Assembly (NCBI RefSeq): GCF_017571475.1
Contig: NZ_JAGETW010000003.1
Location: forward strand, 186,001-250,000
DNA from: Thiomicrorhabdus sp. 6S3-12
GTDB taxonomy: Bacteria > Pseudomonadota > Gammaproteobacteria > Thiomicrospirales > Thiomicrospiraceae
Direction of reading: 5' to 3'
DNA length: 64,000 bases
The position numbers were made by a program, and so were the translations under genes. Below, in pieces: positions 1 to 64,000 of this stretch; position 1 is the first letter of the stretch; every line of letters begins with the position of its first letter. A model generated the notes under the pieces. That model searched no databases and was not told the DNA's origin. It saw only the letters and a list, made by a program, of their open reading frames with translations.

Positions 1-218
1 GCCGCACCGCCGGCACCGGCAATAATCACCTGCAGACCGCGCTCTTGCGCCTGCTCTGCATATTCAAACATCAAATCCGGCGTACGGTGTGCCGACACCA
101 CTTTAACTTCATGCGGAACGCCAAAAAGTTCCAGCATTTCAACGGAATGTTGCATTGTCGGCCAATCGGACTTAGAGCCCATAATCACACCAACAAGGGG
201 AGCTGTTTGTTGTGACAT
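1..218 (-). CDS. purE: PurE, N5-carboxyaminoimidazole ribonucleotide mutase (5' part)
   Basis: Purine biosynthesis enzyme that moves the carboxylate of N5-CAIR to give CAIR. Translating the minus strand from the ATG at 218 gives an N-terminus beginning [19 protein letters not shown], followed by SAHRTP and IIAGAGGAA. These are the nucleotide-binding signatures of the PurE family. The reading frame is open to the window edge, so about 72 residues are present and the C-terminus lies outside. The gene is divergent from the binding-protein gene at 384. It is usually followed by purK, which cannot be seen here. Confidence 0.95.
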
Positions 219-340
219 CGATATCACCCTAAATTTAGAAAAGGCGTCTATTTTCCTTATTTTTCAAACAAAATCAAATATTAAGTTTCAATAATTATTG
301 AGTCGGAATAATTAAACAACCCCTTAATTTTATAAGGTTT

Positions 341-349
341 TGCTATAAT
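341..349 (+). promoter_or_regulatory. extended -10 promoter for the binding protein / GGDEF-EAL pair
   Basis: The sequence TGCTATAAT is a perfect extended -10 element (TG-N-TATAAT), 35 bases before the start codon at 384. The -35 region around 321-326 is poor, as is usual for extended -10 promoters. The divergent gap 219-383 is AT-rich and must also hold the purE promoter, for which I see no clear match. Confidence 0.5.
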
Positions 350-383
350 TTTTGATTATCACTCAACCCAGGCCTTTTGATTC

Positions 384-1322
384 ATGCGATTCAAGCATTG
401 CGCAAGCAGGCGTTCATTTCTAATGACGACTTTCGCCTCCCTGTTCGGACTGCACGGTTGTCAAAAAAACGATTACTCGCCCCAGGATTATGAACCAAAA
501 GTGCTCGACTCCCCAAGTCTGAAACAGACGGAGTACGCCTTCGCCGTTCACCCTTTGCATAATCCATCAAGGCTATTCGAACTTTTCAATCCGTTAATGG
601 AATATTTAAACGCCTATATTCCGGAAGCGCGCTTTCGACTCGAAGCCTCGCGCGACTATTCCAGCTACGACCAGAAACTGGCCGACGCTTCGGTCGAATT
701 TGCTTTACCTAACCCCTATCAGACGGTAACTGCAATCGAATCCGGGCACTACAGAGTGTTTGCCAAAATGGGCGATGACCACAATTTCCGCGGTATCATT
801 CTCGTCAGAAAAGACAGCGGCATTCGAAAGGTAACCGATCTGAAAGGCAAAACCATCAGTTACCCGGCTCCGACAGCCCTTGCCGCGACCATGATGCCGC
901 AGTACTATCTGTATCAGCATGGCCTGAATATCAAAACCGATGCAAACAATATCTATGTCGGGTCTCAGGAATCATCTATTATGAATGTCCTGCACGGAGA
1001 AAGTGATGCCGGCGCAACCTGGCCGCCTCCGTGGGAACTGCTGGCGCAAGAAAATCCTGAACTGAAAGAAAAACTTGAGGTCAAATGGCAGACGGATCCT
1101 CTGCCGAACAACGGACTCATTGCGCGCAATGATGTTCCGCAACGACTTGTCACCCAGGTACAGCGACTGCTGAGCGAAATGCACACTACCCCGAGGGGCA
1201 GGGAAATTTTACAGACCATCTACCTTTCAAGATTCGAGGTTGCGGACAATGCCACTTATCAACCGGTGAAAGATTTCCTTGAAAACTTCCGGCAAAAAAT
1301 CCGCATTCCAGAAGAAGAATAA
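384..1322 (+). CDS. PhnD-like periplasmic substrate-binding lipoprotein
   Basis: A 312-residue exported binding protein of the phosphate/phosphite/phosphonate (PhnD, Phosphonate-bd) family. The N-terminus has a basic stretch, a hydrophobic segment and the lipobox LHGC (cysteine near residue 26), so it is probably a lipoprotein. Family features are the AVHPLHNPSRLFELFNPLMEYL start, the LANP-like segment FALPNPYQTV and the DLKGKTISYPAPTALAATM segment. No ABC permease or ATPase gene is nearby. The next gene, 23 bases away, is a membrane PAS-GGDEF-EAL protein with a periplasmic loop. I infer that this protein feeds ligand information to that sensor rather than to a transporter. The ligand cannot be told from sequence. 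Confidence 0.8.
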   Translation: MRFKHCASRRSFLMTTFASLFGLHGCQKNDYSPQDYEPKVLDSPSLKQTEYAFAVHPLHNPSRLFELFNPLMEYLNAYIPEARFRLEASRDYSSYDQKLADASVEFALPNPYQTVTAIESGHYRVFAKMGDDHNFRGIILVRKDSGIRKVTDLKGKTISYPAPTALAATMMPQYYLYQHGLNIKTDANNIYVGSQESSIMNVLHGESDAGATWPPPWELLAQENPELKEKLEVKWQTDPLPNNGLIARNDVPQRLVTQVQRLLSEMHTTPRGREILQTIYLSRFEVADNATYQPVKDFLENFRQKIRIPEEE

Positions 1323-1345
1323 CCATAAAAGAAACCAATCCTTTG

Positions 1346-3778
1346 ATGCCGTTACAGATTAAATCCATAAAAAACAAACTGATTTTAAGCATTGCATTAA
1401 TCCACGCCGTGCTGATGACCCTGTTTATTTTTGACTTGGTACAGCGCCAGATGACCTTTCTGGAAAAAGAAACACGGGGGACGGCCATCGGCATCGCCAA
1501 GACACTGGCAACCAACAGCGTCCCCTGGATGCTGTCCAATGACCTTGCGGGACTGGCTGAAATCACTGACGCTCAGGCACAACAGGCCAATATTAACTTC
1601 GTGATGCTGATAAACACCGAAGGGAAAATTCTCGCTTATCACAACAACCGCAGCCCGCAACATCACGAAACCAGTATCGGTCGATTTCTGGAACTGCCGA
1701 AACACGACCCTTTCAATATGAAAAAAAGCGTCCACACCTACTTCGACGATGACAACGCCGTGGATGTCGCGATTCCGATCTGGAAAGAAGAAACACAACT
1801 GGGCTGGGCACGGGTTCAGCTAAGCCGCCTGAACACCACCAACAGCATTGAATTCATTACTCGTGAAGGCTTGTTCTACACTTTGATCGCCATCCTTTCA
1901 GGCACCGTAATGGCCTGGCTTATGGGGCACAATCTGACACGCAGGATCTACCGCCTGATCGATACGACCAAACGCATTCGCGACGGCGAACGAAATCTGC
2001 CGATCAACACGCAAGGTATAGACGAGTTAAGCGTATTGGCCAAAAACTTCGCCTCCATGCTGCAGCAATTGGAGAAAAACGAAAACGCCCTTTTTGAAGA
2101 GAAAGAACGGGCCGAAATCACCTTAAAATCCATCGGCGACGCGGTTGTCGTCATTGATGAAAACGGCAATATCGGCTATATGAACCCAGCCGCCGAACAG
2201 GTTACCGCCTGGGAACGAGAAGACGCTTTAAACAAACCGATTATCGAAGTGATGCAACTCTTTAACGAAAGCACCAAAAAACCCGTTAACAATCCGGCAC
2301 TCCGCGCGCTGGAATACAACAAAGTCGTCGGCATCTCCAAAGAAACCATTCTGATCAACCGTCTGGGCGACACTATCTCACTGGTCGACTCGGCGGCACC
2401 GATCATCGATCGCGACGGCCATATTATCGGCGCCATCATGGTTTTCCATGACGCCACCGAAGAACGCTCCCTGCAGCAACGCCTCAGCTGGCAGGCCACT
2501 CATGACACCCTAACCGAACTCTATAACCGTTCCGCTTTCGAAAGTGAACTGGAAAGACTGATTCAACTGAGCGAATCGGACAAGCACAGCAAACAGAGCC
2601 TGCTCTATCTGGATCTGGATCAATTTAAAATCATCAACGACACCGTAGGACACACTGCCGGCGACCTGCTGCTTAAACAACTGGCAATGATTCTGGAACA
2701 GACTATCCAGAGTCGAGGTTTCCTCTCCCGTCTTGGCGGGGACGAGTTTGCCGTACTGATGAGCGAATGTGATACCGACAGCGCTATTCTTCTCGCCGAG
2801 GAACTGCGCCGCAGTATCGCCAGCCACCGGCTTTTCTGGGAAGGGAAAAGCTTTCAGGTAGGCTGCAGTATCGGGATTGCCGCAATTCACGGCAATCTGA
2901 GTAAAACCACTATTCTTTCGCGAGCCGACATTGCTTGTTATCTAGCCAAGGACAAAGGGCGTAATCGTATTGAAGTCTATCAGGAAAACGACAACTCCCT
3001 GGCTCAGGATCAGCACATTATCGACTGGGTCAACCGTATCAAACACGGTTTGGATAACCAGCAATTCCTGCTGTATGCGCAGAAAATCACCAACTTGCAA
3101 TCCCCCGAACAATACGGCGAAGCCCATTATGAAATTCTGGTACGTATGCGTGATGAGGATGGAGAGATCATTACGCCAAACCACTTCCTGCCCGCCGCAG
3201 AGCGCTTTGATCTGATGAGCCAGTTGGATCTGTATATCGCCGAGAAAGCCATCAAATGGCTTAAACAATATGCTGCCAAAATAGAACTGCTGAACATCAA
3301 TATCTCCGGCCAGTCTCTGGGTCAACAGAACTTCACCGACGAACTCCTCGCTTTGCTGGAGAACAACATCGGCAATAATCATAAAATCTGTTTCGAAATC
3401 ACTGAAACGGTCGCCATCAGCCAGATGAACAACACCATCGATTTCCTGCATACGGTCAAGGAATTCGGCTGCAAACTGGCGTTAGACGATTTCGGATCCG
3501 GCTTTGCCTCCTTTACCTGGCTGAAAAACCTGCCGATTGACTTTGTCAAAATCGACGGCGACTTTATCCGCGACGTCTTGAATGATCCGGTGGATGCCGC
3601 CATGGTGCGCACGATCCGCGACATCAGTGAAATCATGCAAATCCAGTCGGTCGCCGAGTTCGTCGAAACGCAGGAGATCAGCGACTGGCTTAGAGAGACC
3701 GGAATTCACTATGGGCAGGGGTATCACTTCGACAAACCGAAACCCATTGAACAGGTCTTTGCCGAAAAACGTGTTTAA
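1346..3778 (+). CDS. membrane-bound PAS-GGDEF-EAL cyclic-di-GMP enzyme
   Basis: An 810-residue inner-membrane protein. TM1 is near residues 10-32, a periplasmic loop covers about 33-170, and TM2 is near 173-195. HAMP, PAS, GGDEF and EAL domains follow. The cyclase signature is intact (RLGGDEF, GGDEF at 464-468). I see no RxxD inhibitory site just before it. The phosphodiesterase motif reads EIL instead of EAL at 596-598, but the metal and catalytic motifs NISGQSL, FEITET, DDFGSG (D714, D715), VKIDGDF, VAEFVE and YGQGY are all present, so hydrolysis of c-di-GMP remains plausible. I chose the ATG at 1346 rather than the in-frame TTG just before it. The gene is probably co-transcribed with the preceding binding protein, which would act on its periplasmic loop. 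Confidence 0.9.
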   Translation: MPLQIKSIKNKLILSIALIHAVLMTLFIFDLVQRQMTFLEKETRGTAIGIAKTLATNSVPWMLSNDLAGLAEITDAQAQQANINFVMLINTEGKILAYHNNRSPQHHETSIGRFLELPKHDPFNMKKSVHTYFDDDNAVDVAIPIWKEETQLGWARVQLSRLNTTNSIEFITREGLFYTLIAILSGTVMAWLMGHNLTRRIYRLIDTTKRIRDGERNLPINTQGIDELSVLAKNFASMLQQLEKNENALFEEKERAEITLKSIGDAVVVIDENGNIGYMNPAAEQVTAWEREDALNKPIIEVMQLFNESTKKPVNNPALRALEYNKVVGISKETILINRLGDTISLVDSAAPIIDRDGHIIGAIMVFHDATEERSLQQRLSWQATHDTLTELYNRSAFESELERLIQLSESDKHSKQSLLYLDLDQFKIINDTVGHTAGDLLLKQLAMILEQTIQSRGFLSRLGGDEFAVLMSECDTDSAILLAEELRRSIASHRLFWEGKSFQVGCSIGIAAIHGNLSKTTILSRADIACYLAKDKGRNRIEVYQENDNSLAQDQHIIDWVNRIKHGLDNQQFLLYAQKITNLQSPEQYGEAHYEILVRMRDEDGEIITPNHFLPAAERFDLMSQLDLYIAEKAIKWLKQYAAKIELLNINISGQSLGQQNFTDELLALLENNIGNNHKICFEITETVAISQMNNTIDFLHTVKEFGCKLALDDFGSGFASFTWLKNLPIDFVKIDGDFIRDVLNDPVDAAMVRTIRDISEIMQIQSVAEFVETQEISDWLRETGIHYGQGYHFDKPKPIEQVFAEKRV

Positions 3779-3793
3779 AATTTCCTTTACCGT

Positions 3794-3822
3794 TTGCTAG
3801 GAAATTAAAAAAATGCGATAAT
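3794..3822 (+). promoter_or_regulatory. predicted metK promoter
   Basis: TTGCTA (3794-3799), a 17-base spacer and GATAAT (3817-3822) form a good sigma70-type promoter. The expected transcription start is near 3829, only a few bases before the SAM-II-like aptamer, so the aptamer would lie at the very 5' end of the mRNA. Confidence 0.55.
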
Positions 3823-3833
3823 CTGCGAAAATT

Positions 3834-3890
3834 TAGCGCCGATTTGATCATCAGCTTGCGGGCGCATTAATAAGTACGGCTAAAGCGAGG
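3834..3890 (+). promoter_or_regulatory. candidate SAM-II riboswitch aptamer in the metK leader
   Basis: The P1 stem pairs GCGCC (3836-3840) with GGCGC (3861-3865). The loop starts with GATTTGA (3841-3847), the conserved GAUUU of SAM-II. The loop end GCTTGC (3854-3859) can form the pseudoknot with GC-T-AA-A-GC (3879-3886), leaving single bulged bases as in the SAM-II fold. The L3 segment ATTAATAAGTACG and the conserved GCTAAA followed by GG fit the class. The aptamer sits upstream of metK, whose product makes SAM, so feedback repression is the expected logic. SAM-V shares the same core and is the main alternative. No covariance search was run. Confidence 0.75.
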
Positions 3891-3906
3891 AGCCTTCGAG
3901 CCCTCG
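3886..3906 (+). other. hairpin overlapping the 3' strand of the aptamer pseudoknot
   Basis: CGAGG (3886-3890) pairs with CCTCG (3902-3906), with an inner GC/GC pair after a bulged A and the loop CTTCGA. It shares base 3886, and GG at 3889-3890, with the aptamer 3' strand, so the two folds may exclude each other. No T-tract follows, so it is not a simple terminator. The ribosome-binding site of metK is about 95 bases further on, so the expression platform is not obvious. Confidence 0.4.
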
Positions 3907-4009
3907 AGAAAACGCAATTTCAGGTTTTCCGAGTACTCTCTGAATTTCCCGTCGATTTTCCGTACCTCGTTTTCAACTGTTTAAATATCTCTGTTTTCGA
4001 GGAACTCTT

Positions 4010-5170
4010 ATGAGCAAATTTACCGTATTCACTTCCGAATCCGTATCGGAAGGACATCCAGATAAAATCGCAGACCAGATTTCGGACGCCATGCTGGACG
4101 CCATTCTGGAACAGGATCCGCGTGCGCGCGTCGCCTGTGAAACCTTTGTCAAAACCGGCATGGTCATTCTGGGTGGTGAAATCACTACGGAAGCGTGGGT
4201 TGACCAGGAAGAGCTGGTTCGTAAAGTCGTTAACGATATCGGTTATAACCACGGCGATCTGGGATTTGACGGTGACACCTGTGCGGTGCTTTCCTCAATC
4301 GGTAAACAGTCTCCAGAAATCGCCATGGGTGTCGACGAAACCAACGAGCACGAACAAGGTGCCGGTGACCAGGGACTGATGTTCGGCTACGCATCCAACG
4401 AAACCGATGTATTGATGCCGGCTCCGATCTACTATGCCCACCGTTTAATGGAACGTCAGGCATATGTTCGCAAATCCGGCCAGCTGAGCTGGCTACGCCC
4501 GGATGCCAAAAGCCAGGTAACCCTGCGTTATCAGGACGGTCAACCGGTAGCCATTGATGCGGTCGTACTTTCCACACAGCACAACCCTGAAATCGCCCAG
4601 AAAGACCTGCAAGAAGCGGTAATGGAAGAGATTATCAAACCGGTTCTGCCGAACGAGTGGCTACACAAAGAGACCCAATACCATATTAACCCGACCGGCC
4701 GTTTTGTTATCGGCGGCCCGGTGGGCGATGCCGGTCTGACCGGCCGTAAGATCATTGTCGATACTTACGGCGGTATGGCACGCCACGGCGGTGGAGCCTT
4801 CTCCGGTAAAGATCCATCTAAAGTCGACCGTTCTGCGGCCTACGCCGGCCGTTATGTGGCGAAAAACATCGTAGCTGCCGGCTTGGCCGACAAGTGCGAG
4901 ATCCAGGTATCCTATGCGATCGGCGTCGCTGAACCGACTTCGATCAGCATTGAAACTTTCGGAACCGAGAAAGTCGATATAACCCTTATTGAAAAACTGG
5001 TTCGCGAGCACTTCGATCTACGTCCGAAAGGCCTGATCAGCATGCTGGATCTGTATCGCCCGATCTACCAGAAGACCGCATCCTACGGACACTTCGGTCG
5101 CGAGCTGCCGGAATTCAGCTGGGAAAAAACCGACAAAGCGGAGCTTCTGCGCGCCGAAGCCGGGCTGTAA
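4010..5170 (+). CDS. metK: S-adenosylmethionine synthase
   Basis: Makes S-adenosylmethionine from methionine and ATP, in the cytoplasm. The protein is 386 residues, the usual length. Signature motifs are visible: [13 protein letters not shown] near the N-terminus, [12 protein letters not shown] in the middle and [19 protein letters not shown] in the second half. The start is supported by GAGGAAC upstream. The roughly 230-base leader holds a promoter and a SAM-II-like aptamer. metF follows after an 82-base gap with a strong hairpin, so the two genes form a methionine-cycle unit. Confidence 0.97.
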
Positions 5171-5183
5171 TTAAATTACAAAA

Positions 5184-5226
5184 CACCAAGACAACATTTT
5201 ATCTTCCGTAATGTCGTGTCTTGGTG
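5184..5226 (+). other. long hairpin between metK and metF
   Basis: CACCAAGACA (5184-5193) pairs with TGTCTTGGTG (5217-5226), a perfect 10-bp stem. It is extended by ACAT/ATGT (5194-5197 with 5211-5214) across a two-base bulge. It ends 27 bases before the metF start. No T-run follows, so it may be an RNA-stability, processing or translation-control structure rather than a terminator. It does not match the SAH riboswitch consensus as I know it. Confidence 0.6.
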
Positions 5227-5252
5227 GTGAAATTAAGCAAAGGAATTATCCA

Positions 5253-6113
5253 ATGCAATCGCAAAAGAAATATGCACAAAAATTAAGCCTTGAGTTCTTT
5301 CCACCCAGAACCGAACAGGGGATGGAAAAACTGAAAACCGTCATTACCGAGGTCGGCGCCATGCAACCGGAGTATATGTCGGTCACATACGGCGCCGGCG
5401 GAACGACTCAGGAAAAAACCCTGGAAACGGTTCGTTACATTCAGACTCAGACCGAATTTGAAGCCGCCCCGCACCTGACCTGTATCGGCGCATCGCAAGA
5501 GAGCGTTCTTGAATTACTTGACGAGTATGAAGCCATGGGCGTCAAACGCATAGTGGCGCTGCGCGGCGACCTGCCATCAGGCATGATGGACCCGGGCGAA
5601 TTCAAATATGCCAGCGATCTGATCGCGTTTATCCGTGAACGCAAAGGCGACACTTTCCATCTGGAAGTGGCCGCGTATCCGGAAACCCATCCGCAGGCAC
5701 GCAATTGCGATATCGGCATCAAATGGTTCAAACATAAAGTCGAACAAGGTGCCGATTCAGCCATTACCCAGTATTTCTACAACTTCGACAGCTACCGCTA
5801 CTTCATCGATAACTGCGAGAAGAACGGAATCGACCTGCCGATCATTCCGGGTATTATGCCAATCACCAACTACGAGAACCTGATCCGTTTCTCGCAAGGT
5901 TGCGGAGCAGAAGTACCGCGCTGGTTGAAATGCCGTCTGGAATCCTTCGACGAAGACGATAAAGAAGGCATGAAAGCCTTTGCCCGTGACGTTGTCACCG
6001 AACTGTGTCAGAAACTGTTGGATGCCGGCGCTCCGGGATTGCACTTCTACAGCATGAACAGTACCCAGCCAACGCTGGATATTGCTCAAGCCCTGACCTT
6101 GAAAAACGCCTGA
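5253..6113 (+). CDS. metF: methylenetetrahydrofolate reductase
   Basis: Reduces 5,10-methylenetetrahydrofolate to 5-methyltetrahydrofolate, the methyl donor for methionine synthesis, with a flavin cofactor. The protein is 286 residues, close to E. coli MetF. Recognisable segments are LSLEFFPPRTEQGMEKL, TYGAGGTT, RGDLP, AQYFY-like ITQYFYNFDSYRYF and PGIMPITNYENL. I chose the ATG at 5253, preceded by AAAGGAATTATCC. An in-frame ATG at 5211 lies inside the intergenic hairpin and lacks a ribosome-binding site. rsmE follows after 7 bases. Confidence 0.95.
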   Translation: MQSQKKYAQKLSLEFFPPRTEQGMEKLKTVITEVGAMQPEYMSVTYGAGGTTQEKTLETVRYIQTQTEFEAAPHLTCIGASQESVLELLDEYEAMGVKRIVALRGDLPSGMMDPGEFKYASDLIAFIRERKGDTFHLEVAAYPETHPQARNCDIGIKWFKHKVEQGADSAITQYFYNFDSYRYFIDNCEKNGIDLPIIPGIMPITNYENLIRFSQGCGAEVPRWLKCRLESFDEDDKEGMKAFARDVVTELCQKLLDAGAPGLHFYSMNSTQPTLDIAQALTLKNA

Positions 6114-6120
6114 TTAAACG

Positions 6121-6855
6121 ATGCGTATCCCTCGCCTCTATCTTCCGGCCGATTTCGCTCAAGGGGCGACTCTGTCTCTGAGTCGCGAACAGGCGCATTA
6201 TGCTCTGACGGTACTGCGCCTGAAAGACGGTCACCCTCTGGAGCTGTTTGACGGCCAAGGTAATATCGCCCGGGCAAAGCTCGAGGTTATCGGGCGTCGG
6301 GAAGCAAACGTCATCCTTGAAGAGATCCATTGCGCGCACAACGAATCGCCTTTGAACAGCGTTCTGTTGCAGGGAATTTCCCGTGGCGACCGGATGGATT
6401 ACAGCATTCAGAAAGCGGTCGAACTCGGCGTTACAGCGATTCTGCCGCTCTTTACCGAACGCTGTGAAGTCAAACTTAAGGGCGACAAGCTGGAAAAACG
6501 CCGCAGCCAGTGGCAGAGCATTGCAATCAATGCCTGCGAACAGTCCGGGCGTGCTTTTGTGCCGGAGATTTTGCCGATCACTAGCCTGAAAGATTTTTTT
6601 GCCGAAGCCTCGGAGCTGCAAGGAATTGTTTGCGATCCTTACGCCGAACAAACCCTGAAACAACTGGCCGCTCCGACCCCCGATACGCCCTTGCACATTC
6701 TGGTCGGTCCGGAAGGCGGTCTAAGCGACGAGGAAGTCGCGCTTGCAGTTCAGAACGGATTTGCCGCGACACGGCTTGGTCCACGAGTATTACGTACTGA
6801 AACGGCCGGACCGGCTATGTTGGCAATCGCGCAAAGCCTCTGGGGGGATATATAA
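6121..6855 (+). CDS. rsmE: 16S rRNA (uracil(1498)-N(3))-methyltransferase
   Basis: SPOUT-fold methyltransferase that modifies U1498 of 16S rRNA with SAM as donor. The 244-residue protein shows the family order: N-terminal PUA-like region with HYALTVLRLKDG, then QGISRGDRMDYSIQKAVELGV, and the C-terminal knot LVGPEGGLSDEEV and RLGPRVLRTETAGPAMLAI. It starts 7 bases after metF, so it is in the SAM-cycle operon. Confidence 0.96.
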   Translation: MRIPRLYLPADFAQGATLSLSREQAHYALTVLRLKDGHPLELFDGQGNIARAKLEVIGRREANVILEEIHCAHNESPLNSVLLQGISRGDRMDYSIQKAVELGVTAILPLFTERCEVKLKGDKLEKRRSQWQSIAINACEQSGRAFVPEILPITSLKDFFAEASELQGIVCDPYAEQTLKQLAAPTPDTPLHILVGPEGGLSDEEVALAVQNGFAATRLGPRVLRTETAGPAMLAIAQSLWGDI

Positions 6856-6974
6856 CCTCGTGCTGGTTCTGTTTGACTCTATCAGCCGGCACCCCTCAGA
6901 CAATGAAGTATTCGGAATCCTCGCGGAATAAGCGCAGCCTGATAAGATTCATTATTACGCCATCATCTGCCGGC

Positions 6975-7002
6975 TTTATGCCTTCTTCGAATTCGTTATA
7001 AT
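6975..7002 (+). promoter_or_regulatory. predicted promoter for gshA
   Basis: A perfect TATAAT lies at 6997-7002. The best -35 is TTTATG (6975-6980, 16-base spacer), only a partial match. It is 72 bases before the gshA start, in the 218-base gap after rsmE. The rest of the gap shows no other feature. Confidence 0.45.
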
Positions 7003-7073
7003 ACTTAAATTCCCAATTTTGCTAACTTCGCCTCAGCCAATGCGCCCCCGAAGGCGAATAAAAGAGAGAAACC

Positions 7074-8384
7074 ATGCCAGCAACTACCGTCGTTCCCCAT
7101 TTGCAAACCGCCCTAACGGGTCCGCTACTTGAACTGGAAAGCCACCTACTCGCCCAGAGCCAGGAGATTGAAGCCTGGCTACGCAAGCAGTTCAAACAGA
7201 CGCCGGCGCCTTTTTATGCATCAGTGGACCTGCGCAATGCCGGTTACAAGCTGGCACCGGTCGATACCAACCTCTTCCCGGCCGGCTTTAACAACCTGCA
7301 TCCTGAAATCCGCTCTCTGGCCGTACACGCAGCACAGAGCACCATTACGCAGATCTGTCCGATCGCGGATGGCGTTCTGATTATTCCGGAAAACCATACA
7401 CGCAACACTTTCTATCTGGAAAACCTGTTTTCTCTGAAAACCATCATTGAGACAGCCGGTTACGAAGTGCAGATCGGTTCACTGATGGAAGGCCTTGATG
7501 CCCCGATGATTATCGAACTGCCATCGGGCAATACACTGACACTGAAACCTTTGGTGCGCAAAGACAATCAGGTAGGCGTGGACGACTTTTTCCCTTGCGC
7601 GGTACTGCTTAACAACGACCTGTCAGGCGGCCGTCCGGCAATTCTCGAAAACATCGAACAAACACTGTTGCCGCCTCTGGATCTTGGCTGGGCCAGCCGC
7701 TATAAGACACACCACTTCCAGCATTATTCGGAAGTCACCGAAGCCTTTGCCAAGATCGTCAAGATCGATCCTTGGCTGATCACCCCGACCTCTGTTCAAT
7801 GCGGTCCGGTGAATTTCAAAGAGCGCAGCGGCTTGGAAGATTTGGCCGAAACGGTCAATAAAGTACTTGCCGACACTCAGCAGTACTACGACACCCACAA
7901 TATCGGCTGCAAACCATTTGCTATCGTTAAATCCGACAGCGGAACCTACGGCATGGCGATCATGTCGGTACAGAGCTCGGAAGACATCCTGAGCTTGAAC
8001 CGAAAACAGCGCAATAAAATGTCCTCGGTCAAAGAGGGACTGCATGTCGAGCAGATGCTGGTTCAGGAAGGCGTTTACACCTACGAAGAGATCGACGGAG
8101 CCGTTGCCGAGCCGGTGGTTTATATGATCGGTAATCAGGTCGTCGGCAGTTTCTACCGCGTTCACACCGGAAAAGAAGCGACCGATAACCTGAACTCCCC
8201 GGGCATGCATTTCCAGCCTCTATCTTATGCCGAACCGGGCATTATGCCGGACGAGACGCAGCAGCCGGACTCGGCGCCTAACCGCTTCTACGCATACGGC
8301 GTTATTGCCCGGCTTGCGCTACTGGCAGCCGCCCGCGAAATCGCCGATGCCAAAGGCGATCTTCCGCCTTTGGAAATTCAGTAA
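7074..8384 (+). CDS. gshA: glutamate--cysteine ligase (Acidithiobacillus-type family)
   Basis: First enzyme of glutathione synthesis: it joins glutamate and cysteine with ATP. The 436-residue protein is unlike E. coli GshA. It resembles the separate family first seen in Acidithiobacillus ferrooxidans, with segments LRNAGYKLAPVDTNLFPAGFNNL, FKERSGLEDL, PFAIVKSDSGTYGMAIM and EPVVYMIGNQVVGSFYRVH, which look ATP-grasp-like. The start is preceded by AAGAGAGAAACC. gshB follows 11 bases after the stop and completes the pathway, which strongly supports the assignment. Confidence 0.93.
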   Translation: MPATTVVPHLQTALTGPLLELESHLLAQSQEIEAWLRKQFKQTPAPFYASVDLRNAGYKLAPVDTNLFPAGFNNLHPEIRSLAVHAAQSTITQICPIADGVLIIPENHTRNTFYLENLFSLKTIIETAGYEVQIGSLMEGLDAPMIIELPSGNTLTLKPLVRKDNQVGVDDFFPCAVLLNNDLSGGRPAILENIEQTLLPPLDLGWASRYKTHHFQHYSEVTEAFAKIVKIDPWLITPTSVQCGPVNFKERSGLEDLAETVNKVLADTQQYYDTHNIGCKPFAIVKSDSGTYGMAIMSVQSSEDILSLNRKQRNKMSSVKEGLHVEQMLVQEGVYTYEEIDGAVAEPVVYMIGNQVVGSFYRVHTGKEATDNLNSPGMHFQPLSYAEPGIMPDETQQPDSAPNRFYAYGVIARLALLAAAREIADAKGDLPPLEIQ

Positions 8385-8395
8385 GGGACAGGAAA

Positions 8396-9358
8396 ATGAT
8401 CCGACTTGGTATTGTCATGGACCCGATCGAAGGGATCAAACCCTATAAGGACAGTTCTTTTGCCATGCTGCTTGAAGCACAGCGACGCGGTTACGAGCTG
8501 CATTATATGCAACCGGAAGATCTGTATCTGAAGAACGGTCAGCCTTTTGCGACCACCAGTCTGCTCAAGGTATGGGATCGCGAAAAAAACGAGCAGTATT
8601 ACGGCTTCGGAGCTTCTCAGGAATTGCCGCTCGGCGAGTTGGATATCATTCTTATCCGTCAGGACCCGCCGTTCAATAACGACTATCTGTACAGCACCCA
8701 TATTCTGGAGCAGGCCGAAGCGCAAGGCGCTTTGGTGGTAAACAAGCCGCAAAGTCTGCGTGACGCCAATGAAAAACTGTTTGCCAGCTGGTTTCCGCAC
8801 TGCATCCCGCAAACGCTGGTCAGTGCCGACCCGGACAAACTGCGCGCTTTCGTGCTCGAACACCAAGATACCATTTTCAAACCGCTGGATGCCATGGGCG
8901 GCGCTTCGATCTTTCGCGTTAAAGCCGGTGACCCGAACCTGAGCGTCATTATTGAGACCATGACCGATCACGGTAAACATCACATTATGGCGCAGATCTT
9001 TCTACCGGAAATCAAGCAGGGCGATAAACGGGTTCTACTGATAAACGGTGAGCCGATCGACTATACGCTGGCGCGTATTCCGCAGGAAGGCGAAACACGC
9101 GGCAATATCGCCGCCGGAGGTTCCGGCGTAGGCATGCCGATTACCGATCGCGAGCGCTGGCTTTGCGAACAGATCAAGCCGACACTGCAGGCAAAAGGGC
9201 TGTATTTTGTTGGCCTTGATGTCATCGGTGATTACATTACCGAAATCAATGTCACCAGTCCGACCTGTATTCGAGAGTTGGATGCACAATTCGGATTGAA
9301 TATCGCCGGCACGCTTTTCGACGCTCTGGAGCAGCAATTAAACAAAGAGGCGCAATGA
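8396..9358 (+). CDS. gshB: glutathione synthetase
   Basis: ATP-grasp enzyme adding glycine to gamma-glutamylcysteine. The 320-residue protein has the standard bacterial GshB layout: LGIVMDPIEGIKPYKDSSFAMLLEA at the start, IRQDPPFN, the glycine-rich loop DAMGGASIFRV, and NVTSPTCIREL at the end. A GGGACAGGAAA ribosome-binding site precedes the ATG. The last four bases overlap the apbE start (ATGA), showing translational coupling. Confidence 0.97.
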   Translation: MIRLGIVMDPIEGIKPYKDSSFAMLLEAQRRGYELHYMQPEDLYLKNGQPFATTSLLKVWDREKNEQYYGFGASQELPLGELDIILIRQDPPFNNDYLYSTHILEQAEAQGALVVNKPQSLRDANEKLFASWFPHCIPQTLVSADPDKLRAFVLEHQDTIFKPLDAMGGASIFRVKAGDPNLSVIIETMTDHGKHHIMAQIFLPEIKQGDKRVLLINGEPIDYTLARIPQEGETRGNIAAGGSGVGMPITDRERWLCEQIKPTLQAKGLYFVGLDVIGDYITEINVTSPTCIRELDAQFGLNIAGTLFDALEQQLNKEAQ

Positions 9359-10401
9359 GTCGCGCTGCGAAACCAGCCCCGACGTTAAAACGCCGCCACC
9401 TGTTTAAAATGGCGGCAGCCGCAGGCTTTGCTTTCTCTTTTAGCGGCTGCTCCCGAAGCGAGTCAGCTTATGAGAGCCAGATTCTTATCTTCGGAACGGA
9501 AGTGGATATCAAAATCTACCATCCGGACAAATATGCGGTAAATGAAGCAATCGCCAGAATCAATCGCGACTTTCAAAAATTTCACCATGAATGGCACGCC
9601 TGGGAGCGAGGCGGGATCGTCAGTCGCATCAACGACGCTATAACCCGCAAACAGCCGATTGAAGTCGCCGAATCGGTAAAAACCTTCATTCTTAAATCAC
9701 AACAGCTCAGCGAAGCCAGCGATTATCTGTTCGACCCCGCTATCGGCAAGCTTATCGCCTTATGGGGATTTCATTCTGAACAATGGCAAGGCCCGCCGCC
9801 GGATGACGGCGCAATCCGTAACTGGCTGGCGGAACGTCCGTCGATTAAAGATTTGTACTTTATCGGTCGCCGACTGTATAGCCACAACCCTCAGGTACAA
9901 CTTGATTTCGGCGGCAATGCCAAAGGCCTCGCTCTCGACATGGCTTTACAAAGTCTGCAGAGAGCAGGCATTGAGCACGCTCTGGTCAGCATCGGCGGCG
10001 ACATGAAGGCACTGGGGATAAAGCCCGGCAATCAACCATGGAAAGTCGCGATCAGCAATCCGCGCATCCCGGCCGAACCGATCGCCTCTCTGGCACTTTA
10101 CGGGGAAGAGAGCGTTGTCACCTCCGGTACTTATCAGCGCTTCTTCGAATGGCAAGGTCAGCGCTATTCGCACATCCTAAACCCCAACACCGGTTATCCG
10201 GCGACAGGTTTCGCTTCGGTGACCGTAATTCACCCGGATGCAACGACCGCGGATGCAGCCGCTACCGCCCTGCTGATTGCCGGGCCGCAACAATGGCGTC
10301 ACATCGCTGAACAGATGCAAATCGAGTACGCGTTATGCGTTGATTATTCTGGTCAAATCGAGCAAACAAAAGCGATGGAAAAACGCGCCAAACTGTTATA
10401 A
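9355..10401 (+). CDS. apbE: ApbE-family FAD:protein FMN transferase (lipoprotein)
   Basis: Attaches FMN through a phosphoester bond to Thr/Ser of target flavoproteins such as the NqrC and RnfG subunits, using FAD in the periplasm. The 348-residue protein has an N-terminal hydrophobic segment ending in the lipobox FSGC. Family motifs are visible: LIALWGFH, DFGGNAKGLALD, ALVSIGGDMKALG, SGTYQRFFEW, SHILNPNTGYPATG and the metal-site region DAAATALLIAGP. No rnf or nqr genes are in the window, so its target is not shown. The gene overlaps gshB by four bases. Confidence 0.92.
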   Translation: MSRAAKPAPTLKRRHLFKMAAAAGFAFSFSGCSRSESAYESQILIFGTEVDIKIYHPDKYAVNEAIARINRDFQKFHHEWHAWERGGIVSRINDAITRKQPIEVAESVKTFILKSQQLSEASDYLFDPAIGKLIALWGFHSEQWQGPPPDDGAIRNWLAERPSIKDLYFIGRRLYSHNPQVQLDFGGNAKGLALDMALQSLQRAGIEHALVSIGGDMKALGIKPGNQPWKVAISNPRIPAEPIASLALYGEESVVTSGTYQRFFEWQGQRYSHILNPNTGYPATGFASVTVIHPDATTADAAATALLIAGPQQWRHIAEQMQIEYALCVDYSGQIEQTKAMEKRAKLL

Positions 10402-10408
10402 TTCGCTT

Positions 10409-10975
10409 ATGAATCAGATGCACTCTCTCGAACACCATTTTCTGGTTGCCATGCCTTCTCTAGACAATAGCTGGTTTGAAAAATCGGTGATCTATATTGT
10501 CGAAGATAACGAGCATGGCACTATGGGACTGACCATTAATCTAGGCCATCAGCTGGACATTCGCACGCTTCTGGAACATTTCCACTACCATTACAACGAA
10601 CGCAATCCACACTTGGATGAACAGGTGTTGCTGGGCGGCCCAGTGGATGTTGAAAGAGGTTTTATTCTGCACCAGCCCGCCGGAAGCTGGAAAAGTTCCA
10701 TGCCGCTCAGAGACGGATTGGCAATGACCGTTTCCGACGATTTTCTACAGGCCGTCGGCGATGGCGAAGCGCCGGATAACTTCCTGGTTTGTCTCGGCTT
10801 TGCCGGCTGGGAGCCGGGGCAGCTGGCCGAAGAGTTGCAGGAAAACAGCTGGCTGACAATCCCCTATAACCAGAGTCTGCTGTTTGAAACTCCGGTCGAA
10901 CAGCGCTGGGAAATCGCTTTAGGGACGCTCGGTATCTCTCCGGAATTTTTGAGCAGCGAGGCTGGCCATGCCTAA
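10409..10975 (+). CDS. yqgE: YqgE/AlgH family protein
   Basis: Conserved protein of unclear biochemical role that sits next to yqgF in many Proteobacteria; AlgH affects alginate genes in Pseudomonas. The 188-residue product has the family start LEHHFLVAMPSLDNSWFEKSVIYIVEDNEHGTMGL, then VLLGGPVDVERGFILH and FLVCLGFAGWEPGQLAEEL. The reading frame is open upstream, but ATG 10409 gives the normal family N-terminus and lies just after the apbE stop. The end overlaps yqgF by 8 bases. Confidence 0.93.
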   Translation: MNQMHSLEHHFLVAMPSLDNSWFEKSVIYIVEDNEHGTMGLTINLGHQLDIRTLLEHFHYHYNERNPHLDEQVLLGGPVDVERGFILHQPAGSWKSSMPLRDGLAMTVSDDFLQAVGDGEAPDNFLVCLGFAGWEPGQLAEELQENSWLTIPYNQSLLFETPVEQRWEIALGTLGISPEFLSSEAGHA

Positions 10976-11402
10976 GAAAACGATTGAAGGCAATGTCATC
11001 GGTTTTGATTTCGGATTGCGCCGGATCGGCGTCGCGATAGGACAAACCATTACGCAAACCGCCTCTCCGGAAACCATTGTCGACAGCAGGGATGGCAAAC
11101 CGGATTGGGATCGGATCACGGAGCTTTTCGAAAAATGGCAGCCAGCCGCGATTGTGGTCGGATTGCCTATGCGCCTGGACGGCAGCGAACAGCCTCTGAC
11201 TCAGCCGGCACGGAAATTCGGGCAACGCCTGAGCGGCCGCTACGGCAAACCGGTTTTCTTTATCGAAGAGCAGTTGAGTTCGATCGAAGCGGAGCAGCGC
11301 CACGGCGCCAAAAAACAGCGTAAATCATCGCATATCGATGATCATGCGGCACAAATCATTCTAGAGAACTGGCTACAACAGACGGTTCCGTCAAATTCAT
11401 AA
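10968..11402 (+). CDS. yqgF: Holliday junction resolvase-like / pre-16S rRNA nuclease YqgF (RuvX)
   Basis: RNase H-fold nuclease needed for maturation of the 5' end of 16S rRNA, formerly called a putative Holliday junction resolvase. The 144-residue length is normal. The acidic site region GFDFGLRRIGVAIGQ, the central VGLPMRLDGSEQ, the EEQLSSIEAE segment and the C-terminal HIDDHAAQIILENWL are all present. Its start lies inside the end of yqgE. Confidence 0.95.
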   Translation: MPKKTIEGNVIGFDFGLRRIGVAIGQTITQTASPETIVDSRDGKPDWDRITELFEKWQPAAIVVGLPMRLDGSEQPLTQPARKFGQRLSGRYGKPVFFIEEQLSSIEAEQRHGAKKQRKSSHIDDHAAQIILENWLQQTVPSNS

Positions 11403-11417
11403 TTTAAGAGTACTGTC

Positions 11418-11930
11418 ATGCAAGAACTGGATATCGACGTCAACGCCCTGATCGATAAAATGACCGCAGAGCTGAAGCCCCTTCTGAAAAAACACCCGGG
11501 CGCCAAAATGATCGGAATCCGCACCGGCGGAGAATGGATTGCACAATCCCTGCATCAACAGCTCGAACTGACAGACGAACTGGGTGTGATCGACATCTCC
11601 TTCTACCGCGACGACTTTTCGAAAATCGGCCTGAACCCAACGATCAAACCGTCGCACATTCCATGGGATGTCGAAGATCAGCATCTGATTCTGGTTGACG
11701 ACGTCCTCTTTACCGGGCGTACCATACGCTCGGCGCTGAATGAGATTTTCGATTTCGGTCGCCCTGCCAGTGTCACTCTGGTTACCCTTCTGGATCGTAA
11801 AGGATGTCGTGAACTTCCTTTACAGGCGGATATTGTCGGTATGCCGCTTAAATGCGAACAGACACTAAAACTTACCGGCCCAGAACCCCTTAAAGTTATG
11901 ATTTCCGAGCCAGCTGAGGTATCTGCATGA
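11418..11930 (+). CDS. pyrR: PyrR-type uracil phosphoribosyltransferase / pyrimidine regulator
   Basis: A 170-residue phosphoribosyltransferase of the PyrR family, with the PRPP-binding motif [20 protein letters not shown] and an N-terminal [10 protein letters not shown] loop. In Gram-positives PyrR is an RNA-binding attenuator; in Pseudomonas it sits in a pyrR-pyrB-pyrC' operon and affects pyrimidine genes. The same order is seen here, with the stop overlapping the pyrB start. I see no PyrR-type attenuator in the short gap before it, so a regulatory role is inferred from context only. Confidence 0.92.
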
Positions 11931-12976
11931 AAGCACGCTTGACCGCTCCGAATATTCAGTTAAACGAGCAGGGAAAACTGAAACACCTGCTCACTTTGGA
12001 AGGATTAAAACAGCAGCATCTGCTGGAGATCCTCGATACAGCGGAATCCTTTATCGATCCAAACAGCAATAAGATCAAAAAAGTACCGCTGCTGCGCGGC
12101 AAGAGCATAATGAATCTGTTCTTCGAGCCGAGTACGCGCACACGCACCACCTTCGAAATCGCTGAAAAGCGATTGTCAGCGGACATCGAGAGCCTGGATA
12201 TCCAAACCTCGGCCACCAAAAAAGGTGAATCTCTGCTGGATACTTTATGGAATCTGCAGGCGATGCAGGCGGATATGTTTGTTATCCGTCACGCAGAAAG
12301 CGGCGCGGCGCATTTCTTTGCCCAGCACGTCGCCCCGCATGTCCACGTCCTGAACGCCGGTGACGGCCAGCACGCCCATCCGACTCAGGCGTTGCTGGAT
12401 ATGTTCACTATCCGTAAAAAGAAAGGCGATATCTTCGATCTTAAGGTCGCCATTATCGGCGACATTCTGCATTCGCGTGTAGTACGCTCGCAAATTCAGG
12501 CGCTGAGTATTCTGGAAGCTCGCGAAATCCGTGTAATCGGACCGAAAACCCTGCTGCCGGAAAATCCGGAAGCGCTTGGCGTGCATGTCTATCACGATAT
12601 CGAGGAAGGCTTGCAGGACGTTGATGTCGTCATTATGGTGCGTCTGCAGAACGAACGCATGAAAAGCGCTCTGATCCCAAGTGAAAAAGAATTTTTCAAA
12701 CGCTACGGTCTGACGGAAAAACGTCTTGCTTTAGCCAAACCGGATGCCATTGTCATGCACCCCGGCCCAATCAACCGCGGAGTGGAAATCGACTCGGCCG
12801 TCGCCGACGGTGCGCAATCGGTAATTCTCGAACAGGTTACCTACGGAATCGCCGTTCGCATGGCTGTGATGTCGATCATTATGAGCAACGCCGCTCAGCT
12901 GGCGCAACAGCAAGCAGAACAGCAGGAAAGAGAATTCAACTTAGAGAGTGAAGCCGAAGTGGAGGGAGCCCGATGA
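11927..12976 (+). CDS. pyrB: aspartate carbamoyltransferase catalytic subunit
   Basis: Condenses carbamoyl phosphate and aspartate, the committed step of pyrimidine synthesis. The 349-residue protein carries [18 protein letters not shown] (carbamoyl phosphate loop), [10 protein letters not shown] and [10 protein letters not shown]. It has an N-terminal extension compared with the E. coli catalytic chain, as in the Pseudomonas type. No pyrI regulatory subunit is present; a pyrC'-type gene overlaps the 3' end instead, so the enzyme is probably the class A dodecamer built with PyrC'. Confidence 0.96.
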
Positions 12977-14259
12977 GACTCGCTATTCTGAATGCGCGCG
13001 TAATCGACCCGAGCCAAAATCTGGATAAAATCACCAGCATTTTTCTGTCACGTGGACGAATTGTCGAAATTGCCGATGAGGCTCCTGATGGATTCACTGC
13101 GGACCAAACCATTGACGCAAGCGGAAAATGGATCATTCCCGGGCTGGTTGACCTGCAGGCACGCCTTGGCGAACCCGGCAGCAGCTATGCCGGTTCGATC
13201 GCCAGCGAAACCCGAGCGGCTGTAGCCGGCGGCGTTACCACCATTTGCTGCCCGCCGGATACCAGCCCGGTTAACGACTCGCAAGCGGTCACCGAACTGA
13301 TTCAACGTCGCGCCCGTCAGGCTGCAACCGCCTACGTCATGCCAATCGGCGCCCTGACCCAAGGACTCGAAGGCAAACTTCTCAGCGGGATCTATTCACT
13401 GGTTGAAGGCGGCTGTGTTGCACTAAGCCAGGCCAATCAACCGGTACAGAGCGCTCTGACGCTGAAAAATGCACTCGAATATACCGCCTCGTTGGATACG
13501 GTTATTATGCTGCGTTGCGAAGATCAGGACCTGAAAAACAATGGTGTGGCGCATGACGGGCCGGTCAGTTCTCGACTCGGTCTACCGGCAATTTCACCGT
13601 CCGCCGAAACGACGGCTTTGGCGCGCGATCTGATACTCGTGGAAGAAGCCGGAATCCGTGCACACTTTTCACAGCTCTCTTGCGCGCGCTCGGTCGAGAT
13701 GATCGCCGAGGCGAAAAAACGTGGATTGCCAGTCACCTGCGACGTTGCCATCCACCAGTTACTGCTTTCGGAAATGGACGTTCTCGGCTTTAACAGTCTG
13801 TTCCATGTTTCTCCGCCGCTGCGCAGCCTCAAAGATCGTGACGCTCTGTTAGCCGGCGTTAAATCCGGTGTTATCGATGCGATTGTCAGTGATCACACCC
13901 CGTTGCACCGTGATGACAAACTACTGCCATTCGGAGAGAGCAAGCCTGGAATGATCGGTCTGGAAACTCTGCTGCCACTGGTTTTGAAACTGGTTCAGGA
14001 AAACCAGCTGGATCTGGATACTGCACTGAAAGCGGTCACCCACACCCCTGCCAGCATTTTAAACATCCCGACCGGCTCTTTGGAAAACGGCCGCCCGGCC
14101 GATCTGGTGATTATCGATCCGGAAGCGATCTGGACTTTTGAAGAAGACAAGATCGTCAGCGAAGGTAAAAACTCGCCGTTTGTCGGCTGGGAGTTTATCG
14201 GCAAAGTCGAACAGACCTTCTTCCAGGGCAGACCGGTATATAAAAATATCGAACTGTAA
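12973..14259 (+). CDS. pyrC': PyrC', dihydroorotase-like subunit, probably inactive
   Basis: A 428-residue dihydroorotase homologue of the amidohydrolase superfamily. The zinc-binding DxHxH signature that normally reads DLHVHLREPG is [10 protein letters not shown] here, so both histidines are replaced (Q62, R64). The rest of the fold is kept, including [12 protein letters not shown] and [11 protein letters not shown]. In Pseudomonas such non-catalytic PyrC' proteins are needed to assemble the PyrB complex. The ATGA overlap with pyrB fits that role. A catalytic dihydroorotase must be encoded elsewhere. Confidence 0.93.
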
Positions 14260-14263
14260 CACG

Positions 14264-15034
14264 ATGACAGAGAACACCATTGACCTAGCCATTCGCAGCG
14301 TCGATTGGCAGGAACAGTTAAATGGCTTTTCCCTGCTGACAGTTGAATGCGAAGCCGCTGATTACCCGAATCTTGCGGAAAACTTAAGCGGCATACAAGC
14401 GACTTTCAGCTTTATGCCGCAACTTCAGCTTGAACTTTTCTCTCAGCAGGTGCAAAACAACCGTATCCGACTGCAGTTCCTGACTCAGGACAACAAACCC
14501 GAGGGCTTCGATAGCGATGCTTTCGGGGCTGAATACCTTGTAATTCACTTGAGACCCTTCCCGCTACCCGCTTCGGAACAAAACGTCCTGTTACTCGGCG
14601 AAAACCTCTCCATGGCGGCTCTCTTCCCTTTAGCCAGACAACGTCAAAACGCTGTCGGCGCGACCTTGGCGCTATTGCATGCACAGCAGGGATTCCCGTT
14701 TGCGGTCAAACCGGCACGCTTTATGGTCGAGTCCACTCCACCCGAAGCGATCGGAGCCAGCGCACTGCTGGAAGACTGGAAAGTCGCCAACCGATTGAGC
14801 TCGGAAAGCTTTATTGCCGGATGTGCGCAGATGACACTCACGGAAATGCTGAATTACTGGCTGGAACAAATGCGGGAGAGCTTAAAAAAAGATGGGGAAA
14901 GTTGGTTGCTGTACCTCTCAGCCGGCGACTCAACGGTTCGCGAATGCCGCGGACTCGTCAAGGGGCTGGGAGAGAAGCTGACATTAATCAGCTTCAAAAG
15001 CTCGAATAAGCCAAGCGATGAACCGGGCAACTAA
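14264..15034 (+). CDS. conserved hypothetical protein downstream of pyrC'
   Basis: I do not recognise this 256-residue protein. It has no signal peptide or membrane segment and looks like a soluble mixed alpha/beta protein. The ATG at 14264 lies 4 bases after the pyrC' stop, so it is probably the last gene of the long gshA-pyr operon; the open frame upstream overlaps pyrC' and is not needed. The 3' end overlaps by four bases the convergent small membrane gene ending at 15031. Confidence 0.75.
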   Translation: MTENTIDLAIRSVDWQEQLNGFSLLTVECEAADYPNLAENLSGIQATFSFMPQLQLELFSQQVQNNRIRLQFLTQDNKPEGFDSDAFGAEYLVIHLRPFPLPASEQNVLLLGENLSMAALFPLARQRQNAVGATLALLHAQQGFPFAVKPARFMVESTPPEAIGASALLEDWKVANRLSSESFIAGCAQMTLTEMLNYWLEQMRESLKKDGESWLLYLSAGDSTVRECRGLVKGLGEKLTLISFKSSNKPSDEPGN

Positions 15035-15261
15035 CTCTTAATAAGCCGCAGCCCGACTAAAGCAAATACATACAGCACTGCTAAAAACAGCAGACTGCTT
15101 AAACCAAGAGCGGCTATCTGCATCAGAGTATGAATAAGGGAATTATCGCCTTGCATTATTTTCCCCAGCGGTTTCCAGATAATCCAACCCCAGAATACCA
15201 ATCCTCCGAAAGCGGTCAGGAGAAGCAAGCCACCCTCCTTCCTATAGCGCTCTTTAATCAT
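15031..15261 (-). CDS. small two-helix membrane protein
   Basis: A 76-residue protein with a charged N-terminus (MIKERYRKEGG), a first hydrophobic helix around LLLLTAFGGLVFWGWIIW, a polar loop, and a second helix around IAALGLSSLLFLAVLYVFALVG. The start is preceded by AGGGAAT. It is convergent with the preceding gene, overlapping by four bases. Function unknown. Confidence 0.65.
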   Translation of the reverse strand: MIKERYRKEGGLLLLTAFGGLVFWGWIIWKPLGKIMQGDNSLIHTLMQIAALGLSSLLFLAVLYVFALVGLRLIKS

Positions 15262-15421
15262 TAAATTCCCTTAATAAAAATAAGTATTTATCACATATTA
15301 CCTACTTTTATCATGGGAATAAACAGGATTTTCGGACTGAAAAGCACGCAATTCGGCCGCAAAATACTTTTATCGGTAGATACTTTTATAAAACAAAATG
15401 AATTTATCCCAAAAGGAACAA

Positions 15422-15652
15422 TCAGTTTTCGACTTTTTCGATTGAAGCCGCTGAATGACGGGTCTTTTTCGCCAAGGCTTCCATCTCTTTAGCCACATCA
15501 TGCAGAACGCGCGACGCGGTCGAGCCGATCGCAGCCTCAACGAGAATCTGCAGTTCCTCGAAATTTTCTTCTTGAATAACTTGCAACTGCTCGTCACTCA
15601 GGCTGTTTTTAAACCCTTTGACGACTTCATAGGCGTGTTGTGAAATTTTCAT
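15422..15652 (-). CDS. small acidic helical protein, partner of PPK2 operon
   Basis: A 76-residue predicted all-helical protein (MKISQHAYEVVKGFKNSLSD...), with no membrane segment or cysteine. It starts 20 bases after the ppk2 stop on the same strand with GGGAAAG upstream, so it is likely co-transcribed with the polyphosphate kinase. I do not recognise a family. Confidence 0.7.
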   Translation of the reverse strand: MKISQHAYEVVKGFKNSLSDEQLQVIQEENFEELQILVEAAIGSTASRVLHDVAKEMEALAKKTRHSAASIEKVEN

Positions 15653-15672
15653 GCGCTTTCCCCTATCTTCAC

Positions 15673-16467
15673 TCAGTCTTCTTCAAAAATATCTTCGCCG
15701 CTGCTGACAATCAGCGGATCTACTTGAGCAACAACCTCTTCGTCTTTTCCCTCATAGGGAATCTGACTCAATATAAAGCGCATGGTTTCCAGGCGGGCGC
15801 GTTTCTTGTCGTTCGACTTGACGACCGTCCATGGGGCATGCAGCGTATTGGTATAAAAAAACATGTCTTCTTTGGCTTTGGTGTATTCATCCCAACGATC
15901 CAGTGACGCCAAATCCATCGGACTGAGCTTCCACTGCTTCAAAGGGTCTGTTTTACGAGCGTTAAAACGACGCAACTGCTCTTTACGACCGACCGAAAAC
16001 CAGAATTTCATTAAACGGATACCGTCACTGACCAGCATGCGCTCAAACTCCGGTGTCTGATGCATAAACTGATTATATTGCGGCGGTGTGCAGAACCCCA
16101 TCACTCGCTCCACTCCGGCGCGGTTGTACCAGGAACGGTCGAAGAGGACAATCTCTCCGCAGGTCGGCAATTCTTCGATGTAACGCTGAAAATACCACTG
16201 CCCTTTCTCTTTCTCATTGGGTTTATCAAGTGCAACCACTCTGGCACCACGCGGATTAAGGTGTTCCATGACTCTTTTGATCGTCCCACCTTTTCCGGCC
16301 GCGTCACGACCTTCGAACAACATCACGATACGTTCGTCATTCTCCTTGACCCAACGCTGTAATTTTAAAAGCTCAATCTGCAACAGTCGCTTGAGCTCTT
16401 CATATTCGTCGCGTTTGATTTTTTCGCTGTAGGGGTAGTTATTTTCACTGGAAATGACTTTCTTCAT
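15673..16467 (-). CDS. ppk2: polyphosphate kinase 2 (class I)
   Basis: Transfers phosphate between polyphosphate and nucleoside diphosphates; class I PPK2 mainly makes NTP from NDP and polyP. The 264-residue single-domain protein has Walker A FEGRDAAGKGGTIKR, the RVVALDKPNEKEKGQWYFQRY lid region and Walker B LFDRSWYNRAGVERVMGF. The ATG is preceded by GAGGTG. A small helical gene follows 20 bases downstream. Confidence 0.95.
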   Translation of the reverse strand: MKKVISSENNYPYSEKIKRDEYEELKRLLQIELLKLQRWVKENDERIVMLFEGRDAAGKGGTIKRVMEHLNPRGARVVALDKPNEKEKGQWYFQRYIEELPTCGEIVLFDRSWYNRAGVERVMGFCTPPQYNQFMHQTPEFERMLVSDGIRLMKFWFSVGRKEQLRRFNARKTDPLKQWKLSPMDLASLDRWDEYTKAKEDMFFYTNTLHAPWTVVKSNDKKRARLETMRFILSQIPYEGKDEEVVAQVDPLIVSSGEDIFEED

Positions 16468-16659
16468 ACGCGCACCTCAACTTTTACCGAAAATCCATTA
16501 TCTAAGACTCAGTATACGCCCATGAAAGAGGCTTACCGCAGCTGTTACCGGCGAAGTTGAGCGAAGTTAAGGTTTCTCTGCCGGCCCGGTTTTCAAGTCA
16601 AACAAACGCGCGTTGAATCCGCTACAATTTAGTTTTTCACGGACACAAAGGATTCTACA

Positions 16660-17388
16660 ATGAGCCTGCCGCAAGCAACGCCGCAACGCCAGCAACAGCT
16701 ACAAGAGAATTTCCAAAAAGTTGAGCAGCGAATCGAGGAAGCCTGCCACAAAGCGGAACGCCCGAGAGAATCCGTGCAACTGCTGGCCGTCAGCAAAACC
16801 AAGCCGCTGGAAGACGTACTCAGCCTGGCCGCTATCGGACAGCAGGCTTTCGGAGAAAACTATCTTCAGGAAGCACTCGACAAAATTGCGCAAGCTCCGG
16901 ATCTTGAGTGGCACTTCATCGGACCGATTCAATCCAATAAAACCCGACCGATTGCCGAAAACTTCGCTTGGGTACACAGCGTTGATCGCCTGAAAATTGC
17001 TCGTCGTCTGAGCGAACAACGCCCGCCAAACTCCGCCGCGTTGAAAATTCTTCTGGAAATCAATCTTGACGACGAATCCAGCAAAGCGGGATTCAATGAA
17101 CATGACATTGAAGATGCCGTGAGCGAAGTTCTGCAAATGCCGCATATCGAATTGCGCGGCCTGATGGCGATCCCGATGATCCGCAGCGATTTTGCAGGAC
17201 AAAGAGCGGTCTTCCGCCGGTTGAAAATTCTTCTGGACGCCCTACAGAAAAAATTTCCGGATGCCCGTCTGGATACTTTATCCATGGGGATGTCCGGCGA
17301 TCTGGAGGCGGCAATTATGGAAGGCGCCACCTGGATTCGCATCGGGACCGACCTGTTCGGCGCGCGCGATTACGGCAGTAAAGCTTGA
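16660..17388 (+). CDS. yggS: YggS family pyridoxal phosphate homeostasis protein
   Basis: PLP-binding protein involved in vitamin B6 and amino-acid balance, with no known catalytic reaction. The 242-residue protein has the PLP lysine in LLAVSKTKP, then FGENYLQEA, WHFIGPIQSNK, and the C-terminal LSMGMSGDLEAAIMEGATWIRIGTDLFG. It usually lies just before proC and yggT. Here it is separated from proC by a terminator and a gene on the opposite strand. Confidence 0.95.
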   Translation: MSLPQATPQRQQQLQENFQKVEQRIEEACHKAERPRESVQLLAVSKTKPLEDVLSLAAIGQQAFGENYLQEALDKIAQAPDLEWHFIGPIQSNKTRPIAENFAWVHSVDRLKIARRLSEQRPPNSAALKILLEINLDDESSKAGFNEHDIEDAVSEVLQMPHIELRGLMAIPMIRSDFAGQRAVFRRLKILLDALQKKFPDARLDTLSMGMSGDLEAAIMEGATWIRIGTDLFGARDYGSKA

Positions 17389-17401
17389 GCCGCAAAAATA
17401 A

Positions 17402-17437
17402 AAAAGCCGGTTGGGCGTTATCCACCCGACCGGCTGT
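17402..17437 (+). terminator. rho-independent terminator after yggS
   Basis: AAGCCGGTTGGG pairs with CCCGACCGGCT (about 17404-17434), with loop CGTTATCCA. The T-run that follows is imperfect (GTTCTCCTTTTT). Confidence 0.7.
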
Positions 17438-17621
17438 TCTCCTTTTTGCAGTTTCATCCTTCAGAAAAGAATGAAATGGGTAATTTCTAACAAAACCTTA
17501 GCGTTACCTTTTTGGCAAAAGCCGCAAAATTCTATTGATTACCTCTATCTTTATTTAACGTCCGAAAAACGCCAAACTTTAGTTGTTTTCAGAAGAATCT
17601 CGCACTTTTTATCGTCGTATT

Positions 17622-18521
17622 TCAGGAAGCTGCACGCAGAGTTGCCATCGGCACATTAAACCCGTCCAGCTGACGATGAAAACTTTCCATACGCGCCAAC
17701 CACATCTGCTCGCTACCCTGATCAGGAAAGCGTTGCGCAGCCACTTTAGCCGTCAATTGCACCCAGGTTTTCGAGGCATCCTCAAACCACTCATTCAGCG
17801 TTTCCAGAGCCAACTGCCACTTTTGATAATATTCGGGAAGCTGTTCCAGCGACGAAAACTTACTGACGCCGTTCACAGAGTGATTCACATCCTGTACCGC
17901 ACCGTATTCTGCTATCGCAGCCTGTTGCTGTAACGAGCTGTAACTGACTGACTGCGTTAAGTTCAGTTGCATGCTCTGCAACTGACCGAAATCCATTTTC
18001 AATGTTTGTGCAGACTGCAGCGCCTGCTCCAGATTGCCACCGTAAAACTGATTGGCTATAGCATCAACCTGATCGAAGACCTCGAAAACCGCTTTCAACT
18101 CGTCCAGATCCAATTCCCCTTGAATACTGAACGCAAATCGTTCTTCAAACGCCATTGACTGCATGGTTTCCAGAGATTTATAGAACGCATTTCCCTGCGG
18201 CTGCTCCTCGGCATAGCGGGATTCTGCATACAGCATCTCTTTAAAGGATTGGTAAGAGGCGTACAACTGTCGAAAGTCGACTGTGACCTGATCCCCCTCT
18301 TTGGTGGTCAGTTGCAGGCTCATGCTTTCGCTGTACTGAAAAGACCTTTCGACCTGAACATCCGAAGCCACGAAACGGGTGTCGTCAAGATCATCTGCAT
18401 AGCCGGCAGGCTGCGACCTTCCCGGAGAAGCGTCCTCCGAACCGGGCGCAAACAGATGTTTTCCGACCGAGGCATCTGCCAGTCGATTCAAAAAATCATT
18501 ACCGGTAATCAAACTTAACAT
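17622..18521 (-). CDS. hypothetical protein, possibly DUF5610-like
   Basis: A 299-residue soluble protein from the ATG at 18521, which has GAGGTGGT just upstream; the open frame reaches 18566 but lacks a ribosome-binding site there. The central part, with SLQLTTKEGDQVTVDF, FSIQGELDLDELKAVFEVFDQVDAIANQFYGGNLEQAL and many helices, resembles DUF5610-type proteins that I associate with flagellar or surface functions; this is a weak recognition. It is inserted between yggS and proC, which are normally adjacent. No transposon remnants are visible at its ends. Confidence 0.7.
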   Translation of the reverse strand: MLSLITGNDFLNRLADASVGKHLFAPGSEDASPGRSQPAGYADDLDDTRFVASDVQVERSFQYSESMSLQLTTKEGDQVTVDFRQLYASYQSFKEMLYAESRYAEEQPQGNAFYKSLETMQSMAFEERFAFSIQGELDLDELKAVFEVFDQVDAIANQFYGGNLEQALQSAQTLKMDFGQLQSMQLNLTQSVSYSSLQQQAAIAEYGAVQDVNHSVNGVSKFSSLEQLPEYYQKWQLALETLNEWFEDASKTWVQLTAKVAAQRFPDQGSEQMWLARMESFHRQLDGFNVPMATLRAAS

Positions 18522-18790
18522 ACACCACCTCAAATCACTGCGGGTCAATTTTGGCTTCGGCATCATCTTATAGCCGCCACTGAAAAGCTTAACGGCGCTG
18601 AGGGAAGATACTTTAACCGTTACGGAATCAGCCTGTTAGGGCGGCACGCATCCATCGATTGCCGAACACCGCAAAATAGCGCTCCAAAATCATGCAAAAA
18701 CCCTGAGTAATTGGGCACTAGAGTGTAATTTTACCCGCAAGATGGCATATAATAACCGGCACTGAAATTTACCTAACAAGGCCGGATATT

Positions 18791-19618
18791 ATGAACGCAA
18801 AAATCTGTTTTATCGGCGCCGGAAATATGGCAAAGAGTCTGATCGGCGGTTTGCTTGCCAGCGGCTACGAAGCGAAGAATATTATCGCCACCGACCCTTC
18901 CGAAGAGCAGCGTCAGGCACTTAGCAGTCAGTTTGCCATCGAAAGTTTTGCTGACAACAATGAAGCGCTGATGCACGCCGATATCGTCGTTCTGGCGGTA
19001 AAACCGCAAATTCTGCGCGATGTTTGCGCCGAAATCTCATCAACCGTTCAAGCTGGGTCACCTCTGGTTCTGTCTATCGCTGCCGGCATTCGCACTGACG
19101 ATATCGATCGCTGGCTGGGTGGAAACCTAGCGATTGTTCGTACCATGCCGAATACTCCGGCTTTAATTCAGACCGGAGCAACCGGGCTTTTTGCCAACGC
19201 TCGCGTCAATAACGAACAGCAGAGTCAGGCGGAACACATTATGCGCGCGACCGGTTTGACCCTATGGGTTGATACAGAAGCGAAGATCGATGCGGTCACC
19301 GCCCTTTCCGGCAGCGGCCCTGCATACTATTTCCTGTTTATGGAAGCGATGGAAAACGCCGCGGAAAAATTGGGACTGGATCACAAAACCGCTCACCTTC
19401 TGACAATGCAGACCGCGTTGGGCGCGGCTAAAATGGTAATGGAAAGTCATCAGGACTGCGCTCAGTTGCGCGCCAATGTCACCTCGCCGAACGGCACCAC
19501 ACAAAAAGCGATCGAACATTTCGAGAGCAAAAACTTGCGTGAAATTGTTGAAGGCGCCATGACCGATGCCTACAAACGTGCTCAAGAACTGGCCGACGAA
19601 TTGGGAGGCAACGCCTGA
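18791..19618 (+). CDS. proC: pyrroline-5-carboxylate reductase
   Basis: Last step of proline synthesis: NAD(P)H-dependent reduction of pyrroline-5-carboxylate. The 275-residue protein has the Rossmann start CFIGAGNMAKSLIGGLLASG, VKPQILRDV, the RTMPNTPALIQTGATGLFAN segment, and ALSGSGPAYYFLFMEAM. It begins the operon proC-yggT-metX-metW; the stop overlaps the yggT start by one base. proB lies at the far end of this window. Confidence 0.97.
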   Translation: MNAKICFIGAGNMAKSLIGGLLASGYEAKNIIATDPSEEQRQALSSQFAIESFADNNEALMHADIVVLAVKPQILRDVCAEISSTVQAGSPLVLSIAAGIRTDDIDRWLGGNLAIVRTMPNTPALIQTGATGLFANARVNNEQQSQAEHIMRATGLTLWVDTEAKIDAVTALSGSGPAYYFLFMEAMENAAEKLGLDHKTAHLLTMQTALGAAKMVMESHQDCAQLRANVTSPNGTTQKAIEHFESKNLREIVEGAMTDAYKRAQELADELGGNA

Positions 19619-20205
19619 TGGAAATGACATCGCCTTTAGGCCAGGGAGGCCTGTTTTTACTTCAGTTCACCGTCGGACTGGTGATTTTCGCTCTGATGCT
19701 GCGTTTCCTGATGCGTGCGACCTATGCAGACTGGAAACACCCCGTCGTAACCTTTATCGCCAAAGTGACCAACCCGCTGTGCGCAGCGGCAAACAAAGCC
19801 CTGCCGACCAAAGGACGCTGGGACTGGGCGGCGATTATTACCGCGCTGGCGATCTACGGCATTTTCGTATTTCTTATCGGACTGCTGACCAACCGAGATT
19901 TTGGTTTGCTCTTTATTGTTCTGACCTCGATCAGCGAAATCCTCAATCAGCTGCTGGATATGATGTTCTGGCTGATTATTATTCAGGTGATTTTAAGCTG
20001 GGTTTCGCCGCAGCCGAACCCGAACACGATCATCTTTATTCAGATGACTCAGCCGATTCTCGAACCGTTCCGCCGTCTGATTCCACCGATCAGCGGGCTG
20101 GATCTGTCGCCTATCGCGGCTATTGTCGCCATTAAACTGGTGCAGTATGTCATTGTCGGCTACATCACCCTCGCCGCCCAATCTATGATAGGAATGCCTG
20201 GATGA
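19618..20205 (+). CDS. yggT: YggT family membrane protein
   Basis: Inner-membrane protein of 195 residues with two YGGT repeats: four hydrophobic segments, with the pattern [25 protein letters not shown] in the first half and [18 protein letters not shown] and [13 protein letters not shown] in the second. The role is poorly known; it is commonly beside proC. It is coupled on both sides by overlapping start and stop codons. Confidence 0.93.
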
Positions 20206-21347
20206 GTATTACCAATCCAACTGTCACACACTACCTTGCCGTTAACCAGCCGCTTCAATTGACCAGCGGTGCGACCCTGCCTGAATACGAACTGGCCTAT
20301 GAAACTTACGGACAGCTCAACGAAGACAAATCGAATGCCATTCTGATCTGTCACGCCTTAAGCGGCGATCAGCATGTTGCCGGCATCGACGCCGACGGAA
20401 AAAAAGGCTGGTGGGACGGCTATATCGGACCTGGCAAGGTGATCGATACCGACAAGTTCTTTGTTGTTTGCTCCAATAACCTTGGAGGTTGTCGAGGCAG
20501 TACCGGTCCGACCAGTATTAATCCGCAAAGCGGGAAAGTGTATGGACCGGATTTTCCGATCGTCACCTGTAAAGACTGGGTGCAGAGCCAGAACCTGTTG
20601 CGCGAGCATTTCGACGTCGAACAGTGGGCGGCGCTGATCGGCGGTTCCATGGGCGGAATGCAGGTATTGCAATGGGCGATCGATTTCCCGGACAAGGTTC
20701 GGCATGCGATTGTCATCGCCGCCGCCCCTAAGCTTTCGGCACAGAATATCGCTTTCAACGAAGTCGCCCGCCGGGCAATCATGTCTGATCCGGACTTCCA
20801 CGACGGTCGCTTCATCGAACACGACACCACCCCTAAACGCGGACTGACGCTGGCTCGAATGCTCGGTCATCTGACCTACCTGTCCGATGACATGATGGGC
20901 GTCAAATTCGGCCGCGAACTGCGTGAAGGCAAATTGCAATACAACTACGAAGTCGAATTCCAGGTCGAGAGTTACCTGCGCTATCAGGGCGAAAAGTTTG
21001 CTACCAAACAGAATTTCGATGCCAACACCTATCTGCTGATGACTAAGGCTCTGGATTATTTCGATCCTGCCGCCGATTTCGAGCATGACCTCAGCAAAGC
21101 GCTGGCTCAGGCGACGGCCAAATTCCTGGTCGTTTCTTTCACTTCCGATTGGCGTTTTTCGCCGCAGCGCTCGCACGAAATTGTCAAAGCGTTGCTGGAT
21201 AACGATGCCGATGTCAGTTATGCCGAAGTCAAATCCGAACACGGCCACGATGCCTTCCTGCTGCCAAACCCGCACTACGAAGGGGTTTTCCGGAACTATA
21301 TGGAGCGTGTTCATCGGGACACCCTTGCAGTGGAGGCGCAAAAATGA
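20202..21347 (+). CDS. metX: homoserine O-acyltransferase MetX
   Basis: Activates homoserine for methionine synthesis. The 381-residue alpha/beta hydrolase has the nucleophile motif [13 protein letters not shown], the [12 protein letters not shown] segment, and C-terminal [10 protein letters not shown] and [11 protein letters not shown] that supply the Asp/His residues. Proteobacterial MetX paired with MetW may use succinyl-CoA rather than acetyl-CoA; sequence reading alone does not settle this. It overlaps metW by four bases. Confidence 0.95.
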
Positions 21348-21961
21348 GTCAAGGAAAAATCATTTCCAATGAGTTCAAGTTGATTTCCAACTGGATTCAA
21401 CCCGACAGCCGCGTACTGGATCTGGGCTGCGGCGACGGCGAATTGCTGAATTATCTGATCAAAACCCATAACGTCAACGGCTACGGCATGGAGCTGGATC
21501 CGGATAAAACAACTCAGGCGCTGGGCAATGGCATCAATGTCATTCAGACGGATCTGAACAGTTATGATCTGACCTATTATTTTGACGAGGATTCCTTCGA
21601 CTATGTCATCATGACACAAGCTCTTCAGGTGGTCAGCCGTCCGGATGAGCTGCTGGAAGAAATGCTCAGCATCGGCAAAAACTGCATTATCACCTTCCCG
21701 AATTTCGGTCACTGGCGGAACCGTGCGCAACTGATGTTCGGCGGCACCATGCCGGAAACTGAAACGTTGCCTTACCACTGGTTCGACACACCGAATATTC
21801 ATATGTGCACCTTCAAGGATTTCGAAAAGCTGTGTGACGACAAACACATCAAGGTAGTTGCACGCACCGTGGTCAACAGCGAACATGAGAGTTCTCTCGG
21901 GATGCGAATTGCTCCGAACCTTCTGGGCGAAGTGGCACTCTATCAGATTCGTAAAAAGTGA
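21344..21961 (+). CDS. metW: methionine biosynthesis protein MetW
   Basis: SAM-dependent methyltransferase-fold protein of 205 residues that accompanies MetX in Proteobacteria and is needed for full MetX activity. The motif [17 protein letters not shown] is the SAM loop; [17 protein letters not shown] and [19 protein letters not shown] are typical of MetW. It is the last gene of the proC operon. Confidence 0.95.
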
Positions 21962-22091
21962 ATCTTCTCTGCAAACGGCAGCGGAACCCCTTCCTCTCGC
22001 CGTTTTGCAGGTTATCTCACGCGATTTCTTTATCTATTCAGCTTTCTTTCATAGTTCATCCCCGTCTCGCGATTGAGCTTTAGATTAGAGT

Positions 22092-22126
22092 TTGCTAAAA
22101 TTCGCAAATAATAATTATTATCATTT
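22092..22126 (+). promoter_or_regulatory. Fur box and promoter of feoABC
   Basis: TTGCTA (22092-22097) and TATTAT (22116-22121) give a promoter with an 18-base spacer. The AT palindrome around AATAATAATTATTATCATT (about 22106-22126) matches the Fur box pattern and covers the spacer and -10. Iron-loaded Fur would block transcription of the ferrous iron genes that start at 22170. Confidence 0.75.
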
Positions 22127-22169
22127 ATTTTTCCGGTTTAGCGAAACCGCATAATTTTCGAGAGATTAC

Positions 22170-22391
22170 ATGCTGCTATCAGAATGTACCAATGGACAGA
22201 TCGCCCAGATCACTCATCTTAAAGGCGAAGTCGAGATGAAAATGCGCCTGGTCAATCTCGGCTTTCACACCCATAGTGTGGTCGAATTGCTTATGATCCG
22301 CGGCAACAATTTGGTCATTACCGTTGATGGCAGCCGTTTCGCTCTCGACAAGCAGATTGCCGAACTGGTTGAAGTCGAGCCGTTATCATGA
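22170..22391 (+). CDS. feoA: ferrous iron transport protein A
   Basis: A 73-residue SH3-like protein that assists FeoB. The order LSECTNGQIAQITHL, MKMRLVNLGFHTHS and RGNNLVITVDGSRFALDKQIAELVEV is typical. A Fur box precedes it and the stop overlaps the feoB start (ATGA). Confidence 0.95.
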   Translation: MLLSECTNGQIAQITHLKGEVEMKMRLVNLGFHTHSVVELLMIRGNNLVITVDGSRFALDKQIAELVEVEPLS

Positions 22392-24745
22392 CCGTTTTAG
22401 CCCGCAATTCAAAAAGCAAATCCCAGTTTGCCCTGCAGCATAATGTACAGGTTGCTCTGATCGGCAGCCCTAACTGCGGAAAAACTACCCTATTCAACCG
22501 CCTGACCGGTTCGCAGCAGACAACCGGAAATTGGCCCGGGGTTACAGTTGAGCAGAAATCCGGCTATTTCAAATTGAACAATCAGAACTACCACCTGATT
22601 GATCTGCCCGGAGTATACAGCCTCGATCTGTCCAACCATTCCGGTCTGGACGAGAAAGTCGCCTGTAATTTCCTGCAGTGTCAGCCGGCCGATCTGATTA
22701 TTAATGTAGTGGACGCAACCAGTCTTGAGCGTCAGCTTTTCCTGACAGCGCAACTGCTGCACATGGGTCTGCCGGTGGTCGTTGTTCTCAACCGTATGGA
22801 TCTGCTTAAAGAGCGTAACCTGCATATCGATATCGACAAGCTTTCCGAACAGTTGCACTGTCCGGTCATTCCGATTTCGGCTTATCTCAATAAGGGAATC
22901 GATCAACTCAAGCAGCAGCTGCCACAGTATCTTAACCACCGTGTCGATCTGCATTTCGACCTGCCGGATGTTCTGCATAACAGCGTCCATCAGGTGCGCG
23001 ACTCGCAAGGTCTGGAAAGCGAAGATTCGGTCGGAGAATCGTGCTGGAAAACGCTGCAGATGCTGATTCATCCGCATACTGCTGACACGGCACTGCAGAG
23101 TTTCTGTATCGCCGAAAAACAACGTTTGGAAGAATATTATCAGGAAGATCTAGCGCTGATCGCAGCGGATCTGTATTTTCAATTTGCGCATGATGCCGCA
23201 CATGCCAGTGAAATCCGTACCGACCAATTCACCCGCAATACGACCGACAGTATTGACCGCTGGGTACTGCATCCTATCTGGGGCCTGCCGATCTTTTTCG
23301 GAATTATGTATCTGCTGTTCGCGGCTTCGATTGCGGTCGGTAACGTCTTTATCGACTTTTTCGATCTCGGCGCTCAGGCACTGTTTGTCGACGGCACCGC
23401 TAATTTTCTCGGCTGGCTCGGTTCCCCCGAATGGCTAACCTCGCTGATTGCCAACGGCATCGGCGGCGGCGTGCAGGTTGTCGCCACCTTTATTCCGGTC
23501 ATCGGAGCCCTGTATCTTCTGCTTTCGATCCTCGAAGACACCGGTTACATGCAGCGCGCCGCCCTGATTATGGATAACTTTATGCGTCGCCTCGGTTTGT
23601 CCGGTCAGGCGCTGGTCCCATTAGTAATCGGTTTCGGCTGCAACATTCCGGCGGTACTGGCCAGCCGGACGCTACCGGCACAGCAGGATCGAATCAAAAC
23701 CATTATGATGACCCCTTTCATGTCATGCAGTGCCCGACTGACGGTGTATGTCATGTTCGCCACCGCCTTCTTTGAAGAAAATGCCGCGCTAATTGTCTTT
23801 TCGCTGTATATGACCGGTATTTTGGCGGCGGTTCTGACCGCCTGGATGCTGAAGAAAACCCTGCTTAGCGGCCAGGCTCGCCCGTTGCTGATGGAACTGC
23901 CGATCTATCATAAGCCGACTGTGCTGAATGTGCTGATCAACACCCGTAATCGCCTGAAAAGCTTTATTCTCGACGCCGGTAAGGTCATCGTCATCGTCGT
24001 ACTGATTCTGAACGTACTTAACAGCCTCGGTACAGACGGTACCTTTGGACATGACAATCAGGAAACCTCGGTTTTGAGCAGTATTGCCAAGAGCGCGACC
24101 CCGATAGTCGAACCACTGGGAATTACGGAAGAGAACTGGCCTGCGACCGTCGGATTGTTTACCGGTCTGCTGGCTAAAGAAGTGGTCGTCGGCTCGCTTG
24201 ACGCTCTCTACCAGCAACAGAATATCGAGTTGGACAGCGCCGCCGAATTCAGTCTGAGCAGCAGTTTAAAAGAAGCCTGGCAGACAATACCGGATAATCT
24301 GAGCGGCATCTTCGGCGATATTTCCGACCCGCTGGGCCTGCAATCGATCGAATCGGTGCATGACAAGGTGGCAATTGCCGAAGAACAGGGCTTCAGCCTG
24401 AGCACTCTGGATAAGATGGTCAACTCCTTCCAGGGCGCTATCGGTGCCTACGCCTATCTGCTGCTGATTCTTCTGTATTTCCCGTGTGTTGCGACCTTCG
24501 GGGCAATTAAACAGGAGCTTGGCTGGCGCTGGGCTTTAACCAGCGGAGCCTGGAGTCTCTTCCTTGGCTACGCCGTGGCGGTGAGTTTTTACCAGATCGC
24601 GACTTTCAGTCAGCATCCGAGCGCTTCGAGCGTCTGGCTAGGGGTATTCGCCTCGATTTTCGCAATGATCTGGTTTACCCTGAAATCGATCGGAAGGAAA
24701 ACGGCGGGCGCGCCTTTGGAAAAAACCTCGGGAGGGAAGGCTTAA
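22388..24745 (+). CDS. feoB: ferrous iron transporter B
   Basis: Main Fe(II) uptake permease of the inner membrane, 785 residues. The N-terminal G domain has G1 GSPNCGKTTLFN, the switch region TGNWPGVTVEQKSG, G3 DLPGVYSL and G4 NRMD. Gate/nucleoside-recognition-type helices follow from residue ~290, with the conserved FIPVIGALYLLLSILEDTGYMQRAALIMD and GFGCNIPAVLASRTL. It is translationally coupled to feoA and feoC. Confidence 0.97.
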   Translation: MTVLARNSKSKSQFALQHNVQVALIGSPNCGKTTLFNRLTGSQQTTGNWPGVTVEQKSGYFKLNNQNYHLIDLPGVYSLDLSNHSGLDEKVACNFLQCQPADLIINVVDATSLERQLFLTAQLLHMGLPVVVVLNRMDLLKERNLHIDIDKLSEQLHCPVIPISAYLNKGIDQLKQQLPQYLNHRVDLHFDLPDVLHNSVHQVRDSQGLESEDSVGESCWKTLQMLIHPHTADTALQSFCIAEKQRLEEYYQEDLALIAADLYFQFAHDAAHASEIRTDQFTRNTTDSIDRWVLHPIWGLPIFFGIMYLLFAASIAVGNVFIDFFDLGAQALFVDGTANFLGWLGSPEWLTSLIANGIGGGVQVVATFIPVIGALYLLLSILEDTGYMQRAALIMDNFMRRLGLSGQALVPLVIGFGCNIPAVLASRTLPAQQDRIKTIMMTPFMSCSARLTVYVMFATAFFEENAALIVFSLYMTGILAAVLTAWMLKKTLLSGQARPLLMELPIYHKPTVLNVLINTRNRLKSFILDAGKVIVIVVLILNVLNSLGTDGTFGHDNQETSVLSSIAKSATPIVEPLGITEENWPATVGLFTGLLAKEVVVGSLDALYQQQNIELDSAAEFSLSSSLKEAWQTIPDNLSGIFGDISDPLGLQSIESVHDKVAIAEEQGFSLSTLDKMVNSFQGAIGAYAYLLLILLYFPCVATFGAIKQELGWRWALTSGAWSLFLGYAVAVSFYQIATFSQHPSASSVWLGVFASIFAMIWFTLKSIGRKTAGAPLEKTSGGKA

Positions 24746-25014
24746 TGATTCTGTTAGACATTAAACGCTATATCCGCCAAAGAGAAAGGGTCAGTCTGGA
24801 CGATATTATCAATCGCTTCGACTTGAGCCAGGACGCTGCAGAAGGTTTATTGCAGCCTTTGATCAGTCAGGGACATATCCAGTCGCTGTCCGCCAGCTGT
24901 TCGACCGGACGCTGCAGCAGCGCCTGTCAAAGCAATCAGACCTACTATCAATGGCTCGATAACAAACTGCGCCAGCTTAACTTCCCGGTTCAGTTACACG
25001 CGAACAACGTCTAA
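24745..25014 (+). CDS. feoC: FeoC-like winged-helix protein
   Basis: An 89-residue protein with an N-terminal winged helix (IRQRERVSLDDIINRFDLSQDAAEGLLQPLISQGHI) and a cysteine cluster C-x4-C-x3-C in SASCSTGRCSSACQ, which in FeoC proteins can bind an Fe-S cluster. It may tune FeoB stability or iron control. Its start overlaps the feoB stop; its end overlaps by four bases the convergent PilZ gene. Confidence 0.9.
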   Translation: MILLDIKRYIRQRERVSLDDIINRFDLSQDAAEGLLQPLISQGHIQSLSASCSTGRCSSACQSNQTYYQWLDNKLRQLNFPVQLHANNV

Positions 25015-25940
25015 ACCCAGCTGCTAATCACCGGCACTTTCTGCATCGCCTGGCGAACTTCCTGGTGTTGCAGAAAGCGATCAATGTCCAGTTGCGTTCT
25101 ACTGGAAGGCATAATAAATTCAATCGCCGTACGGAACTGTTCGCCTTCGGTCGAGCGGATCTTACGCGAATACAACACCTTGCCTTTGACCATAACAACC
25201 CGGTCTAGTTCCATAAAGACATTTACCTGCTCGAGCACTTTGAAAGGATTGGCGGACACAAATCCCAGACCGCCGGAACTGAGATTGATCATTCTTTTCG
25301 GCCATTGTTCGGGGTGAGAAATCGGAGCATAGGCTCTTTTAAGAAGATTATAGAGCGCGTTGAGCTGGTTATATTTGCGGATCAATGCATCCAGCACGAC
25401 CGCCGCCGTCATCCCCTGAGCAACCAGCTGCTCAAGGTTGGAGACATAAAAATGCACATCAAAATCTTCTCTCTCAGCCTGCGGAAAGATAAACAGCCCC
25501 TCGTCCAGAGAGTGTTCGATACTCTCTTTCAGGGAACTCAATTCTTCCTCCAGTTCGGCATACAGTCCGGCAACTAGGTGACTGGTCGGCGAATCCTTCT
25601 TCACCTCCGGCGGTAAATATTTCAGATCGTCGCGGGCACGGTACTTATATTCTGCATGCGCACGCGGGTTTTGTTGATCCAGCAACTGCTGCAAGAGCCA
25701 GAAAAAATAGTTCAGACGATGATTTATGCTCGAAAACAGCGGATACAAAGGTGCTCCGCGAGTGGAAAGCTCCTCAAGCAGTTGATCGACGGTTATATTC
25801 AAACTTTCGATTTTTCTTTGCAGAGCGGTACTTTGCGGCCCTTTCAGCTGCTGTAATGTCTGCTTCCATTCCGACGATTCCCGTTGCAGGTAAATATGAA
25901 TCGGCACATCAAAACGGAAAAAACGACGTCCATTTCCCAT
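25011..25940 (-). CDS. PilZ-type protein with a large helical insert
   Basis: A 309-residue cytoplasmic protein. The N-terminus RRFFRFDVPIHIYL contains RxxxR (R5, R9), as at the start of a PilZ c-di-GMP-binding domain. The matching NLSSGGLGF motif (N219-x-S221-x-x-G224) comes only about 210 residues later and is followed by PilZ-like strands. The stretch between is mostly helical, with coiled-coil-like parts. I read this as one PilZ domain split by an insert, or an N-terminal helical module followed by a PilZ domain. It lies downstream of the HutZ-like gene on the same strand. Confidence 0.75.
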   Translation of the reverse strand: MGNGRRFFRFDVPIHIYLQRESSEWKQTLQQLKGPQSTALQRKIESLNITVDQLLEELSTRGAPLYPLFSSINHRLNYFFWLLQQLLDQQNPRAHAEYKYRARDDLKYLPPEVKKDSPTSHLVAGLYAELEEELSSLKESIEHSLDEGLFIFPQAEREDFDVHFYVSNLEQLVAQGMTAAVVLDALIRKYNQLNALYNLLKRAYAPISHPEQWPKRMINLSSGGLGFVSANPFKVLEQVNVFMELDRVVMVKGKVLYSRKIRSTEGEQFRTAIEFIMPSSRTQLDIDRFLQHQEVRQAMQKVPVISSWV

Positions 25941-25971
25941 GAGTTATCCAAATAACGACTTAAATGCTTTT

Positions 25972-26481
25972 CTAACGACCTTTCTGCAATCGCGGCAAGC
26001 CATCCAGACCATCTTCAAGAAGATAGGCTTGGGCAAAGCCACGGACATACACCGCTTTGGTCACCTTGAGCCGGAAAAGCGAAAAATCCGGCAATGTCTG
26101 CAGCGTAGCAATAATGTCGCCAAAACGCTTCTCAAAACGCAACATCCATTCAACAAATTGTGCATCGTCACGCTTGATAAGCGCAACCTGCATCTCAAGA
26201 CTCAAACGTTCGCGTGCATAAATCTGCTCGCACTCTGCTTCGTCCGCCAGAATCATTCCGGAAATTTCGCACTGTCCCGCTTCGACACACTGCAACAGAT
26301 TGCCGGTATGTTCCGCCAAAGCGCTGACAAATATTGCCAACTCGCCCTGATCGTTGAAGGCAAACGGTGTCTGGCTGCTGTGCAGTTTTCCTTCGCTATT
26401 CTGAGTACTGAGTACCAGCGTCTTTTTGGATTGCCAGAAGTCGCGGCATGCCTGCTGAATTTTTGCATCCGGCTGGGTCAT
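25972..26481 (-). CDS. HugZ/HutZ-like FMN-binding split-barrel protein
   Basis: A 169-residue split beta-barrel protein of the pyridoxamine-5'-phosphate oxidase-like superfamily. The start MTQPDAKIQQACRDFWQSKKTLVLSTQ, then the HSSQTPFAFNDQGELAIFVSALAEHTGNLL segment and the end VTKAVYVRGFAQAYLL resemble HutZ/HugZ heme-utilisation proteins. The C-terminal histidine used as heme ligand by HutZ is not evident, so heme degradation is uncertain. I chose ATG 26481, two bases after the upstream esterase stop, rather than the longer open frame inside that gene. The nearby feo operon fits an iron theme. Confidence 0.8.
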   Translation of the reverse strand: MTQPDAKIQQACRDFWQSKKTLVLSTQNSEGKLHSSQTPFAFNDQGELAIFVSALAEHTGNLLQCVEAGQCEISGMILADEAECEQIYARERLSLEMQVALIKRDDAQFVEWMLRFEKRFGDIIATLQTLPDFSLFRLKVTKAVYVRGFAQAYLLEDGLDGLPRLQKGR

Positions 26482-26483
26482 GA

Positions 26484-27146
26484 TCAAACCCCTCTTTGTT
26501 GCAGCCATTCTCCGATCTTGAGCAACTGCTGAGCACATACCTGATGCGCCATAGGATAAGTATGCCACTCAACCTGATAACCGCCTTTTTCAATCGTGGC
26601 GCGGGACGCTTCTGCAGAAGCAAGAGGCACAACCGGATCGTTTAGCCCATGCATCATTAAAATCGGCATTTTGCGGTGCAGGTAAAACTGCTCGGCCATC
26701 GGGCAATAGGTTGAAAGGCCCATTACACCTCCGAGTTCATACTGGCCGCTCAAAGCGGCATGCAGTGCGACCAGCCCGCCCTGAGAAAAACCGGCAAGAA
26801 TAATATCTTCAGCGGCAACCCCCTGCTTAAGCTGATTTTCAATCAACTCGAATACCCGATAACAGGCGACACGAATACCGGCGGCATCGACATCGTTCAT
26901 CAGATCTTCGCTGCGGATGTCGTACCAGGAATGCATTTGCATTCCGCCATTGATGGTAACCGGATTGATTGGCGCATGCGGAAAAATAAAACGAATGCCG
27001 TGGTCTTCGGGCAGACCGAGTTGCGGAACGACCGGTTCAAAATCGTGGCCGTCCGCGCCCAGCCCATGCAGCCAGATAACCGTTTTTCGTACTTTACCCT
27101 GCGGTTCGATCAGAACCGGCGGTTCCTGTTTCAGTTGTGCAAACAC
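26484..27146 (-). CDS. carboxylesterase (alpha/beta hydrolase, EstB/YpfH type)
   Basis: A 220-residue serine esterase. WLHGLGADGHDFEPVVPQL gives the oxyanion region, GFSQGGLVALHAAL the nucleophile, LNDPVVPLASA the Asp and YPMAHQVCAQQL the His. It starts with GTG at 27146, preceded by AAGGAAT. It is followed by the HutZ-like gene with a 2-base gap. The substrate is unknown. Confidence 0.9.
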   Translation of the reverse strand: MFAQLKQEPPVLIEPQGKVRKTVIWLHGLGADGHDFEPVVPQLGLPEDHGIRFIFPHAPINPVTINGGMQMHSWYDIRSEDLMNDVDAAGIRVACYRVFELIENQLKQGVAAEDIILAGFSQGGLVALHAALSGQYELGGVMGLSTYCPMAEQFYLHRKMPILMMHGLNDPVVPLASAEASRATIEKGGYQVEWHTYPMAHQVCAQQLLKIGEWLQQRGV

Positions 27147-27302
27147 GCTTTATTCCTTAATTTCCTGCTGTATTTTTGAGATTTAGCACCACTTTACCAA
27201 GCCGTAACAAGAATACAATTGTAAATCGTCCAAAAGCGCCGGTCTCTGGTAAAATAGCCGCCATTCAACGAACTATCGGAAGTAAACCTCAGGAAAGGCT
27301 CT

Positions 27303-27431
27303 ATGAAAACCCTTCTGTGTGTAGTGTGCATGCTGATCGCTCTCAGTGGCTGCGGCAAAAAAAGCGACTTGACCTTGCCCGACGAACCGCAACAAAGTCT
27401 GTCGGGGCTAAGCGACAATCAGCACCCTTAA
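27303..27431 (+). CDS. lptM: LptM-like small lipoprotein
   Basis: A 42-residue lipoprotein too short for usual gene calls. The signal peptide MKTLLCVVCMLIALSGC ends in the lipobox LSGC, and GKKSDLTLPDE follows, as in the YifL/LptM family that sits upstream of lysA in many gammaproteobacteria. LptM assists maturation of the LptDE lipopolysaccharide translocon. AGGAAAGG precedes the ATG, and lysA follows 104 bases later on the same strand, which supports it. Confidence 0.88.
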   Translation: MKTLLCVVCMLIALSGCGKKSDLTLPDEPQQSLSGLSDNQHP

Positions 27432-27535
27432 AAACTTCCTTAATCCGCTTAAAGTTCCGATAAAGAACGCAGCCCTCGACCAAACGGAAAAACCAAGCGG
27501 ATTTTATCGCCGAATTCAGATTTTCAGGACTTAAC

Positions 27536-28789
27536 ATGATGACTCCATTCACCTATCAAAACGGCACCCTGTTTGCCGAGAACGTATCCCTGGCGCAACT
27601 GGCCGAAAACTACGGAACGCCGCTGTATGTTTATTCACGCAGCGAACTGGAAAACCGCTGGAACGCTTTCGATCAGGCTTTCGGAAAACAGCCACATCTT
27701 GTCTGTTATGCGGTCAAAACCAACTCCAACATTGCCGTTCTCAATGTACTGGCAAAACTAGGAGCCGGTTTCGATATCGTTTCACAAGGCGAACTGGAAA
27801 GAGTGCTGCGTGCCGGCGGCGATCCGAAGAAAGTGGTTTTTTCCGGGGTTGCCAAGCAGCCTGTGGAAATCCGCCGCGCGCTGGAAGTCGGCATCCGCTG
27901 CTTCAATATCGAATCCCATGCCGAACTGGACCGCATTCAGCAGGTTGCCGAAGAGATGGATCAGGTCGCCTCTGTGTCGATTCGCGTCAACCCGGATGTC
28001 GATGCCAAAACGCACCCTTATATTTCCACCGGTTTGAAAGACAACAAATTCGGTGTAGATATCAACACCGCCCCGGAACTCTACCAGAAGGCCGCGGACT
28101 GCAGTCATGTCAAACCGGTCGGAATCGACTGCCACATCGGTTCGCAGCTGACCGAAATCACTCCTTTCGTCGATGCTCTAGAGCGTGTTTTGGCGCTGAA
28201 GAATACCTTGCAAGAACAGGGAATCGAAATCCATCACCTGGATCTCGGCGGCGGTCTGGGCATTACCTATACCGATGAGACCCCTCCGGCCATCAGCGAC
28301 TATATCGGTGCGCTTCTAGACAAGCTGAACGATCCGGATATGGAAGTCATTATTGAACCGGGGCGAGCCATTGCCGGAAACGCCGGCGTACTGTTGACGC
28401 AGGTCGAATTCCTTAAGCCGACCGAGCATAAGAATTTTGCGATTATCGACGCCGCCATGAACGATTTGATCCGTCCGGCTCTATATCAATCCTATCAGGA
28501 CATTGTCGCCGTTACGCCGCGTGAAGACGGGCTGCAAGCGCAATGGGATCTAGTCGGTCCGGTCTGCGAAACCGGCGATTTCCTTGGTAAAGACCGCTCG
28601 CTTAACCTGCAGACTGGCGATCTACTGGCGGTTAAATCCGCCGGCGCTTACGGCTTCACCATGGCCTCCAACTACAACACCCGCCCCCGCGCGGCGGAGA
28701 TCATGGTTGACGGCGACCGGACGCATCTGATCCGACGCCGTGAAACCTACGACGACCTGATCGGTCTGGAAACACTGATCGAGGACTAA
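27536..28789 (+). CDS. lysA: diaminopimelate decarboxylase
   Basis: PLP enzyme forming lysine from meso-diaminopimelate. The 417-residue protein has the PLP lysine in CYAVKTNSN, then GAGFDIVSQGELERVL, CHIGSQLTEI, HLDLGGGLGITY, EPGRAIAGNAGVL and VGPVCETGDFLG. Two ATG codons lie in tandem at 27536 and 27539; either could be used. No dapF follows; a strong terminator ends the unit. Confidence 0.96.
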   Translation: MMTPFTYQNGTLFAENVSLAQLAENYGTPLYVYSRSELENRWNAFDQAFGKQPHLVCYAVKTNSNIAVLNVLAKLGAGFDIVSQGELERVLRAGGDPKKVVFSGVAKQPVEIRRALEVGIRCFNIESHAELDRIQQVAEEMDQVASVSIRVNPDVDAKTHPYISTGLKDNKFGVDINTAPELYQKAADCSHVKPVGIDCHIGSQLTEITPFVDALERVLALKNTLQEQGIEIHHLDLGGGLGITYTDETPPAISDYIGALLDKLNDPDMEVIIEPGRAIAGNAGVLLTQVEFLKPTEHKNFAIIDAAMNDLIRPALYQSYQDIVAVTPREDGLQAQWDLVGPVCETGDFLGKDRSLNLQTGDLLAVKSAGAYGFTMASNYNTRPRAAEIMVDGDRTHLIRRRETYDDLIGLETLIED

Positions 28790-28810
28790 GCTCGCCTCGC
28801 TCTGAAAAAG

Positions 28811-28851
28811 AAAAAGCCCGCGGATAATCTCTTATCCGGCGGGCTTTTTTT
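28811..28851 (+). terminator. terminator between lysA and the convergent gene
   Basis: AAAGCCCGCGGATAA pairs with TTATCCGGCGGGCTTT around the loop TCTC, with A-tract and T-tract on the two sides, so it can work in both directions. Confidence 0.9.
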
Positions 28852-28894
28852 ATGATTTATGACATCTATTTATCGTTCGCGTCGCGCTATCCGC

Positions 28895-30130
28895 TTATTC
28901 CGCGTTTTTAGGCAATTGCTGCAACAGCCATAGATGCAGATCGCTGAGTTGCCTGGCCTGCGCCAGACAGTTATCCTCGCCGCGGATTTTCAAAACCTGA
29001 GCCTGAATTTCAGGTTGCGAAACATCCGGCCATTTGATTTCGGCCGCCCACAGACGAACATCCCCATCGTCCGAGCTCTCGCGCCAAACCACAATCGAAT
29101 GCTGCGGCGGCATGACCTTGGCAAGCAACCACCACGGATGCTGTAGCACGCGACTGATAAAAAGCAATTCTTCTTCACGCTCGATGACTTTCGGCTGCTC
29201 GCTGATAAAGCCGCTGTCTACAGAGCGCTGCCCGCTTTCAGGCATAGCTTCCGACAGCCACTGCTGATAAAGGCGCTCGACATCGGTCAGAAAACGGCAT
29301 TCGGCCAGTTGCGCGATCTTGTCCTCTGCATCGAGCAACCCCAGTAACAGTAAAGCATCCTCAAGCAAAGCGACCATTGCCTGACACTGCAACGGACGAC
29401 AAGGCAATTGCGCCAGCGATTTATGCAACCGGCTGCCGATCAGTTGCGGGAAACCGGCCGCCAGAGACAACGCCATCGAATTGATCCGCGGCAGCGCCTG
29501 CAGACCGTTGAGGCGCTTGGGGTCGATAATGCAGGCTTCAATCTGTTCAGCAATCTGTTGATTAACAAAGCGCAGACGCAAATTGCGTAACAGTTTGACC
29601 GTCTCCGCCTTACCCGGCCAACCGAGCTGCTGAACCATTTGCTGCCGGTTGCCGGCCATCAGAGCCACGACATCCGGTTCGGACAGACCGCTGGTCACCA
29701 GACGCCATGCCAGCATCGGGGACTGATCCAACAGTTCGAAAAGCTGCGGGTATTTGGCTGCATAATGCAACAGCGTCAGCTGATGGGAAGGGAAAAGACG
29801 GCACGAGTCCTGAACCCATTTGGGAATCTGCTTCAACCACGGATCCGTCTCCCGGTTTTTCGGCCACTCGAACGGTTTGATAAAATCGGGATACTCGGGA
29901 ATCGGCTCGCCATCGAGCATCATCTTGTCCCAACTCGGCAGAGATATAACCCCCATCTCCGGGAACAGTTTACGCGCATCGACCCAAAGCACCTGATCGA
30001 ACTCTTCCCAGTAGCAGAACTTGCTCAGATGCTTCTGGCGCAGATCCAAAGACGAGCTTTGTGCAAACTGCACCAGCGGTCTCTGTGGCGAACCGGAGAG
30101 TGTTGATCGGAATTGCAGGCCGGATTTCAT
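28895..30130 (-). CDS. conserved hypothetical protein downstream of rlmI
   Basis: A 411-residue soluble protein that I do not recognise. It is rich in Leu, Gln and Trp, with helical repeats in the middle (LTLLHYAAKYPQLFELLDQSPMLAWRLV), somewhat PcfJ-like, but I cannot confirm that. It begins 17 bases after the rlmI stop on the same strand, so it is probably co-transcribed. No signal peptide or transmembrane segment is visible. Confidence 0.75.
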   Translation of the reverse strand: MKSGLQFRSTLSGSPQRPLVQFAQSSSLDLRQKHLSKFCYWEEFDQVLWVDARKLFPEMGVISLPSWDKMMLDGEPIPEYPDFIKPFEWPKNRETDPWLKQIPKWVQDSCRLFPSHQLTLLHYAAKYPQLFELLDQSPMLAWRLVTSGLSEPDVVALMAGNRQQMVQQLGWPGKAETVKLLRNLRLRFVNQQIAEQIEACIIDPKRLNGLQALPRINSMALSLAAGFPQLIGSRLHKSLAQLPCRPLQCQAMVALLEDALLLLGLLDAEDKIAQLAECRFLTDVERLYQQWLSEAMPESGQRSVDSGFISEQPKVIEREEELLFISRVLQHPWWLLAKVMPPQHSIVVWRESSDDGDVRLWAAEIKWPDVSQPEIQAQVLKIRGEDNCLAQARQLSDLHLWLLQQLPKNAE

Positions 30131-30147
30131 CGCATCACATCCGTCAT

Positions 30148-31338
30148 TTACCAGCTGGCACCGACCTTGAAGAACAGGGTCTTGATATACTCGGTCTCAC
30201 CGATAGCCGGGTGTACCGGATGATCCGGTCCCTGATGCCCCTGATCGAACAGCTGAACCTGGCGGTCGATATGACGACCGGCCATCTGCACCGCCTGTAA
30301 AAGCTGATCGCGGGTCAGATGGTGAGAGCAGGAAGCCGACACCAGAATGCCGTCTTTTTCCAGAACGCGCATGGCCAGTTCATTGATGCGTTTATAGGCC
30401 TCAAAGCCCTGTTTGAAGTCTTTCTTGCGCTTGATAAAAGCCGGAGGATCAACAATGACAACATCGTATTTGTGCGCTTCCGCTTTGAGGGCATTCAATA
30501 CATCAAACGCATTGCCCTGAATTGTGATCAGTTTATCCGCTACGCCGTTCAAGGCCGCATTGGTATCTACGCCGTCCAGCGCCAATTCCGATGCATCGAC
30601 ACAAGTAACTTCCTCGGCACCGGCATTGGCCGCAGCCACTCCCCAGCCTCCAAGGTAGCTGAAAACATCCAGAACGCGCTTGCCTTGCACCAGTTGCTGC
30701 AAACGTGCGCGTGACTGACGGTGATCATAGAACCAGCCGGTTTTCTGCCCTTCCTGAATCGGTACCGCAAACTTGGTGTTATTTTCTTCGATCACCAGTT
30801 CTTGCGGTAAATCGCCGATCACCTCTTCATCCAGAGAGAGTCCTTCCAGCTCGCGAGCACCGATATTATTTTTCAAGACGACCGCCTGCGGATGGTAGAG
30901 GTTTTCCAGCACCTGCAGAATATCCGTTTTAACCGCTTCCATACCGGCGGTGGAAATCTGTACCGAGAAGACATCGCCAAAACGGTCGATCACCAGCCCC
31001 GGCAGGCCGTCTGCTTCGGCAAACACCAGACGATAATACGGCTTGTCGAAACTCAGTTCGCGCAGCGCCTGCGCCGCCTGAATACGCTTTTTAAGAAACT
31101 TCATGTTCAGTTCAAGCTTGGCGCTGCGGCTTAATATACGTGCGCAGATCAGAGTATTCGGATTGACATACCCCATACCCAGCGGCTTACCGTTACTGGC
31201 TTCGATAATGACCTGCTGACCGGGAGCGAACTCTTTCAAAGGGGTCTCCTTGGTATCGACCTCATTGCTGAAAACCCATAGGTGCCCCTGCTTGATACGG
31301 CGCTCTTCATTCTTTTTTAAGCGTAAACTGGCTAACAT
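30148..31338 (-). CDS. rlmI: 23S rRNA m5C1962 methyltransferase
   Basis: SAM-dependent methyltransferase of the RlmI/RlmK family, 396 residues. The N-terminal PUA domain (RIKQGHLWVFSNEVD...GMGYVNPNTLICARILS) is followed by the Rossmann domain with VLDVFSYLGGWGVAAA, VDPPAFIKRKKDF and the catalytic cysteine in LVSASCSHHL. The downstream gene of unknown function is likely in the same operon. Confidence 0.95.
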   Translation of the reverse strand: MLASLRLKKNEERRIKQGHLWVFSNEVDTKETPLKEFAPGQQVIIEASNGKPLGMGYVNPNTLICARILSRSAKLELNMKFLKKRIQAAQALRELSFDKPYYRLVFAEADGLPGLVIDRFGDVFSVQISTAGMEAVKTDILQVLENLYHPQAVVLKNNIGARELEGLSLDEEVIGDLPQELVIEENNTKFAVPIQEGQKTGWFYDHRQSRARLQQLVQGKRVLDVFSYLGGWGVAAANAGAEEVTCVDASELALDGVDTNAALNGVADKLITIQGNAFDVLNALKAEAHKYDVVIVDPPAFIKRKKDFKQGFEAYKRINELAMRVLEKDGILVSASCSHHLTRDQLLQAVQMAGRHIDRQVQLFDQGHQGPDHPVHPAIGETEYIKTLFFKVGASW

Positions 31339-31385
31339 TGATTTAATTCTCGCTGCAGACCCGAATCTTTACGGGCATTGAAAAC

Positions 31386-31425
31386 AAAAAGAAGAGAGCG
31401 TTCTCGGGAACGGTTCTCTTCTTTT
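31386..31425 (-). terminator. terminator after gcvH
   Basis: AAAAGAAGAGA pairs with TCTCTTCTTTT, with the inner stem CGTTC/GGAACG. On the minus strand it ends in a T-rich run (TTCTTTTTGTTTTC), just after the gcvH stop. Confidence 0.8.
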
Positions 31426-31450
31426 GCAAAATTAGAATGCGTGTGAAAGA

Positions 31451-31840
31451 TTATTCGGCGTCGATTTGCGCCTGATAATCTTCATCGCTCAGAAGGTTGT
31501 CCAGTTCGGACTCGTCATGTGGCTGAATCTTGAACAGCCACCCGCCATCGTAAGGTTCGTCGTTAATCAACTCAGGCTCGTCTTCCAGCGCTTCGTTATA
31601 AGCGACGATCTCTCCGCTCAGCGGTGCAAAAATGTCCGATGCCGATTTGACCGACTCCAGAGACATCACTTCTTCGCCCTGCGCAACATCCGATCCCAAC
31701 TCGGGAAAAGTAACGCTCATCAGCTCACCCAGAGCCTCCTGAGCGAAATCGGTAATTCCAACAACCGCCAAGCCGTCTTCATCAATATAGACCCACTCGT
31801 GACTATCGGCATATTTTAAATGATTCGGTAAGACACTCAT
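31451..31840 (-). CDS. gcvH: glycine cleavage system H protein
   Basis: Lipoyl carrier of the glycine cleavage complex. 129 residues from the ATG at 31840, preceded by AAAGGAATTT. The lipoylation lysine is in VMSLESVKSASDIFAPLSGEI, and the start LKYADSHEWVYIDEDG is typical. The T, P and L proteins are not in the window. No glycine riboswitch is visible upstream. Stand-alone GcvH can also serve lipoate transfer. Confidence 0.95.
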   Translation of the reverse strand: MSVLPNHLKYADSHEWVYIDEDGLAVVGITDFAQEALGELMSVTFPELGSDVAQGEEVMSLESVKSASDIFAPLSGEIVAYNEALEDEPELINDEPYDGGWLFKIQPHDESELDNLLSDEDYQAQIDAE

Positions 31841-32097
31841 CACAAATTCCTTTGATACGTTTTTGGCAAATCATAACATCAATTAAAGGGAAGTTGCTAA
31901 GAACTCATAAGCCATTCTCGAAAGAACTTCTAAAAAGCGAATTTCCGGTCATTTTACAAACTCACTACTGCACTTAAAGGACCTCTGCGGAGGCATTATC
32001 TTCCCTTGCACTGCGCCAGAAAAAAAGCATTTGGGAAATAGTTGCCGCCCATATAGGCCTTGGATACAATGGTGGCAATTCTACTGACGGTGGCCTT

Positions 32098-32565
32098 ATG
32101 AAAGACCCTAAATTGCGCAATGCACTTCTCTTGCAACTCGTTGAGCAGGCTCAGGACGGGATTGTCGTAGCGGAGAAAGAGGGCGAAGATACCATTCTGA
32201 TCTATGTCAATCCCGCCTTTGAGAAGCTGACCGGCTACAGCGCCGATGAAATCCTCTATCAAGACTGTCGCTTTCTTCAGGGAGATGACACCCATAAGGA
32301 ATCGGTACATAAAATCCGTGAAGCAATTGATAGCAGCCAACCGGTGCGCACTATCCTGAAAAACTACCGCAAAGACGGTTCGCATTTCTGGAATGAACTC
32401 AGCGTCACCCCCTTCTATGACGAACACGATCGACTGACTTACTATATCGGCATTCAAAAAGACGTGACAGAACAGGTCGAGCTGCAAATGGCTCTGGAAA
32501 CGGCCGAAAAGAAAATTGCCGAACTCGAAGCCAAGTTGAAAGCAAAAAATTCAGGCGCCAATTAA
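32098..32565 (+). CDS. short LOV blue-light photoreceptor (PpSB1-LOV-like)
   Basis: A 155-residue protein made of one LOV (PAS) domain and a C-terminal helix. The flavin-binding signature reads YQDCRFLQGDD, with the photoactive cysteine at C57; KNYRKDGSHFWNELSVTPF and YYIGIQKDVTEQVELQ follow, and the end is a Jα-like coiled helix. This matches, from memory, the short LOV proteins of Pseudomonas putida almost motif for motif (VAEKEG, DTILIYVN, GYS, DEILYQDCRFLQGDD). Such proteins have no output domain and act through partners. The gene is convergent with a MerR/LitR-type regulator 23 bases away, its expected partner. Confidence 0.93.
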   Translation: MKDPKLRNALLLQLVEQAQDGIVVAEKEGEDTILIYVNPAFEKLTGYSADEILYQDCRFLQGDDTHKESVHKIREAIDSSQPVRTILKNYRKDGSHFWNELSVTPFYDEHDRLTYYIGIQKDVTEQVELQMALETAEKKIAELEAKLKAKNSGAN

Positions 32566-32588
32566 GCCTGCCTGCCATCATGGCAGAT

Positions 32589-33434
32589 TTAGAAAGAAGC
32601 CGCCTGAATCTGCGGAAGTTCAGCAAACAGCTTGCGGTAAGATTTCAGCTCCATCTGTACGGCCGGCGTCTTCTCCATGCGGCCCTCTTCAAGGGTTACG
32701 AAAACACTGGCCAATCCCGGATAGCCGGTTTCTTCGGCAAATTCAGCCAGACTCCTTTCCGCCAGCATGACAAGGCCACAGCACTGTAATTGCTTTAACG
32801 CCTGAGTGGACGGCAGCGGTTTGATTCCACCCAGAAACGGCACAATTCCCTGATGACTTAACCAGAGTCCGCACAGAACCTGCGCCAACTGGGAGTCAAC
32901 TTTCGAGCTGGAGGCGACATAAACGTTTTGACAATGCCGATGGCCTTTAAGACTCTTAAGACGCTGTTGCGCAAAATACAGACGTGAATACAAACGGGGC
33001 AAGAGCGCACTCTCCCAGCAGATTCTGGCAGACACATCATGCAGATCCACATCCAACTCGCATAACACCTGCAGAGCGGACAGCTCGTCAAATTCAACAA
33101 ACAGCGAGTCGAGCGCGGTCTGCAAAGCGGCGTAATCACCACTCTGCGCGCTGGCTGCGAGCGTATTGGCGATAGAACGCAACTCATTCGGCGCTTCGGA
33201 AGCTTGCGGACTTTCCTGCAAGATCGCCTTGACCTGACTGATCGCAACCCCCTGCCGAGTCAGATCCACCGCACGCTTGAGGACCTCGATGTGCTCGTCG
33301 GTATAGAGTCGATGCCCGCTTTCAGTCCGTACCGGTTCCACCAAACCATAACGACGCTCCCAGGCTCGCAAGGTAATTGCATTTACGCCGGTCAGTCGCG
33401 AGACCTCGCGAATTGGATAAAGAGGTTGGTCCAT
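32589..33434 (-). CDS. MerR-family regulator, class II LitR/PplR type (cobalamin site lost)
   Basis: A 281-residue transcription regulator. Residues 1-75 form a MerR helix-turn-helix (YPIREVSRLTGVNAITLRAWERRYGLV...RLYTDEHIEVLKRA). The C-terminal part resembles the helical and Rossmann domains of CarH/LitR, but the ExHxxG cobalamin motif is replaced by SSSKVDSQL (about 175-183), so it should not bind adenosylcobalamin. In Pseudomonas, class II LitR proteins without B12 work with short LOV proteins. Here the neighbour is exactly such a LOV gene. It is the last gene after photolyase on the minus strand. Confidence 0.88.
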   Translation of the reverse strand: MDQPLYPIREVSRLTGVNAITLRAWERRYGLVEPVRTESGHRLYTDEHIEVLKRAVDLTRQGVAISQVKAILQESPQASEAPNELRSIANTLAASAQSGDYAALQTALDSLFVEFDELSALQVLCELDVDLHDVSARICWESALLPRLYSRLYFAQQRLKSLKGHRHCQNVYVASSSKVDSQLAQVLCGLWLSHQGIVPFLGGIKPLPSTQALKQLQCCGLVMLAERSLAEFAEETGYPGLASVFVTLEEGRMEKTPAVQMELKSYRKLFAELPQIQAASF

Positions 33435-33500
33435 GGCACTCGATCACAGTCAATTAAATTCAAGTCCGCCTATCTTAGACAAGAACGCCCTAAGGCGCAA

Positions 33501-34958
33501 TTAGGCACGCTTCCCGCTCCGTTTGAGTTCGTCGACCCTTAGCAGGTGTTGCGCCCTGCTGCGTTTTAAGTCGACAACCGGATACGGATAATGTTTGCCC
33601 AGGTTAATTCCCTTGAGCACACACTCCTGCGGATAGAGCCATGGCGCGTGAATCGCTTTGCTTGAAAGCATTCGCAACTCCGGCACCCATTTGCGGATGT
33701 AATCGCCTTGGGCATCAAACTTCTCGCTCTGGCGCAAAGGATTAAAAAGCCGGTAGTAAGGCGCCGCATCGACACCGCACCCTGCAACCCACTGCCAGCC
33801 CATGGCATTATTCGCCGGGTCGGCGTCCAGCAGCGTGTCTGCAAACCAGGCCTGTCCGAGACGCCAATTCGCATTGAGATCTTTTGTCAGCAGCGAAGCA
33901 ACCAGCATCCGCACACGGTTGTGCATATAGCCCGTCTCCCAAAGCTCGCGCATGCCGGCATCAATTATCGGAATTCCGGTGTGTCCGCTTTGCCATGCAC
34001 AGAGCGACTCGGCATCATTCTGCCAGGACATATCGGCAAACTTCTGCTGAAAAGGCTCGGTTTCCGTATTCGGGAAAAACCATAACAGCAGACGGGCAAA
34101 CTCGCGCCACAGAAGCTGTCTAAGCCACGGCTGGGCGTTTAGTTGCGGGTTCTCTTCCGCACAGGCAGTTAATTCGAAATAAATCGCCCGCGCGGAGATT
34201 TCTCCGAAATGCAGATAAGCAGAGAGTCGGCTGGTTGCATCCAATGCCGGAAAATCACGGTCATGATGGTAATCGATAATATTTTGCGTGATAAACCCTT
34301 GCAGCTGCCGCCACGCCGCATCCTCTCCGGGCTGCCAGTATTGCATCAGCTTTTGCGCCCAGGGCTGACACTGAATTTCCCGCAGACTCTGTGGCAATTC
34401 AAAGCGTTCACCGGGTAACTGCGGCCAGCGTAACTTAAGCCACTCTTTTTCCTGATTAACTGCACTCTCATCCAACGGCTGCAATGTCGGCAGTTTGTCC
34501 AGAACCGCTTTGTAGAACGGGGTAAAAACGACATAGGGATTGCCCTGTTTATTGACGACTTCGCCGGGCGTAAACCAGAATTCCGAGTGAAACGGCTGCA
34601 GAGCCACTTGGCGTTTTTTGCACAGTTGCAAAGCAAGATTCTGCATTTCCGTAAATGGCTGGCCGACCTGAACACTGTAGAAGACCTGCTGTGGTTCAAT
34701 CTCCTCCAAAGCCAACGCAAACTGCTGCGCAAAATCACCACTGTACAGCAAAAGCTCCGCTCCCTTCTGCCGTAGCGAGGCTTGCAGCCGAAGCAGGCTG
34801 TGCGCAAGCCAGGCACTATTGGCCTGGCCCAGTGCTCGTTGCGGGTCATGAAAATAGACCAGCGCTACTTTGTCGGCCTGCGCAACCGCAGTTTGCAAAG
34901 CGGGAAGATGACTTAAACGCAATTCACGCTGAAGCCACACCAATATCGTTTTCCCCAT
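33501..34958 (-). CDS. phrB: deoxyribodipyrimidine photolyase
   Basis: Light-driven repair of cyclobutane pyrimidine dimers using FADH- and an antenna cofactor. The 485-residue class I protein has the N-terminal antenna domain (VWLQRELRLSHLPALQ), DATSRLSAYLHFGEISARAI, LLWREFARLLLWFFPN, and the FAD region TGIPIIDAGMRELWETGYMHNRVRMLVASLLTKDL and DADPANNAMGWQWVAGCG. GAGGAGAG precedes the start. It is preceded by the cfa-type gene and followed by the LitR-type regulator, all on the minus strand. Confidence 0.96.
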   Translation of the reverse strand: MGKTILVWLQRELRLSHLPALQTAVAQADKVALVYFHDPQRALGQANSAWLAHSLLRLQASLRQKGAELLLYSGDFAQQFALALEEIEPQQVFYSVQVGQPFTEMQNLALQLCKKRQVALQPFHSEFWFTPGEVVNKQGNPYVVFTPFYKAVLDKLPTLQPLDESAVNQEKEWLKLRWPQLPGERFELPQSLREIQCQPWAQKLMQYWQPGEDAAWRQLQGFITQNIIDYHHDRDFPALDATSRLSAYLHFGEISARAIYFELTACAEENPQLNAQPWLRQLLWREFARLLLWFFPNTETEPFQQKFADMSWQNDAESLCAWQSGHTGIPIIDAGMRELWETGYMHNRVRMLVASLLTKDLNANWRLGQAWFADTLLDADPANNAMGWQWVAGCGVDAAPYYRLFNPLRQSEKFDAQGDYIRKWVPELRMLSSKAIHAPWLYPQECVLKGINLGKHYPYPVVDLKRSRAQHLLRVDELKRSGKRA

Positions 34959-35031
34959 ACAATCTCTCCTCGACCCATAGACAGCGTGTTCGACTCATCC
35001 TGCTGAATAGCATGCCGCTCGTTAAGCCACC

Positions 35032-36264
35032 TCAGGAATGCTCCAGCGTGAACTGGTAGACCGAAACCTGCCCACTTTCAAACCCGATTGTGCAGTAATC
35101 CAGATAGTAATTCCAGATCCGCTGAAACGCCTTGTCATATCCCATCTTCTCCAACTGGTCGCTATGGTGATTGAAGCGCTGTTTCCAGAGTTGGCAGGTG
35201 GTCGCGTAATCCGCACCGAAGTCGAGACGATTAACAATTTTAAAACCGTGTGCGTTGCTCAGAGCTTCAAGCTGTGCGACACTCGGCAACAAACCACCCG
35301 GGAAGATGTACGCTTGGATAAAATCTACCCCGGACTGATAACTTTCAGCTTGTTGATCGGCAATCGTAATCACCTGCAACAGCGCTTTGCCGTCTTTTTT
35401 AAGCCGCTGTTTCAGCATTGTAAAATAGCTGTCCCAGTAGGATTTTCCGACCGCTTCAAACATCTCAATCGAAACGACATGATCATACTGGCGGCTTTCG
35501 TGACGGTAGTCCTGCAAAACCACCTCGTAACGCTCGCGCGGAAATTCTTTGAGGCGCTGCAATGCATATTTTTGCTGTTCTGCCGATAACGTCAGCCCTG
35601 TGATGCTTGCCCCTCTTTCCAGGGCACACTGCATAAAGCCTCCCCAACCGCAACCAACCTCCAGGATATGCTCACCGCCGGCAATCCCGAGTTCATTCAG
35701 AATACGCTGGTTTTTGACCATTTGAGCCTGTTGCAGGGAGAAGGTATCGCCCTGGAAAATCCCGCTTGAATAGGTCATAGCCGAATCCAGCCAGAGCGCA
35801 TAAAAGTCATTTCCCAGATCGTAGTGATAGGAGACATTGCGGCGGCTGTTCGCCAGAGAATTGTGTCGTTTTCGGTGCTGCCACAAATGCCGCCAACGAC
35901 CAAACCGGTTGCTCAGCAGAGAATCAAATTGCTCGACATTAAGATGCGCCAGTTTCAGAAGGCGGTAAACAGAGGTTGTTTCAACGGCGCCCTCAAAATA
36001 AGCCTGAGCAAATCCCAAATCACCCTGCGTTTTGAGCAGCCAGTATGTCCGCAAAGGACGCACGACAATCAGTTCGGCATGCGGTCCAGGCTGACCGCCT
36101 TCATAACGACGGCTTCGGCGATCGTCGAAAGTCAGCGTCAGGCTACCGTATTTCAATCGATCGAAAGGCAGCTTCAACAGCATATACTGGATCCACGAAG
36201 GTGCAATGAAACGTTCGCAGACGCTACCCAATAAAGTTCGGCTGGTGGTGAAGTTTTTCAACAT
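35032..36264 (-). CDS. cfa: cyclopropane-fatty-acyl-phospholipid synthase family methyltransferase
   Basis: SAM-dependent enzyme acting on double bonds of membrane phospholipid acyl chains. The 410-residue protein has SYHYDLGNDFYALWLD, the SAM loop ILEVGCGWGGFMQCAL, ITGLTLSAEQ, and SIEMFEAVG. Paralogues in this family make cyclopropane, 10-methyl or furan fatty acids (UfaM). Clustering with a flavin oxidoreductase and a DUF1365 protein favours a specialised role in photo-oxidative stress, but this is inference. It overlaps the DUF1365 gene by 7 bases. Confidence 0.93.
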   Translation of the reverse strand: MLKNFTTSRTLLGSVCERFIAPSWIQYMLLKLPFDRLKYGSLTLTFDDRRSRRYEGGQPGPHAELIVVRPLRTYWLLKTQGDLGFAQAYFEGAVETTSVYRLLKLAHLNVEQFDSLLSNRFGRWRHLWQHRKRHNSLANSRRNVSYHYDLGNDFYALWLDSAMTYSSGIFQGDTFSLQQAQMVKNQRILNELGIAGGEHILEVGCGWGGFMQCALERGASITGLTLSAEQQKYALQRLKEFPRERYEVVLQDYRHESRQYDHVVSIEMFEAVGKSYWDSYFTMLKQRLKKDGKALLQVITIADQQAESYQSGVDFIQAYIFPGGLLPSVAQLEALSNAHGFKIVNRLDFGADYATTCQLWKQRFNHHSDQLEKMGYDKAFQRIWNYYLDYCTIGFESGQVSVYQFTLEHS

Positions 36265-37082
36265 AACTGCATCTCCGAGTGTGAGTATTTAACTTTTTTC
36301 AGTGCCTTAGGGGTGCGGTGAAATTTACCGCCCATAAACCAGATCTTTAAGGCCCACCAGTGAATCATGGTCAACACCTTGAGACTGTTAAAAGGCATCG
36401 CCAAAGCGGCTCTCAACAGCGACTGACGCGTCAGAGGCAAGGCGGTTGCCGCTTGAGTCGCCACCAGCATCGGCTGCTGCCGACAGCTCTGGTAGATACC
36501 CAAGTGAAAAGTATCTCCCGGCGCTTTAAGGCGAAAACGGTATTCGCAGTCCATATCGATAAACGGGGAAACGTGAAACGCTTTATCCGCTTTGGCCTGC
36601 ACCATAGTCGCCAGAGGCGATAAAGGTTCGCCGCGGTTACCCAGTACATAGTGGTGCCATTGACCGAAGGTATTGCTCACTTCGCCGACAATTGCGATCA
36701 GCCGGTTCTGCTCGTCATAGGCATACCACATCGCCAGCGGATTGAAGATAATTCCCAGAAAACGTGGCGAACAGACCAACTCAATGCGCTGCGGCGCATC
36801 TTCTATGCCGTATTCGGCCAAGAGGCTTTCCAGCCACGGACGCCACGGTTTTCCGTCGCGCGCGCCAAAATCCCTGTAATTCAGGCTGTAGAGGTTAAAA
36901 CGATTCAAAGAAAGAAATTTGCAGATGCCTTTGTGTGCACCTAGCTCTTCTTGAATCCGGTCTATCTCGACTCTCAGACTCATGACTTTGTACTGAAAGG
37001 CATAACGCACCGGAAACATCCTTTGATGCATCACCGAGCCAAAATAGACGGCCGATCCTTTCTCATATCCGGACGCATTCAT
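36258..37082 (-). CDS. DUF1365 family protein
   Basis: A 274-residue protein of the DUF1365 family (AVYFGSVMHQRMFPVRYAFQYKVMSLRVEID, LVCSPRFLGIIFNPLAMWYAYDEQ, GQWHHYVLG, KAFHVSPFIDMDCEYRFRL). ATG 37082 forms an ATGA overlap with the flavin oxidoreductase stop, so I prefer it to the longer open frame. The family almost always lies between a flavin amine-oxidase-like gene and a cfa-type gene, as here, and is linked to unusual fatty acid formation; its reaction is not firmly known to me. Confidence 0.9.
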   Translation of the reverse strand: MNASGYEKGSAVYFGSVMHQRMFPVRYAFQYKVMSLRVEIDRIQEELGAHKGICKFLSLNRFNLYSLNYRDFGARDGKPWRPWLESLLAEYGIEDAPQRIELVCSPRFLGIIFNPLAMWYAYDEQNRLIAIVGEVSNTFGQWHHYVLGNRGEPLSPLATMVQAKADKAFHVSPFIDMDCEYRFRLKAPGDTFHLGIYQSCRQQPMLVATQAATALPLTRQSLLRAALAMPFNSLKVLTMIHWWALKIWFMGGKFHRTPKALKKVKYSHSEMQLC

Positions 37083-38389
37083 ACTTCGGCTCTCCGATTT
37101 TCCCACGGCAGAGAAACATTCCACCTCCGCGCCAGATCCACGGCACTGCGCAAACCGTCTTCGTGAAATCCGTAACCGGTGTAGGCACCGACAAACCAGC
37201 AGTTCTCCACGCCCTGAAGTCCACTGAGCGATTTCTGAGCCTCCATCGCACCTTGATCAAAGACAGGGTGTTGATACTGAATGCACTCATAAGTCATACG
37301 CGCCTCCGGTTCCTGCAATGGATTCAGCGTCACCAGCAGCGGCGTTTTCAGAGGAATATTCTGAAGCTGGTTCATCCAGTAGGTGACCGCGACATGACGC
37401 TCTTCACTACAACTCTCACGCAGGTAATTCCAACTCGCCCAGGCCTTTTTACGTCTGGGCATCAGGCGTGGATCACTATGCAGATAAGCGGTGTTCTGCT
37501 GATAGTTAAAAGCCTGCATACAGGTGAAGGTCTGTTGCAAAGCGCTATCAAACAGCTGCCAGTTCTGATCCCCATGCGCAGCAAAGACCACATGATCGAA
37601 AAGCGCTTCGCCGTTTTCGGTGGTCACCTTCAAGCCGTCTGCGCTTTTAGCAACCCCGCGCACAGGATCGTAAGCGACGGAAAACTTCGCTTTATGCATC
37701 AGGGCGTCGATATAGTTTTGCGCGCCCCCTTTTACCGTCTCCCATTGAGGGCGATCCTGAATATTGAGCAGACCATGGTTTTCAAAAAAGCGCAGAAAAC
37801 TCTCCGCCGGAAAGGCCATCATTGTCTTTACCGGACACGACCAGATTGCAGCCGCCATTGGAAGCAAATAATAGTCGCGCATACGCTGGCTGAAATGATG
37901 CATGCGCAAATAGCTCTCAAGATTGAGCGTGTGAAGCTGGCCGTTGAACAGATCTTTTTTGGCTTGTCGGTTGAAGCGTAGAATCTCTGCCAACATTTTC
38001 CAGTGTGCGACCGAGAGCAGGTTCCTGCGTTGCGCAAAAAGCGTGTTGAGATTATTGCCCGAATACTCGATTCGCCCCTGATCAACCGATACTGAAAAAC
38101 TCATTTCGGTATTTTCAATCGGGACCTTGAGGTGCTTAAACATTGCATTCAAATGCGGGTAATTCGGGCGGTTATAAACGATAAAACCAGTATCGACCGG
38201 CTGCTCGACGCCTTCAAGCTGCACCGAACAGGTATTGGTATGCCCGCCCAGTCGGGTATTTTTCTCAAACAGCGTGACCCGATGCTTCTGTCCCAGAAAC
38301 CAGGCACTGGCCAAACCGCTGATCCCGCTGCCGATGACCGCAACACTTTGTCCGGGAGCAATACCGCTTCGCATAACCATTGATTTCAT
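37079..38389 (-). CDS. FAD-dependent oxidoreductase (amine-oxidase-like)
   Basis: A 436-residue flavoprotein. The N-terminal GSGISGLASAWFLGQKHRVTLFEKNTRLGGHTNT is an FAD-binding Rossmann motif, and GAYTGYGFHEDGLRSAVDLA closes the FAD site near the C-terminus. It resembles the cyclopropane/unsaturated fatty acid modifying flavoproteins found in rpoE-chrR and litR regulons. It is the first gene of the minus-strand operon with DUF1365, cfa, phrB and the regulator. Its start is preceded by GAAGGTG and by an array of TATACA sites. Confidence 0.92.
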   Translation of the reverse strand: MKSMVMRSGIAPGQSVAVIGSGISGLASAWFLGQKHRVTLFEKNTRLGGHTNTCSVQLEGVEQPVDTGFIVYNRPNYPHLNAMFKHLKVPIENTEMSFSVSVDQGRIEYSGNNLNTLFAQRRNLLSVAHWKMLAEILRFNRQAKKDLFNGQLHTLNLESYLRMHHFSQRMRDYYLLPMAAAIWSCPVKTMMAFPAESFLRFFENHGLLNIQDRPQWETVKGGAQNYIDALMHKAKFSVAYDPVRGVAKSADGLKVTTENGEALFDHVVFAAHGDQNWQLFDSALQQTFTCMQAFNYQQNTAYLHSDPRLMPRRKKAWASWNYLRESCSEERHVAVTYWMNQLQNIPLKTPLLVTLNPLQEPEARMTYECIQYQHPVFDQGAMEAQKSLSGLQGVENCWFVGAYTGYGFHEDGLRSAVDLARRWNVSLPWENRRAEV

Positions 38390-38404
38390 TTCGCACCTTC
38401 AGCC

Positions 38405-38465
38405 TATACAAACCCTTTCTTGAAGTTATACAAAAACCTTTACAAAAATTCAAATTTATTATACA
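38405..38465 (-). promoter_or_regulatory. candidate LitR-type operator half-array, leftward operon
   Basis: TATACA at 38405-38410, TATACA at 38427-38432, TTTACA at 38439-38444 and TATACA at 38460-38465 are direct repeats on the same strand, spaced 22, 12 and 21 bases, close to multiples of 11. CarH/LitR proteins bind direct TGTACA-like repeats about one helical turn apart. A minus-strand promoter TTTGAA-N18-TATAAC (about 38425-38454) lies inside the array, so a bound repressor would block the flavin oxidoreductase operon. Confidence 0.65.
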
Positions 38466-38530
38466 AATTAGTAAAAAAACAGGATGAGCCTTGTAAAAAC
38501 TCGCAAAATCATCCAGGAAAGCGTAATTTT

Positions 38531-38629
38531 TGTACAAATCCAAGAGACAGAGCGCCTGTCGGTAGCAACACTGTGCGAAGCGAGGCAAAAAGCTGTACAA
38601 GGCTGTACAAGGCTGTACAGCCTCATACA
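38531..38629 (+). promoter_or_regulatory. candidate LitR-type operator array, rightward operon
   Basis: TGTACA at 38531-38536, then TGTACA at 38594-38599, 38604-38609 and 38614-38619 and CATACA at 38624-38629. The last four are spaced exactly 10 bases, with the spacer AAGGC/AGCC, one per helical turn. They lie 60-95 bases before the SDR start at 38690. No equally dense TGTACA array was seen elsewhere in the window. Confidence 0.68.
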
Positions 38630-38689
38630 CCTTCTTCCCGACCTTTTCTTTTACGGGCCGGTTTACGGATTTACGTTTGAGGCAGTCAA

Positions 38690-39463
38690 ATGGAACAGAA
38701 GCAAAACAGCACGGTATGGATAGTCGGCGCTTCGCAAGGCATCGGCCTGGCCTTAAGCCGTCAATTACTGCAAAACGGTTTTACAGTGGTTGCCTCTTCC
38801 AGAAAAGCGACCCGGTCTTCAGAGCTTGTTCAGCTCCAACAGCAGTTCAACTCAGGAAAGCTGCATCTTCTCGACTGTGATGTCAGCGAAGAAAACTTAC
38901 AAAGCTACTGTCAGCAGGCCTGGGAACTGGCCGAAGGTCTCGACTACTGGTTTTACAATGTCGGCGTCTACCAACCGATGAGCGTTTCCGAATGGGACTG
39001 GAACAGTTTTAATTTAATGAATCAGAGCAACTATCTTGGCGCAGTCAAACTGATGATTGCGCTGCAACGACTTCAGGCTCAACACGATAAACCGATGCAC
39101 TGGATATGGAATATCAGTCTGGCCGCCGATTTTGGCCTGCCATACGGTGGAGGTTATTCAGCCCCCAAAGCGGCTCTGCTGAATCTTGCAGAATCGATCG
39201 CGCCGGAATTGGCTCGCCAGCGGATTAAACTTCAAGTGATTAACCACGGCTTCGTCAAAACCCGTTTGACCGCAAAAAATCGTTTCCCCATGCCCGGACT
39301 GATGGAACCCGACGAAGCGGCACGCAAAATCGTTCCATTGTTCGGGCAGAACCGTTTTGAACTGCGTTTTCCCTGGACCTTGTCGATCATTCTGGGAACG
39401 TTGAAACGCCTGCCGAAAAGCTGGAGTCTGTATATAAGTAAAAGGATGTTGAAGGATGACTGA
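38690..39463 (+). CDS. short-chain dehydrogenase/reductase
   Basis: A 257-residue SDR with the cofactor motif VGASQGIGLALSRQLL, an NVG motif in FYNVGVY, and the catalytic YSAPKAA (YxxxK). A C-terminal hydrophobic stretch (FPWTLSIILGTLKRLPKSW) may touch the membrane. It is the first gene right of the operator array, overlapping the NTF2-like gene by 8 bases. SDRs of this kind belong to the same photo-oxidative gene set in Pseudomonas and Rhodobacter; the substrate is unknown. Confidence 0.9.
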   Translation: MEQKQNSTVWIVGASQGIGLALSRQLLQNGFTVVASSRKATRSSELVQLQQQFNSGKLHLLDCDVSEENLQSYCQQAWELAEGLDYWFYNVGVYQPMSVSEWDWNSFNLMNQSNYLGAVKLMIALQRLQAQHDKPMHWIWNISLAADFGLPYGGGYSAPKAALLNLAESIAPELARQRIKLQVINHGFVKTRLTAKNRFPMPGLMEPDEAARKIVPLFGQNRFELRFPWTLSIILGTLKRLPKSWSLYISKRMLKDD

Positions 39464-39914
39464 CCCGACGAGCGAGTGGCTGGCCGCTTATGCGCACGCT
39501 TACGAAAACCTCGAGCTAAACACGCTTCACAGCGGTTTGGGCTCGCTTCTCAACGAACAGATCTATTTTGAGGATCCGTTTAACCGCATTCACGGCAAAG
39601 CCGAAACCCTTCGTCTTTTCGAGCATATGTTCGCGACACTTCAGGAACCGAAATTTACCGTTCTCGATATAGCCGTCGGACAGAACGGCAACGGCTATCT
39701 TTACTGGCACTTCGACTTCCTGTTCCGACAAAAAAAACAACAGTTCGACGGCATGAGCAAAGTCCTCTTCGACTCCGAAGGCCAAGTCCGCTCACATATT
39801 GACTACTGGGATCCGGCCAAACACCTGTACAGCCAGTTCCCGATACTGGGATCGCTTCTGCGCCTTGTCGAACAGCGACTCGCCCTCCCGCAAAAGCGCC
39901 AAGCCCGCGCTTGA
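39456..39914 (+). CDS. NTF2/SnoaL-like fold protein
   Basis: A 152-residue protein with the NTF2-like cone fold pattern: YENLELNTLHSGLGSLLNEQIYFEDPFNRIHGK, MFATLQEPKFTVLDI, and YLYWHFDFLFR with SKVLFDSEGQVRSHIDYWDPAKHLY. It overlaps the SDR and accompanies it in light-regulated clusters. No catalytic role can be assigned. Confidence 0.85.
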   Translation: MTDPTSEWLAAYAHAYENLELNTLHSGLGSLLNEQIYFEDPFNRIHGKAETLRLFEHMFATLQEPKFTVLDIAVGQNGNGYLYWHFDFLFRQKKQQFDGMSKVLFDSEGQVRSHIDYWDPAKHLYSQFPILGSLLRLVEQRLALPQKRQARA

Positions 39915-40009
39915 ACAAACTACACGGAAAAAGCCTCACGCTGCCTGCATTGGCATTAAAGCGCCTAAAGGCGCATAATGACCGAATACATAAAGATAAG
40001 GAATCCCAG

Positions 40010-40549
40010 ATGTCTCGTTTAACACGGCTGTTTGTCTTCCTGCCTTTTATGACGCTGCTGTTCTCACCTCCCGCGGCAGCGGAACTTAAAACCGGGGATA
40101 TGGCGCCGAAGTTTGCGCTGTTTGACCAGCATCAGCAATCGGTTTCTCTGCAACAGCAGAGCGGGAACTGGGTCGTACTGTATTTCTATCCGAAAAACGA
40201 CACGCCCGGCTGCACTACCGAAGCCTGCAGTTTTCGAGACAATATCAATCGGCTGATTGCCCAGCAGGCGGTTATCCTCGGGGTCAGCGTCGACTCGGTC
40301 AGCAGTCATCGGAAGTTTGCCGAAAAATATAACCTGCCGTTCAGTCTGCTTGCCGATAAAGACGCCGTGGTTGCTGAAAAGTATGATGCGGTTTTGAATT
40401 TGGGTATTGTGAAATTCGCCAAACGCCACAGTTTTATTATCGACCCTCAGGGTCGAATCGCTCGGATCTACCGGAATGTGGATCCGCAGAAACATGTGGC
40501 GCAGATTCTTAAAGATCTGCAACAGCTGCAAAGACAAGAGGGAAAATAG
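40010..40549 (+). CDS. exported peroxiredoxin (Bcp/PrxQ type)
   Basis: Thiol peroxidase of 179 residues. ATG 40010, preceded by ATAAGGAATCCC, gives a Sec signal peptide (MSRLTRLFVFLPFMTLLFSPPAAA), so the enzyme should be periplasmic. The peroxidatic cysteine is in PKNDTPGCTTEACSFRD, with the second cysteine five residues later as in PrxQ/Bcp. It follows the SDR-NTF2 pair after 95 bases that contain the hairpin GCGCCTAAAGGCGC, and is followed directly by msrA, so oxidative damage repair is the theme. Confidence 0.92.
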   Translation: MSRLTRLFVFLPFMTLLFSPPAAAELKTGDMAPKFALFDQHQQSVSLQQQSGNWVVLYFYPKNDTPGCTTEACSFRDNINRLIAQQAVILGVSVDSVSSHRKFAEKYNLPFSLLADKDAVVAEKYDAVLNLGIVKFAKRHSFIIDPQGRIARIYRNVDPQKHVAQILKDLQQLQRQEGK

Positions 40550-41101
40550 ATGAACGACACTCAGAACAAAGCTTCGATCGTTTTCGGAATGGGATGTTTC
40601 TGGGGTGCGGAAAAGCGCATGAGCGAAATCCCCGGCGTACTTGATGTCGAATCCGGTTATGCCGGAGGAGACAGCACCCTGACTTCTTATCAGGAGGTTC
40701 TGACGCTGGAAAAAGCCATACATATCGGAATGACCGACGAGCGCAACCACGCAGAAGTCATCAAGGTCACCTATGATCCTCAACAGGTTGATTTAGAGAC
40801 ATTAATGATCCACTTCTGGCAGAATCACGATCCAACTCAGGGCGACCGTCAGGGAAATGATGTCGGCAGCAATTACCGCAGTGTCATCTACTATCGACAG
40901 GAAGACGAGAAACTCTTAGCAGAAAAAACCAGAGATCGTTATCAGCAGGCGTTAACCCAAAGAGGCTACGGTGAAATCACGACTGAAATCGCGCCTTTGA
41001 AAAACTACAATCGCGCCGAAGAGTACCATCAGGATTACCTGCAGAAAAACCCGCACGGCTATTGCGGACTGGGTGGAACCGGAGTGCCCTACCCGGACTA
41101 A
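40550..41101 (+). CDS. msrA: peptide-methionine (S)-S-oxide reductase
   Basis: Reduces methionine-S-sulfoxide in proteins. The 183-residue protein has the catalytic GMGCFWGAE, ESGYAGGD, FWQNHDPTQGDRQGNDVGSNYRS and EEYHQDYLQKNPHGYCG motifs; the last supplies a recycling cysteine. No signal peptide, so cytoplasmic. The start codon directly follows the peroxiredoxin stop. No msrB is in the window. Confidence 0.96.
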   Translation: MNDTQNKASIVFGMGCFWGAEKRMSEIPGVLDVESGYAGGDSTLTSYQEVLTLEKAIHIGMTDERNHAEVIKVTYDPQQVDLETLMIHFWQNHDPTQGDRQGNDVGSNYRSVIYYRQEDEKLLAEKTRDRYQQALTQRGYGEITTEIAPLKNYNRAEEYHQDYLQKNPHGYCGLGGTGVPYPD

Positions 41102-41567
41102 ATCTCGGCTTCATTCCGGCTTAAAGCGCCCGCCTTTTTCGCAGGGCTGCTTTACAGAAGAGCGATTGCAATTACTTCCAGTACCGCACCTAGCGCAATT
41201 AAAAATGCGCAGTGCAGGCAGGTCTCCAATCCATGAAACCCTTTCATAAAGATCCTTACCTTGTTTCAGATTAAATTAACGATTACGCCGCTTGCGCGGC
41301 CCCACTGGTGACCCAGTTTAAGAATCTCGGCCGTTGACTTCAACCTGACATTTTTTATTGGAATATAAAGCCGCTTTCAGGGCAACATTCAGGCTTTTCC
41401 CGGGACTGAAAAACCTTATTGGATCGCGAACCGCCTGACGAAATTGACAAGCCTCAAAATCACACCAATTGTCCATAACCGGAAAATTACTTAATATGAG
41501 GAAGACTTATAAATCCTGTTAGAATTCAATAAAGTGACGCTAAGCCCGAACGGCAGGAACCAAAGCA
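41102..41567. other. 466-base gap after msrA
   Basis: Apart from one possible 31-residue gene on the minus strand (41152-41247) and a GCCGC/GCGGC hairpin near 41287-41300, I see nothing clear. It must hold the promoter of the hybrid kinase gene at 41568; no convincing -35/-10 pair stands out. Confidence 0.5.
41152..41247 (-). CDS. possible 31-residue membrane microprotein
   Basis: The minus strand from ATG 41247 encodes a short product with CLHC near the middle and a hydrophobic helix (AFLIALGAVLEVIAIALL) to the C-terminus. AAGGTAAGGATC lies at the right distance upstream of the ATG. It may be a small single-helix membrane protein. No neighbour on the same strand supports it, so it could be chance. 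Confidence 0.4.
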   Translation of the reverse strand: MKGFHGLETCLHCAFLIALGAVLEVIAIALL

Positions 41568-44500
41568 ATGAAACTAATCTCAATGGCAACGCTGAAAATA
41601 GGCTTGGCACTGCTGACTCTGAGTTTGCTGACGGTAATAGCCGTGTACAGTATCGACCGCTCTTTTTTCCATAAAAATGCCGTTGATACGTCCTATCAAC
41701 AGGCTCTGCACGAAATACAGTACAACGAAAGCCATTTCAATGAAGTGCTCCGAGACACAGCTGACACGCTCATCGCCATTGAAGAAAACAGTATTTTCGT
41801 CAACTACCTCAAAAACGAAGGCAGTAAAACGGCCTTAACGGATTTGCTGCACGGCTTTGCTCGTGCCCATGAACGCATCAAGCAGCTGCAGGTCATTGAC
41901 CAAAACGGTCATGAGAAAATTCGCATTACCCGCAATACACGGGATTCCGCCCCTTATCTTGTCGAGAGTTATAAACTGTCCGATCTATCCGAGCGCGACT
42001 ATTTTATCCGCGCTCGCCAGGACCCCTACTCCATGCTGCACTTTTCCAAGCTGGGCTCCAGCAGACAGAACGTGCAACAGAACGGCGAAATTACCGCAAC
42101 CGTGCGCGCCAGTCTCAGCAGTTATGACGAAGACGGTTTCCACGGCATTGTGACCGTCGAACTGTTCGTTCAGGATCTGCTCAAAAATCTCGTGACTTCT
42201 CCCTTTCTATATAACGCTATTCTGCTAGACGCGCAAAGCTACCCGATCTGCCATTATGAAAAAGAAAACAACTGGGGAGCCTACCAGAATCCGCCGATTA
42301 ATCTGGCCTCGGAATATCAACTGACGATAAACCAACTGGCCAAGGTGCCGGTTATAGAGCAAAACAACCAGCTGGCGGTTCGTCTAAATTTACCGCTTGA
42401 GGAAAACCTCTCTCTGATTGTGCGCATCAAACCGGAATACCTGCAACAGCTAAACAAGGATCATAACCGCAGCTATCTAGTCAGCAGTCTGGTCGCTCTG
42501 GCGCTTTTCATCCTTGGAGCCATCATTATTTTCAGGCTGATAAAAAGACAGAATCGCCAATTACAGCAACTCAATCAGCAAGTGTTGCTGGCCAGTGAAA
42601 GTGCCCGTATCGGCTTCTGGGAGTTTTCGCTTGCCGACCGTACTTTCCGTTTTGACAAAACATTGATGAATCTGTGGCCTTTTCTGAAAAACAAAACGCT
42701 CTATTCGCTTGACGAGATCAAACTACTACCCGTACCTCTGGCCGAAAACCTGCAACAGATCGATCAGGAAATCAGCAATCGCGCCCTGCCTTTCAAAGGC
42801 CAATTTGAGATCGAGATTCCCTGGGGGAAACGCCACCAGAACTGGCGTTTGCAATATAAATGCATGCTCGATAAAACCCGGCAGGTCATCTGTACCGGAA
42901 GCTGTTATGAAATAACCGATTTCAAAGATTATGAATCCCAGCTGCTCTCTCAGGAACGGCGCTGGAAAACCGCCCTGCTCGGCAGCGGAGACAGTTATTG
43001 GGAATGGGATATCAAAACCGACCGCCTGTATTTTTCGGATCGCCTGTGCGCGATACTCGGCTATAAAGAAAATTGCCATCTGCCCGATATGCAGCAATGG
43101 CTGAAACTGATCCACCCGGAAGACCTAGCCAGAAGCAGGAAGCTGCTCGGAGAACTTTTCCAGGGGCAACGGAATGCTTATCAGAACGAAATCCGGGTCT
43201 TGGACAAAAATCATCAGTACCGCTGGCTTTTGGATCGCGGGGTCGTGCTAAATTACGATCAGAGTGGCAAACCCGAAAAGATGATCGGAACACACAGCGA
43301 TATTACCGAGCGTAAGACGCATGAGCTGACAGCGCAGCGTCTGACTCACGAGAAACAGACGCTGTTCAATACCATTGACAGTATTTTAATCACCTGCGAC
43401 CGCGACGGTATCATCACTCATTTCAACCGTACCGCCGAATTGCAACTATTCTATTTCAGCGATAAGGTCGTTGGAAAACTCAGTCTATTAATGCTGCTCA
43501 ATCCGATCGACTTTATCCGTCATGCGCAGAAAATGCACATCGACATCCCGGAAAAAACGCTGCCCCTAAGCTTTCAGAGCCTCTATAAAATTATCGAACA
43601 TCAACCTGTCCGAGCCTTTACCACTCAATTGAGAACCCGCAATAACAGTACCATTCCGGTTATGCTGTCGCTGTTCACTAAGCTCGACGAAAACCGAGAG
43701 CCCAACGGACTGGTTCTCAACGCAACCGACCTGCGCCCGCAAAAACAACTGCAGGAAAGACACGACGAATTCGAAAACAAATATTACAACCTGTTTGAGC
43801 AGTCGCTTGACGGCATCTTATTGATTGATGCCAAAACCCTCAAATTAATGGAATTCAACCAGACCAGTTGTAAATTGCTCGGATTCAGCCCCGGAGAACT
43901 GGCCGAACTCTCTCTTAAGGATATCGATACGGAAGATGCCACCGGCAGTATTCTGAAACAGATCAAAAAACTCGAACATCGTGACGTCGTTTCTTTTGAG
44001 AGCGTGCTCGTCGATCGCAGTGGACAGGCCAAAGACGTGCTGATAAAAATCCGTAAAATCCACGGTCAGAATCGCGATCTTCTGTATGCAATTCTCCACG
44101 ACATCAGCGACTTCAAACAGATTCAAAACCGTCTTGAAGAACAGAGTTCACGCCTGATTCAGGCGCAAAGTTTGGGGAAACTCGGAAGCTGGACTTATAA
44201 CTTCATTTCCAAGAAGCTGAACTGGTCTCTGGAAATGTTCACTATTTTCGAAAAGAACCCTCTTACCTTCGAACCGGTCTTTGAAGACCTTACTCAGGAT
44301 ATCCATCCGGATGACCGTCAGCGAGTGCTCAACACTTTCCTGCATGCCAAAGAAGAAAACAGTCTTTTTCAGGTCGAGTACCGGGTTCAAATGAGTGACG
44401 GGCGCATTAAGTACGTTTTGGAAAGAGCAACCTTCTCCAGCGATGAAAACGGTGAAACGATTCTTGCGCAGGGAACCGTACACGACATCAGCGAAACCAA

Positions 44501-46433
44501 GCAACTCCAGGAAGAGTTGATTCAGGCTAAAGTCAGCGCGGAAAACGCCAACCGTGCAAAAAGCTTCTTTCTGGCCAATATGTCGCATGAAATCCGCACG
44601 CCTTTGAACGGCATTATCGGAATCAACGAGCTTTTGAGCAAAACCCTTTTGAACGAGACGCAGCAGGAATATCTGGAAAAATCGACTCGGACTTCCAAAG
44701 CGCTGATGAACATCATCAACGACATTCTCGACTATTCTAAAATCGAAGCCGGAAAAATCAGTTTTGAAAGCACTAAGTTCAATCTCAGCGAACTGCTTTC
44801 CAATCTCGCCGACCTCTTCTCGATCGAAGCCGAACACAAAGGCATCGAGCTGATATTCCTGATTGATCCGGAAATTCCGAACCAACTGATCGGAGACCCG
44901 TTAAGAATCTCCCAGGTGTTGAATAATCTGGTCGGTAATGCTCTGAAATTCACCTCTTCGGGTGAGATTATCATCTCCATGCGCAAGCTGTACAGCCATA
45001 ACAACCAAGTGGAATTCGAAACCCTGGTGACCGATACCGGTATCGGTATTTCGCCCGAACATCGACACCGTCTGTTCAAACCGTTCTCTCAGGCGGAAAG
45101 TTCCAACACCCGTAAATACGGTGGAACCGGGCTGGGGCTGATTATCAGTAAACAGCTGGTCGAACAGATGAGGGGTAGCATCTGGCTTGATGAAGACTAC
45201 CAGAAAGGCAGCCGCTTCGGCTTCACGCTGAAACTGGGATTCAAAAAGACCAGCGAAGACATTTTGCAGTCAACTGATTCCGGAGCGCCTTTCAGAGTGC
45301 TGGCCTTAATGAGCCGTCACGATGAAGCGGAAAACCTCAAGCAGACGCTGAATCTCGCACAGATGCGGACCGACCTCTGTACGAACCTTTCGGAATGCGA
45401 GCAAAAAGCGCAGCAGCGCACCTACAATGCCGTCATCCTTGAACTGCAAGGCAAAAGCCTGCAACGTATCGAAGAAGTGCTTCCTCTGGATTCTCTGCAC
45501 TGCCCGATCTATCTTTTGGGCAAACAGGGGCGTCAGGAACGCCTGCGCAAAGAGTTGAAAGAACGCAAACCACCGATGACCCGCCTGGTTCTAAAACCTG
45601 TCATCGCACACAAAATGCTTGAAATACTTCTGCACCCGGAAGAGATCAGAAGCGACTACGAAGACTCCGAACACCCGCTGCATTTCAGCGGCAACGTTTT
45701 GCTGGTCGAAGATAACGAAATCAACCTCTTTGTTGCCACCGACTTCCTGAAAGATCTCGGACTCGAAGTCGAACAGGCGAGAAATGGACAAGAAGCGGTC
45801 GAGATCGCTTCGCAGAAAACATTTGATCTGATCCTGATGGATTTGCAGATGCCGGTAATGGATGGGTTTGAGGCGGCCGTCAAAATCCGCGAGTTTGATT
45901 CCAATACTCCGATTGTTGCCTTAAGCGCGGCGGTGATGGAAGAAGACATAGATCTGTGCCGCGAATCCGGAATCAATCAACACCTGAGCAAACCGATCAC
46001 GCTCAGTAAACTGGAGTCAACTCTTGACGAATACCTACCGCGGCACGGCGCGGAAAATGAAAAACAGGAGCGAAAAAACAATCTTTTGAATTCCGAGGAA
46101 AAAGCTCCGCTCATTAATTTCACGGAGCTGCAGGAACGCTATCAGAAAACGGAAAAAATTCACTACCTGCTCGGCGAGTTTTTACAATCCTACCAAGACT
46201 TTATAGCGAACAACCAGAACAGTGACAGCGGTTCGGCAGCCTTCGACAGGGAAATACACACCCTGAAAGGCGTTAGCTCGGTCGTTTGTCTGGATCGGCT
46301 GTTTGAGTCCACTAAAGGCTTCTATCAAGCCAAAACGATTGAAGAAAAGCAAACCCTGCGTCCGGAATTGGAAAGCGTCCTGCAGGAAACTCTACAAGCA
46401 ATCCGCTCCTACCTACAGGACACGTCACCATAA
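41568..46433 (+). CDS. hybrid sensor histidine kinase with five PAS domains, REC and Hpt
   Basis: A 1621-residue membrane sensor. TM1 is near residues 10-28, a periplasmic double-Cache-like sensor covers about 30-300, and TM2 is near 303-325. About five PAS domains follow (roughly 330-985). The kinase core has H1007 in MSHEIRTPLNG, then N-, G1- and G2-boxes (QVLNNLVGNALKF, DTGIGI, GGTGLGL). A degenerate receiver comes next, then a true receiver with D1425 in LILMDLQMPVMDG, and a C-terminal Hpt with H1564 in REIHTLKGVSS. The layout is BarA/ArcB-like. No response regulator gene is adjacent, so its output is unknown. Confidence 0.93.
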   Translation: MKLISMATLKIGLALLTLSLLTVIAVYSIDRSFFHKNAVDTSYQQALHEIQYNESHFNEVLRDTADTLIAIEENSIFVNYLKNEGSKTALTDLLHGFARAHERIKQLQVIDQNGHEKIRITRNTRDSAPYLVESYKLSDLSERDYFIRARQDPYSMLHFSKLGSSRQNVQQNGEITATVRASLSSYDEDGFHGIVTVELFVQDLLKNLVTSPFLYNAILLDAQSYPICHYEKENNWGAYQNPPINLASEYQLTINQLAKVPVIEQNNQLAVRLNLPLEENLSLIVRIKPEYLQQLNKDHNRSYLVSSLVALALFILGAIIIFRLIKRQNRQLQQLNQQVLLASESARIGFWEFSLADRTFRFDKTLMNLWPFLKNKTLYSLDEIKLLPVPLAENLQQIDQEISNRALPFKGQFEIEIPWGKRHQNWRLQYKCMLDKTRQVICTGSCYEITDFKDYESQLLSQERRWKTALLGSGDSYWEWDIKTDRLYFSDRLCAILGYKENCHLPDMQQWLKLIHPEDLARSRKLLGELFQGQRNAYQNEIRVLDKNHQYRWLLDRGVVLNYDQSGKPEKMIGTHSDITERKTHELTAQRLTHEKQTLFNTIDSILITCDRDGIITHFNRTAELQLFYFSDKVVGKLSLLMLLNPIDFIRHAQKMHIDIPEKTLPLSFQSLYKIIEHQPVRAFTTQLRTRNNSTIPVMLSLFTKLDENREPNGLVLNATDLRPQKQLQERHDEFENKYYNLFEQSLDGILLIDAKTLKLMEFNQTSCKLLGFSPGELAELSLKDIDTEDATGSILKQIKKLEHRDVVSFESVLVDRSGQAKDVLIKIRKIHGQNRDLLYAILHDISDFKQIQNRLEEQSSRLIQAQSLGKLGSWTYNFISKKLNWSLEMFTIFEKNPLTFEPVFEDLTQDIHPDDRQRVLNTFLHAKEENSLFQVEYRVQMSDGRIKYVLERATFSSDENGETILAQGTVHDISETKQLQEELIQAKVSAENANRAKSFFLANMSHEIRTPLNGIIGINELLSKTLLNETQQEYLEKSTRTSKALMNIINDILDYSKIEAGKISFESTKFNLSELLSNLADLFSIEAEHKGIELIFLIDPEIPNQLIGDPLRISQVLNNLVGNALKFTSSGEIIISMRKLYSHNNQVEFETLVTDTGIGISPEHRHRLFKPFSQAESSNTRKYGGTGLGLIISKQLVEQMRGSIWLDEDYQKGSRFGFTLKLGFKKTSEDILQSTDSGAPFRVLALMSRHDEAENLKQTLNLAQMRTDLCTNLSECEQKAQQRTYNAVILELQGKSLQRIEEVLPLDSLHCPIYLLGKQGRQERLRKELKERKPPMTRLVLKPVIAHKMLEILLHPEEIRSDYEDSEHPLHFSGNVLLVEDNEINLFVATDFLKDLGLEVEQARNGQEAVEIASQKTFDLILMDLQMPVMDGFEAAVKIREFDSNTPIVALSAAVMEEDIDLCRESGINQHLSKPITLSKLESTLDEYLPRHGAENEKQERKNNLLNSEEKAPLINFTELQERYQKTEKIHYLLGEFLQSYQDFIANNQNSDSGSAAFDREIHTLKGVSSVVCLDRLFESTKGFYQAKTIEEKQTLRPELESVLQETLQAIRSYLQDTSP

Positions 46434-46491
46434 AACACCTTTAGCAGCACAGCTAAAAGTTATATTTTTCCATATCCCCTATTGCCAAAAA

Positions 46492-46515
46492 TAAAAAAAC
46501 CCGCCATAGGCGGGT
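46492..46515 (-). terminator. leftward-facing terminator-like hairpin
   Basis: ACCCGCC (46499-46505) pairs with GGCGGGT (46509-46515), loop ATA. The run of seven A residues before it becomes a T-tract only when read on the minus strand, so it is shaped to stop transcription coming from the right. Confidence 0.6.
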
Positions 46516-46671
46516 AATCAAAATATACGAAGCATAATAAACAATGAACTTTTCTAGCTACTTAAAACAAGTTAAATAAATTGTTTACCGTCGTTATTTT
46601 AATACCCCGCCTCCTCATTGCAACCATTTTATTAATGATTTTTATTAATCACACAATTGCAATCTAAACAC

Positions 46672-46694
46672 AAAAACAGTATATAACTGTTTTT
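46672..46694. promoter_or_regulatory. perfect inverted repeat upstream of the repeat-protein gene
   Basis: AAAAACAGT (46672-46680), spacer ATATA, and ACTGTTTTT (46686-46694). It may be an operator or a weak terminator; the sequence does not match LexA or Fur sites. Confidence 0.4.
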
Positions 46695-46917
46695 AATGTA
46701 TTTTTCTCAGTATTTAGGTAGGAAATTAGGCTCAAAATGTCCCATATTTACTTTTAACACTTAGTCATTAAAAAATTTTTACTGTAAAAGTCTTGTCAAT
46801 CTTCAGCAAATAAGTTAATTTTCTCTTCGTATTACCGCTTTTTAAACATCAGTATTTTGTTTTACAGCAGTCAAAAAAATAATTAAGTTACTTTTTTACA
46901 TAATTCAGGAGAAAGAC

Positions 46918-47934
46918 ATGCTCGTTTCACTACTAGGTCTTGAAACCCCAACTACTAAACATTCCGATGACGGCCTTGCTGCTGCTGTAGGTACATTGCA
47001 AAGCTTGCCAGTTGTCGGTGACTCCGTATCACCACTACTAGATACCCTTCACAGCCTTCCGCTTCTTGGCGAAGATGTACGTTTCGTAACCTCAACCCTG
47101 CATGCCATTCTTCCAGGCGAAACACTTATCAATGACGTTGTCGGCACTGTAACCAGCCTTCCAGTCGTCAGCGACGTTCTAGGACTTGTTGAATCAATCG
47201 ATAACAACGTTCTAGCCGGCATCACAGGCCCAGAAGGCCTTCTTCCTAACCTGCTAGGCCCAGAAGGTTTAGTGGGCGGCCTACTAGGTACCGTAGGCGG
47301 TCTTGTTGAAGGTCTACCGGTTGTTGGCGGCCTTCTTGGCGGCGCTGCAGACGGCGGGCTACTTGGTGGCCTTCTAGGTGAAGACGGACTGGTCGGCGGA
47401 CTACTAGGCGGTCTTCCAATCGTAGGTGACCTTCTAGGTGGTGCCGAAGGTGGACTTCTTGGCGGCCTTCTAGGTGGTGACGGCGGCCTATTGAACGGTC
47501 TTCCAATTGTCGGAGACCTTCTTGGAAGCAACGGTCTTGTTGGCGGTCTTCTAGGTGAAGACGGACTAGTCGGCGGACTGCTAAACACCTTGATCGGTGA
47601 GCACGGCGTTGTAACCGGTGTAGTTGATACTGTGACCGATCTTCTTGACGGTACTCTGGGTAACTTGCCAATCGTCGGTGATCTACTATCTGGTGGCGGC
47701 CTGCTTGGCGGTCTACTAGGCGGTGGTGATGGCGGCCTGCTAGGACTAGGTGATCTACTATCAGGCGACGATGGTCTGCTTGACGGTCTACTGGGTGGAA
47801 GCTCTGCGGATGCATCTGTTTCTGCTGGCGCCACCGTTGAAACCGGTGGTCTTCTTGGCGGGCTTCTTGGAGACAATGGTCTTCTTGGCGGTCTTCTAGG
47901 TGGTGACAACGGTCTTCTTGGCGGTCTTCTGTAA
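46918..47934 (+). CDS. low-complexity GLLGG-repeat protein
   Basis: A 338-residue protein dominated by Gly, Leu, Asp and Val. A recurring unit of the form GLPIVGDLLGG is followed by GLLGGLLGGDG or GLVGGLLGEDG blocks, and the chain ends in GLLGGLL. The first ~120 residues are less repetitive (TLQSLPVVGDSV, TLHSLPLLGEDV). No signal peptide is seen, and there is no cysteine or tryptophan. Automated annotation often names such proteins collagen-like, but there is no Gly-X-Y triplet pattern. Codon choice is unusual for the window, with many CTT and CTA leucines. AGGAGAAAGAC is a strong ribosome-binding site. Function unknown; a surface or matrix role is only a guess. Confidence 0.85.
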   Translation: MLVSLLGLETPTTKHSDDGLAAAVGTLQSLPVVGDSVSPLLDTLHSLPLLGEDVRFVTSTLHAILPGETLINDVVGTVTSLPVVSDVLGLVESIDNNVLAGITGPEGLLPNLLGPEGLVGGLLGTVGGLVEGLPVVGGLLGGAADGGLLGGLLGEDGLVGGLLGGLPIVGDLLGGAEGGLLGGLLGGDGGLLNGLPIVGDLLGSNGLVGGLLGEDGLVGGLLNTLIGEHGVVTGVVDTVTDLLDGTLGNLPIVGDLLSGGGLLGGLLGGGDGGLLGLGDLLSGDDGLLDGLLGGSSADASVSAGATVETGGLLGGLLGDNGLLGGLLGGDNGLLGGLL

Positions 47935-47961
47935 CAGTCTTAATTTAACAACAAGACTGAA

Positions 47962-48016
47962 AGGCCGATTCTCGGCCTGATTAAAAGGCGGTAACCTTCG
48001 AGTTATCGCCTTTTTT
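47962..48016 (+). terminator. double hairpin terminator after the repeat-protein gene
   Basis: AGGCCGA/TCGGCCT (47962-47978) is followed by a second hairpin AAAGGCGGTAAC/GTTATCGCCTTT (about 47984-48013) with a T-run. The second is a typical rho-independent terminator. Confidence 0.85.
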
Positions 48017-48140
48017 ATTTCCGTCAATTCGTGCAAAACATTGAGACTTTCTTGCCTGCAAGGGATTCCTATTTCACAAACTTACTTATTCAGTACAATG
48101 AAGCGAATTATCCATAACCAATTTCCCTACGGAGCCCTAT

Positions 48141-48794
48141 ATGGAGAGATCACGACTTGTAAAAAACCTAACGCCCTATCTCCTGCTCTTTTCAGCACTA
48201 TTCGCGCAAACAGCGGTTGCGGACGGTACAGACTCTCGGCAGTTAAAACAGCAGGAACAGCGTTATGCCATTTGCGCCGCGCTTGCAGAAACGCAGCAAC
48301 GCCAACAGTTCACTCAGAAATTACTCACACTTCATCAACAAAACAATCCATCTGTACCGACTGATGATCGACAGAAGTGGGTGAGACAAAAAATTGCCAC
48401 TTTCGAACGCAGCTATCACGAATATAGCCCGCAAAGTAAACAAAAACTTTTTGGTAAAATCTGTCTGACAGAAAACCTGCAGACGGACGAAAACTTTAAA
48501 GGATTACAAGTTTCAGAACTACCGGAAAGCTTGCAGAGTAAAATTCACATTATCGCGACATGCGCGCTTATTTCGAATTCCTACGGTCTGAAACAACAGG
48601 CTCAAAAGCTGACTGCGGCGAATACGTTGATCATTATCGCCGGCGGAATGAACGGCAAAAACCAAGCGCTGCAACAACTCGCCCGCATCCATCAGGAAGT
48701 CACCAATGAGCTGAAATCCCTAGACAAAACGCAGCTTAAAAACCAATTCACAACGAGCTGCAATCAAGTCAAGAAGATGCAGAACACGCAATAA
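48141..48794 (+). CDS. hypothetical secreted protein
   Basis: A 217-residue protein with a signal peptide (basic start, hydrophobic core LTPYLLLFSALFAQ, cleavage after AVA). The mature part is helical, Gln- and Lys-rich, with four cysteines (in YAICAAL, GKICLTE, ATCALIS and TTSCNQV) that could form two disulfides in the periplasm. I do not recognise a family. It is followed 14 bases later by a small membrane protein gene. Confidence 0.75.
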   Translation: MERSRLVKNLTPYLLLFSALFAQTAVADGTDSRQLKQQEQRYAICAALAETQQRQQFTQKLLTLHQQNNPSVPTDDRQKWVRQKIATFERSYHEYSPQSKQKLFGKICLTENLQTDENFKGLQVSELPESLQSKIHIIATCALISNSYGLKQQAQKLTAANTLIIIAGGMNGKNQALQQLARIHQEVTNELKSLDKTQLKNQFTTSCNQVKKMQNTQ

Positions 48795-48808
48795 TTACAG
48801 GAGAAAAC

Positions 48809-49045
48809 ATGGATATTTGGAGCAAAATCTTTTGGCAGGCAGGTCTGGGACTGAGTATCGTTGTCCTTTTTGTTGCTATCAGCGCTCTGATGAATGCTGA
48901 AAACGGGCAATTAACTGTCGAAAATTTGCAACATCTCAGCGGTACCTATAGCGCTCTATTCTCCACCTTGCAATTTGTTGTCTACCCCTGGCTGGCGCTC
49001 GGACTCTTTTTGCTGGTTCGTTTTATTTCGCGAAGATCCTCATAA
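48809..49045 (+). CDS. small two-helix membrane protein
   Basis: A 78-residue protein with two hydrophobic helices (LGLSIVVLFVAISALM and FVVYPWLALGLFLLVRFI) and a basic C-terminus. AGGAGAAAAC precedes the ATG. It is likely co-transcribed with the secreted protein gene just upstream. Function unknown. Confidence 0.72.
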   Translation: MDIWSKIFWQAGLGLSIVVLFVAISALMNAENGQLTVENLQHLSGTYSALFSTLQFVVYPWLALGLFLLVRFISRRSS

Positions 49046-49530
49046 TTATCCGATCCCGCACACTCCAATAAATACTCTGCTCGGCAATAAAATGCCGTCA
49101 GAGTGAACGTTTATCCTGTAGCAGACGCTTCGCTATATACCAAACACCACATCCAAATATAATTCCGCACAAAAGAGATTAGTTAACGCAATAGATTTTA
49201 TTATTGCAAAAAACGCATCAATACCCCTTAGTCATAAACTACAGCTATAGCCTTTCATTCTTTAATTTTATAAGAAAACCATAGTTGGCAATATAACAGA
49301 TACTTTTTTAACTGTTTGCTAAAAGCATATTTATTATTTATAAAAAAAACTTTTAACATAACCTCTTTTTATTGCAATAAGCGCAACAAAAGCTATAATG
49401 AGCAACTGTAAAAAAAATGCAAAAAGTACATTTTAATAACAATAAAAGCTTTTTAAATCAGACGCCACTGTTTTAAAGGCCGATCTTCATCTAACATGAA
49501 GTGAAAAATGATTATTTTGGGAGAAAAGCA
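49046..49530. other. 485-base AT-rich gap
   Basis: Holds a hairpin ACTCTG-CT-CGGCA / TGCCG-T-CAGAGT at about 49073-49105 without a T-tract. The rest is strongly AT-rich with many A-runs and no clear open frame. It probably carries the promoter of the HTH gene at 49531. Confidence 0.5.
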
Positions 49531-49779
49531 ATGAAGTTCAATGAACGCTTAAAATACTATATTGAATATAAGGGCATCATTAAGCACCGCGTTGCTGAAG
49601 TTGCCGGGATCACACCTAGCGCATTTTTCCGTTTCCTGAACGGAACCAGCACCATGAAGTCATCTAACATTGAGAAAATCAATGAAGTATGGCCGGAAAT
49701 GATCGCTTTTGCATTCTCGGTGGATCCTGATATTGCAAAACGCGCCAAAAAACTGAAGCTATCGGATGATGACGAGTAA
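49531..49779 (+). CDS. small XRE/Cro-like helix-turn-helix protein
   Basis: An 82-residue protein. FNERLKYYIEYKGIIKHRVAEVAGITPSAFFRFLNGTSTMKSSNIEKINEVWPEMIAFAF reads as a Cro/C1-type helix-turn-helix, followed by a charged tail (KRAKKLKLSDDDE). I chose ATG 49531, preceded by GGGAGAAAAGCA; an in-frame GTG at 49501 lacks a ribosome-binding site. It resembles small phage or plasmid repressors, but no phage genes are around. It is a single-gene unit ended by a terminator. Confidence 0.8.
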   Translation: MKFNERLKYYIEYKGIIKHRVAEVAGITPSAFFRFLNGTSTMKSSNIEKINEVWPEMIAFAFSVDPDIAKRAKKLKLSDDDE

Positions 49780-49798
49780 AAACCGCCATCCTCGAAAA

Positions 49799-49831
49799 TA
49801 AACCCGGAGCCAAAATACTCTGGGTTTTTTT
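49799..49831 (+). terminator. terminator after the HTH gene
   Basis: AAACCCGGAG pairs with CTCTGGGTTT (one G-T pair), loop CCAAAATA, followed by a run of T. Confidence 0.8.
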
Positions 49832-49945
49832 TCGCCCAGAATTCAACACCCACGCAACAGTAATTGCCGAAAATACTCAACGCTGGCGGTTGTTGTTTTA
49901 TACAAAAGCTATACAATCATTACTGTCCCAATTATGGAGAAAGTA

Positions 49946-51064
49946 ATGCATTATCACGGACGAGCTCAATTTCAGCATGGCGAAACCAGCGCCACCGGAA
50001 TATTAATCACCAACCTCGGTACTCCTGACGCACCAACCAAAGAAGCGTTAAGGCCTTACCTAAAAGAATTTCTAGAAGATCCTCGCGTTGTTGAGCCGCC
50101 TCCGGCCCGTTGGCTGTGGAAGCTGATTTTAAACGGCATCATTCTTAATACCCGCCCGGCAAAATCAGCGGAAGCCTATGCCAGCATCTGGGATTCAGAA
50201 GGTCCCGGCGCACCTCTGCTAAACATCACGCAGCGCCAGCTCGAAGGCATTAAGAAATCCGTTGAACCGCATTTCCAGGGCCGTGTGGAGTTTGCTCTGG
50301 CAATGCGCTACGGAAACCCTTCGATCGCCAGCGCTTTGCGAGAACTGCATGAAAAAGGCTGTCAGCGCATCGTCGTCTTGCCTCTATATCCGCAATATGC
50401 AGCGGCCACCACCGCCTCTACCTTTGATGCCGTGACGGCAGAATTGCAGACTTGGCGCTGGATTCCGGAACTGCGCTTTATTAACCACTACCATCGTCAC
50501 CCCGGTTATATCAAAGCGTTGGCTAACAGCATTCGGGAACATCAGGCGGAACATGGTAAGCCGCAATTGCTGGTGATGTCTTATCATGGCGTCCCTCAGC
50601 GCTACCTCGATAATGGCGATCCTTACCATTGCGAATGCCATGTAACTTCGCGTCTGGTGGCGGAAGAACTTGGTTTAAGCAAAGATGAATATAAGGTCAC
50701 TTTCCAGTCTCTTTTCGGTAAAGAAGAGTGGATTAAGCCATATACAGATGCAACCTTGAAGTCTTTGCCATCTCAAGGAATCAAGGATATTCAGGTGATC
50801 TGCCCGGGATTCTCGGCCGACTGCCTGGAAACCATTGAAGAGATCGACGAGGAAAACCGCGAATATTTCGAAGAAGCCGGCGGCGAGAAATTCAGTTACA
50901 TTAAATGCCTTAACGATCGCGAAGATCATACCGAGATGCTGGCAGAGCTTATTTTACAGCACACTCAAGGCTGGTATGAGCGCGACCAGTTCGATTCGCA
51001 GCAGGACTCTGCCGAAAGAGATCGCGTGAAAGAGAACGCCAACGCAATGGGCTGCCCTTTTTAA
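49946..51064 (+). CDS. hemH: ferrochelatase
   Basis: Inserts Fe(II) into protoporphyrin IX, the last step of heme synthesis. The protein is about 372 residues, with ILITNLGTPDAPT, FLEDPRVVE, YASIWDSEGPGAPLL, YPQYAAATTAS, the metal-site SYHGVPQRYLDNGDPYHCEC, TFQSLFGKEEWIKPYT and CPGFSADCLETIEEI. I prefer ATG 49946, which has GGAG seven bases upstream, over the ATG at 49934 that overlaps this site. Confidence 0.96.
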   Translation: MHYHGRAQFQHGETSATGILITNLGTPDAPTKEALRPYLKEFLEDPRVVEPPPARWLWKLILNGIILNTRPAKSAEAYASIWDSEGPGAPLLNITQRQLEGIKKSVEPHFQGRVEFALAMRYGNPSIASALRELHEKGCQRIVVLPLYPQYAAATTASTFDAVTAELQTWRWIPELRFINHYHRHPGYIKALANSIREHQAEHGKPQLLVMSYHGVPQRYLDNGDPYHCECHVTSRLVAEELGLSKDEYKVTFQSLFGKEEWIKPYTDATLKSLPSQGIKDIQVICPGFSADCLETIEEIDEENREYFEEAGGEKFSYIKCLNDREDHTEMLAELILQHTQGWYERDQFDSQQDSAERDRVKENANAMGCPF

Positions 51065-51083
51065 CAGGCCTTAGTCTCAAGCA

Positions 51084-51113
51084 TAAAAAAGCCGCAATTA
51101 AGCGGCTTTTTTT
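51084..51113. terminator. bidirectional terminator between hemH and citrate synthase
   Basis: AAAAAAGCCGC pairs with GCGGCTTTTTTT around AATTAA, symmetrical A and T tracts between two convergent genes. Confidence 0.9.
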
Positions 51114-51134
51114 CTCTCTGCCTGTAAAACAGGA

Positions 51135-52286
51135 TTACTTTCTTTCATCCAACGGCAGATAACACGCCTTGCCTTTGCCCGTATAAATCTGCGTCGGACG
51201 GAAAATACGGTTATTCTGCAATTGCTCGCGCCAGTGCGCCATCCATCCGGCGGAACGCGCCACTGCAAAAATCGGCGTAAACAGCCCCGGATCGAAGCCC
51301 ATTTCCTTATACAGAATTCCAGAATAGAAATCGACATTCGGGTAGACCCCTTTGTGACCAAGCAGTTCTTCACAAACTTTTTCCACTTCCAAAGCGGTAG
51401 CAAACGACTGGCTTAACTTGGCTGACTTGCCTTTGAGCAGATCATTGGACAATTTCTGCAAAATGGTCGCACGCGGGTCTTTGGTCTTGTACTCGCGGTG
51501 CCCCATTCCCCAAATCACTTTCTTATCGGCCAAACGCTGCTCGATATACGGTCGCGCATTTTCCGGAGAACCGATTTCGTCCAGCATCTCGATAACCTTC
51601 TGATTCGCTCCGCCGTGCAAAGGCCCGGAAAGCGATGCGATTGCCGACGAAATAACCGAACAAGGGTTGGCCAGAGTCGATCCGGTTACCATGGTCGTAA
51701 AGGTCGAGGCATTGATCGTATGTTCAGCGTGCAAAATAAGAATCGCATCCAACAGACGCGCCCAGTCTTTATCCGGCTCTTCGCCATTAAGCATATACAA
51801 AAAGTTTTCCGCATAAGTCAGGTCTTTACGCGGCTCGATCGGGTCAAAACCGTTACGCATATGCTCCCACATCGCAACCAGCGTTCCCATATGGGCGATG
51901 ATTTTAACGGTTACATCATTGATGTATTCCTGGTTTTCGGTACCGCCTTTCATATATTCGGTACTCGGATAAAAACTCGCCAGACTGGCAACCACCACCT
52001 GCAGCATATGCATCGGATGGGTTGTGCTTGGCAGGTTCTTCATGATCTCGCGGATATTGAATTTAACCCGACGGTTTTCTCGCAGCTGACGATCAAAATG
52101 GTTCAACTCTTCTGCGGCCGGCAACTCGCCAAACAAAAGCAAAAGCGTAGTCTCTTCAAAAGAAGAATATTCCGCCAGTTCCTGAATGTCGTAGCCGCGA
52201 TAGGTCAAAAGTCCTTTTTGACCATCAATAAAAGAGATCTGAGACTCCGTGGCCGGAACCCCCGCTAAACCTGGAATGTATTGCAT
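51135..52286 (-). CDS. gltA: citrate synthase
   Basis: Joins oxaloacetate and acetyl-CoA. The 383-residue protein is of the shorter type related to Gram-positive and methylcitrate synthases. Motifs: GVPATESQISFIDGQKGLLTYRGYDI, PMHMLQVVVASLASFYPS, HAEHTINASTFTTMV, SGPLHGGANQKVIEML, and the catalytic region WGMGHREYKTKDPRA. A 2-methylcitrate role cannot be excluded from sequence alone, but no prp genes are near. In an autotroph it may serve biosynthesis only. Confidence 0.92.
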   Translation of the reverse strand: MQYIPGLAGVPATESQISFIDGQKGLLTYRGYDIQELAEYSSFEETTLLLLFGELPAAEELNHFDRQLRENRRVKFNIREIMKNLPSTTHPMHMLQVVVASLASFYPSTEYMKGGTENQEYINDVTVKIIAHMGTLVAMWEHMRNGFDPIEPRKDLTYAENFLYMLNGEEPDKDWARLLDAILILHAEHTINASTFTTMVTGSTLANPCSVISSAIASLSGPLHGGANQKVIEMLDEIGSPENARPYIEQRLADKKVIWGMGHREYKTKDPRATILQKLSNDLLKGKSAKLSQSFATALEVEKVCEELLGHKGVYPNVDFYSGILYKEMGFDPGLFTPIFAVARSAGWMAHWREQLQNNRIFRPTQIYTGKGKACYLPLDERK

Positions 52287-52325
52287 AAGCTGCCCTGAAA
52301 TTAGTCAGTTTTTTGAGTGCGTATC

Positions 52326-52667
52326 TTATACGCTAAATGAAGAACCGCAACCACAGGTCGTAGTTGCATTAGGGTTTTCGATAACAAAGCGTGCGCCTTG
52401 TAAATCTTCCAAATAATCGATTTTTGCACCGACAAGATACTGGAAACTCATCGGGTCAACCAGAAGGGTCACGCCGTCTTTTTCCACAACCGTATCGTCG
52501 TCGGCCTGATTTTCGTCAAAGGTAAAACCATACGAAAAACCGGAACAACCGCCACCGGTGATATAAACACGCAGTTTCAGATTCGGGTTCTGTTCATCTT
52601 CGATTAAGCCGCTGACTTTGGACGCCGCCGCTTCGGTAAAAACTAGAGGTGCTGGTGTATCAGACAT
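52326..52667 (-). CDS. erpA: iron-sulfur cluster insertion protein ErpA
   Basis: A-type Fe-S carrier of 113 residues. The three cluster cysteines are in GGGCSGFSY and the C-terminal [11 protein letters not shown]. The start [16 protein letters not shown] is typical of ErpA. It is 130 bases downstream of argC on the same strand, with its own AAAAGGAAT ribosome-binding site. Confidence 0.96.
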
Positions 52668-52797
52668 ATCGGATTCCTTTTCATGTCATTGCCAAGCGCA
52701 AATAAAAAGCATTATAGCAAAAAAGAGAGGGGCTGATTAAGGCACTCTATAGTGCGCCACGCCGCCCCCGTCGCATTTTCTACCTGTTAACAAAACC

Positions 52798-53841
52798 TTA
52801 CGGCAACAACGCAACCTGGGTCAGTCCCAAGGTTTCATCAAGACCGAACAGAATGTTCATATTCTGCACTGCCTGGCCCGCCGCACCTTTCACAAGGTTA
52901 TCGATCACGGAGCTCACGACCACCTGAGAACTGCCCTGAGGACGGTACACCGCCAGACGGCACATATTCGAGCCTTTAACCATTCGCGTTTCCGGCAGAC
53001 TGCCGGCTGGCATCACATCCACAAACGGCTCGTCTTTATAGGTTTCTTCGAATAATTGCTGCAATTCCGCCTGAGACATATCGGTGTTCATCGTCGCATA
53101 GATCGAGTTTTCCATACCGCGAACCATCGGCACCAGGTGCGGCACAAACGTCAACCCGACTTCTCCGCCGCTCAACTGAGTCAACTTTTCCTTCATCTCC
53201 GGAAGGTGACGATGCCCGGACACGCCATAAGCTTTGAAGCTCTCGCTCATTTCCGCGCCTAACATGGCTACATTCGCTCCGCGCCCGGCACCGCTGACAC
53301 CGGATTTTCCGTCGGCGATAATATTACTTGGATCAATCACCCCCGCCTTAAGCAACGGCAATAATCCCAGCATGACACTGGTCGGGTAGCAGCCCGGATT
53401 GGCGATAATCATCGCTTTGGCAATACTGTCGCGGAAATACTCAGGCAGACCGTAACAGACCTTGTCAAAAAGTTTTGCTTCGGTATGCGGCATTCCGTAC
53501 CACTTAGACCATACGTCCAGATCTTCGATACGGAAATCGGCAGCCAGATCAATCACCTTGACACCGGCAGAGGTCAATTCGTCTGCCATACTCATGGCAA
53601 CCCCATGCGGGGTGGCGAAAAACACGATATCGCAAGACTTCAGTTTTTCGCTGTCCGGCTGAGTAAATTGAAGATCGTAAATGCCGCGCAAATTCGGGTA
53701 CATATCCGCAACTGCCACACCCTCTTCGCTGCGCGAAGTAATCATGCTTACCTCCGCCTGCGGATGATTGGCCAGAAGTCTCAATAATTCAACGCCGGTA
53801 TAACCTGTACCACCGACAATACCCACTTTTACTTTTTGCAT
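52798..53841 (-). CDS. argC: N-acetyl-gamma-glutamyl-phosphate reductase
   Basis: NADPH-dependent third step of arginine synthesis. The 347-residue protein has [28 protein letters not shown], the catalytic cysteine in [19 protein letters not shown] and [11 protein letters not shown]. The argC-erpA neighbourhood is common in gammaproteobacteria. AAAAGGATC precedes the ATG. Confidence 0.97.
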
Positions 53842-54110
53842 TTTTTTGATCCTTTTCTGCGCTGCTCGCCGGTAAAAAGCGAATGAAACGTTTTATTTTA
53901 CCGTTTGCCGTCGATTCGGTCTAATAATGTTCCATACGACAACTATAGAGAAAAATAAATACGCGATGCCGGGTTGGCTTTTAAAACAAATCAGACAACT
54001 CTTATCCATTTTTTCTCAATATCTGCCGCTAGGCATCTTAAGCAAATCGCGCTAAGGTATCCGTAAACGAAATTGTTTCGATACGCATTCCGGATGGAGG
54101 CCCGATCGCC

Positions 54111-55022
54111 ATGTCACATCTCAAAGAATCCGATATTACGCCACGAGAGTGGTTCCTCAACCGCCGGCAGTTTCTCCGCTCCATAGGCGCGGCCGGACTC
54201 CTGAGCACACCTTTGCACGCTTTTGCCGACAACGCCCTGAAATTCCAGCCGAATCCTCTGTACCGGCCAGATCTCAAGCTAACCGACACGGAACATGCGC
54301 TGCATTACAATAATTTCTACGAACTCGGCACGGGTAAATCCGATCCCTATCGAAACGCAGATCAGTTAATTACCGATAACTGGCAGGTTAGAATCGAAGG
54401 TGAATGCGCCAAACCGCAGACATTCGATATGGATGATCTGCTGGGAATCGAACAGGAAGAGCGGATTTACCGTTTCCGCTGTGTCGAAGGCTGGTCAATG
54501 GTTGTTCCCTGGATCGGCTTTCCACTGAGTAAACTACTCAATAAAGTCGAGCCGACCAGCAAGGCAAAATATGTCGAATTCATCAGCATTCTTGACCGAA
54601 AAAACCTGCCGGGACAACGCTTCAACATTCTCGACTGGCCTTACCGGGAAGGCCTGCGTATCGACGAAGCCATGCACCCACTGACCTTAATGGCGACCGG
54701 CCTGTACGGCGAAGCCTTACAGAATCAAAGCGGCGCACCGATCCGCTTGATCGTTCCGTGGAAATACGGATTCAAAAGCAGCAAATCCATTGTCACCATT
54801 CGTTTGGTCGAAAAGCAGCCTATCTCCTCTTGGATGCAGGCGACGCCGAGCGAATACGGCTTTTACTCCAACGTCAATCCGCAAGTTCCACACCGGCGCT
54901 GGTCACAAGCCAAAGAGCGCCCGCTAGGTTCCTTTTTCAAGCAGAAAACATTAATGTTTAACGGCTATGCAGACGAAGTTGCCGCACTGTACAGCGGCAT
55001 GGATTTACGCCGCCATTTCTAA
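54111..55022 (+). CDS. msrP: periplasmic methionine sulfoxide reductase catalytic subunit MsrP
   Basis: Molybdoenzyme that repairs oxidised methionine in periplasmic proteins, taking electrons from MsrQ. The 303-residue protein has a twin-arginine signal (NRRQFLRSIGAAGLLS) near residue 20, the molybdenum cysteine in YRFRCVEGWSMVVPWIGFPL, and the C-terminal IRLIVPWKYGFKSSKSIV. msrQ follows after 11 bases, which confirms the pair. Confidence 0.97.
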   Translation: MSHLKESDITPREWFLNRRQFLRSIGAAGLLSTPLHAFADNALKFQPNPLYRPDLKLTDTEHALHYNNFYELGTGKSDPYRNADQLITDNWQVRIEGECAKPQTFDMDDLLGIEQEERIYRFRCVEGWSMVVPWIGFPLSKLLNKVEPTSKAKYVEFISILDRKNLPGQRFNILDWPYREGLRIDEAMHPLTLMATGLYGEALQNQSGAPIRLIVPWKYGFKSSKSIVTIRLVEKQPISSWMQATPSEYGFYSNVNPQVPHRRWSQAKERPLGSFFKQKTLMFNGYADEVAALYSGMDLRRHF

Positions 55023-55033
55023 GGAAAGAAAGA

Positions 55034-55621
55034 ATGCCTCTGGCCGTCAAGCTTTTGATTTTCAGTCTATTGTGCGCCCTGCCTGCGGTCGATCTGGGCT
55101 GGAAGCTATTACAGGACAATCTGGGAGCCAACCCGGTGGAAACACTGGAACACACCACCGGCGACTGGGCAATCTATTTTCTGTTGCTGACGCTCAGCAT
55201 ATCGCCTCTTCAGCAACTTTTCGTTCCCAAATGGCCGATTCCGATGCACCTTATTCGACGTGTCCTCGGACTCAGCGCTTTCGTTTACGCATTGCTTCAC
55301 CTTGCGGTCTATTTTATTTTCGATATGGGACTGGATATTGATGAAGCCGTTCAGGACATCGCCACCCGACCGTTTATCATGATCGGCATGACAGCATTGA
55401 TTCTGCTCATTCCTTTGGCCGTCACCTCGACCCAAGGCTGGCAAAAGCGCCTGAAACGTCGCTGGCAACAATTACATAAACTGATCTACCCAATCACCTT
55501 TCTTGGCATATTGCACTATGCGCTACTGGTAAAGGCCGACCTTTTCATGCCATTACTGTATCTACTGTTGTTCAGCGTTCTCATGCTGTTGAGACAGTTT
55601 AAGCTGCCGCGTTTACGTTAA
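55034..55621 (+). CDS. msrQ: heme-binding membrane subunit MsrQ
   Basis: Inner-membrane heme b protein of the ferric-reductase-like family passing quinone electrons to MsrP. 195 residues with about six hydrophobic helices and the conserved HTTGDWAIYFLLLTLSISP, LIRRVLGLSAFVYALLHLAVYFIFD and WQQLHKLIYPITFLGILHY segments, which contain the heme histidines. Its stop overlaps the convergent GST gene by four bases. Confidence 0.95.
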   Translation: MPLAVKLLIFSLLCALPAVDLGWKLLQDNLGANPVETLEHTTGDWAIYFLLLTLSISPLQQLFVPKWPIPMHLIRRVLGLSAFVYALLHLAVYFIFDMGLDIDEAVQDIATRPFIMIGMTALILLIPLAVTSTQGWQKRLKRRWQQLHKLIYPITFLGILHYALLVKADLFMPLLYLLLFSVLMLLRQFKLPRLR

Positions 55622-56346
55622 TCTGGAAAATCGCTTTCGGCCTTTTGACGAAACTGGTCTCTGGTCTGCAACTCCGCTTCATCCAACCACAATGGCTGAT
55701 GCCCTCTGCGCCATACGGGACGGTTTTTCATCACCGCCTTGAAATACCCGCTATCAAGGTGACGGTGCAGCCAAGCCTGCAAAGCCGGATATGCGGCCTG
55801 CGTAAACCAAGCTTTATCCACATGGGCAAACTGACGGACAAACGGAAATATCGCCAGATCCGCAATCGTCAGACTGTCGCCAAGAAGATAACGGCTATTC
55901 TGCAAACAGGCTTCAAGCGTGCGTAAGAACAACTCTCCCTGCGCGCGCGCCTGCTCGGCAGGTATTTCCGGAAATTGTTCGGGATACTTATAGGCATCGA
56001 GATTCGCCTTAAAAGACGTATCGTTCTCTTCAATTAACGCCATAAGGAGTTGCTGCTGTTGCACATCCTGTGGATAAAGCGGACTTTTCCCCATCTTATC
56101 CTTCAGCGCCCAACACATAATGTCCCAACTTTCATCCAGCACCTCTCCGCCGGGCAACAGCAAAACAGGAATCGTACCTTTAGCGGAAGCAGCCAGCATT
56201 TCATCGGGCTTATCCCAAAAAACAATCTCTCTTTGCTCAACCTGAATACCGGAGAAGTATAGCGCCAGCCGTGCGCGCATCGCATAAGGACAACGGCGAT
56301 AAGAGTAAAGAACCGGAAACCTGTTTTGCCCTGACTCAAAATGCAT
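55618..56346 (-). CDS. glutathione S-transferase family protein
   Basis: A 242-residue GST. The N-terminal thioredoxin-like domain has YSYRRCPYAMRARLALYFSG, a redox-type CPYA motif, and GTIPVLLLPGGEVLDESWDI (the cis-Pro and glutathione-binding region). A helical C-terminal domain with DSLTIADLAIFPFVRQFAHVD follows. The CPYA cysteine suggests thiol transferase or deglutathionylation rather than conjugation. gshAB in this window supply glutathione. Confidence 0.9.
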   Translation of the reverse strand: MHFESGQNRFPVLYSYRRCPYAMRARLALYFSGIQVEQREIVFWDKPDEMLAASAKGTIPVLLLPGGEVLDESWDIMCWALKDKMGKSPLYPQDVQQQQLLMALIEENDTSFKANLDAYKYPEQFPEIPAEQARAQGELFLRTLEACLQNSRYLLGDSLTIADLAIFPFVRQFAHVDKAWFTQAAYPALQAWLHRHLDSGYFKAVMKNRPVWRRGHQPLWLDEAELQTRDQFRQKAESDFPD

Positions 56347-56477
56347 TCGGCACTCCCTTTGAAAAAGAAGCCTAATTTAGAAAATTCGCTTCCAAGAAGC
56401 AAATCCATTTCCGCCGTTTTTTGACATTTCAAATTGAGGCTTTAGGATGAAGGACTCCAGACACAACCGGAGATACC

Positions 56478-57374
56478 ATGCCGTTTCTTAGAAACACGCT
56501 CTTTTTACTCAGTTTATTTATTTTTTCCGCTAATGTTCAGGCTCAACTGCATACCAAAGAGACGCAGAATATCGAAAATCTCGACGAACCCGTCTACAAC
56601 CCTTTTATCGAACGCTACGTGCTCGATGAACTCAAGCAGTTACGTACCGATATGAACGACCTCCATGTCGATCTCACCAAAGAGGTCGTCAACCGGGAAA
56701 TGGCCGCCACAACACGCGCCGTAAGTTATGCCACCGATACCATCACTTACTTTTTCTATCTGATCGCCGGGGTCAGTTCCGTACTGGTACTGGTCGGCTG
56801 GAACTCTCTGCGCGAAGTGAAAGAAAAGGTTCATACGCTGGCGAACACAAAAATCGAAGAAGTCGTTTCCGAATACGAAGACCGTTTGGAAAAACTCGAA
56901 GAAGAACTTAACCGCAAATCCCGCGGCATCACCAGCGCTCAGAAAAGGCTCTCGCAACATCAGGATATCTACAGTCTATGGCTCAAGGCAGGCCAGGAAC
57001 AGATTGCTAGTAACAAGGTAGAAATTTATGATCAAATTCTGGAGCGCGATCCGGAAAACGCCGAAGCCCTGACTTACAAAGCGGATGTCGTGCTAGACAT
57101 GGACGAACCGCACTGGGCCATTTCATTGTGCTTGCAGGCACTGAGAATCGATCCTGAAAACAGCCATGCGATGTATCAACTGGCGAGCGCCTACGCACTT
57201 CTCGGTTCAACGGAAACCGCTTTGCAATATCTGGAAAAATCGCTTAATGGCGCCGAAGGGAATGCCGAATCGATCTATAACGACTCTCACTTCGAAAGCC
57301 TTAAAGGCAACCAGCGTTTTATCGAACTGCTGAAATCCTATGACAGCAGCTACATGCTGTCCGAAGCGGATTAA
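56478..57374 (+). CDS. membrane protein with coiled coil and TPR repeats
   Basis: A 298-residue protein. It has a signal peptide (LFLLSLFIFSANVQA), a short periplasmic part, a transmembrane helix near 90-110 (YFFYLIAGVSSVLVLVGW), a coiled coil (EEVVSEYEDRLEKLEEELNRKS), and TPR repeats from about 165 (YDQILERDPENAEALTYKADVVLDMDEPHWAISLCLQALRIDPENSHAMYQLASAYALLGSTETALQYLEKSL). The TPR end should face the cytoplasm. Likely a scaffold; partner unknown. Confidence 0.85.
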   Translation: MPFLRNTLFLLSLFIFSANVQAQLHTKETQNIENLDEPVYNPFIERYVLDELKQLRTDMNDLHVDLTKEVVNREMAATTRAVSYATDTITYFFYLIAGVSSVLVLVGWNSLREVKEKVHTLANTKIEEVVSEYEDRLEKLEEELNRKSRGITSAQKRLSQHQDIYSLWLKAGQEQIASNKVEIYDQILERDPENAEALTYKADVVLDMDEPHWAISLCLQALRIDPENSHAMYQLASAYALLGSTETALQYLEKSLNGAEGNAESIYNDSHFESLKGNQRFIELLKSYDSSYMLSEAD

Positions 57375-57394
57375 AACGAAAATGTCACCAACGA

Positions 57395-57418
57395 AAAACC
57401 CCGCCTCTGCGGTTTTTT
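57395..57418 (+). terminator. terminator after the TPR gene
   Basis: CCGC-CTCT-GCGG stem extended by AACC/GGTT, followed by TTTTTT, 21 bases after the TPR gene stop. Confidence 0.75.
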
Positions 57419-57560
57419 AAAAAATGAGCGCCAGGCTCAGATTTCTGAGATATATTCACCTTGGTTTTGCGGTAGTGGCTAGGCGTTTTAAAAACCGGAG
57501 CGCAGCAGGCATTTAGACCCATGAACATAGAAGCCATTTCTCAAAAACTTCACAAAACAC

Positions 57561-57584
57561 AAAGACCGGCGGAAGCCGGTCTTT
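57561..57584. terminator. perfect 10-bp hairpin
   Basis: AAAGACCGGC and GCCGGTCTTT flank the loop GGAA. It can act in both directions, although the T-tract is only three bases long. Confidence 0.65.
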
Positions 57585-57645
57585 GGCAATAAATGAAGCA
57601 CATTTAATTTTTCAGGCTCGTCGATACAAATTTAAGATGAAAACA

Positions 57646-57672
57646 AAAAAGCCAGCATTAAGCTGGCTTTTT
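57646..57672. terminator. bidirectional terminator, likely of groESL
   Basis: AAAAAGCCAGC and GCTGGCTTTTT around ATTAA, with A and T tracts on both sides. It is the strongest candidate to end the groESL transcript coming from the right. Confidence 0.8.
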
Positions 57673-57690
57673 AGAAGAATGTAAGCATTA

Positions 57691-57885
57691 TAATTTCTGA
57701 ATTGAGGGTTATATGACTATGCTGTCAATTCGAGGCGGCTAAATGAACCTTAGCGGACGACCATATGGAAATGGTCGTTAGTGCGAAGCAGGATGCCCGA
57801 GCCGAGTGTACATTTTAGTACATGAGCAACGGAAGCATTTAGCCAACAAAGAAGTGGCAGTATAGGCGAAAGCCTCAAATTGAAA

Positions 57886-57888
<3 letters not shown>
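57691..57888. repeat. ~200-base element with nested inverted repeats (MITE-like or structured RNA)
   Basis: The ends TAATTTCTGAATTGAGG (57691-57707) and CCTCAAATTGAAATTA (57873-57888) are imperfect inverted repeats. Inside them are CTATGCTGTCA (57717-57727) versus TGGCAGTATAG (57855-57865), and GGCTAAATG (57737-57745) versus CATTTAGCC (57836-57844), perfect. The centre holds two hairpins: ACGACCAT/ATGGTCGT (57757-57778) and TGTAC/GTACA (57807-57822). The whole could fold into a long stem with a branched tip. No protein is encoded. The right end includes the groEL stop codon. A small non-autonomous mobile element is the simplest reading. Confidence 0.6.
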
Positions 57889-59568
<1,680 letters not shown>

Positions 59569-59594
59569 CTAAATCTAAATTTGAATCAACCTTA

Positions 59595-59885
59595 TTACTC
59601 TACGATCGCGATAATATCGTCTTCGCGCATAATCATTAACGCTTCGCCGTTATCATCCTTAACTTCCTGACCAGAGTACTGACCGAACATAACTTTATCG
59701 CCGACCTTAACTGTCATGGCGATAATCGCGCCAGAATCAGAAGCCTTACCAGGACCTACAGCGACCACTTCACCCATGTTCTCTTTTTCCTGAGCAGATC
59801 CCGGAAGAAGGATCCCGCTTTCAGTTTGCTTTTTCTCTTCAACACGGCGAATCACAACGCGGTCTTGTAAAGGTTTAATGTTCAT
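59595..59885 (-). CDS. groES: co-chaperonin GroES (10 kDa)
   Basis: Lid of the GroEL chamber, 96 residues, with [33 protein letters not shown] (mobile loop) and [26 protein letters not shown] precedes the ATG. First gene of the groESL operon. Confidence 0.98.
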
Positions 59886-60371
59886 AGGTTTCTCCCTAAA
59901 AAGTTAGATATCAAAATACATATAAAAAAGAGGTTTTCCGGACGCCGTTTAAACTATTCCACTAAAACAGCAATCCTTGTGCTTTAAGCCCGCGGCAAAT
60001 CGCGTAAGCATAAAGCAAAAATTAGCACTCCAAACTTTAGAGTGCTAATCATTTTATTCATCAGCATAAAGCTGTCAACAGATATGGGGGCATTTGAAAT
60101 ATTTTCAACCCAGCGATTCAAAAAAAGTCGGATCGATACAGTATCCGATTGATTTTTCTGGGAGTTTCCAATAGCGTTTTTTATCGATCTGGATCGCCAT
60201 CTCATTCCTGACCACGAGTTCAAGTAAATAATAAATACAAAAAAGCACCGCAAGACTTTGCTATGGTAAGCACTCAGAAAAGACTCTTTCCAGGGTAAAA
60301 CAAACTAAAACATCGTTTCTACACCCTTTATACTTGAAGAGATAGAAGCAGTTTTTAAGGAACCTTAAGCG
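59886..60371. other. 486-base divergent gap before groES
   Basis: Holds the CIRCE element, the groES leader, and a hairpin TCGGAT/ATCCGA (about 60128-60149) followed by TTGATTTTT. The remainder should carry the promoter of the diguanylate cyclase gene at 60372; none stands out. Confidence 0.5.
60022..60048 (-). promoter_or_regulatory. CIRCE operator for HrcA
   Basis: TTAGCACTC (60022-60030), nine-base spacer, GAGTGCTAA (60040-60048): a perfect CIRCE inverted repeat, 137 bases upstream of groES. HrcA would repress groESL in the absence of heat stress. Confidence 0.97.
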
Positions 60372-63053
60372 ATGATACCAACCGGCAACCGTCTAGCGTT
60401 TTTTGTTGTCACTCTCTTTTGGTTACTCAGTCTTACATTTCCGTTCAGAGCGATTGCCGCTGCGGATTCTCCGGTTCCGATCAAAGTGCTTTTCAACTGG
60501 CATCACCAATTCGAATATGCCGGGTTCTACGCCGCCCAGAAAAAAGGTTTTTATAAGGATGTCGGTCTCGACGTTCAACTGGATGCGTGGAACGGACACA
60601 GCATCATCGATCAGGTGGTTAACGGCGATTACCAAATCGGCGTTGACGGAAGTCTGATTCTCAAGGATTACATCAACGGCAAGCCGATCAAAATCCTTTT
60701 CCCTTCTTTGCAGTACTCCCCGATTGTGTTTCTGGCGCATAAACCGATCGACTCCCTGCACGATCTTGCAGGGAAAAAATTAATGTTTGCACACAATTAT
60801 GAGATTTACGCCTTACTCAATAAAGCCGGCTTGACTGCAGACGATATTCAGCAACTGCCGCATAGCGCTAATGTTCAAGATTTTATCGATAAGAAAGTCG
60901 ACTTTTATTCCGCTTTCAGCACCAATGAACCGGCTCAGTTAAACGAAAAAAACCTCACTTACTCGCTGATCGACCCAAAATCCTTCGGCATTAACTCTTA
61001 TGGCGATTTCACCTTTACCTCGCAAGATTTCGCAAGTAAGCATCCCGACCAGCTCGAAGCCTTTAAACGCGCGACCATTCGCGGCTGGCACTACGCCCTC
61101 GAAAACCCGATGGAGATTGTCGACTACGTTCTACAGAGCTACCCGGTTAAAAAAAGCCGCAAGGCTTTGTTATATGAAGCCAACCGCACCGGAGAATTCG
61201 TTCTCAACGGCAAGGCTCCTATCGGCCACCTTTCCTCCGAGCGACTAAAAGCATTAGTGTATGACATGCACTCTTTAGGTATGGTGAATGAAACGCAGCT
61301 TAAACAGTTCGACCCGGACAAATTGATTTTCAAGCCGTATCACATCCACCTGACTGAAGAGGAACGCACCTACCTCAAAGAGAATCCGGTGATCCGGATT
61401 GCCAACGATATCGACTGGGCGCCCTTTGAATTTATCGATTCGCAGGGAAATTATCAGGGGCTGGCCGCAGACTATCTGCGACAACTCGAAAAACTGCTCA
61501 ATATCCGTTTTGAGCCGGTGCAAAACCTGAGCTGGAACCAAGTCATCGAAAAAATGCAGAACGGCGAACTGGACATGTTCTCCTGCGCTGTCGCCACCGA
61601 CGCGCGCAAACGCTACGCTAAATTCACCAGCCCTTACCTCTCGTTTCCGATGGTCGCTCTGGGTAAAGAATCACTCGACTACATTCAAGGGATTGACCAG
61701 CTAAACGGCCAGACTATCGCCGTCGTTAAGGGATACGCCAGTTTCGATTATCTGCAGCAACACAACCCACAAATCAAGATACTTGAAGTCCAGGATATTG
61801 AAGCCGGAATCCGAGCCGTGCAGGAAGGTCAAGCCTTGGCCTATTTCGGCAACCTGGCCGCAATCAGCCACAAACTCAAACAACTCGGCGACCTGAACCT
61901 TAAGATCGCCGGACAGATTGGCCCGCGTTTCGAACTGGCCATGGGGGCTAACCTGGAAAACGCCATTCTGCGAGATATTCTGCAAAAAGCGCTGGACGCC
62001 ATTCCGGAATCGGAAAAAAGCCGTATCTACAACGATTGGTTACAGCTGAGAATCGTTCAGGAATATGACTACAGCAAACTGGTTCTTCCGTTCTCGGTCA
62101 TCGGCGGAATATTCCTGTTTACCCTGATACTGCTCGGGGTACAGAAGCGTTATCAGAATAAGCTTCAATCTTATCTGGGCACCATCAACGAACTCAATTA
62201 TGCTTCCATTACCGATGCCAACCAGAGAATGATCTGGGTCAGCGACAGCTTATGCACGCTGACCGGCTATTCGCGAAAAGAGCTCATCAATAAACCGCAT
62301 AAAATTCTGATGCACCAAAACTCGCATGAACTGGGGATTGATCCGGACAAAATCTGGGAATACCTCAAGACAGGGAGAACCTGGAGCGGCGAATTGATTG
62401 CACAGAAAAAGAACGGTGAAGATCTCTGGGTTCACGCTACCGCCGTTCCGGAAATGAGTACGCTTGGAAGGCTACGTCAGGTTCGCACAACGCGACGCGA
62501 CATCACGGCGCAAAAACGATTGGAAGAGATGACCATCAGAGACGAGTTAACCGGCCTGTATAACCGCCGCCACTTTAATAAAGTGCTGTATGAAAAACGT
62601 CATTCACAAGCGGATATTGCCCGAAGCGTGTCTCTTGTCATGATGGACATCGATAAATTCAAAAACCTTAATGACCGCTACGGCCACTATTACGGCGATA
62701 AAGTCCTGCAGCAGCTGGCAGAGCGCATTAAAGAATATTGTCATCAATTGGAAAGCGCCTTCGCGTTCCGCATCGGCGGCGAAGAGTTTGCGCTGATCAT
62801 CACCGGTTTATCCGCGCAAGAACTTCGCGACTCTCTGGAAGCACTGCGTCTGAGCATTGAGGGCTTGAATATCGAGAACCAGTCCACTGAAAGTGAGCGG
62901 CAGATCGTAACCGCTTCGATCGGCGCTTACCCATTGCCCCATGATCTCGATGGCCTATCGGAACACACCATCTATAAACGCGCCGATAAAGCCCTGTATC
63001 AAGCTAAAAAAGCGGGACGCAATCAGGTTGCAATCTGGAGTCCGCAAGACTAA
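60372..63053 (+). CDS. diguanylate cyclase with NMT1-like and SBP_bac_3 periplasmic sensor domains
   Basis: An 893-residue membrane cyclase. A signal peptide (to about 30) is followed by an NMT1/THI5-like domain (FNWHHQFEYAGFYAAQKKGFYKDVGLDVQL, about 35-290), which in other proteins binds pyrimidine or sulfonate ligands. A family 3 amino-acid-type binding domain comes next (about 325-545, IRIANDIDWAPFEFIDSQGNYQGLAADYL), then one TM helix (about 575-592), a PAS domain and a GGDEF domain with an intact GGEEF (802-806). There is no EAL domain. Two stacked ligand-binding modules suggest it reads one or two small molecules and sets c-di-GMP accordingly. Confidence 0.92.
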   Translation: MIPTGNRLAFFVVTLFWLLSLTFPFRAIAAADSPVPIKVLFNWHHQFEYAGFYAAQKKGFYKDVGLDVQLDAWNGHSIIDQVVNGDYQIGVDGSLILKDYINGKPIKILFPSLQYSPIVFLAHKPIDSLHDLAGKKLMFAHNYEIYALLNKAGLTADDIQQLPHSANVQDFIDKKVDFYSAFSTNEPAQLNEKNLTYSLIDPKSFGINSYGDFTFTSQDFASKHPDQLEAFKRATIRGWHYALENPMEIVDYVLQSYPVKKSRKALLYEANRTGEFVLNGKAPIGHLSSERLKALVYDMHSLGMVNETQLKQFDPDKLIFKPYHIHLTEEERTYLKENPVIRIANDIDWAPFEFIDSQGNYQGLAADYLRQLEKLLNIRFEPVQNLSWNQVIEKMQNGELDMFSCAVATDARKRYAKFTSPYLSFPMVALGKESLDYIQGIDQLNGQTIAVVKGYASFDYLQQHNPQIKILEVQDIEAGIRAVQEGQALAYFGNLAAISHKLKQLGDLNLKIAGQIGPRFELAMGANLENAILRDILQKALDAIPESEKSRIYNDWLQLRIVQEYDYSKLVLPFSVIGGIFLFTLILLGVQKRYQNKLQSYLGTINELNYASITDANQRMIWVSDSLCTLTGYSRKELINKPHKILMHQNSHELGIDPDKIWEYLKTGRTWSGELIAQKKNGEDLWVHATAVPEMSTLGRLRQVRTTRRDITAQKRLEEMTIRDELTGLYNRRHFNKVLYEKRHSQADIARSVSLVMMDIDKFKNLNDRYGHYYGDKVLQQLAERIKEYCHQLESAFAFRIGGEEFALIITGLSAQELRDSLEALRLSIEGLNIENQSTESERQIVTASIGAYPLPHDLDGLSEHTIYKRADKALYQAKKAGRNQVAIWSPQD

Positions 63054-63097
63054 ATTGTCACAGCCGGACAAATCCCAACCCTTGTTTCAAGCGCCCA

Positions 63098-63127
63098 TAA
63101 AAATGCCGCTTAAAAGCGGCATTTTTA
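63098..63127. terminator. bidirectional terminator between the cyclase gene and proB
   Basis: AAATGCCGCTT pairs with AGCGGCATTT, followed by a T-rich run, between convergent genes. Confidence 0.88.
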
Positions 63128-63137
63128 TTTTCAAAAC

Positions 63138-64000
63138 TTATTCACTCAACACCAGGTTATCCCGGTGTACCAGCGACTCGTCTTCCATATACCCTAGAAT
63201 CGAGGCGATCTGATGACTCGGCTGGCCGAGAATTTTAATCGACTCGTTGGCCGGATAGTTCACTAGACCGCGGGCAATCTCTTTACCGAATTCATCAACA
63301 CAGATCACCATTTCACCGCGCTGGAAACTGCCGCTCTGCGCCTTAACACCGATCGGCAACAGACTTTTACCGGAGTTTTTCAGAACCTTCACCGCTCCAG
63401 CATCCAGAATCAGACGCCCTTTTGCCTGCAAATGCCCGGCCAGCCATTGCTGGCGCGCCGTCATCGGCTCGACATCCGGAATCAGCAAAGTGCCGCACTC
63501 CGCACCGGAAGCCAACTTAACCAAGATATTTTCCTCCCGACCGGAAGCAATCAAGGTCAAGGTCCCCGAGCGCGCCGCGCGCTTGGCGGCCATTACCTTG
63601 GTATACATACCGCCCTTACCGAGTGCGCCCCCTTCAGGAGAAGCCATCGCTTCAATATCTTTACGACTGACTTTCGCCTCTGAAATCAGTTCGGCATCCG
63701 GATTGGTACGAGGATTATCGTTATAAAGCCCTTTCTGATCAGTCAGAATCACCAGAACATCGGCGGAGATCAGATTCGCCGTCAAGGCGCCGAGCGTATC
63801 GTTATCGCCGAAACGGATCTCGTCCGTCACGACCGTATCGTTTTCATTGATAATCGGCACCACGCCATATTCCAATAAAGCGCGGATGGTACTGCGCACA
63901 TTCAGATAACGCTTACGATTCGAGAGATCGTCGTGCGTCATCAGAATCTGCGCCGTTTGAATTCCGTAGCGCGCAAATTTGGATTCATACGCCTGAATCA
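63138..64000 (-). CDS. proB: glutamate 5-kinase (3' part, N-terminus outside window)
   Basis: First enzyme of proline synthesis, phosphorylating glutamate. The visible 287 codons run to the window edge. An internal ATG at 63941 is not the start, since the preceding residues ([19 protein letters not shown]) continue the kinase domain. Motifs: [55 protein letters not shown] (kinase site) and a C-terminal PUA domain ([25 protein letters not shown]). proC is in another operon at 18.8 kb. Confidence 0.97.

Follow-up and report, generated by a model that had tools for sequence, protein, structure and literature searches.

Phased TRTACA repeats as probable operators of a LOV-linked, CarH-like regulator in Thiomicrorhabdus and its relatives

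CarH operators, in the available part of PMC9304148, are tandem 11-bp repeats of the form nnnnTnnACAn. For class II LitR proteins, the available part of PMC9758184 gives the site T(G/A)TACA-N12-TGTA(C/T)A (the PplR1 consensus, as cited there), and reports that PmlR2 of Pseudomonas mendocina represses in vitro, that lit LOV protein inhibits its DNA binding, and that photolyase, UfaM, folM and folE are light-induced in that species. The locus described here is like the CarH operators of Thermus, Bacillus and myxobacteria, which are 11-bp TnnACA direct repeats, some of them imperfect, overlapping a -35 or -10 element, and its regulator has the same fold; unlike CarH, which senses light by B12, the regulator here lacks the B12 histidine, and a LOV protein is the probable light sensor (PMC9304148, in part).

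The window, that is, the whole stretch of 64,000 nucleotides that was analysed, comes from the 2.55-Mb genome of Thiomicrorhabdus sp. 6S3-12 and holds two divergent operons (Table). The leftward one runs from an FAD oxidoreductase through DUF1365, a cyclopropane-fatty-acid-synthase-like methyltransferase and a photolyase to a MerR regulator, which a short LOV gene faces. A short LOV gene near a CarH-like MerR gene without a B12 site is also the arrangement of PmlR2/PmSB-LOV in P. mendocina and of PplR1-3/PpSB-LOV in P. putida, and in Pseudomonas such a regulator likewise stands over photolyase, SDR, FAD oxidoreductase and UfaM-like genes and is associated with TRTACA hexamers; P. mendocina, however, carries LOV-pmlR2 and the photolyase/pmlR1 cluster at two loci, whereas here there is one (PMC9758184, in the part available). 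VCA0056 of Vibrio cholerae is similar in that this MerR-like gene shares an operon with phr and is needed for part of the blue-light response, but it acts beside ChrR/sigma-E, and the accessible portion of that account describes neither a LOV partner nor an operator for it (PMC5241685).

Table. Genes, predicted promoter and predicted operators at the locus and at hemH (positions in the window).
Feature	Position	Strand	Remarks
Short LOV blue-light photoreceptor (presumed), 155 aa	32098..32565	+	DCRFLQ, taken as the cysteine motif
MerR-type regulator, CarH-like fold, class II LitR type	32589..33434	-	without the histidine of the CarH ERHEIG stretch
DNA photolyase	33501..34958	-	
Cyclopropane-fatty-acid-synthase-like methyltransferase	35032..36264	-	cluster position recalls UfaM of Pseudomonas (PMC9758184, in part)
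DUF1365 protein	36258..37124	-	
FAD-dependent amine oxidase-like oxidoreductase	37079..38389	-	first gene of the leftward operon
Left operator (predicted)	38405..38465	+	TATACA 38405, 38427, 38460 and TTTACA 38439; over the predicted leftward promoter
Predicted promoter of the leftward operon	38425..38453	-	-35 TTGAAT 38448-38453, 17-bp spacer, -10 TATAAC 38425-38430; by eye
Single TGTACA	38531..38536	.	no matching repeat in the aligned sister genome
Right array	38594..38629	+	TGTACA 38594, 38604, 38614 and CATACA 38624; each step 10 bp; in front of the SDR gene
Short-chain dehydrogenase (SDR)	38690..39463	+	first gene of the rightward operon
SnoaL-like protein, peroxiredoxin, MsrA	39456..41101	+	probable continuation of the rightward operon
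Second predicted operator, TATACA-N5-TATACA (11 bp)	49899..49915	+	over the hemH promoter TTGTTG 49890, N16, TACAAT 49912; by eye
hemH, ferrochelatase	49934..51064	+	TIGR00109, above cut-off

The regulator is homologous to Thermus CarH over residues 5-225 (phmmer E 1.4e-12), with an identical GHRLY stretch and a serine in place of the histidine of ERHEIG, a residue that I take to be the B12 ligand of CarH. Pfam recognised only its MerR domain. A monomer AlphaFold model built from 33 family sequences (mean pLDDT 87.4, pTM 0.69) returned full-length Thermus CarH as all of its top 12 Foldseek matches (E 7.6e-12 to 1.7e-9), with whole-chain TM scores of 0.41-0.48 that are low probably because the domains are placed differently. 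A MerR helix-turn-helix followed by a CarH-like helical domain with serine at the B12 histidine position, combined with a nearby gene for a short LOV protein, characterises class II LitR; of class I LitR, the B12-dependent CarH type, neither the cobalamin-binding histidine nor a B12 domain was found, and the regulator seems, from its residues, not to bind B12. The facing gene presumably encodes a short LOV protein, with DCRFLQ as the LOV cysteine motif, and the best solved relatives of its product are 'sensory box' proteins. The regulator is present in 38 of 62 family genomes (weakest E 1.4e-28) and the LOV protein (E <= 1e-40) in 37, all of which also have the regulator; the two genes are adjacent and syntenic across relatives. 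One genome (G046, locus L059) has the regulator and the photolyase but yielded no LOV gene at the E <= 1e-40 threshold, and exact 11-bp TRTACA pairs are absent from it altogether.

An earlier note on this DNA named nine hexamers in the divergent gap, and all nine are there on the plus strand. It called them direct repeats on one strand, a description that stands for TATACA, TTTACA and CATACA and fails for TGTACA, which is its own reverse complement and thus carries no information on strand. Seven plus-strand TRTACA stand in the 300-bp gap. Over 20,000 shuffles that preserve dinucleotides the mean was 0.12, and no shuffle reached seven or contained the TGTACA triple at 10-bp steps; chance clustering was set aside on this ground. 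The gap repeats form the densest 220-bp stretch of TRTACA within the window; the best stretch of the minus strand, with four matches, consists of the four palindromic TGTACA of the gap, seen from the opposite strand.

The spacing of the left members, which the earlier note did not give, is close to multiples of the helical turn (offsets 0, 22, 34 and 55). There is no exact 11-bp TRTACA pair among them, the steps being 22, 12 (to TTTACA) and 21, so that the 11-bp step of CarH appears as multiples (22, 33 and 55) with TTTACA one base off. The last four hexamers of the gap are exactly 10 bp apart, as first described, and no 11-bp step occurs in that right array; in both respects, 22/12/21 on the left and 10-bp steps on the right, the window departs from the CarH operators of PMC9304148 (available part). 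Of the left repeats, the copy at 38427 lies over the -10 of the predicted leftward promoter, that at 38439 over its spacer and that at 38460 over the flank upstream of its -35; the remaining TATACA, at 38405, lies downstream of the promoter, just before the ribosome-binding site. A strict sigma-70 scan of the gap returned no match, the leftward promoter escaping it for lack of a final T in the -10, and no promoter could be placed for the SDR gene. Control of both operons from one region, also proposed earlier, is plausible in relatives with gaps of 110-160 bp; in the window, 128 bp separate the left cluster from the right one, and each may act on its own.

Across 38 loci (the window's own and 37 others), 32 have both genes flanking the gap, and every one of these 32 syntenic gaps contains at least two TRTACA. 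A same-strand pair at 11, 21-23 or 32-34 bp is found in 29 and a pair at exactly 11 bp in 21, against one gap with a pair at 13-19 or 25-30 bp. In the three unphased gaps, TATACA copies lie 46 bp apart, and by eye an imperfect copy, TGTACG, follows the first at 11 bp. Orientation is conserved as well, since non-palindromic hexamers number 67 on the SDR strand and 11 on the other over the 32 gaps. Most of the gap is variable, and the block 38425-38470 is nearly invariant in five genomes (the window's and those of four congeners, G051, G041, G029 and G031). The proposal that the repeats are conserved with the gene cluster is thus borne out on the left, where 29 of 32 gaps are phased, and not on the right, where conservation extends to the sister genome (G051) only. 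Three of these genomes (G041, G029 and G031; loci L052, L053 and L054), which have no right array, show by eye an inverted repeat, ATCCAA..TTGGAT, on the SDR side, possibly the site of another regulator.

Counted over the 37 family loci, which are mutually related, and with TGTACA scored in both orientations, direct TRTACA pairs number 47 at 11 bp, 20 at 21-23 bp and 23 at 32-34 bp, against 1 at 10 bp, 4 at 12 bp and 1 at 13-18 bp. The conserved geometry is therefore 11 bp and its multiples, which is the published CarH spacing. Outside the family, an alignment-based scan of named genomes kept 80 of 297 confirmed loci, and the 61 that remain after exclusion of 19 own-family loci (Pseudomonas and others) hold 14 direct pairs at 11 bp, 12 at 19-21 bp and 6 at 28 bp; 11 bp is thus the commonest single distance there too, in a mixed picture. 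The same genomes scanned with a single regulator as query gave no loci. In one further assembly (G034, 83% complete), phased repeats stand beside the oxidoreductase gene and no regulator was found. Two genomes whose only MerR match is remote (E about 1e-7) have TGTACA pairs, 20 bp apart upstream of the oxidoreductase homologue in one (G001, L360) and 27 bp apart near the gene adjoining that homologue in the other (G002, L359), perhaps for a diverged regulator with another spacing.

The 11-bp pairs follow the regulator genome-wide. TRTACA-N5-TRTACA occurs 143 times in the 38 regulator genomes, against 12 matches of the reversed pattern used as control, and 12 times against 8 in the 24 genomes without the regulator. 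The window's own genome has a single exact pair, at 49899-49915 just upstream of hemH, where, with the promoter assigned by eye, 11-bp TnnACA direct repeats lie over promoter elements as in a CarH operator; its 17-mer is identical in G029, G031, G041 and G051. Since hemH was found in 58 of the 62 genomes, it offers a fair test of dependence on the regulator: an 11-bp pair lies within 300 bp upstream of hemH in 24 of 38 regulator genomes and in none of 20 without it (43 and 20 genes; Fisher p 8e-7, uncorrected for relatedness), the pair being absent at hemH in the other 14 regulator genomes. The earlier assignment of the gap to a LitR/CarH-type operator region linked to LOV is supported by its position between divergent operons, the CarH fold of the regulator and the way 11-bp pairs track that regulator over 62 genomes. 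The looser pattern TATACA-N4..30-TRTACA gave 11 matches in the window's genome and 12 in its sister, against 3 controls in each. Apart from the gap and hemH, the matches in the window's genome occupy seven further places, one with two overlapping matches; by simple gene calls, four are inside genes and three intergenic or at a gene end (L198/L199, L200 and L211), and by eye none of the seven has a clearly light-related neighbour.

To outline a predicted regulon, I started from 142 distinct 11-bp pairs, a few of them from genomes without the regulator. Leaving aside the 18 inside open frames, I took all proteins starting within 250 bp of a pair on either side, so that divergent pairs count two genes. 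The clusters so obtained are SDR (23), oxidoreductase (22), hemH (21), RudS type (13), OvoA type (12), PAS/MCP (11), photolyase (8), TIGR01777 (7), peroxiredoxin (6) and merR (3). For six of these clusters one representative each was checked: the RudS type is a TudS-like desulfurase with DUF1722, the OvoA type is OvoA (TIGR04344, above cut-off), the PAS/MCP, photolyase and TIGR01777 representatives match their labels, and the peroxiredoxin is AhpC/TSA. RudS in light-responsive operons with LitR is already on record (PMC11417400, in part). The ovoA-type genes adjoin 11-bp pairs at L134, where the product is the TIGR04344 protein of ovothiol synthesis, and at 11 further loci, and ovothiol synthesis is predicted from these sites to be under blue-light control. 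Single cases beside 11-bp pairs include FolM (above cut-off), a photolyase-related protein and a bacteriorhodopsin-like protein, the last encoded 60 bp from its pair (L175:1237-1998, G053). Many pairs have neighbours without an evident link to light, and a gene adjoining a pair need not be that pair's target.

Very probably, then, the gap is a genuine operator region that resembles CarH operators and the control exerted by class II LitR. More specifically, I consider it likely (probability about 0.8) that its repeats serve a class II LitR repressor antagonised by LOV, namely the product of 32589-33434, as operators that are CarH-like on the left and a 10-bp variant on the right, in front of photoprotection genes. 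The analysis established sequence, anatomy, synteny, phase, dependence on regulator presence and fold, and the regulator is taken from these to be the protein that would bind the predicted sites; that it would act as a repressor, with LOV as its antagonist, is proposed by analogy with the P. mendocina homologues, for which both are reported (PMC9758184, in part). In the dark, an oligomer of the regulator, possibly bound cooperatively as first proposed, would occupy a single face of the helix on TnnACA direct repeats about one helical turn apart (11 bp or multiples). On the left, the promoter of the oxidoreductase/UfaM-like/photolyase/merR operon would be covered at its -10, across the spacer and in the flank on the upstream side of the -35, and on the right a tight 10-bp version would stand before the SDR-SnoaL-peroxiredoxin-MsrA operon. 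Blue light would activate the adjacent short LOV protein, which would remove the repressor from the DNA, and both operons and hemH would be induced together with regulator synthesis.

For the right array there is another explanation. The emphasis that the earlier note placed on 10-bp spacing did not survive comparison: a pair at exactly 10 bp is found in 2 of the 32 syntenic gaps (the window and G051), and TRTACA-N4-TRTACA is not enriched in the 38 regulator genomes (20 against 31 controls; 10 against 5 in the 24 genomes without the regulator). Such figures are what one would expect if the TGTACA triple had arisen from an old half-working site by tandem duplication and had no function of its own, leaving only the left, 11-bp-phased cluster as operator, and the near identity of the window's units as 10-mers, like their number (three TGTACA copies in the window, two units in G051, none in the other 30 gaps), speaks for the same history. 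Against it, the aligned stretch of G051 reads TATACA-N4-TGTACA, its units differing in sequence yet holding the 10-bp step, and the block has been kept better than the 20 bp before it: between the two genomes, identity is 0.25 in those 20 bp, rises to 0.80 in 38600-38619 and is 0.70 in the 20 bp that follow, and 38640-38659 has no counterpart in G051. Moreover, the RudS/hemH sites of G010 and G015 combine an 11-bp step with subsequent 10-bp steps, and at an MCP gene of G005 the two spacings likewise stand side by side. Since G051 keeps two units in the 10-bp step, two units are probably older than the split of the two genomes; the third TGTACA is either new in the window or lost from G051. Functionless duplication strikes me as unlikely, if a serious doubt. 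With two units conserved in G051, no 10-bp pair in the other 30 gaps and no SDR promoter placed, the right array is a likely but unproven spacing variant of the operator, and it would be bound in the same way as the left cluster.

Alternatively, a symmetric dimer of the regulator might recognise TRTACA-N12-TGTAYA palindromes, in the manner described for PplR1 and PmlR2, with the direct repeats as by-products. Footprint and mutated-site data from P. mendocina support this arrangement there (PMC9758184, in part), and N12 pairs do occur in a few Pseudomonas loci, where the published sites are pairs 18 bp apart. Here, the earlier note was right that the spacing is unlike the N12 pair of PplR1: the steps in the gap are 10, 12, 21 and 22 bp, no pair lies at 18 bp, and the predicted sites are direct repeats phased by 11 bp and a tandem at 10 bp. 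At 18 bp, the 37 family loci hold 0 convergent TRTACA..TGTAYA pairs, against their 47 direct pairs at 11 bp, and the 61 outside loci hold 3, against 14. On these counts the palindromic arrangement was set aside as quite improbable for this family, and phased direct repeats are preferred.

A third proposal is that the right array works as RNA, either as a hairpin in the SDR leader or as an intrinsic terminator on the minus strand. A terminator-like stem can indeed be drawn on that strand (38629-38594), and the window's SDR leader folds better than its shuffles (z -3.3); any TGTACA array can fold, however, because its unit is palindromic, and the aligned leader of G051 has no such fold (z +0.7) although it keeps TRTACA-N4-TGTACA. 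As the fold is not conserved in G051, I set this reading aside with only a slight chance left to it, and retain the array as a DNA operator. Least credible of all is that the hexamers are ordinary AT-rich promoter pieces with no regulator, TATACA being close to a -10 box and several copies coinciding by eye with -10 boxes (e.g. TATACAAT at hemH), for this would account neither for the 11-bp phase with so few pairs at other spacings, nor for the dependence of hexamer pairs on regulator presence, nor for their one-strand orientation.

Among the titles and abstract beginnings of one library on class II LitR operators and on this genus, 11-bp repeats were nowhere described for a LOV-linked LitR; the 11-bp code for such a regulator, the family regulon and the 10-bp variant are thus apparently new. 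A broader proposition, to which I give even odds, is that B12-free, LOV-controlled LitR repressors generally use the 11-bp direct-repeat code of CarH, from Thiomicrorhabdus to Pseudomonas, with the N12 palindrome as a special case; that this family of sulfur oxidisers has a blue-light regulon including OvoA, ferrochelatase, RudS-type tRNA s4U removal and, in one genome, a rhodopsin; and that the lineage of the window has shifted its SDR promoter to a 10-bp register, as a natural spacing variant of a direct-repeat operator. If this is true, CarH with B12 and class II LitR with LOV would read the same direct-repeat code despite their different light sensors, and the operators of LOV-controlled repressors would be predictable from sequence. 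The 10-bp array would then serve as a natural test of the spacing that the oligomer tolerates, and sulfur-oxidising bacteria would have a testable light regulon, of which ovothiol synthesis is a predicted member.
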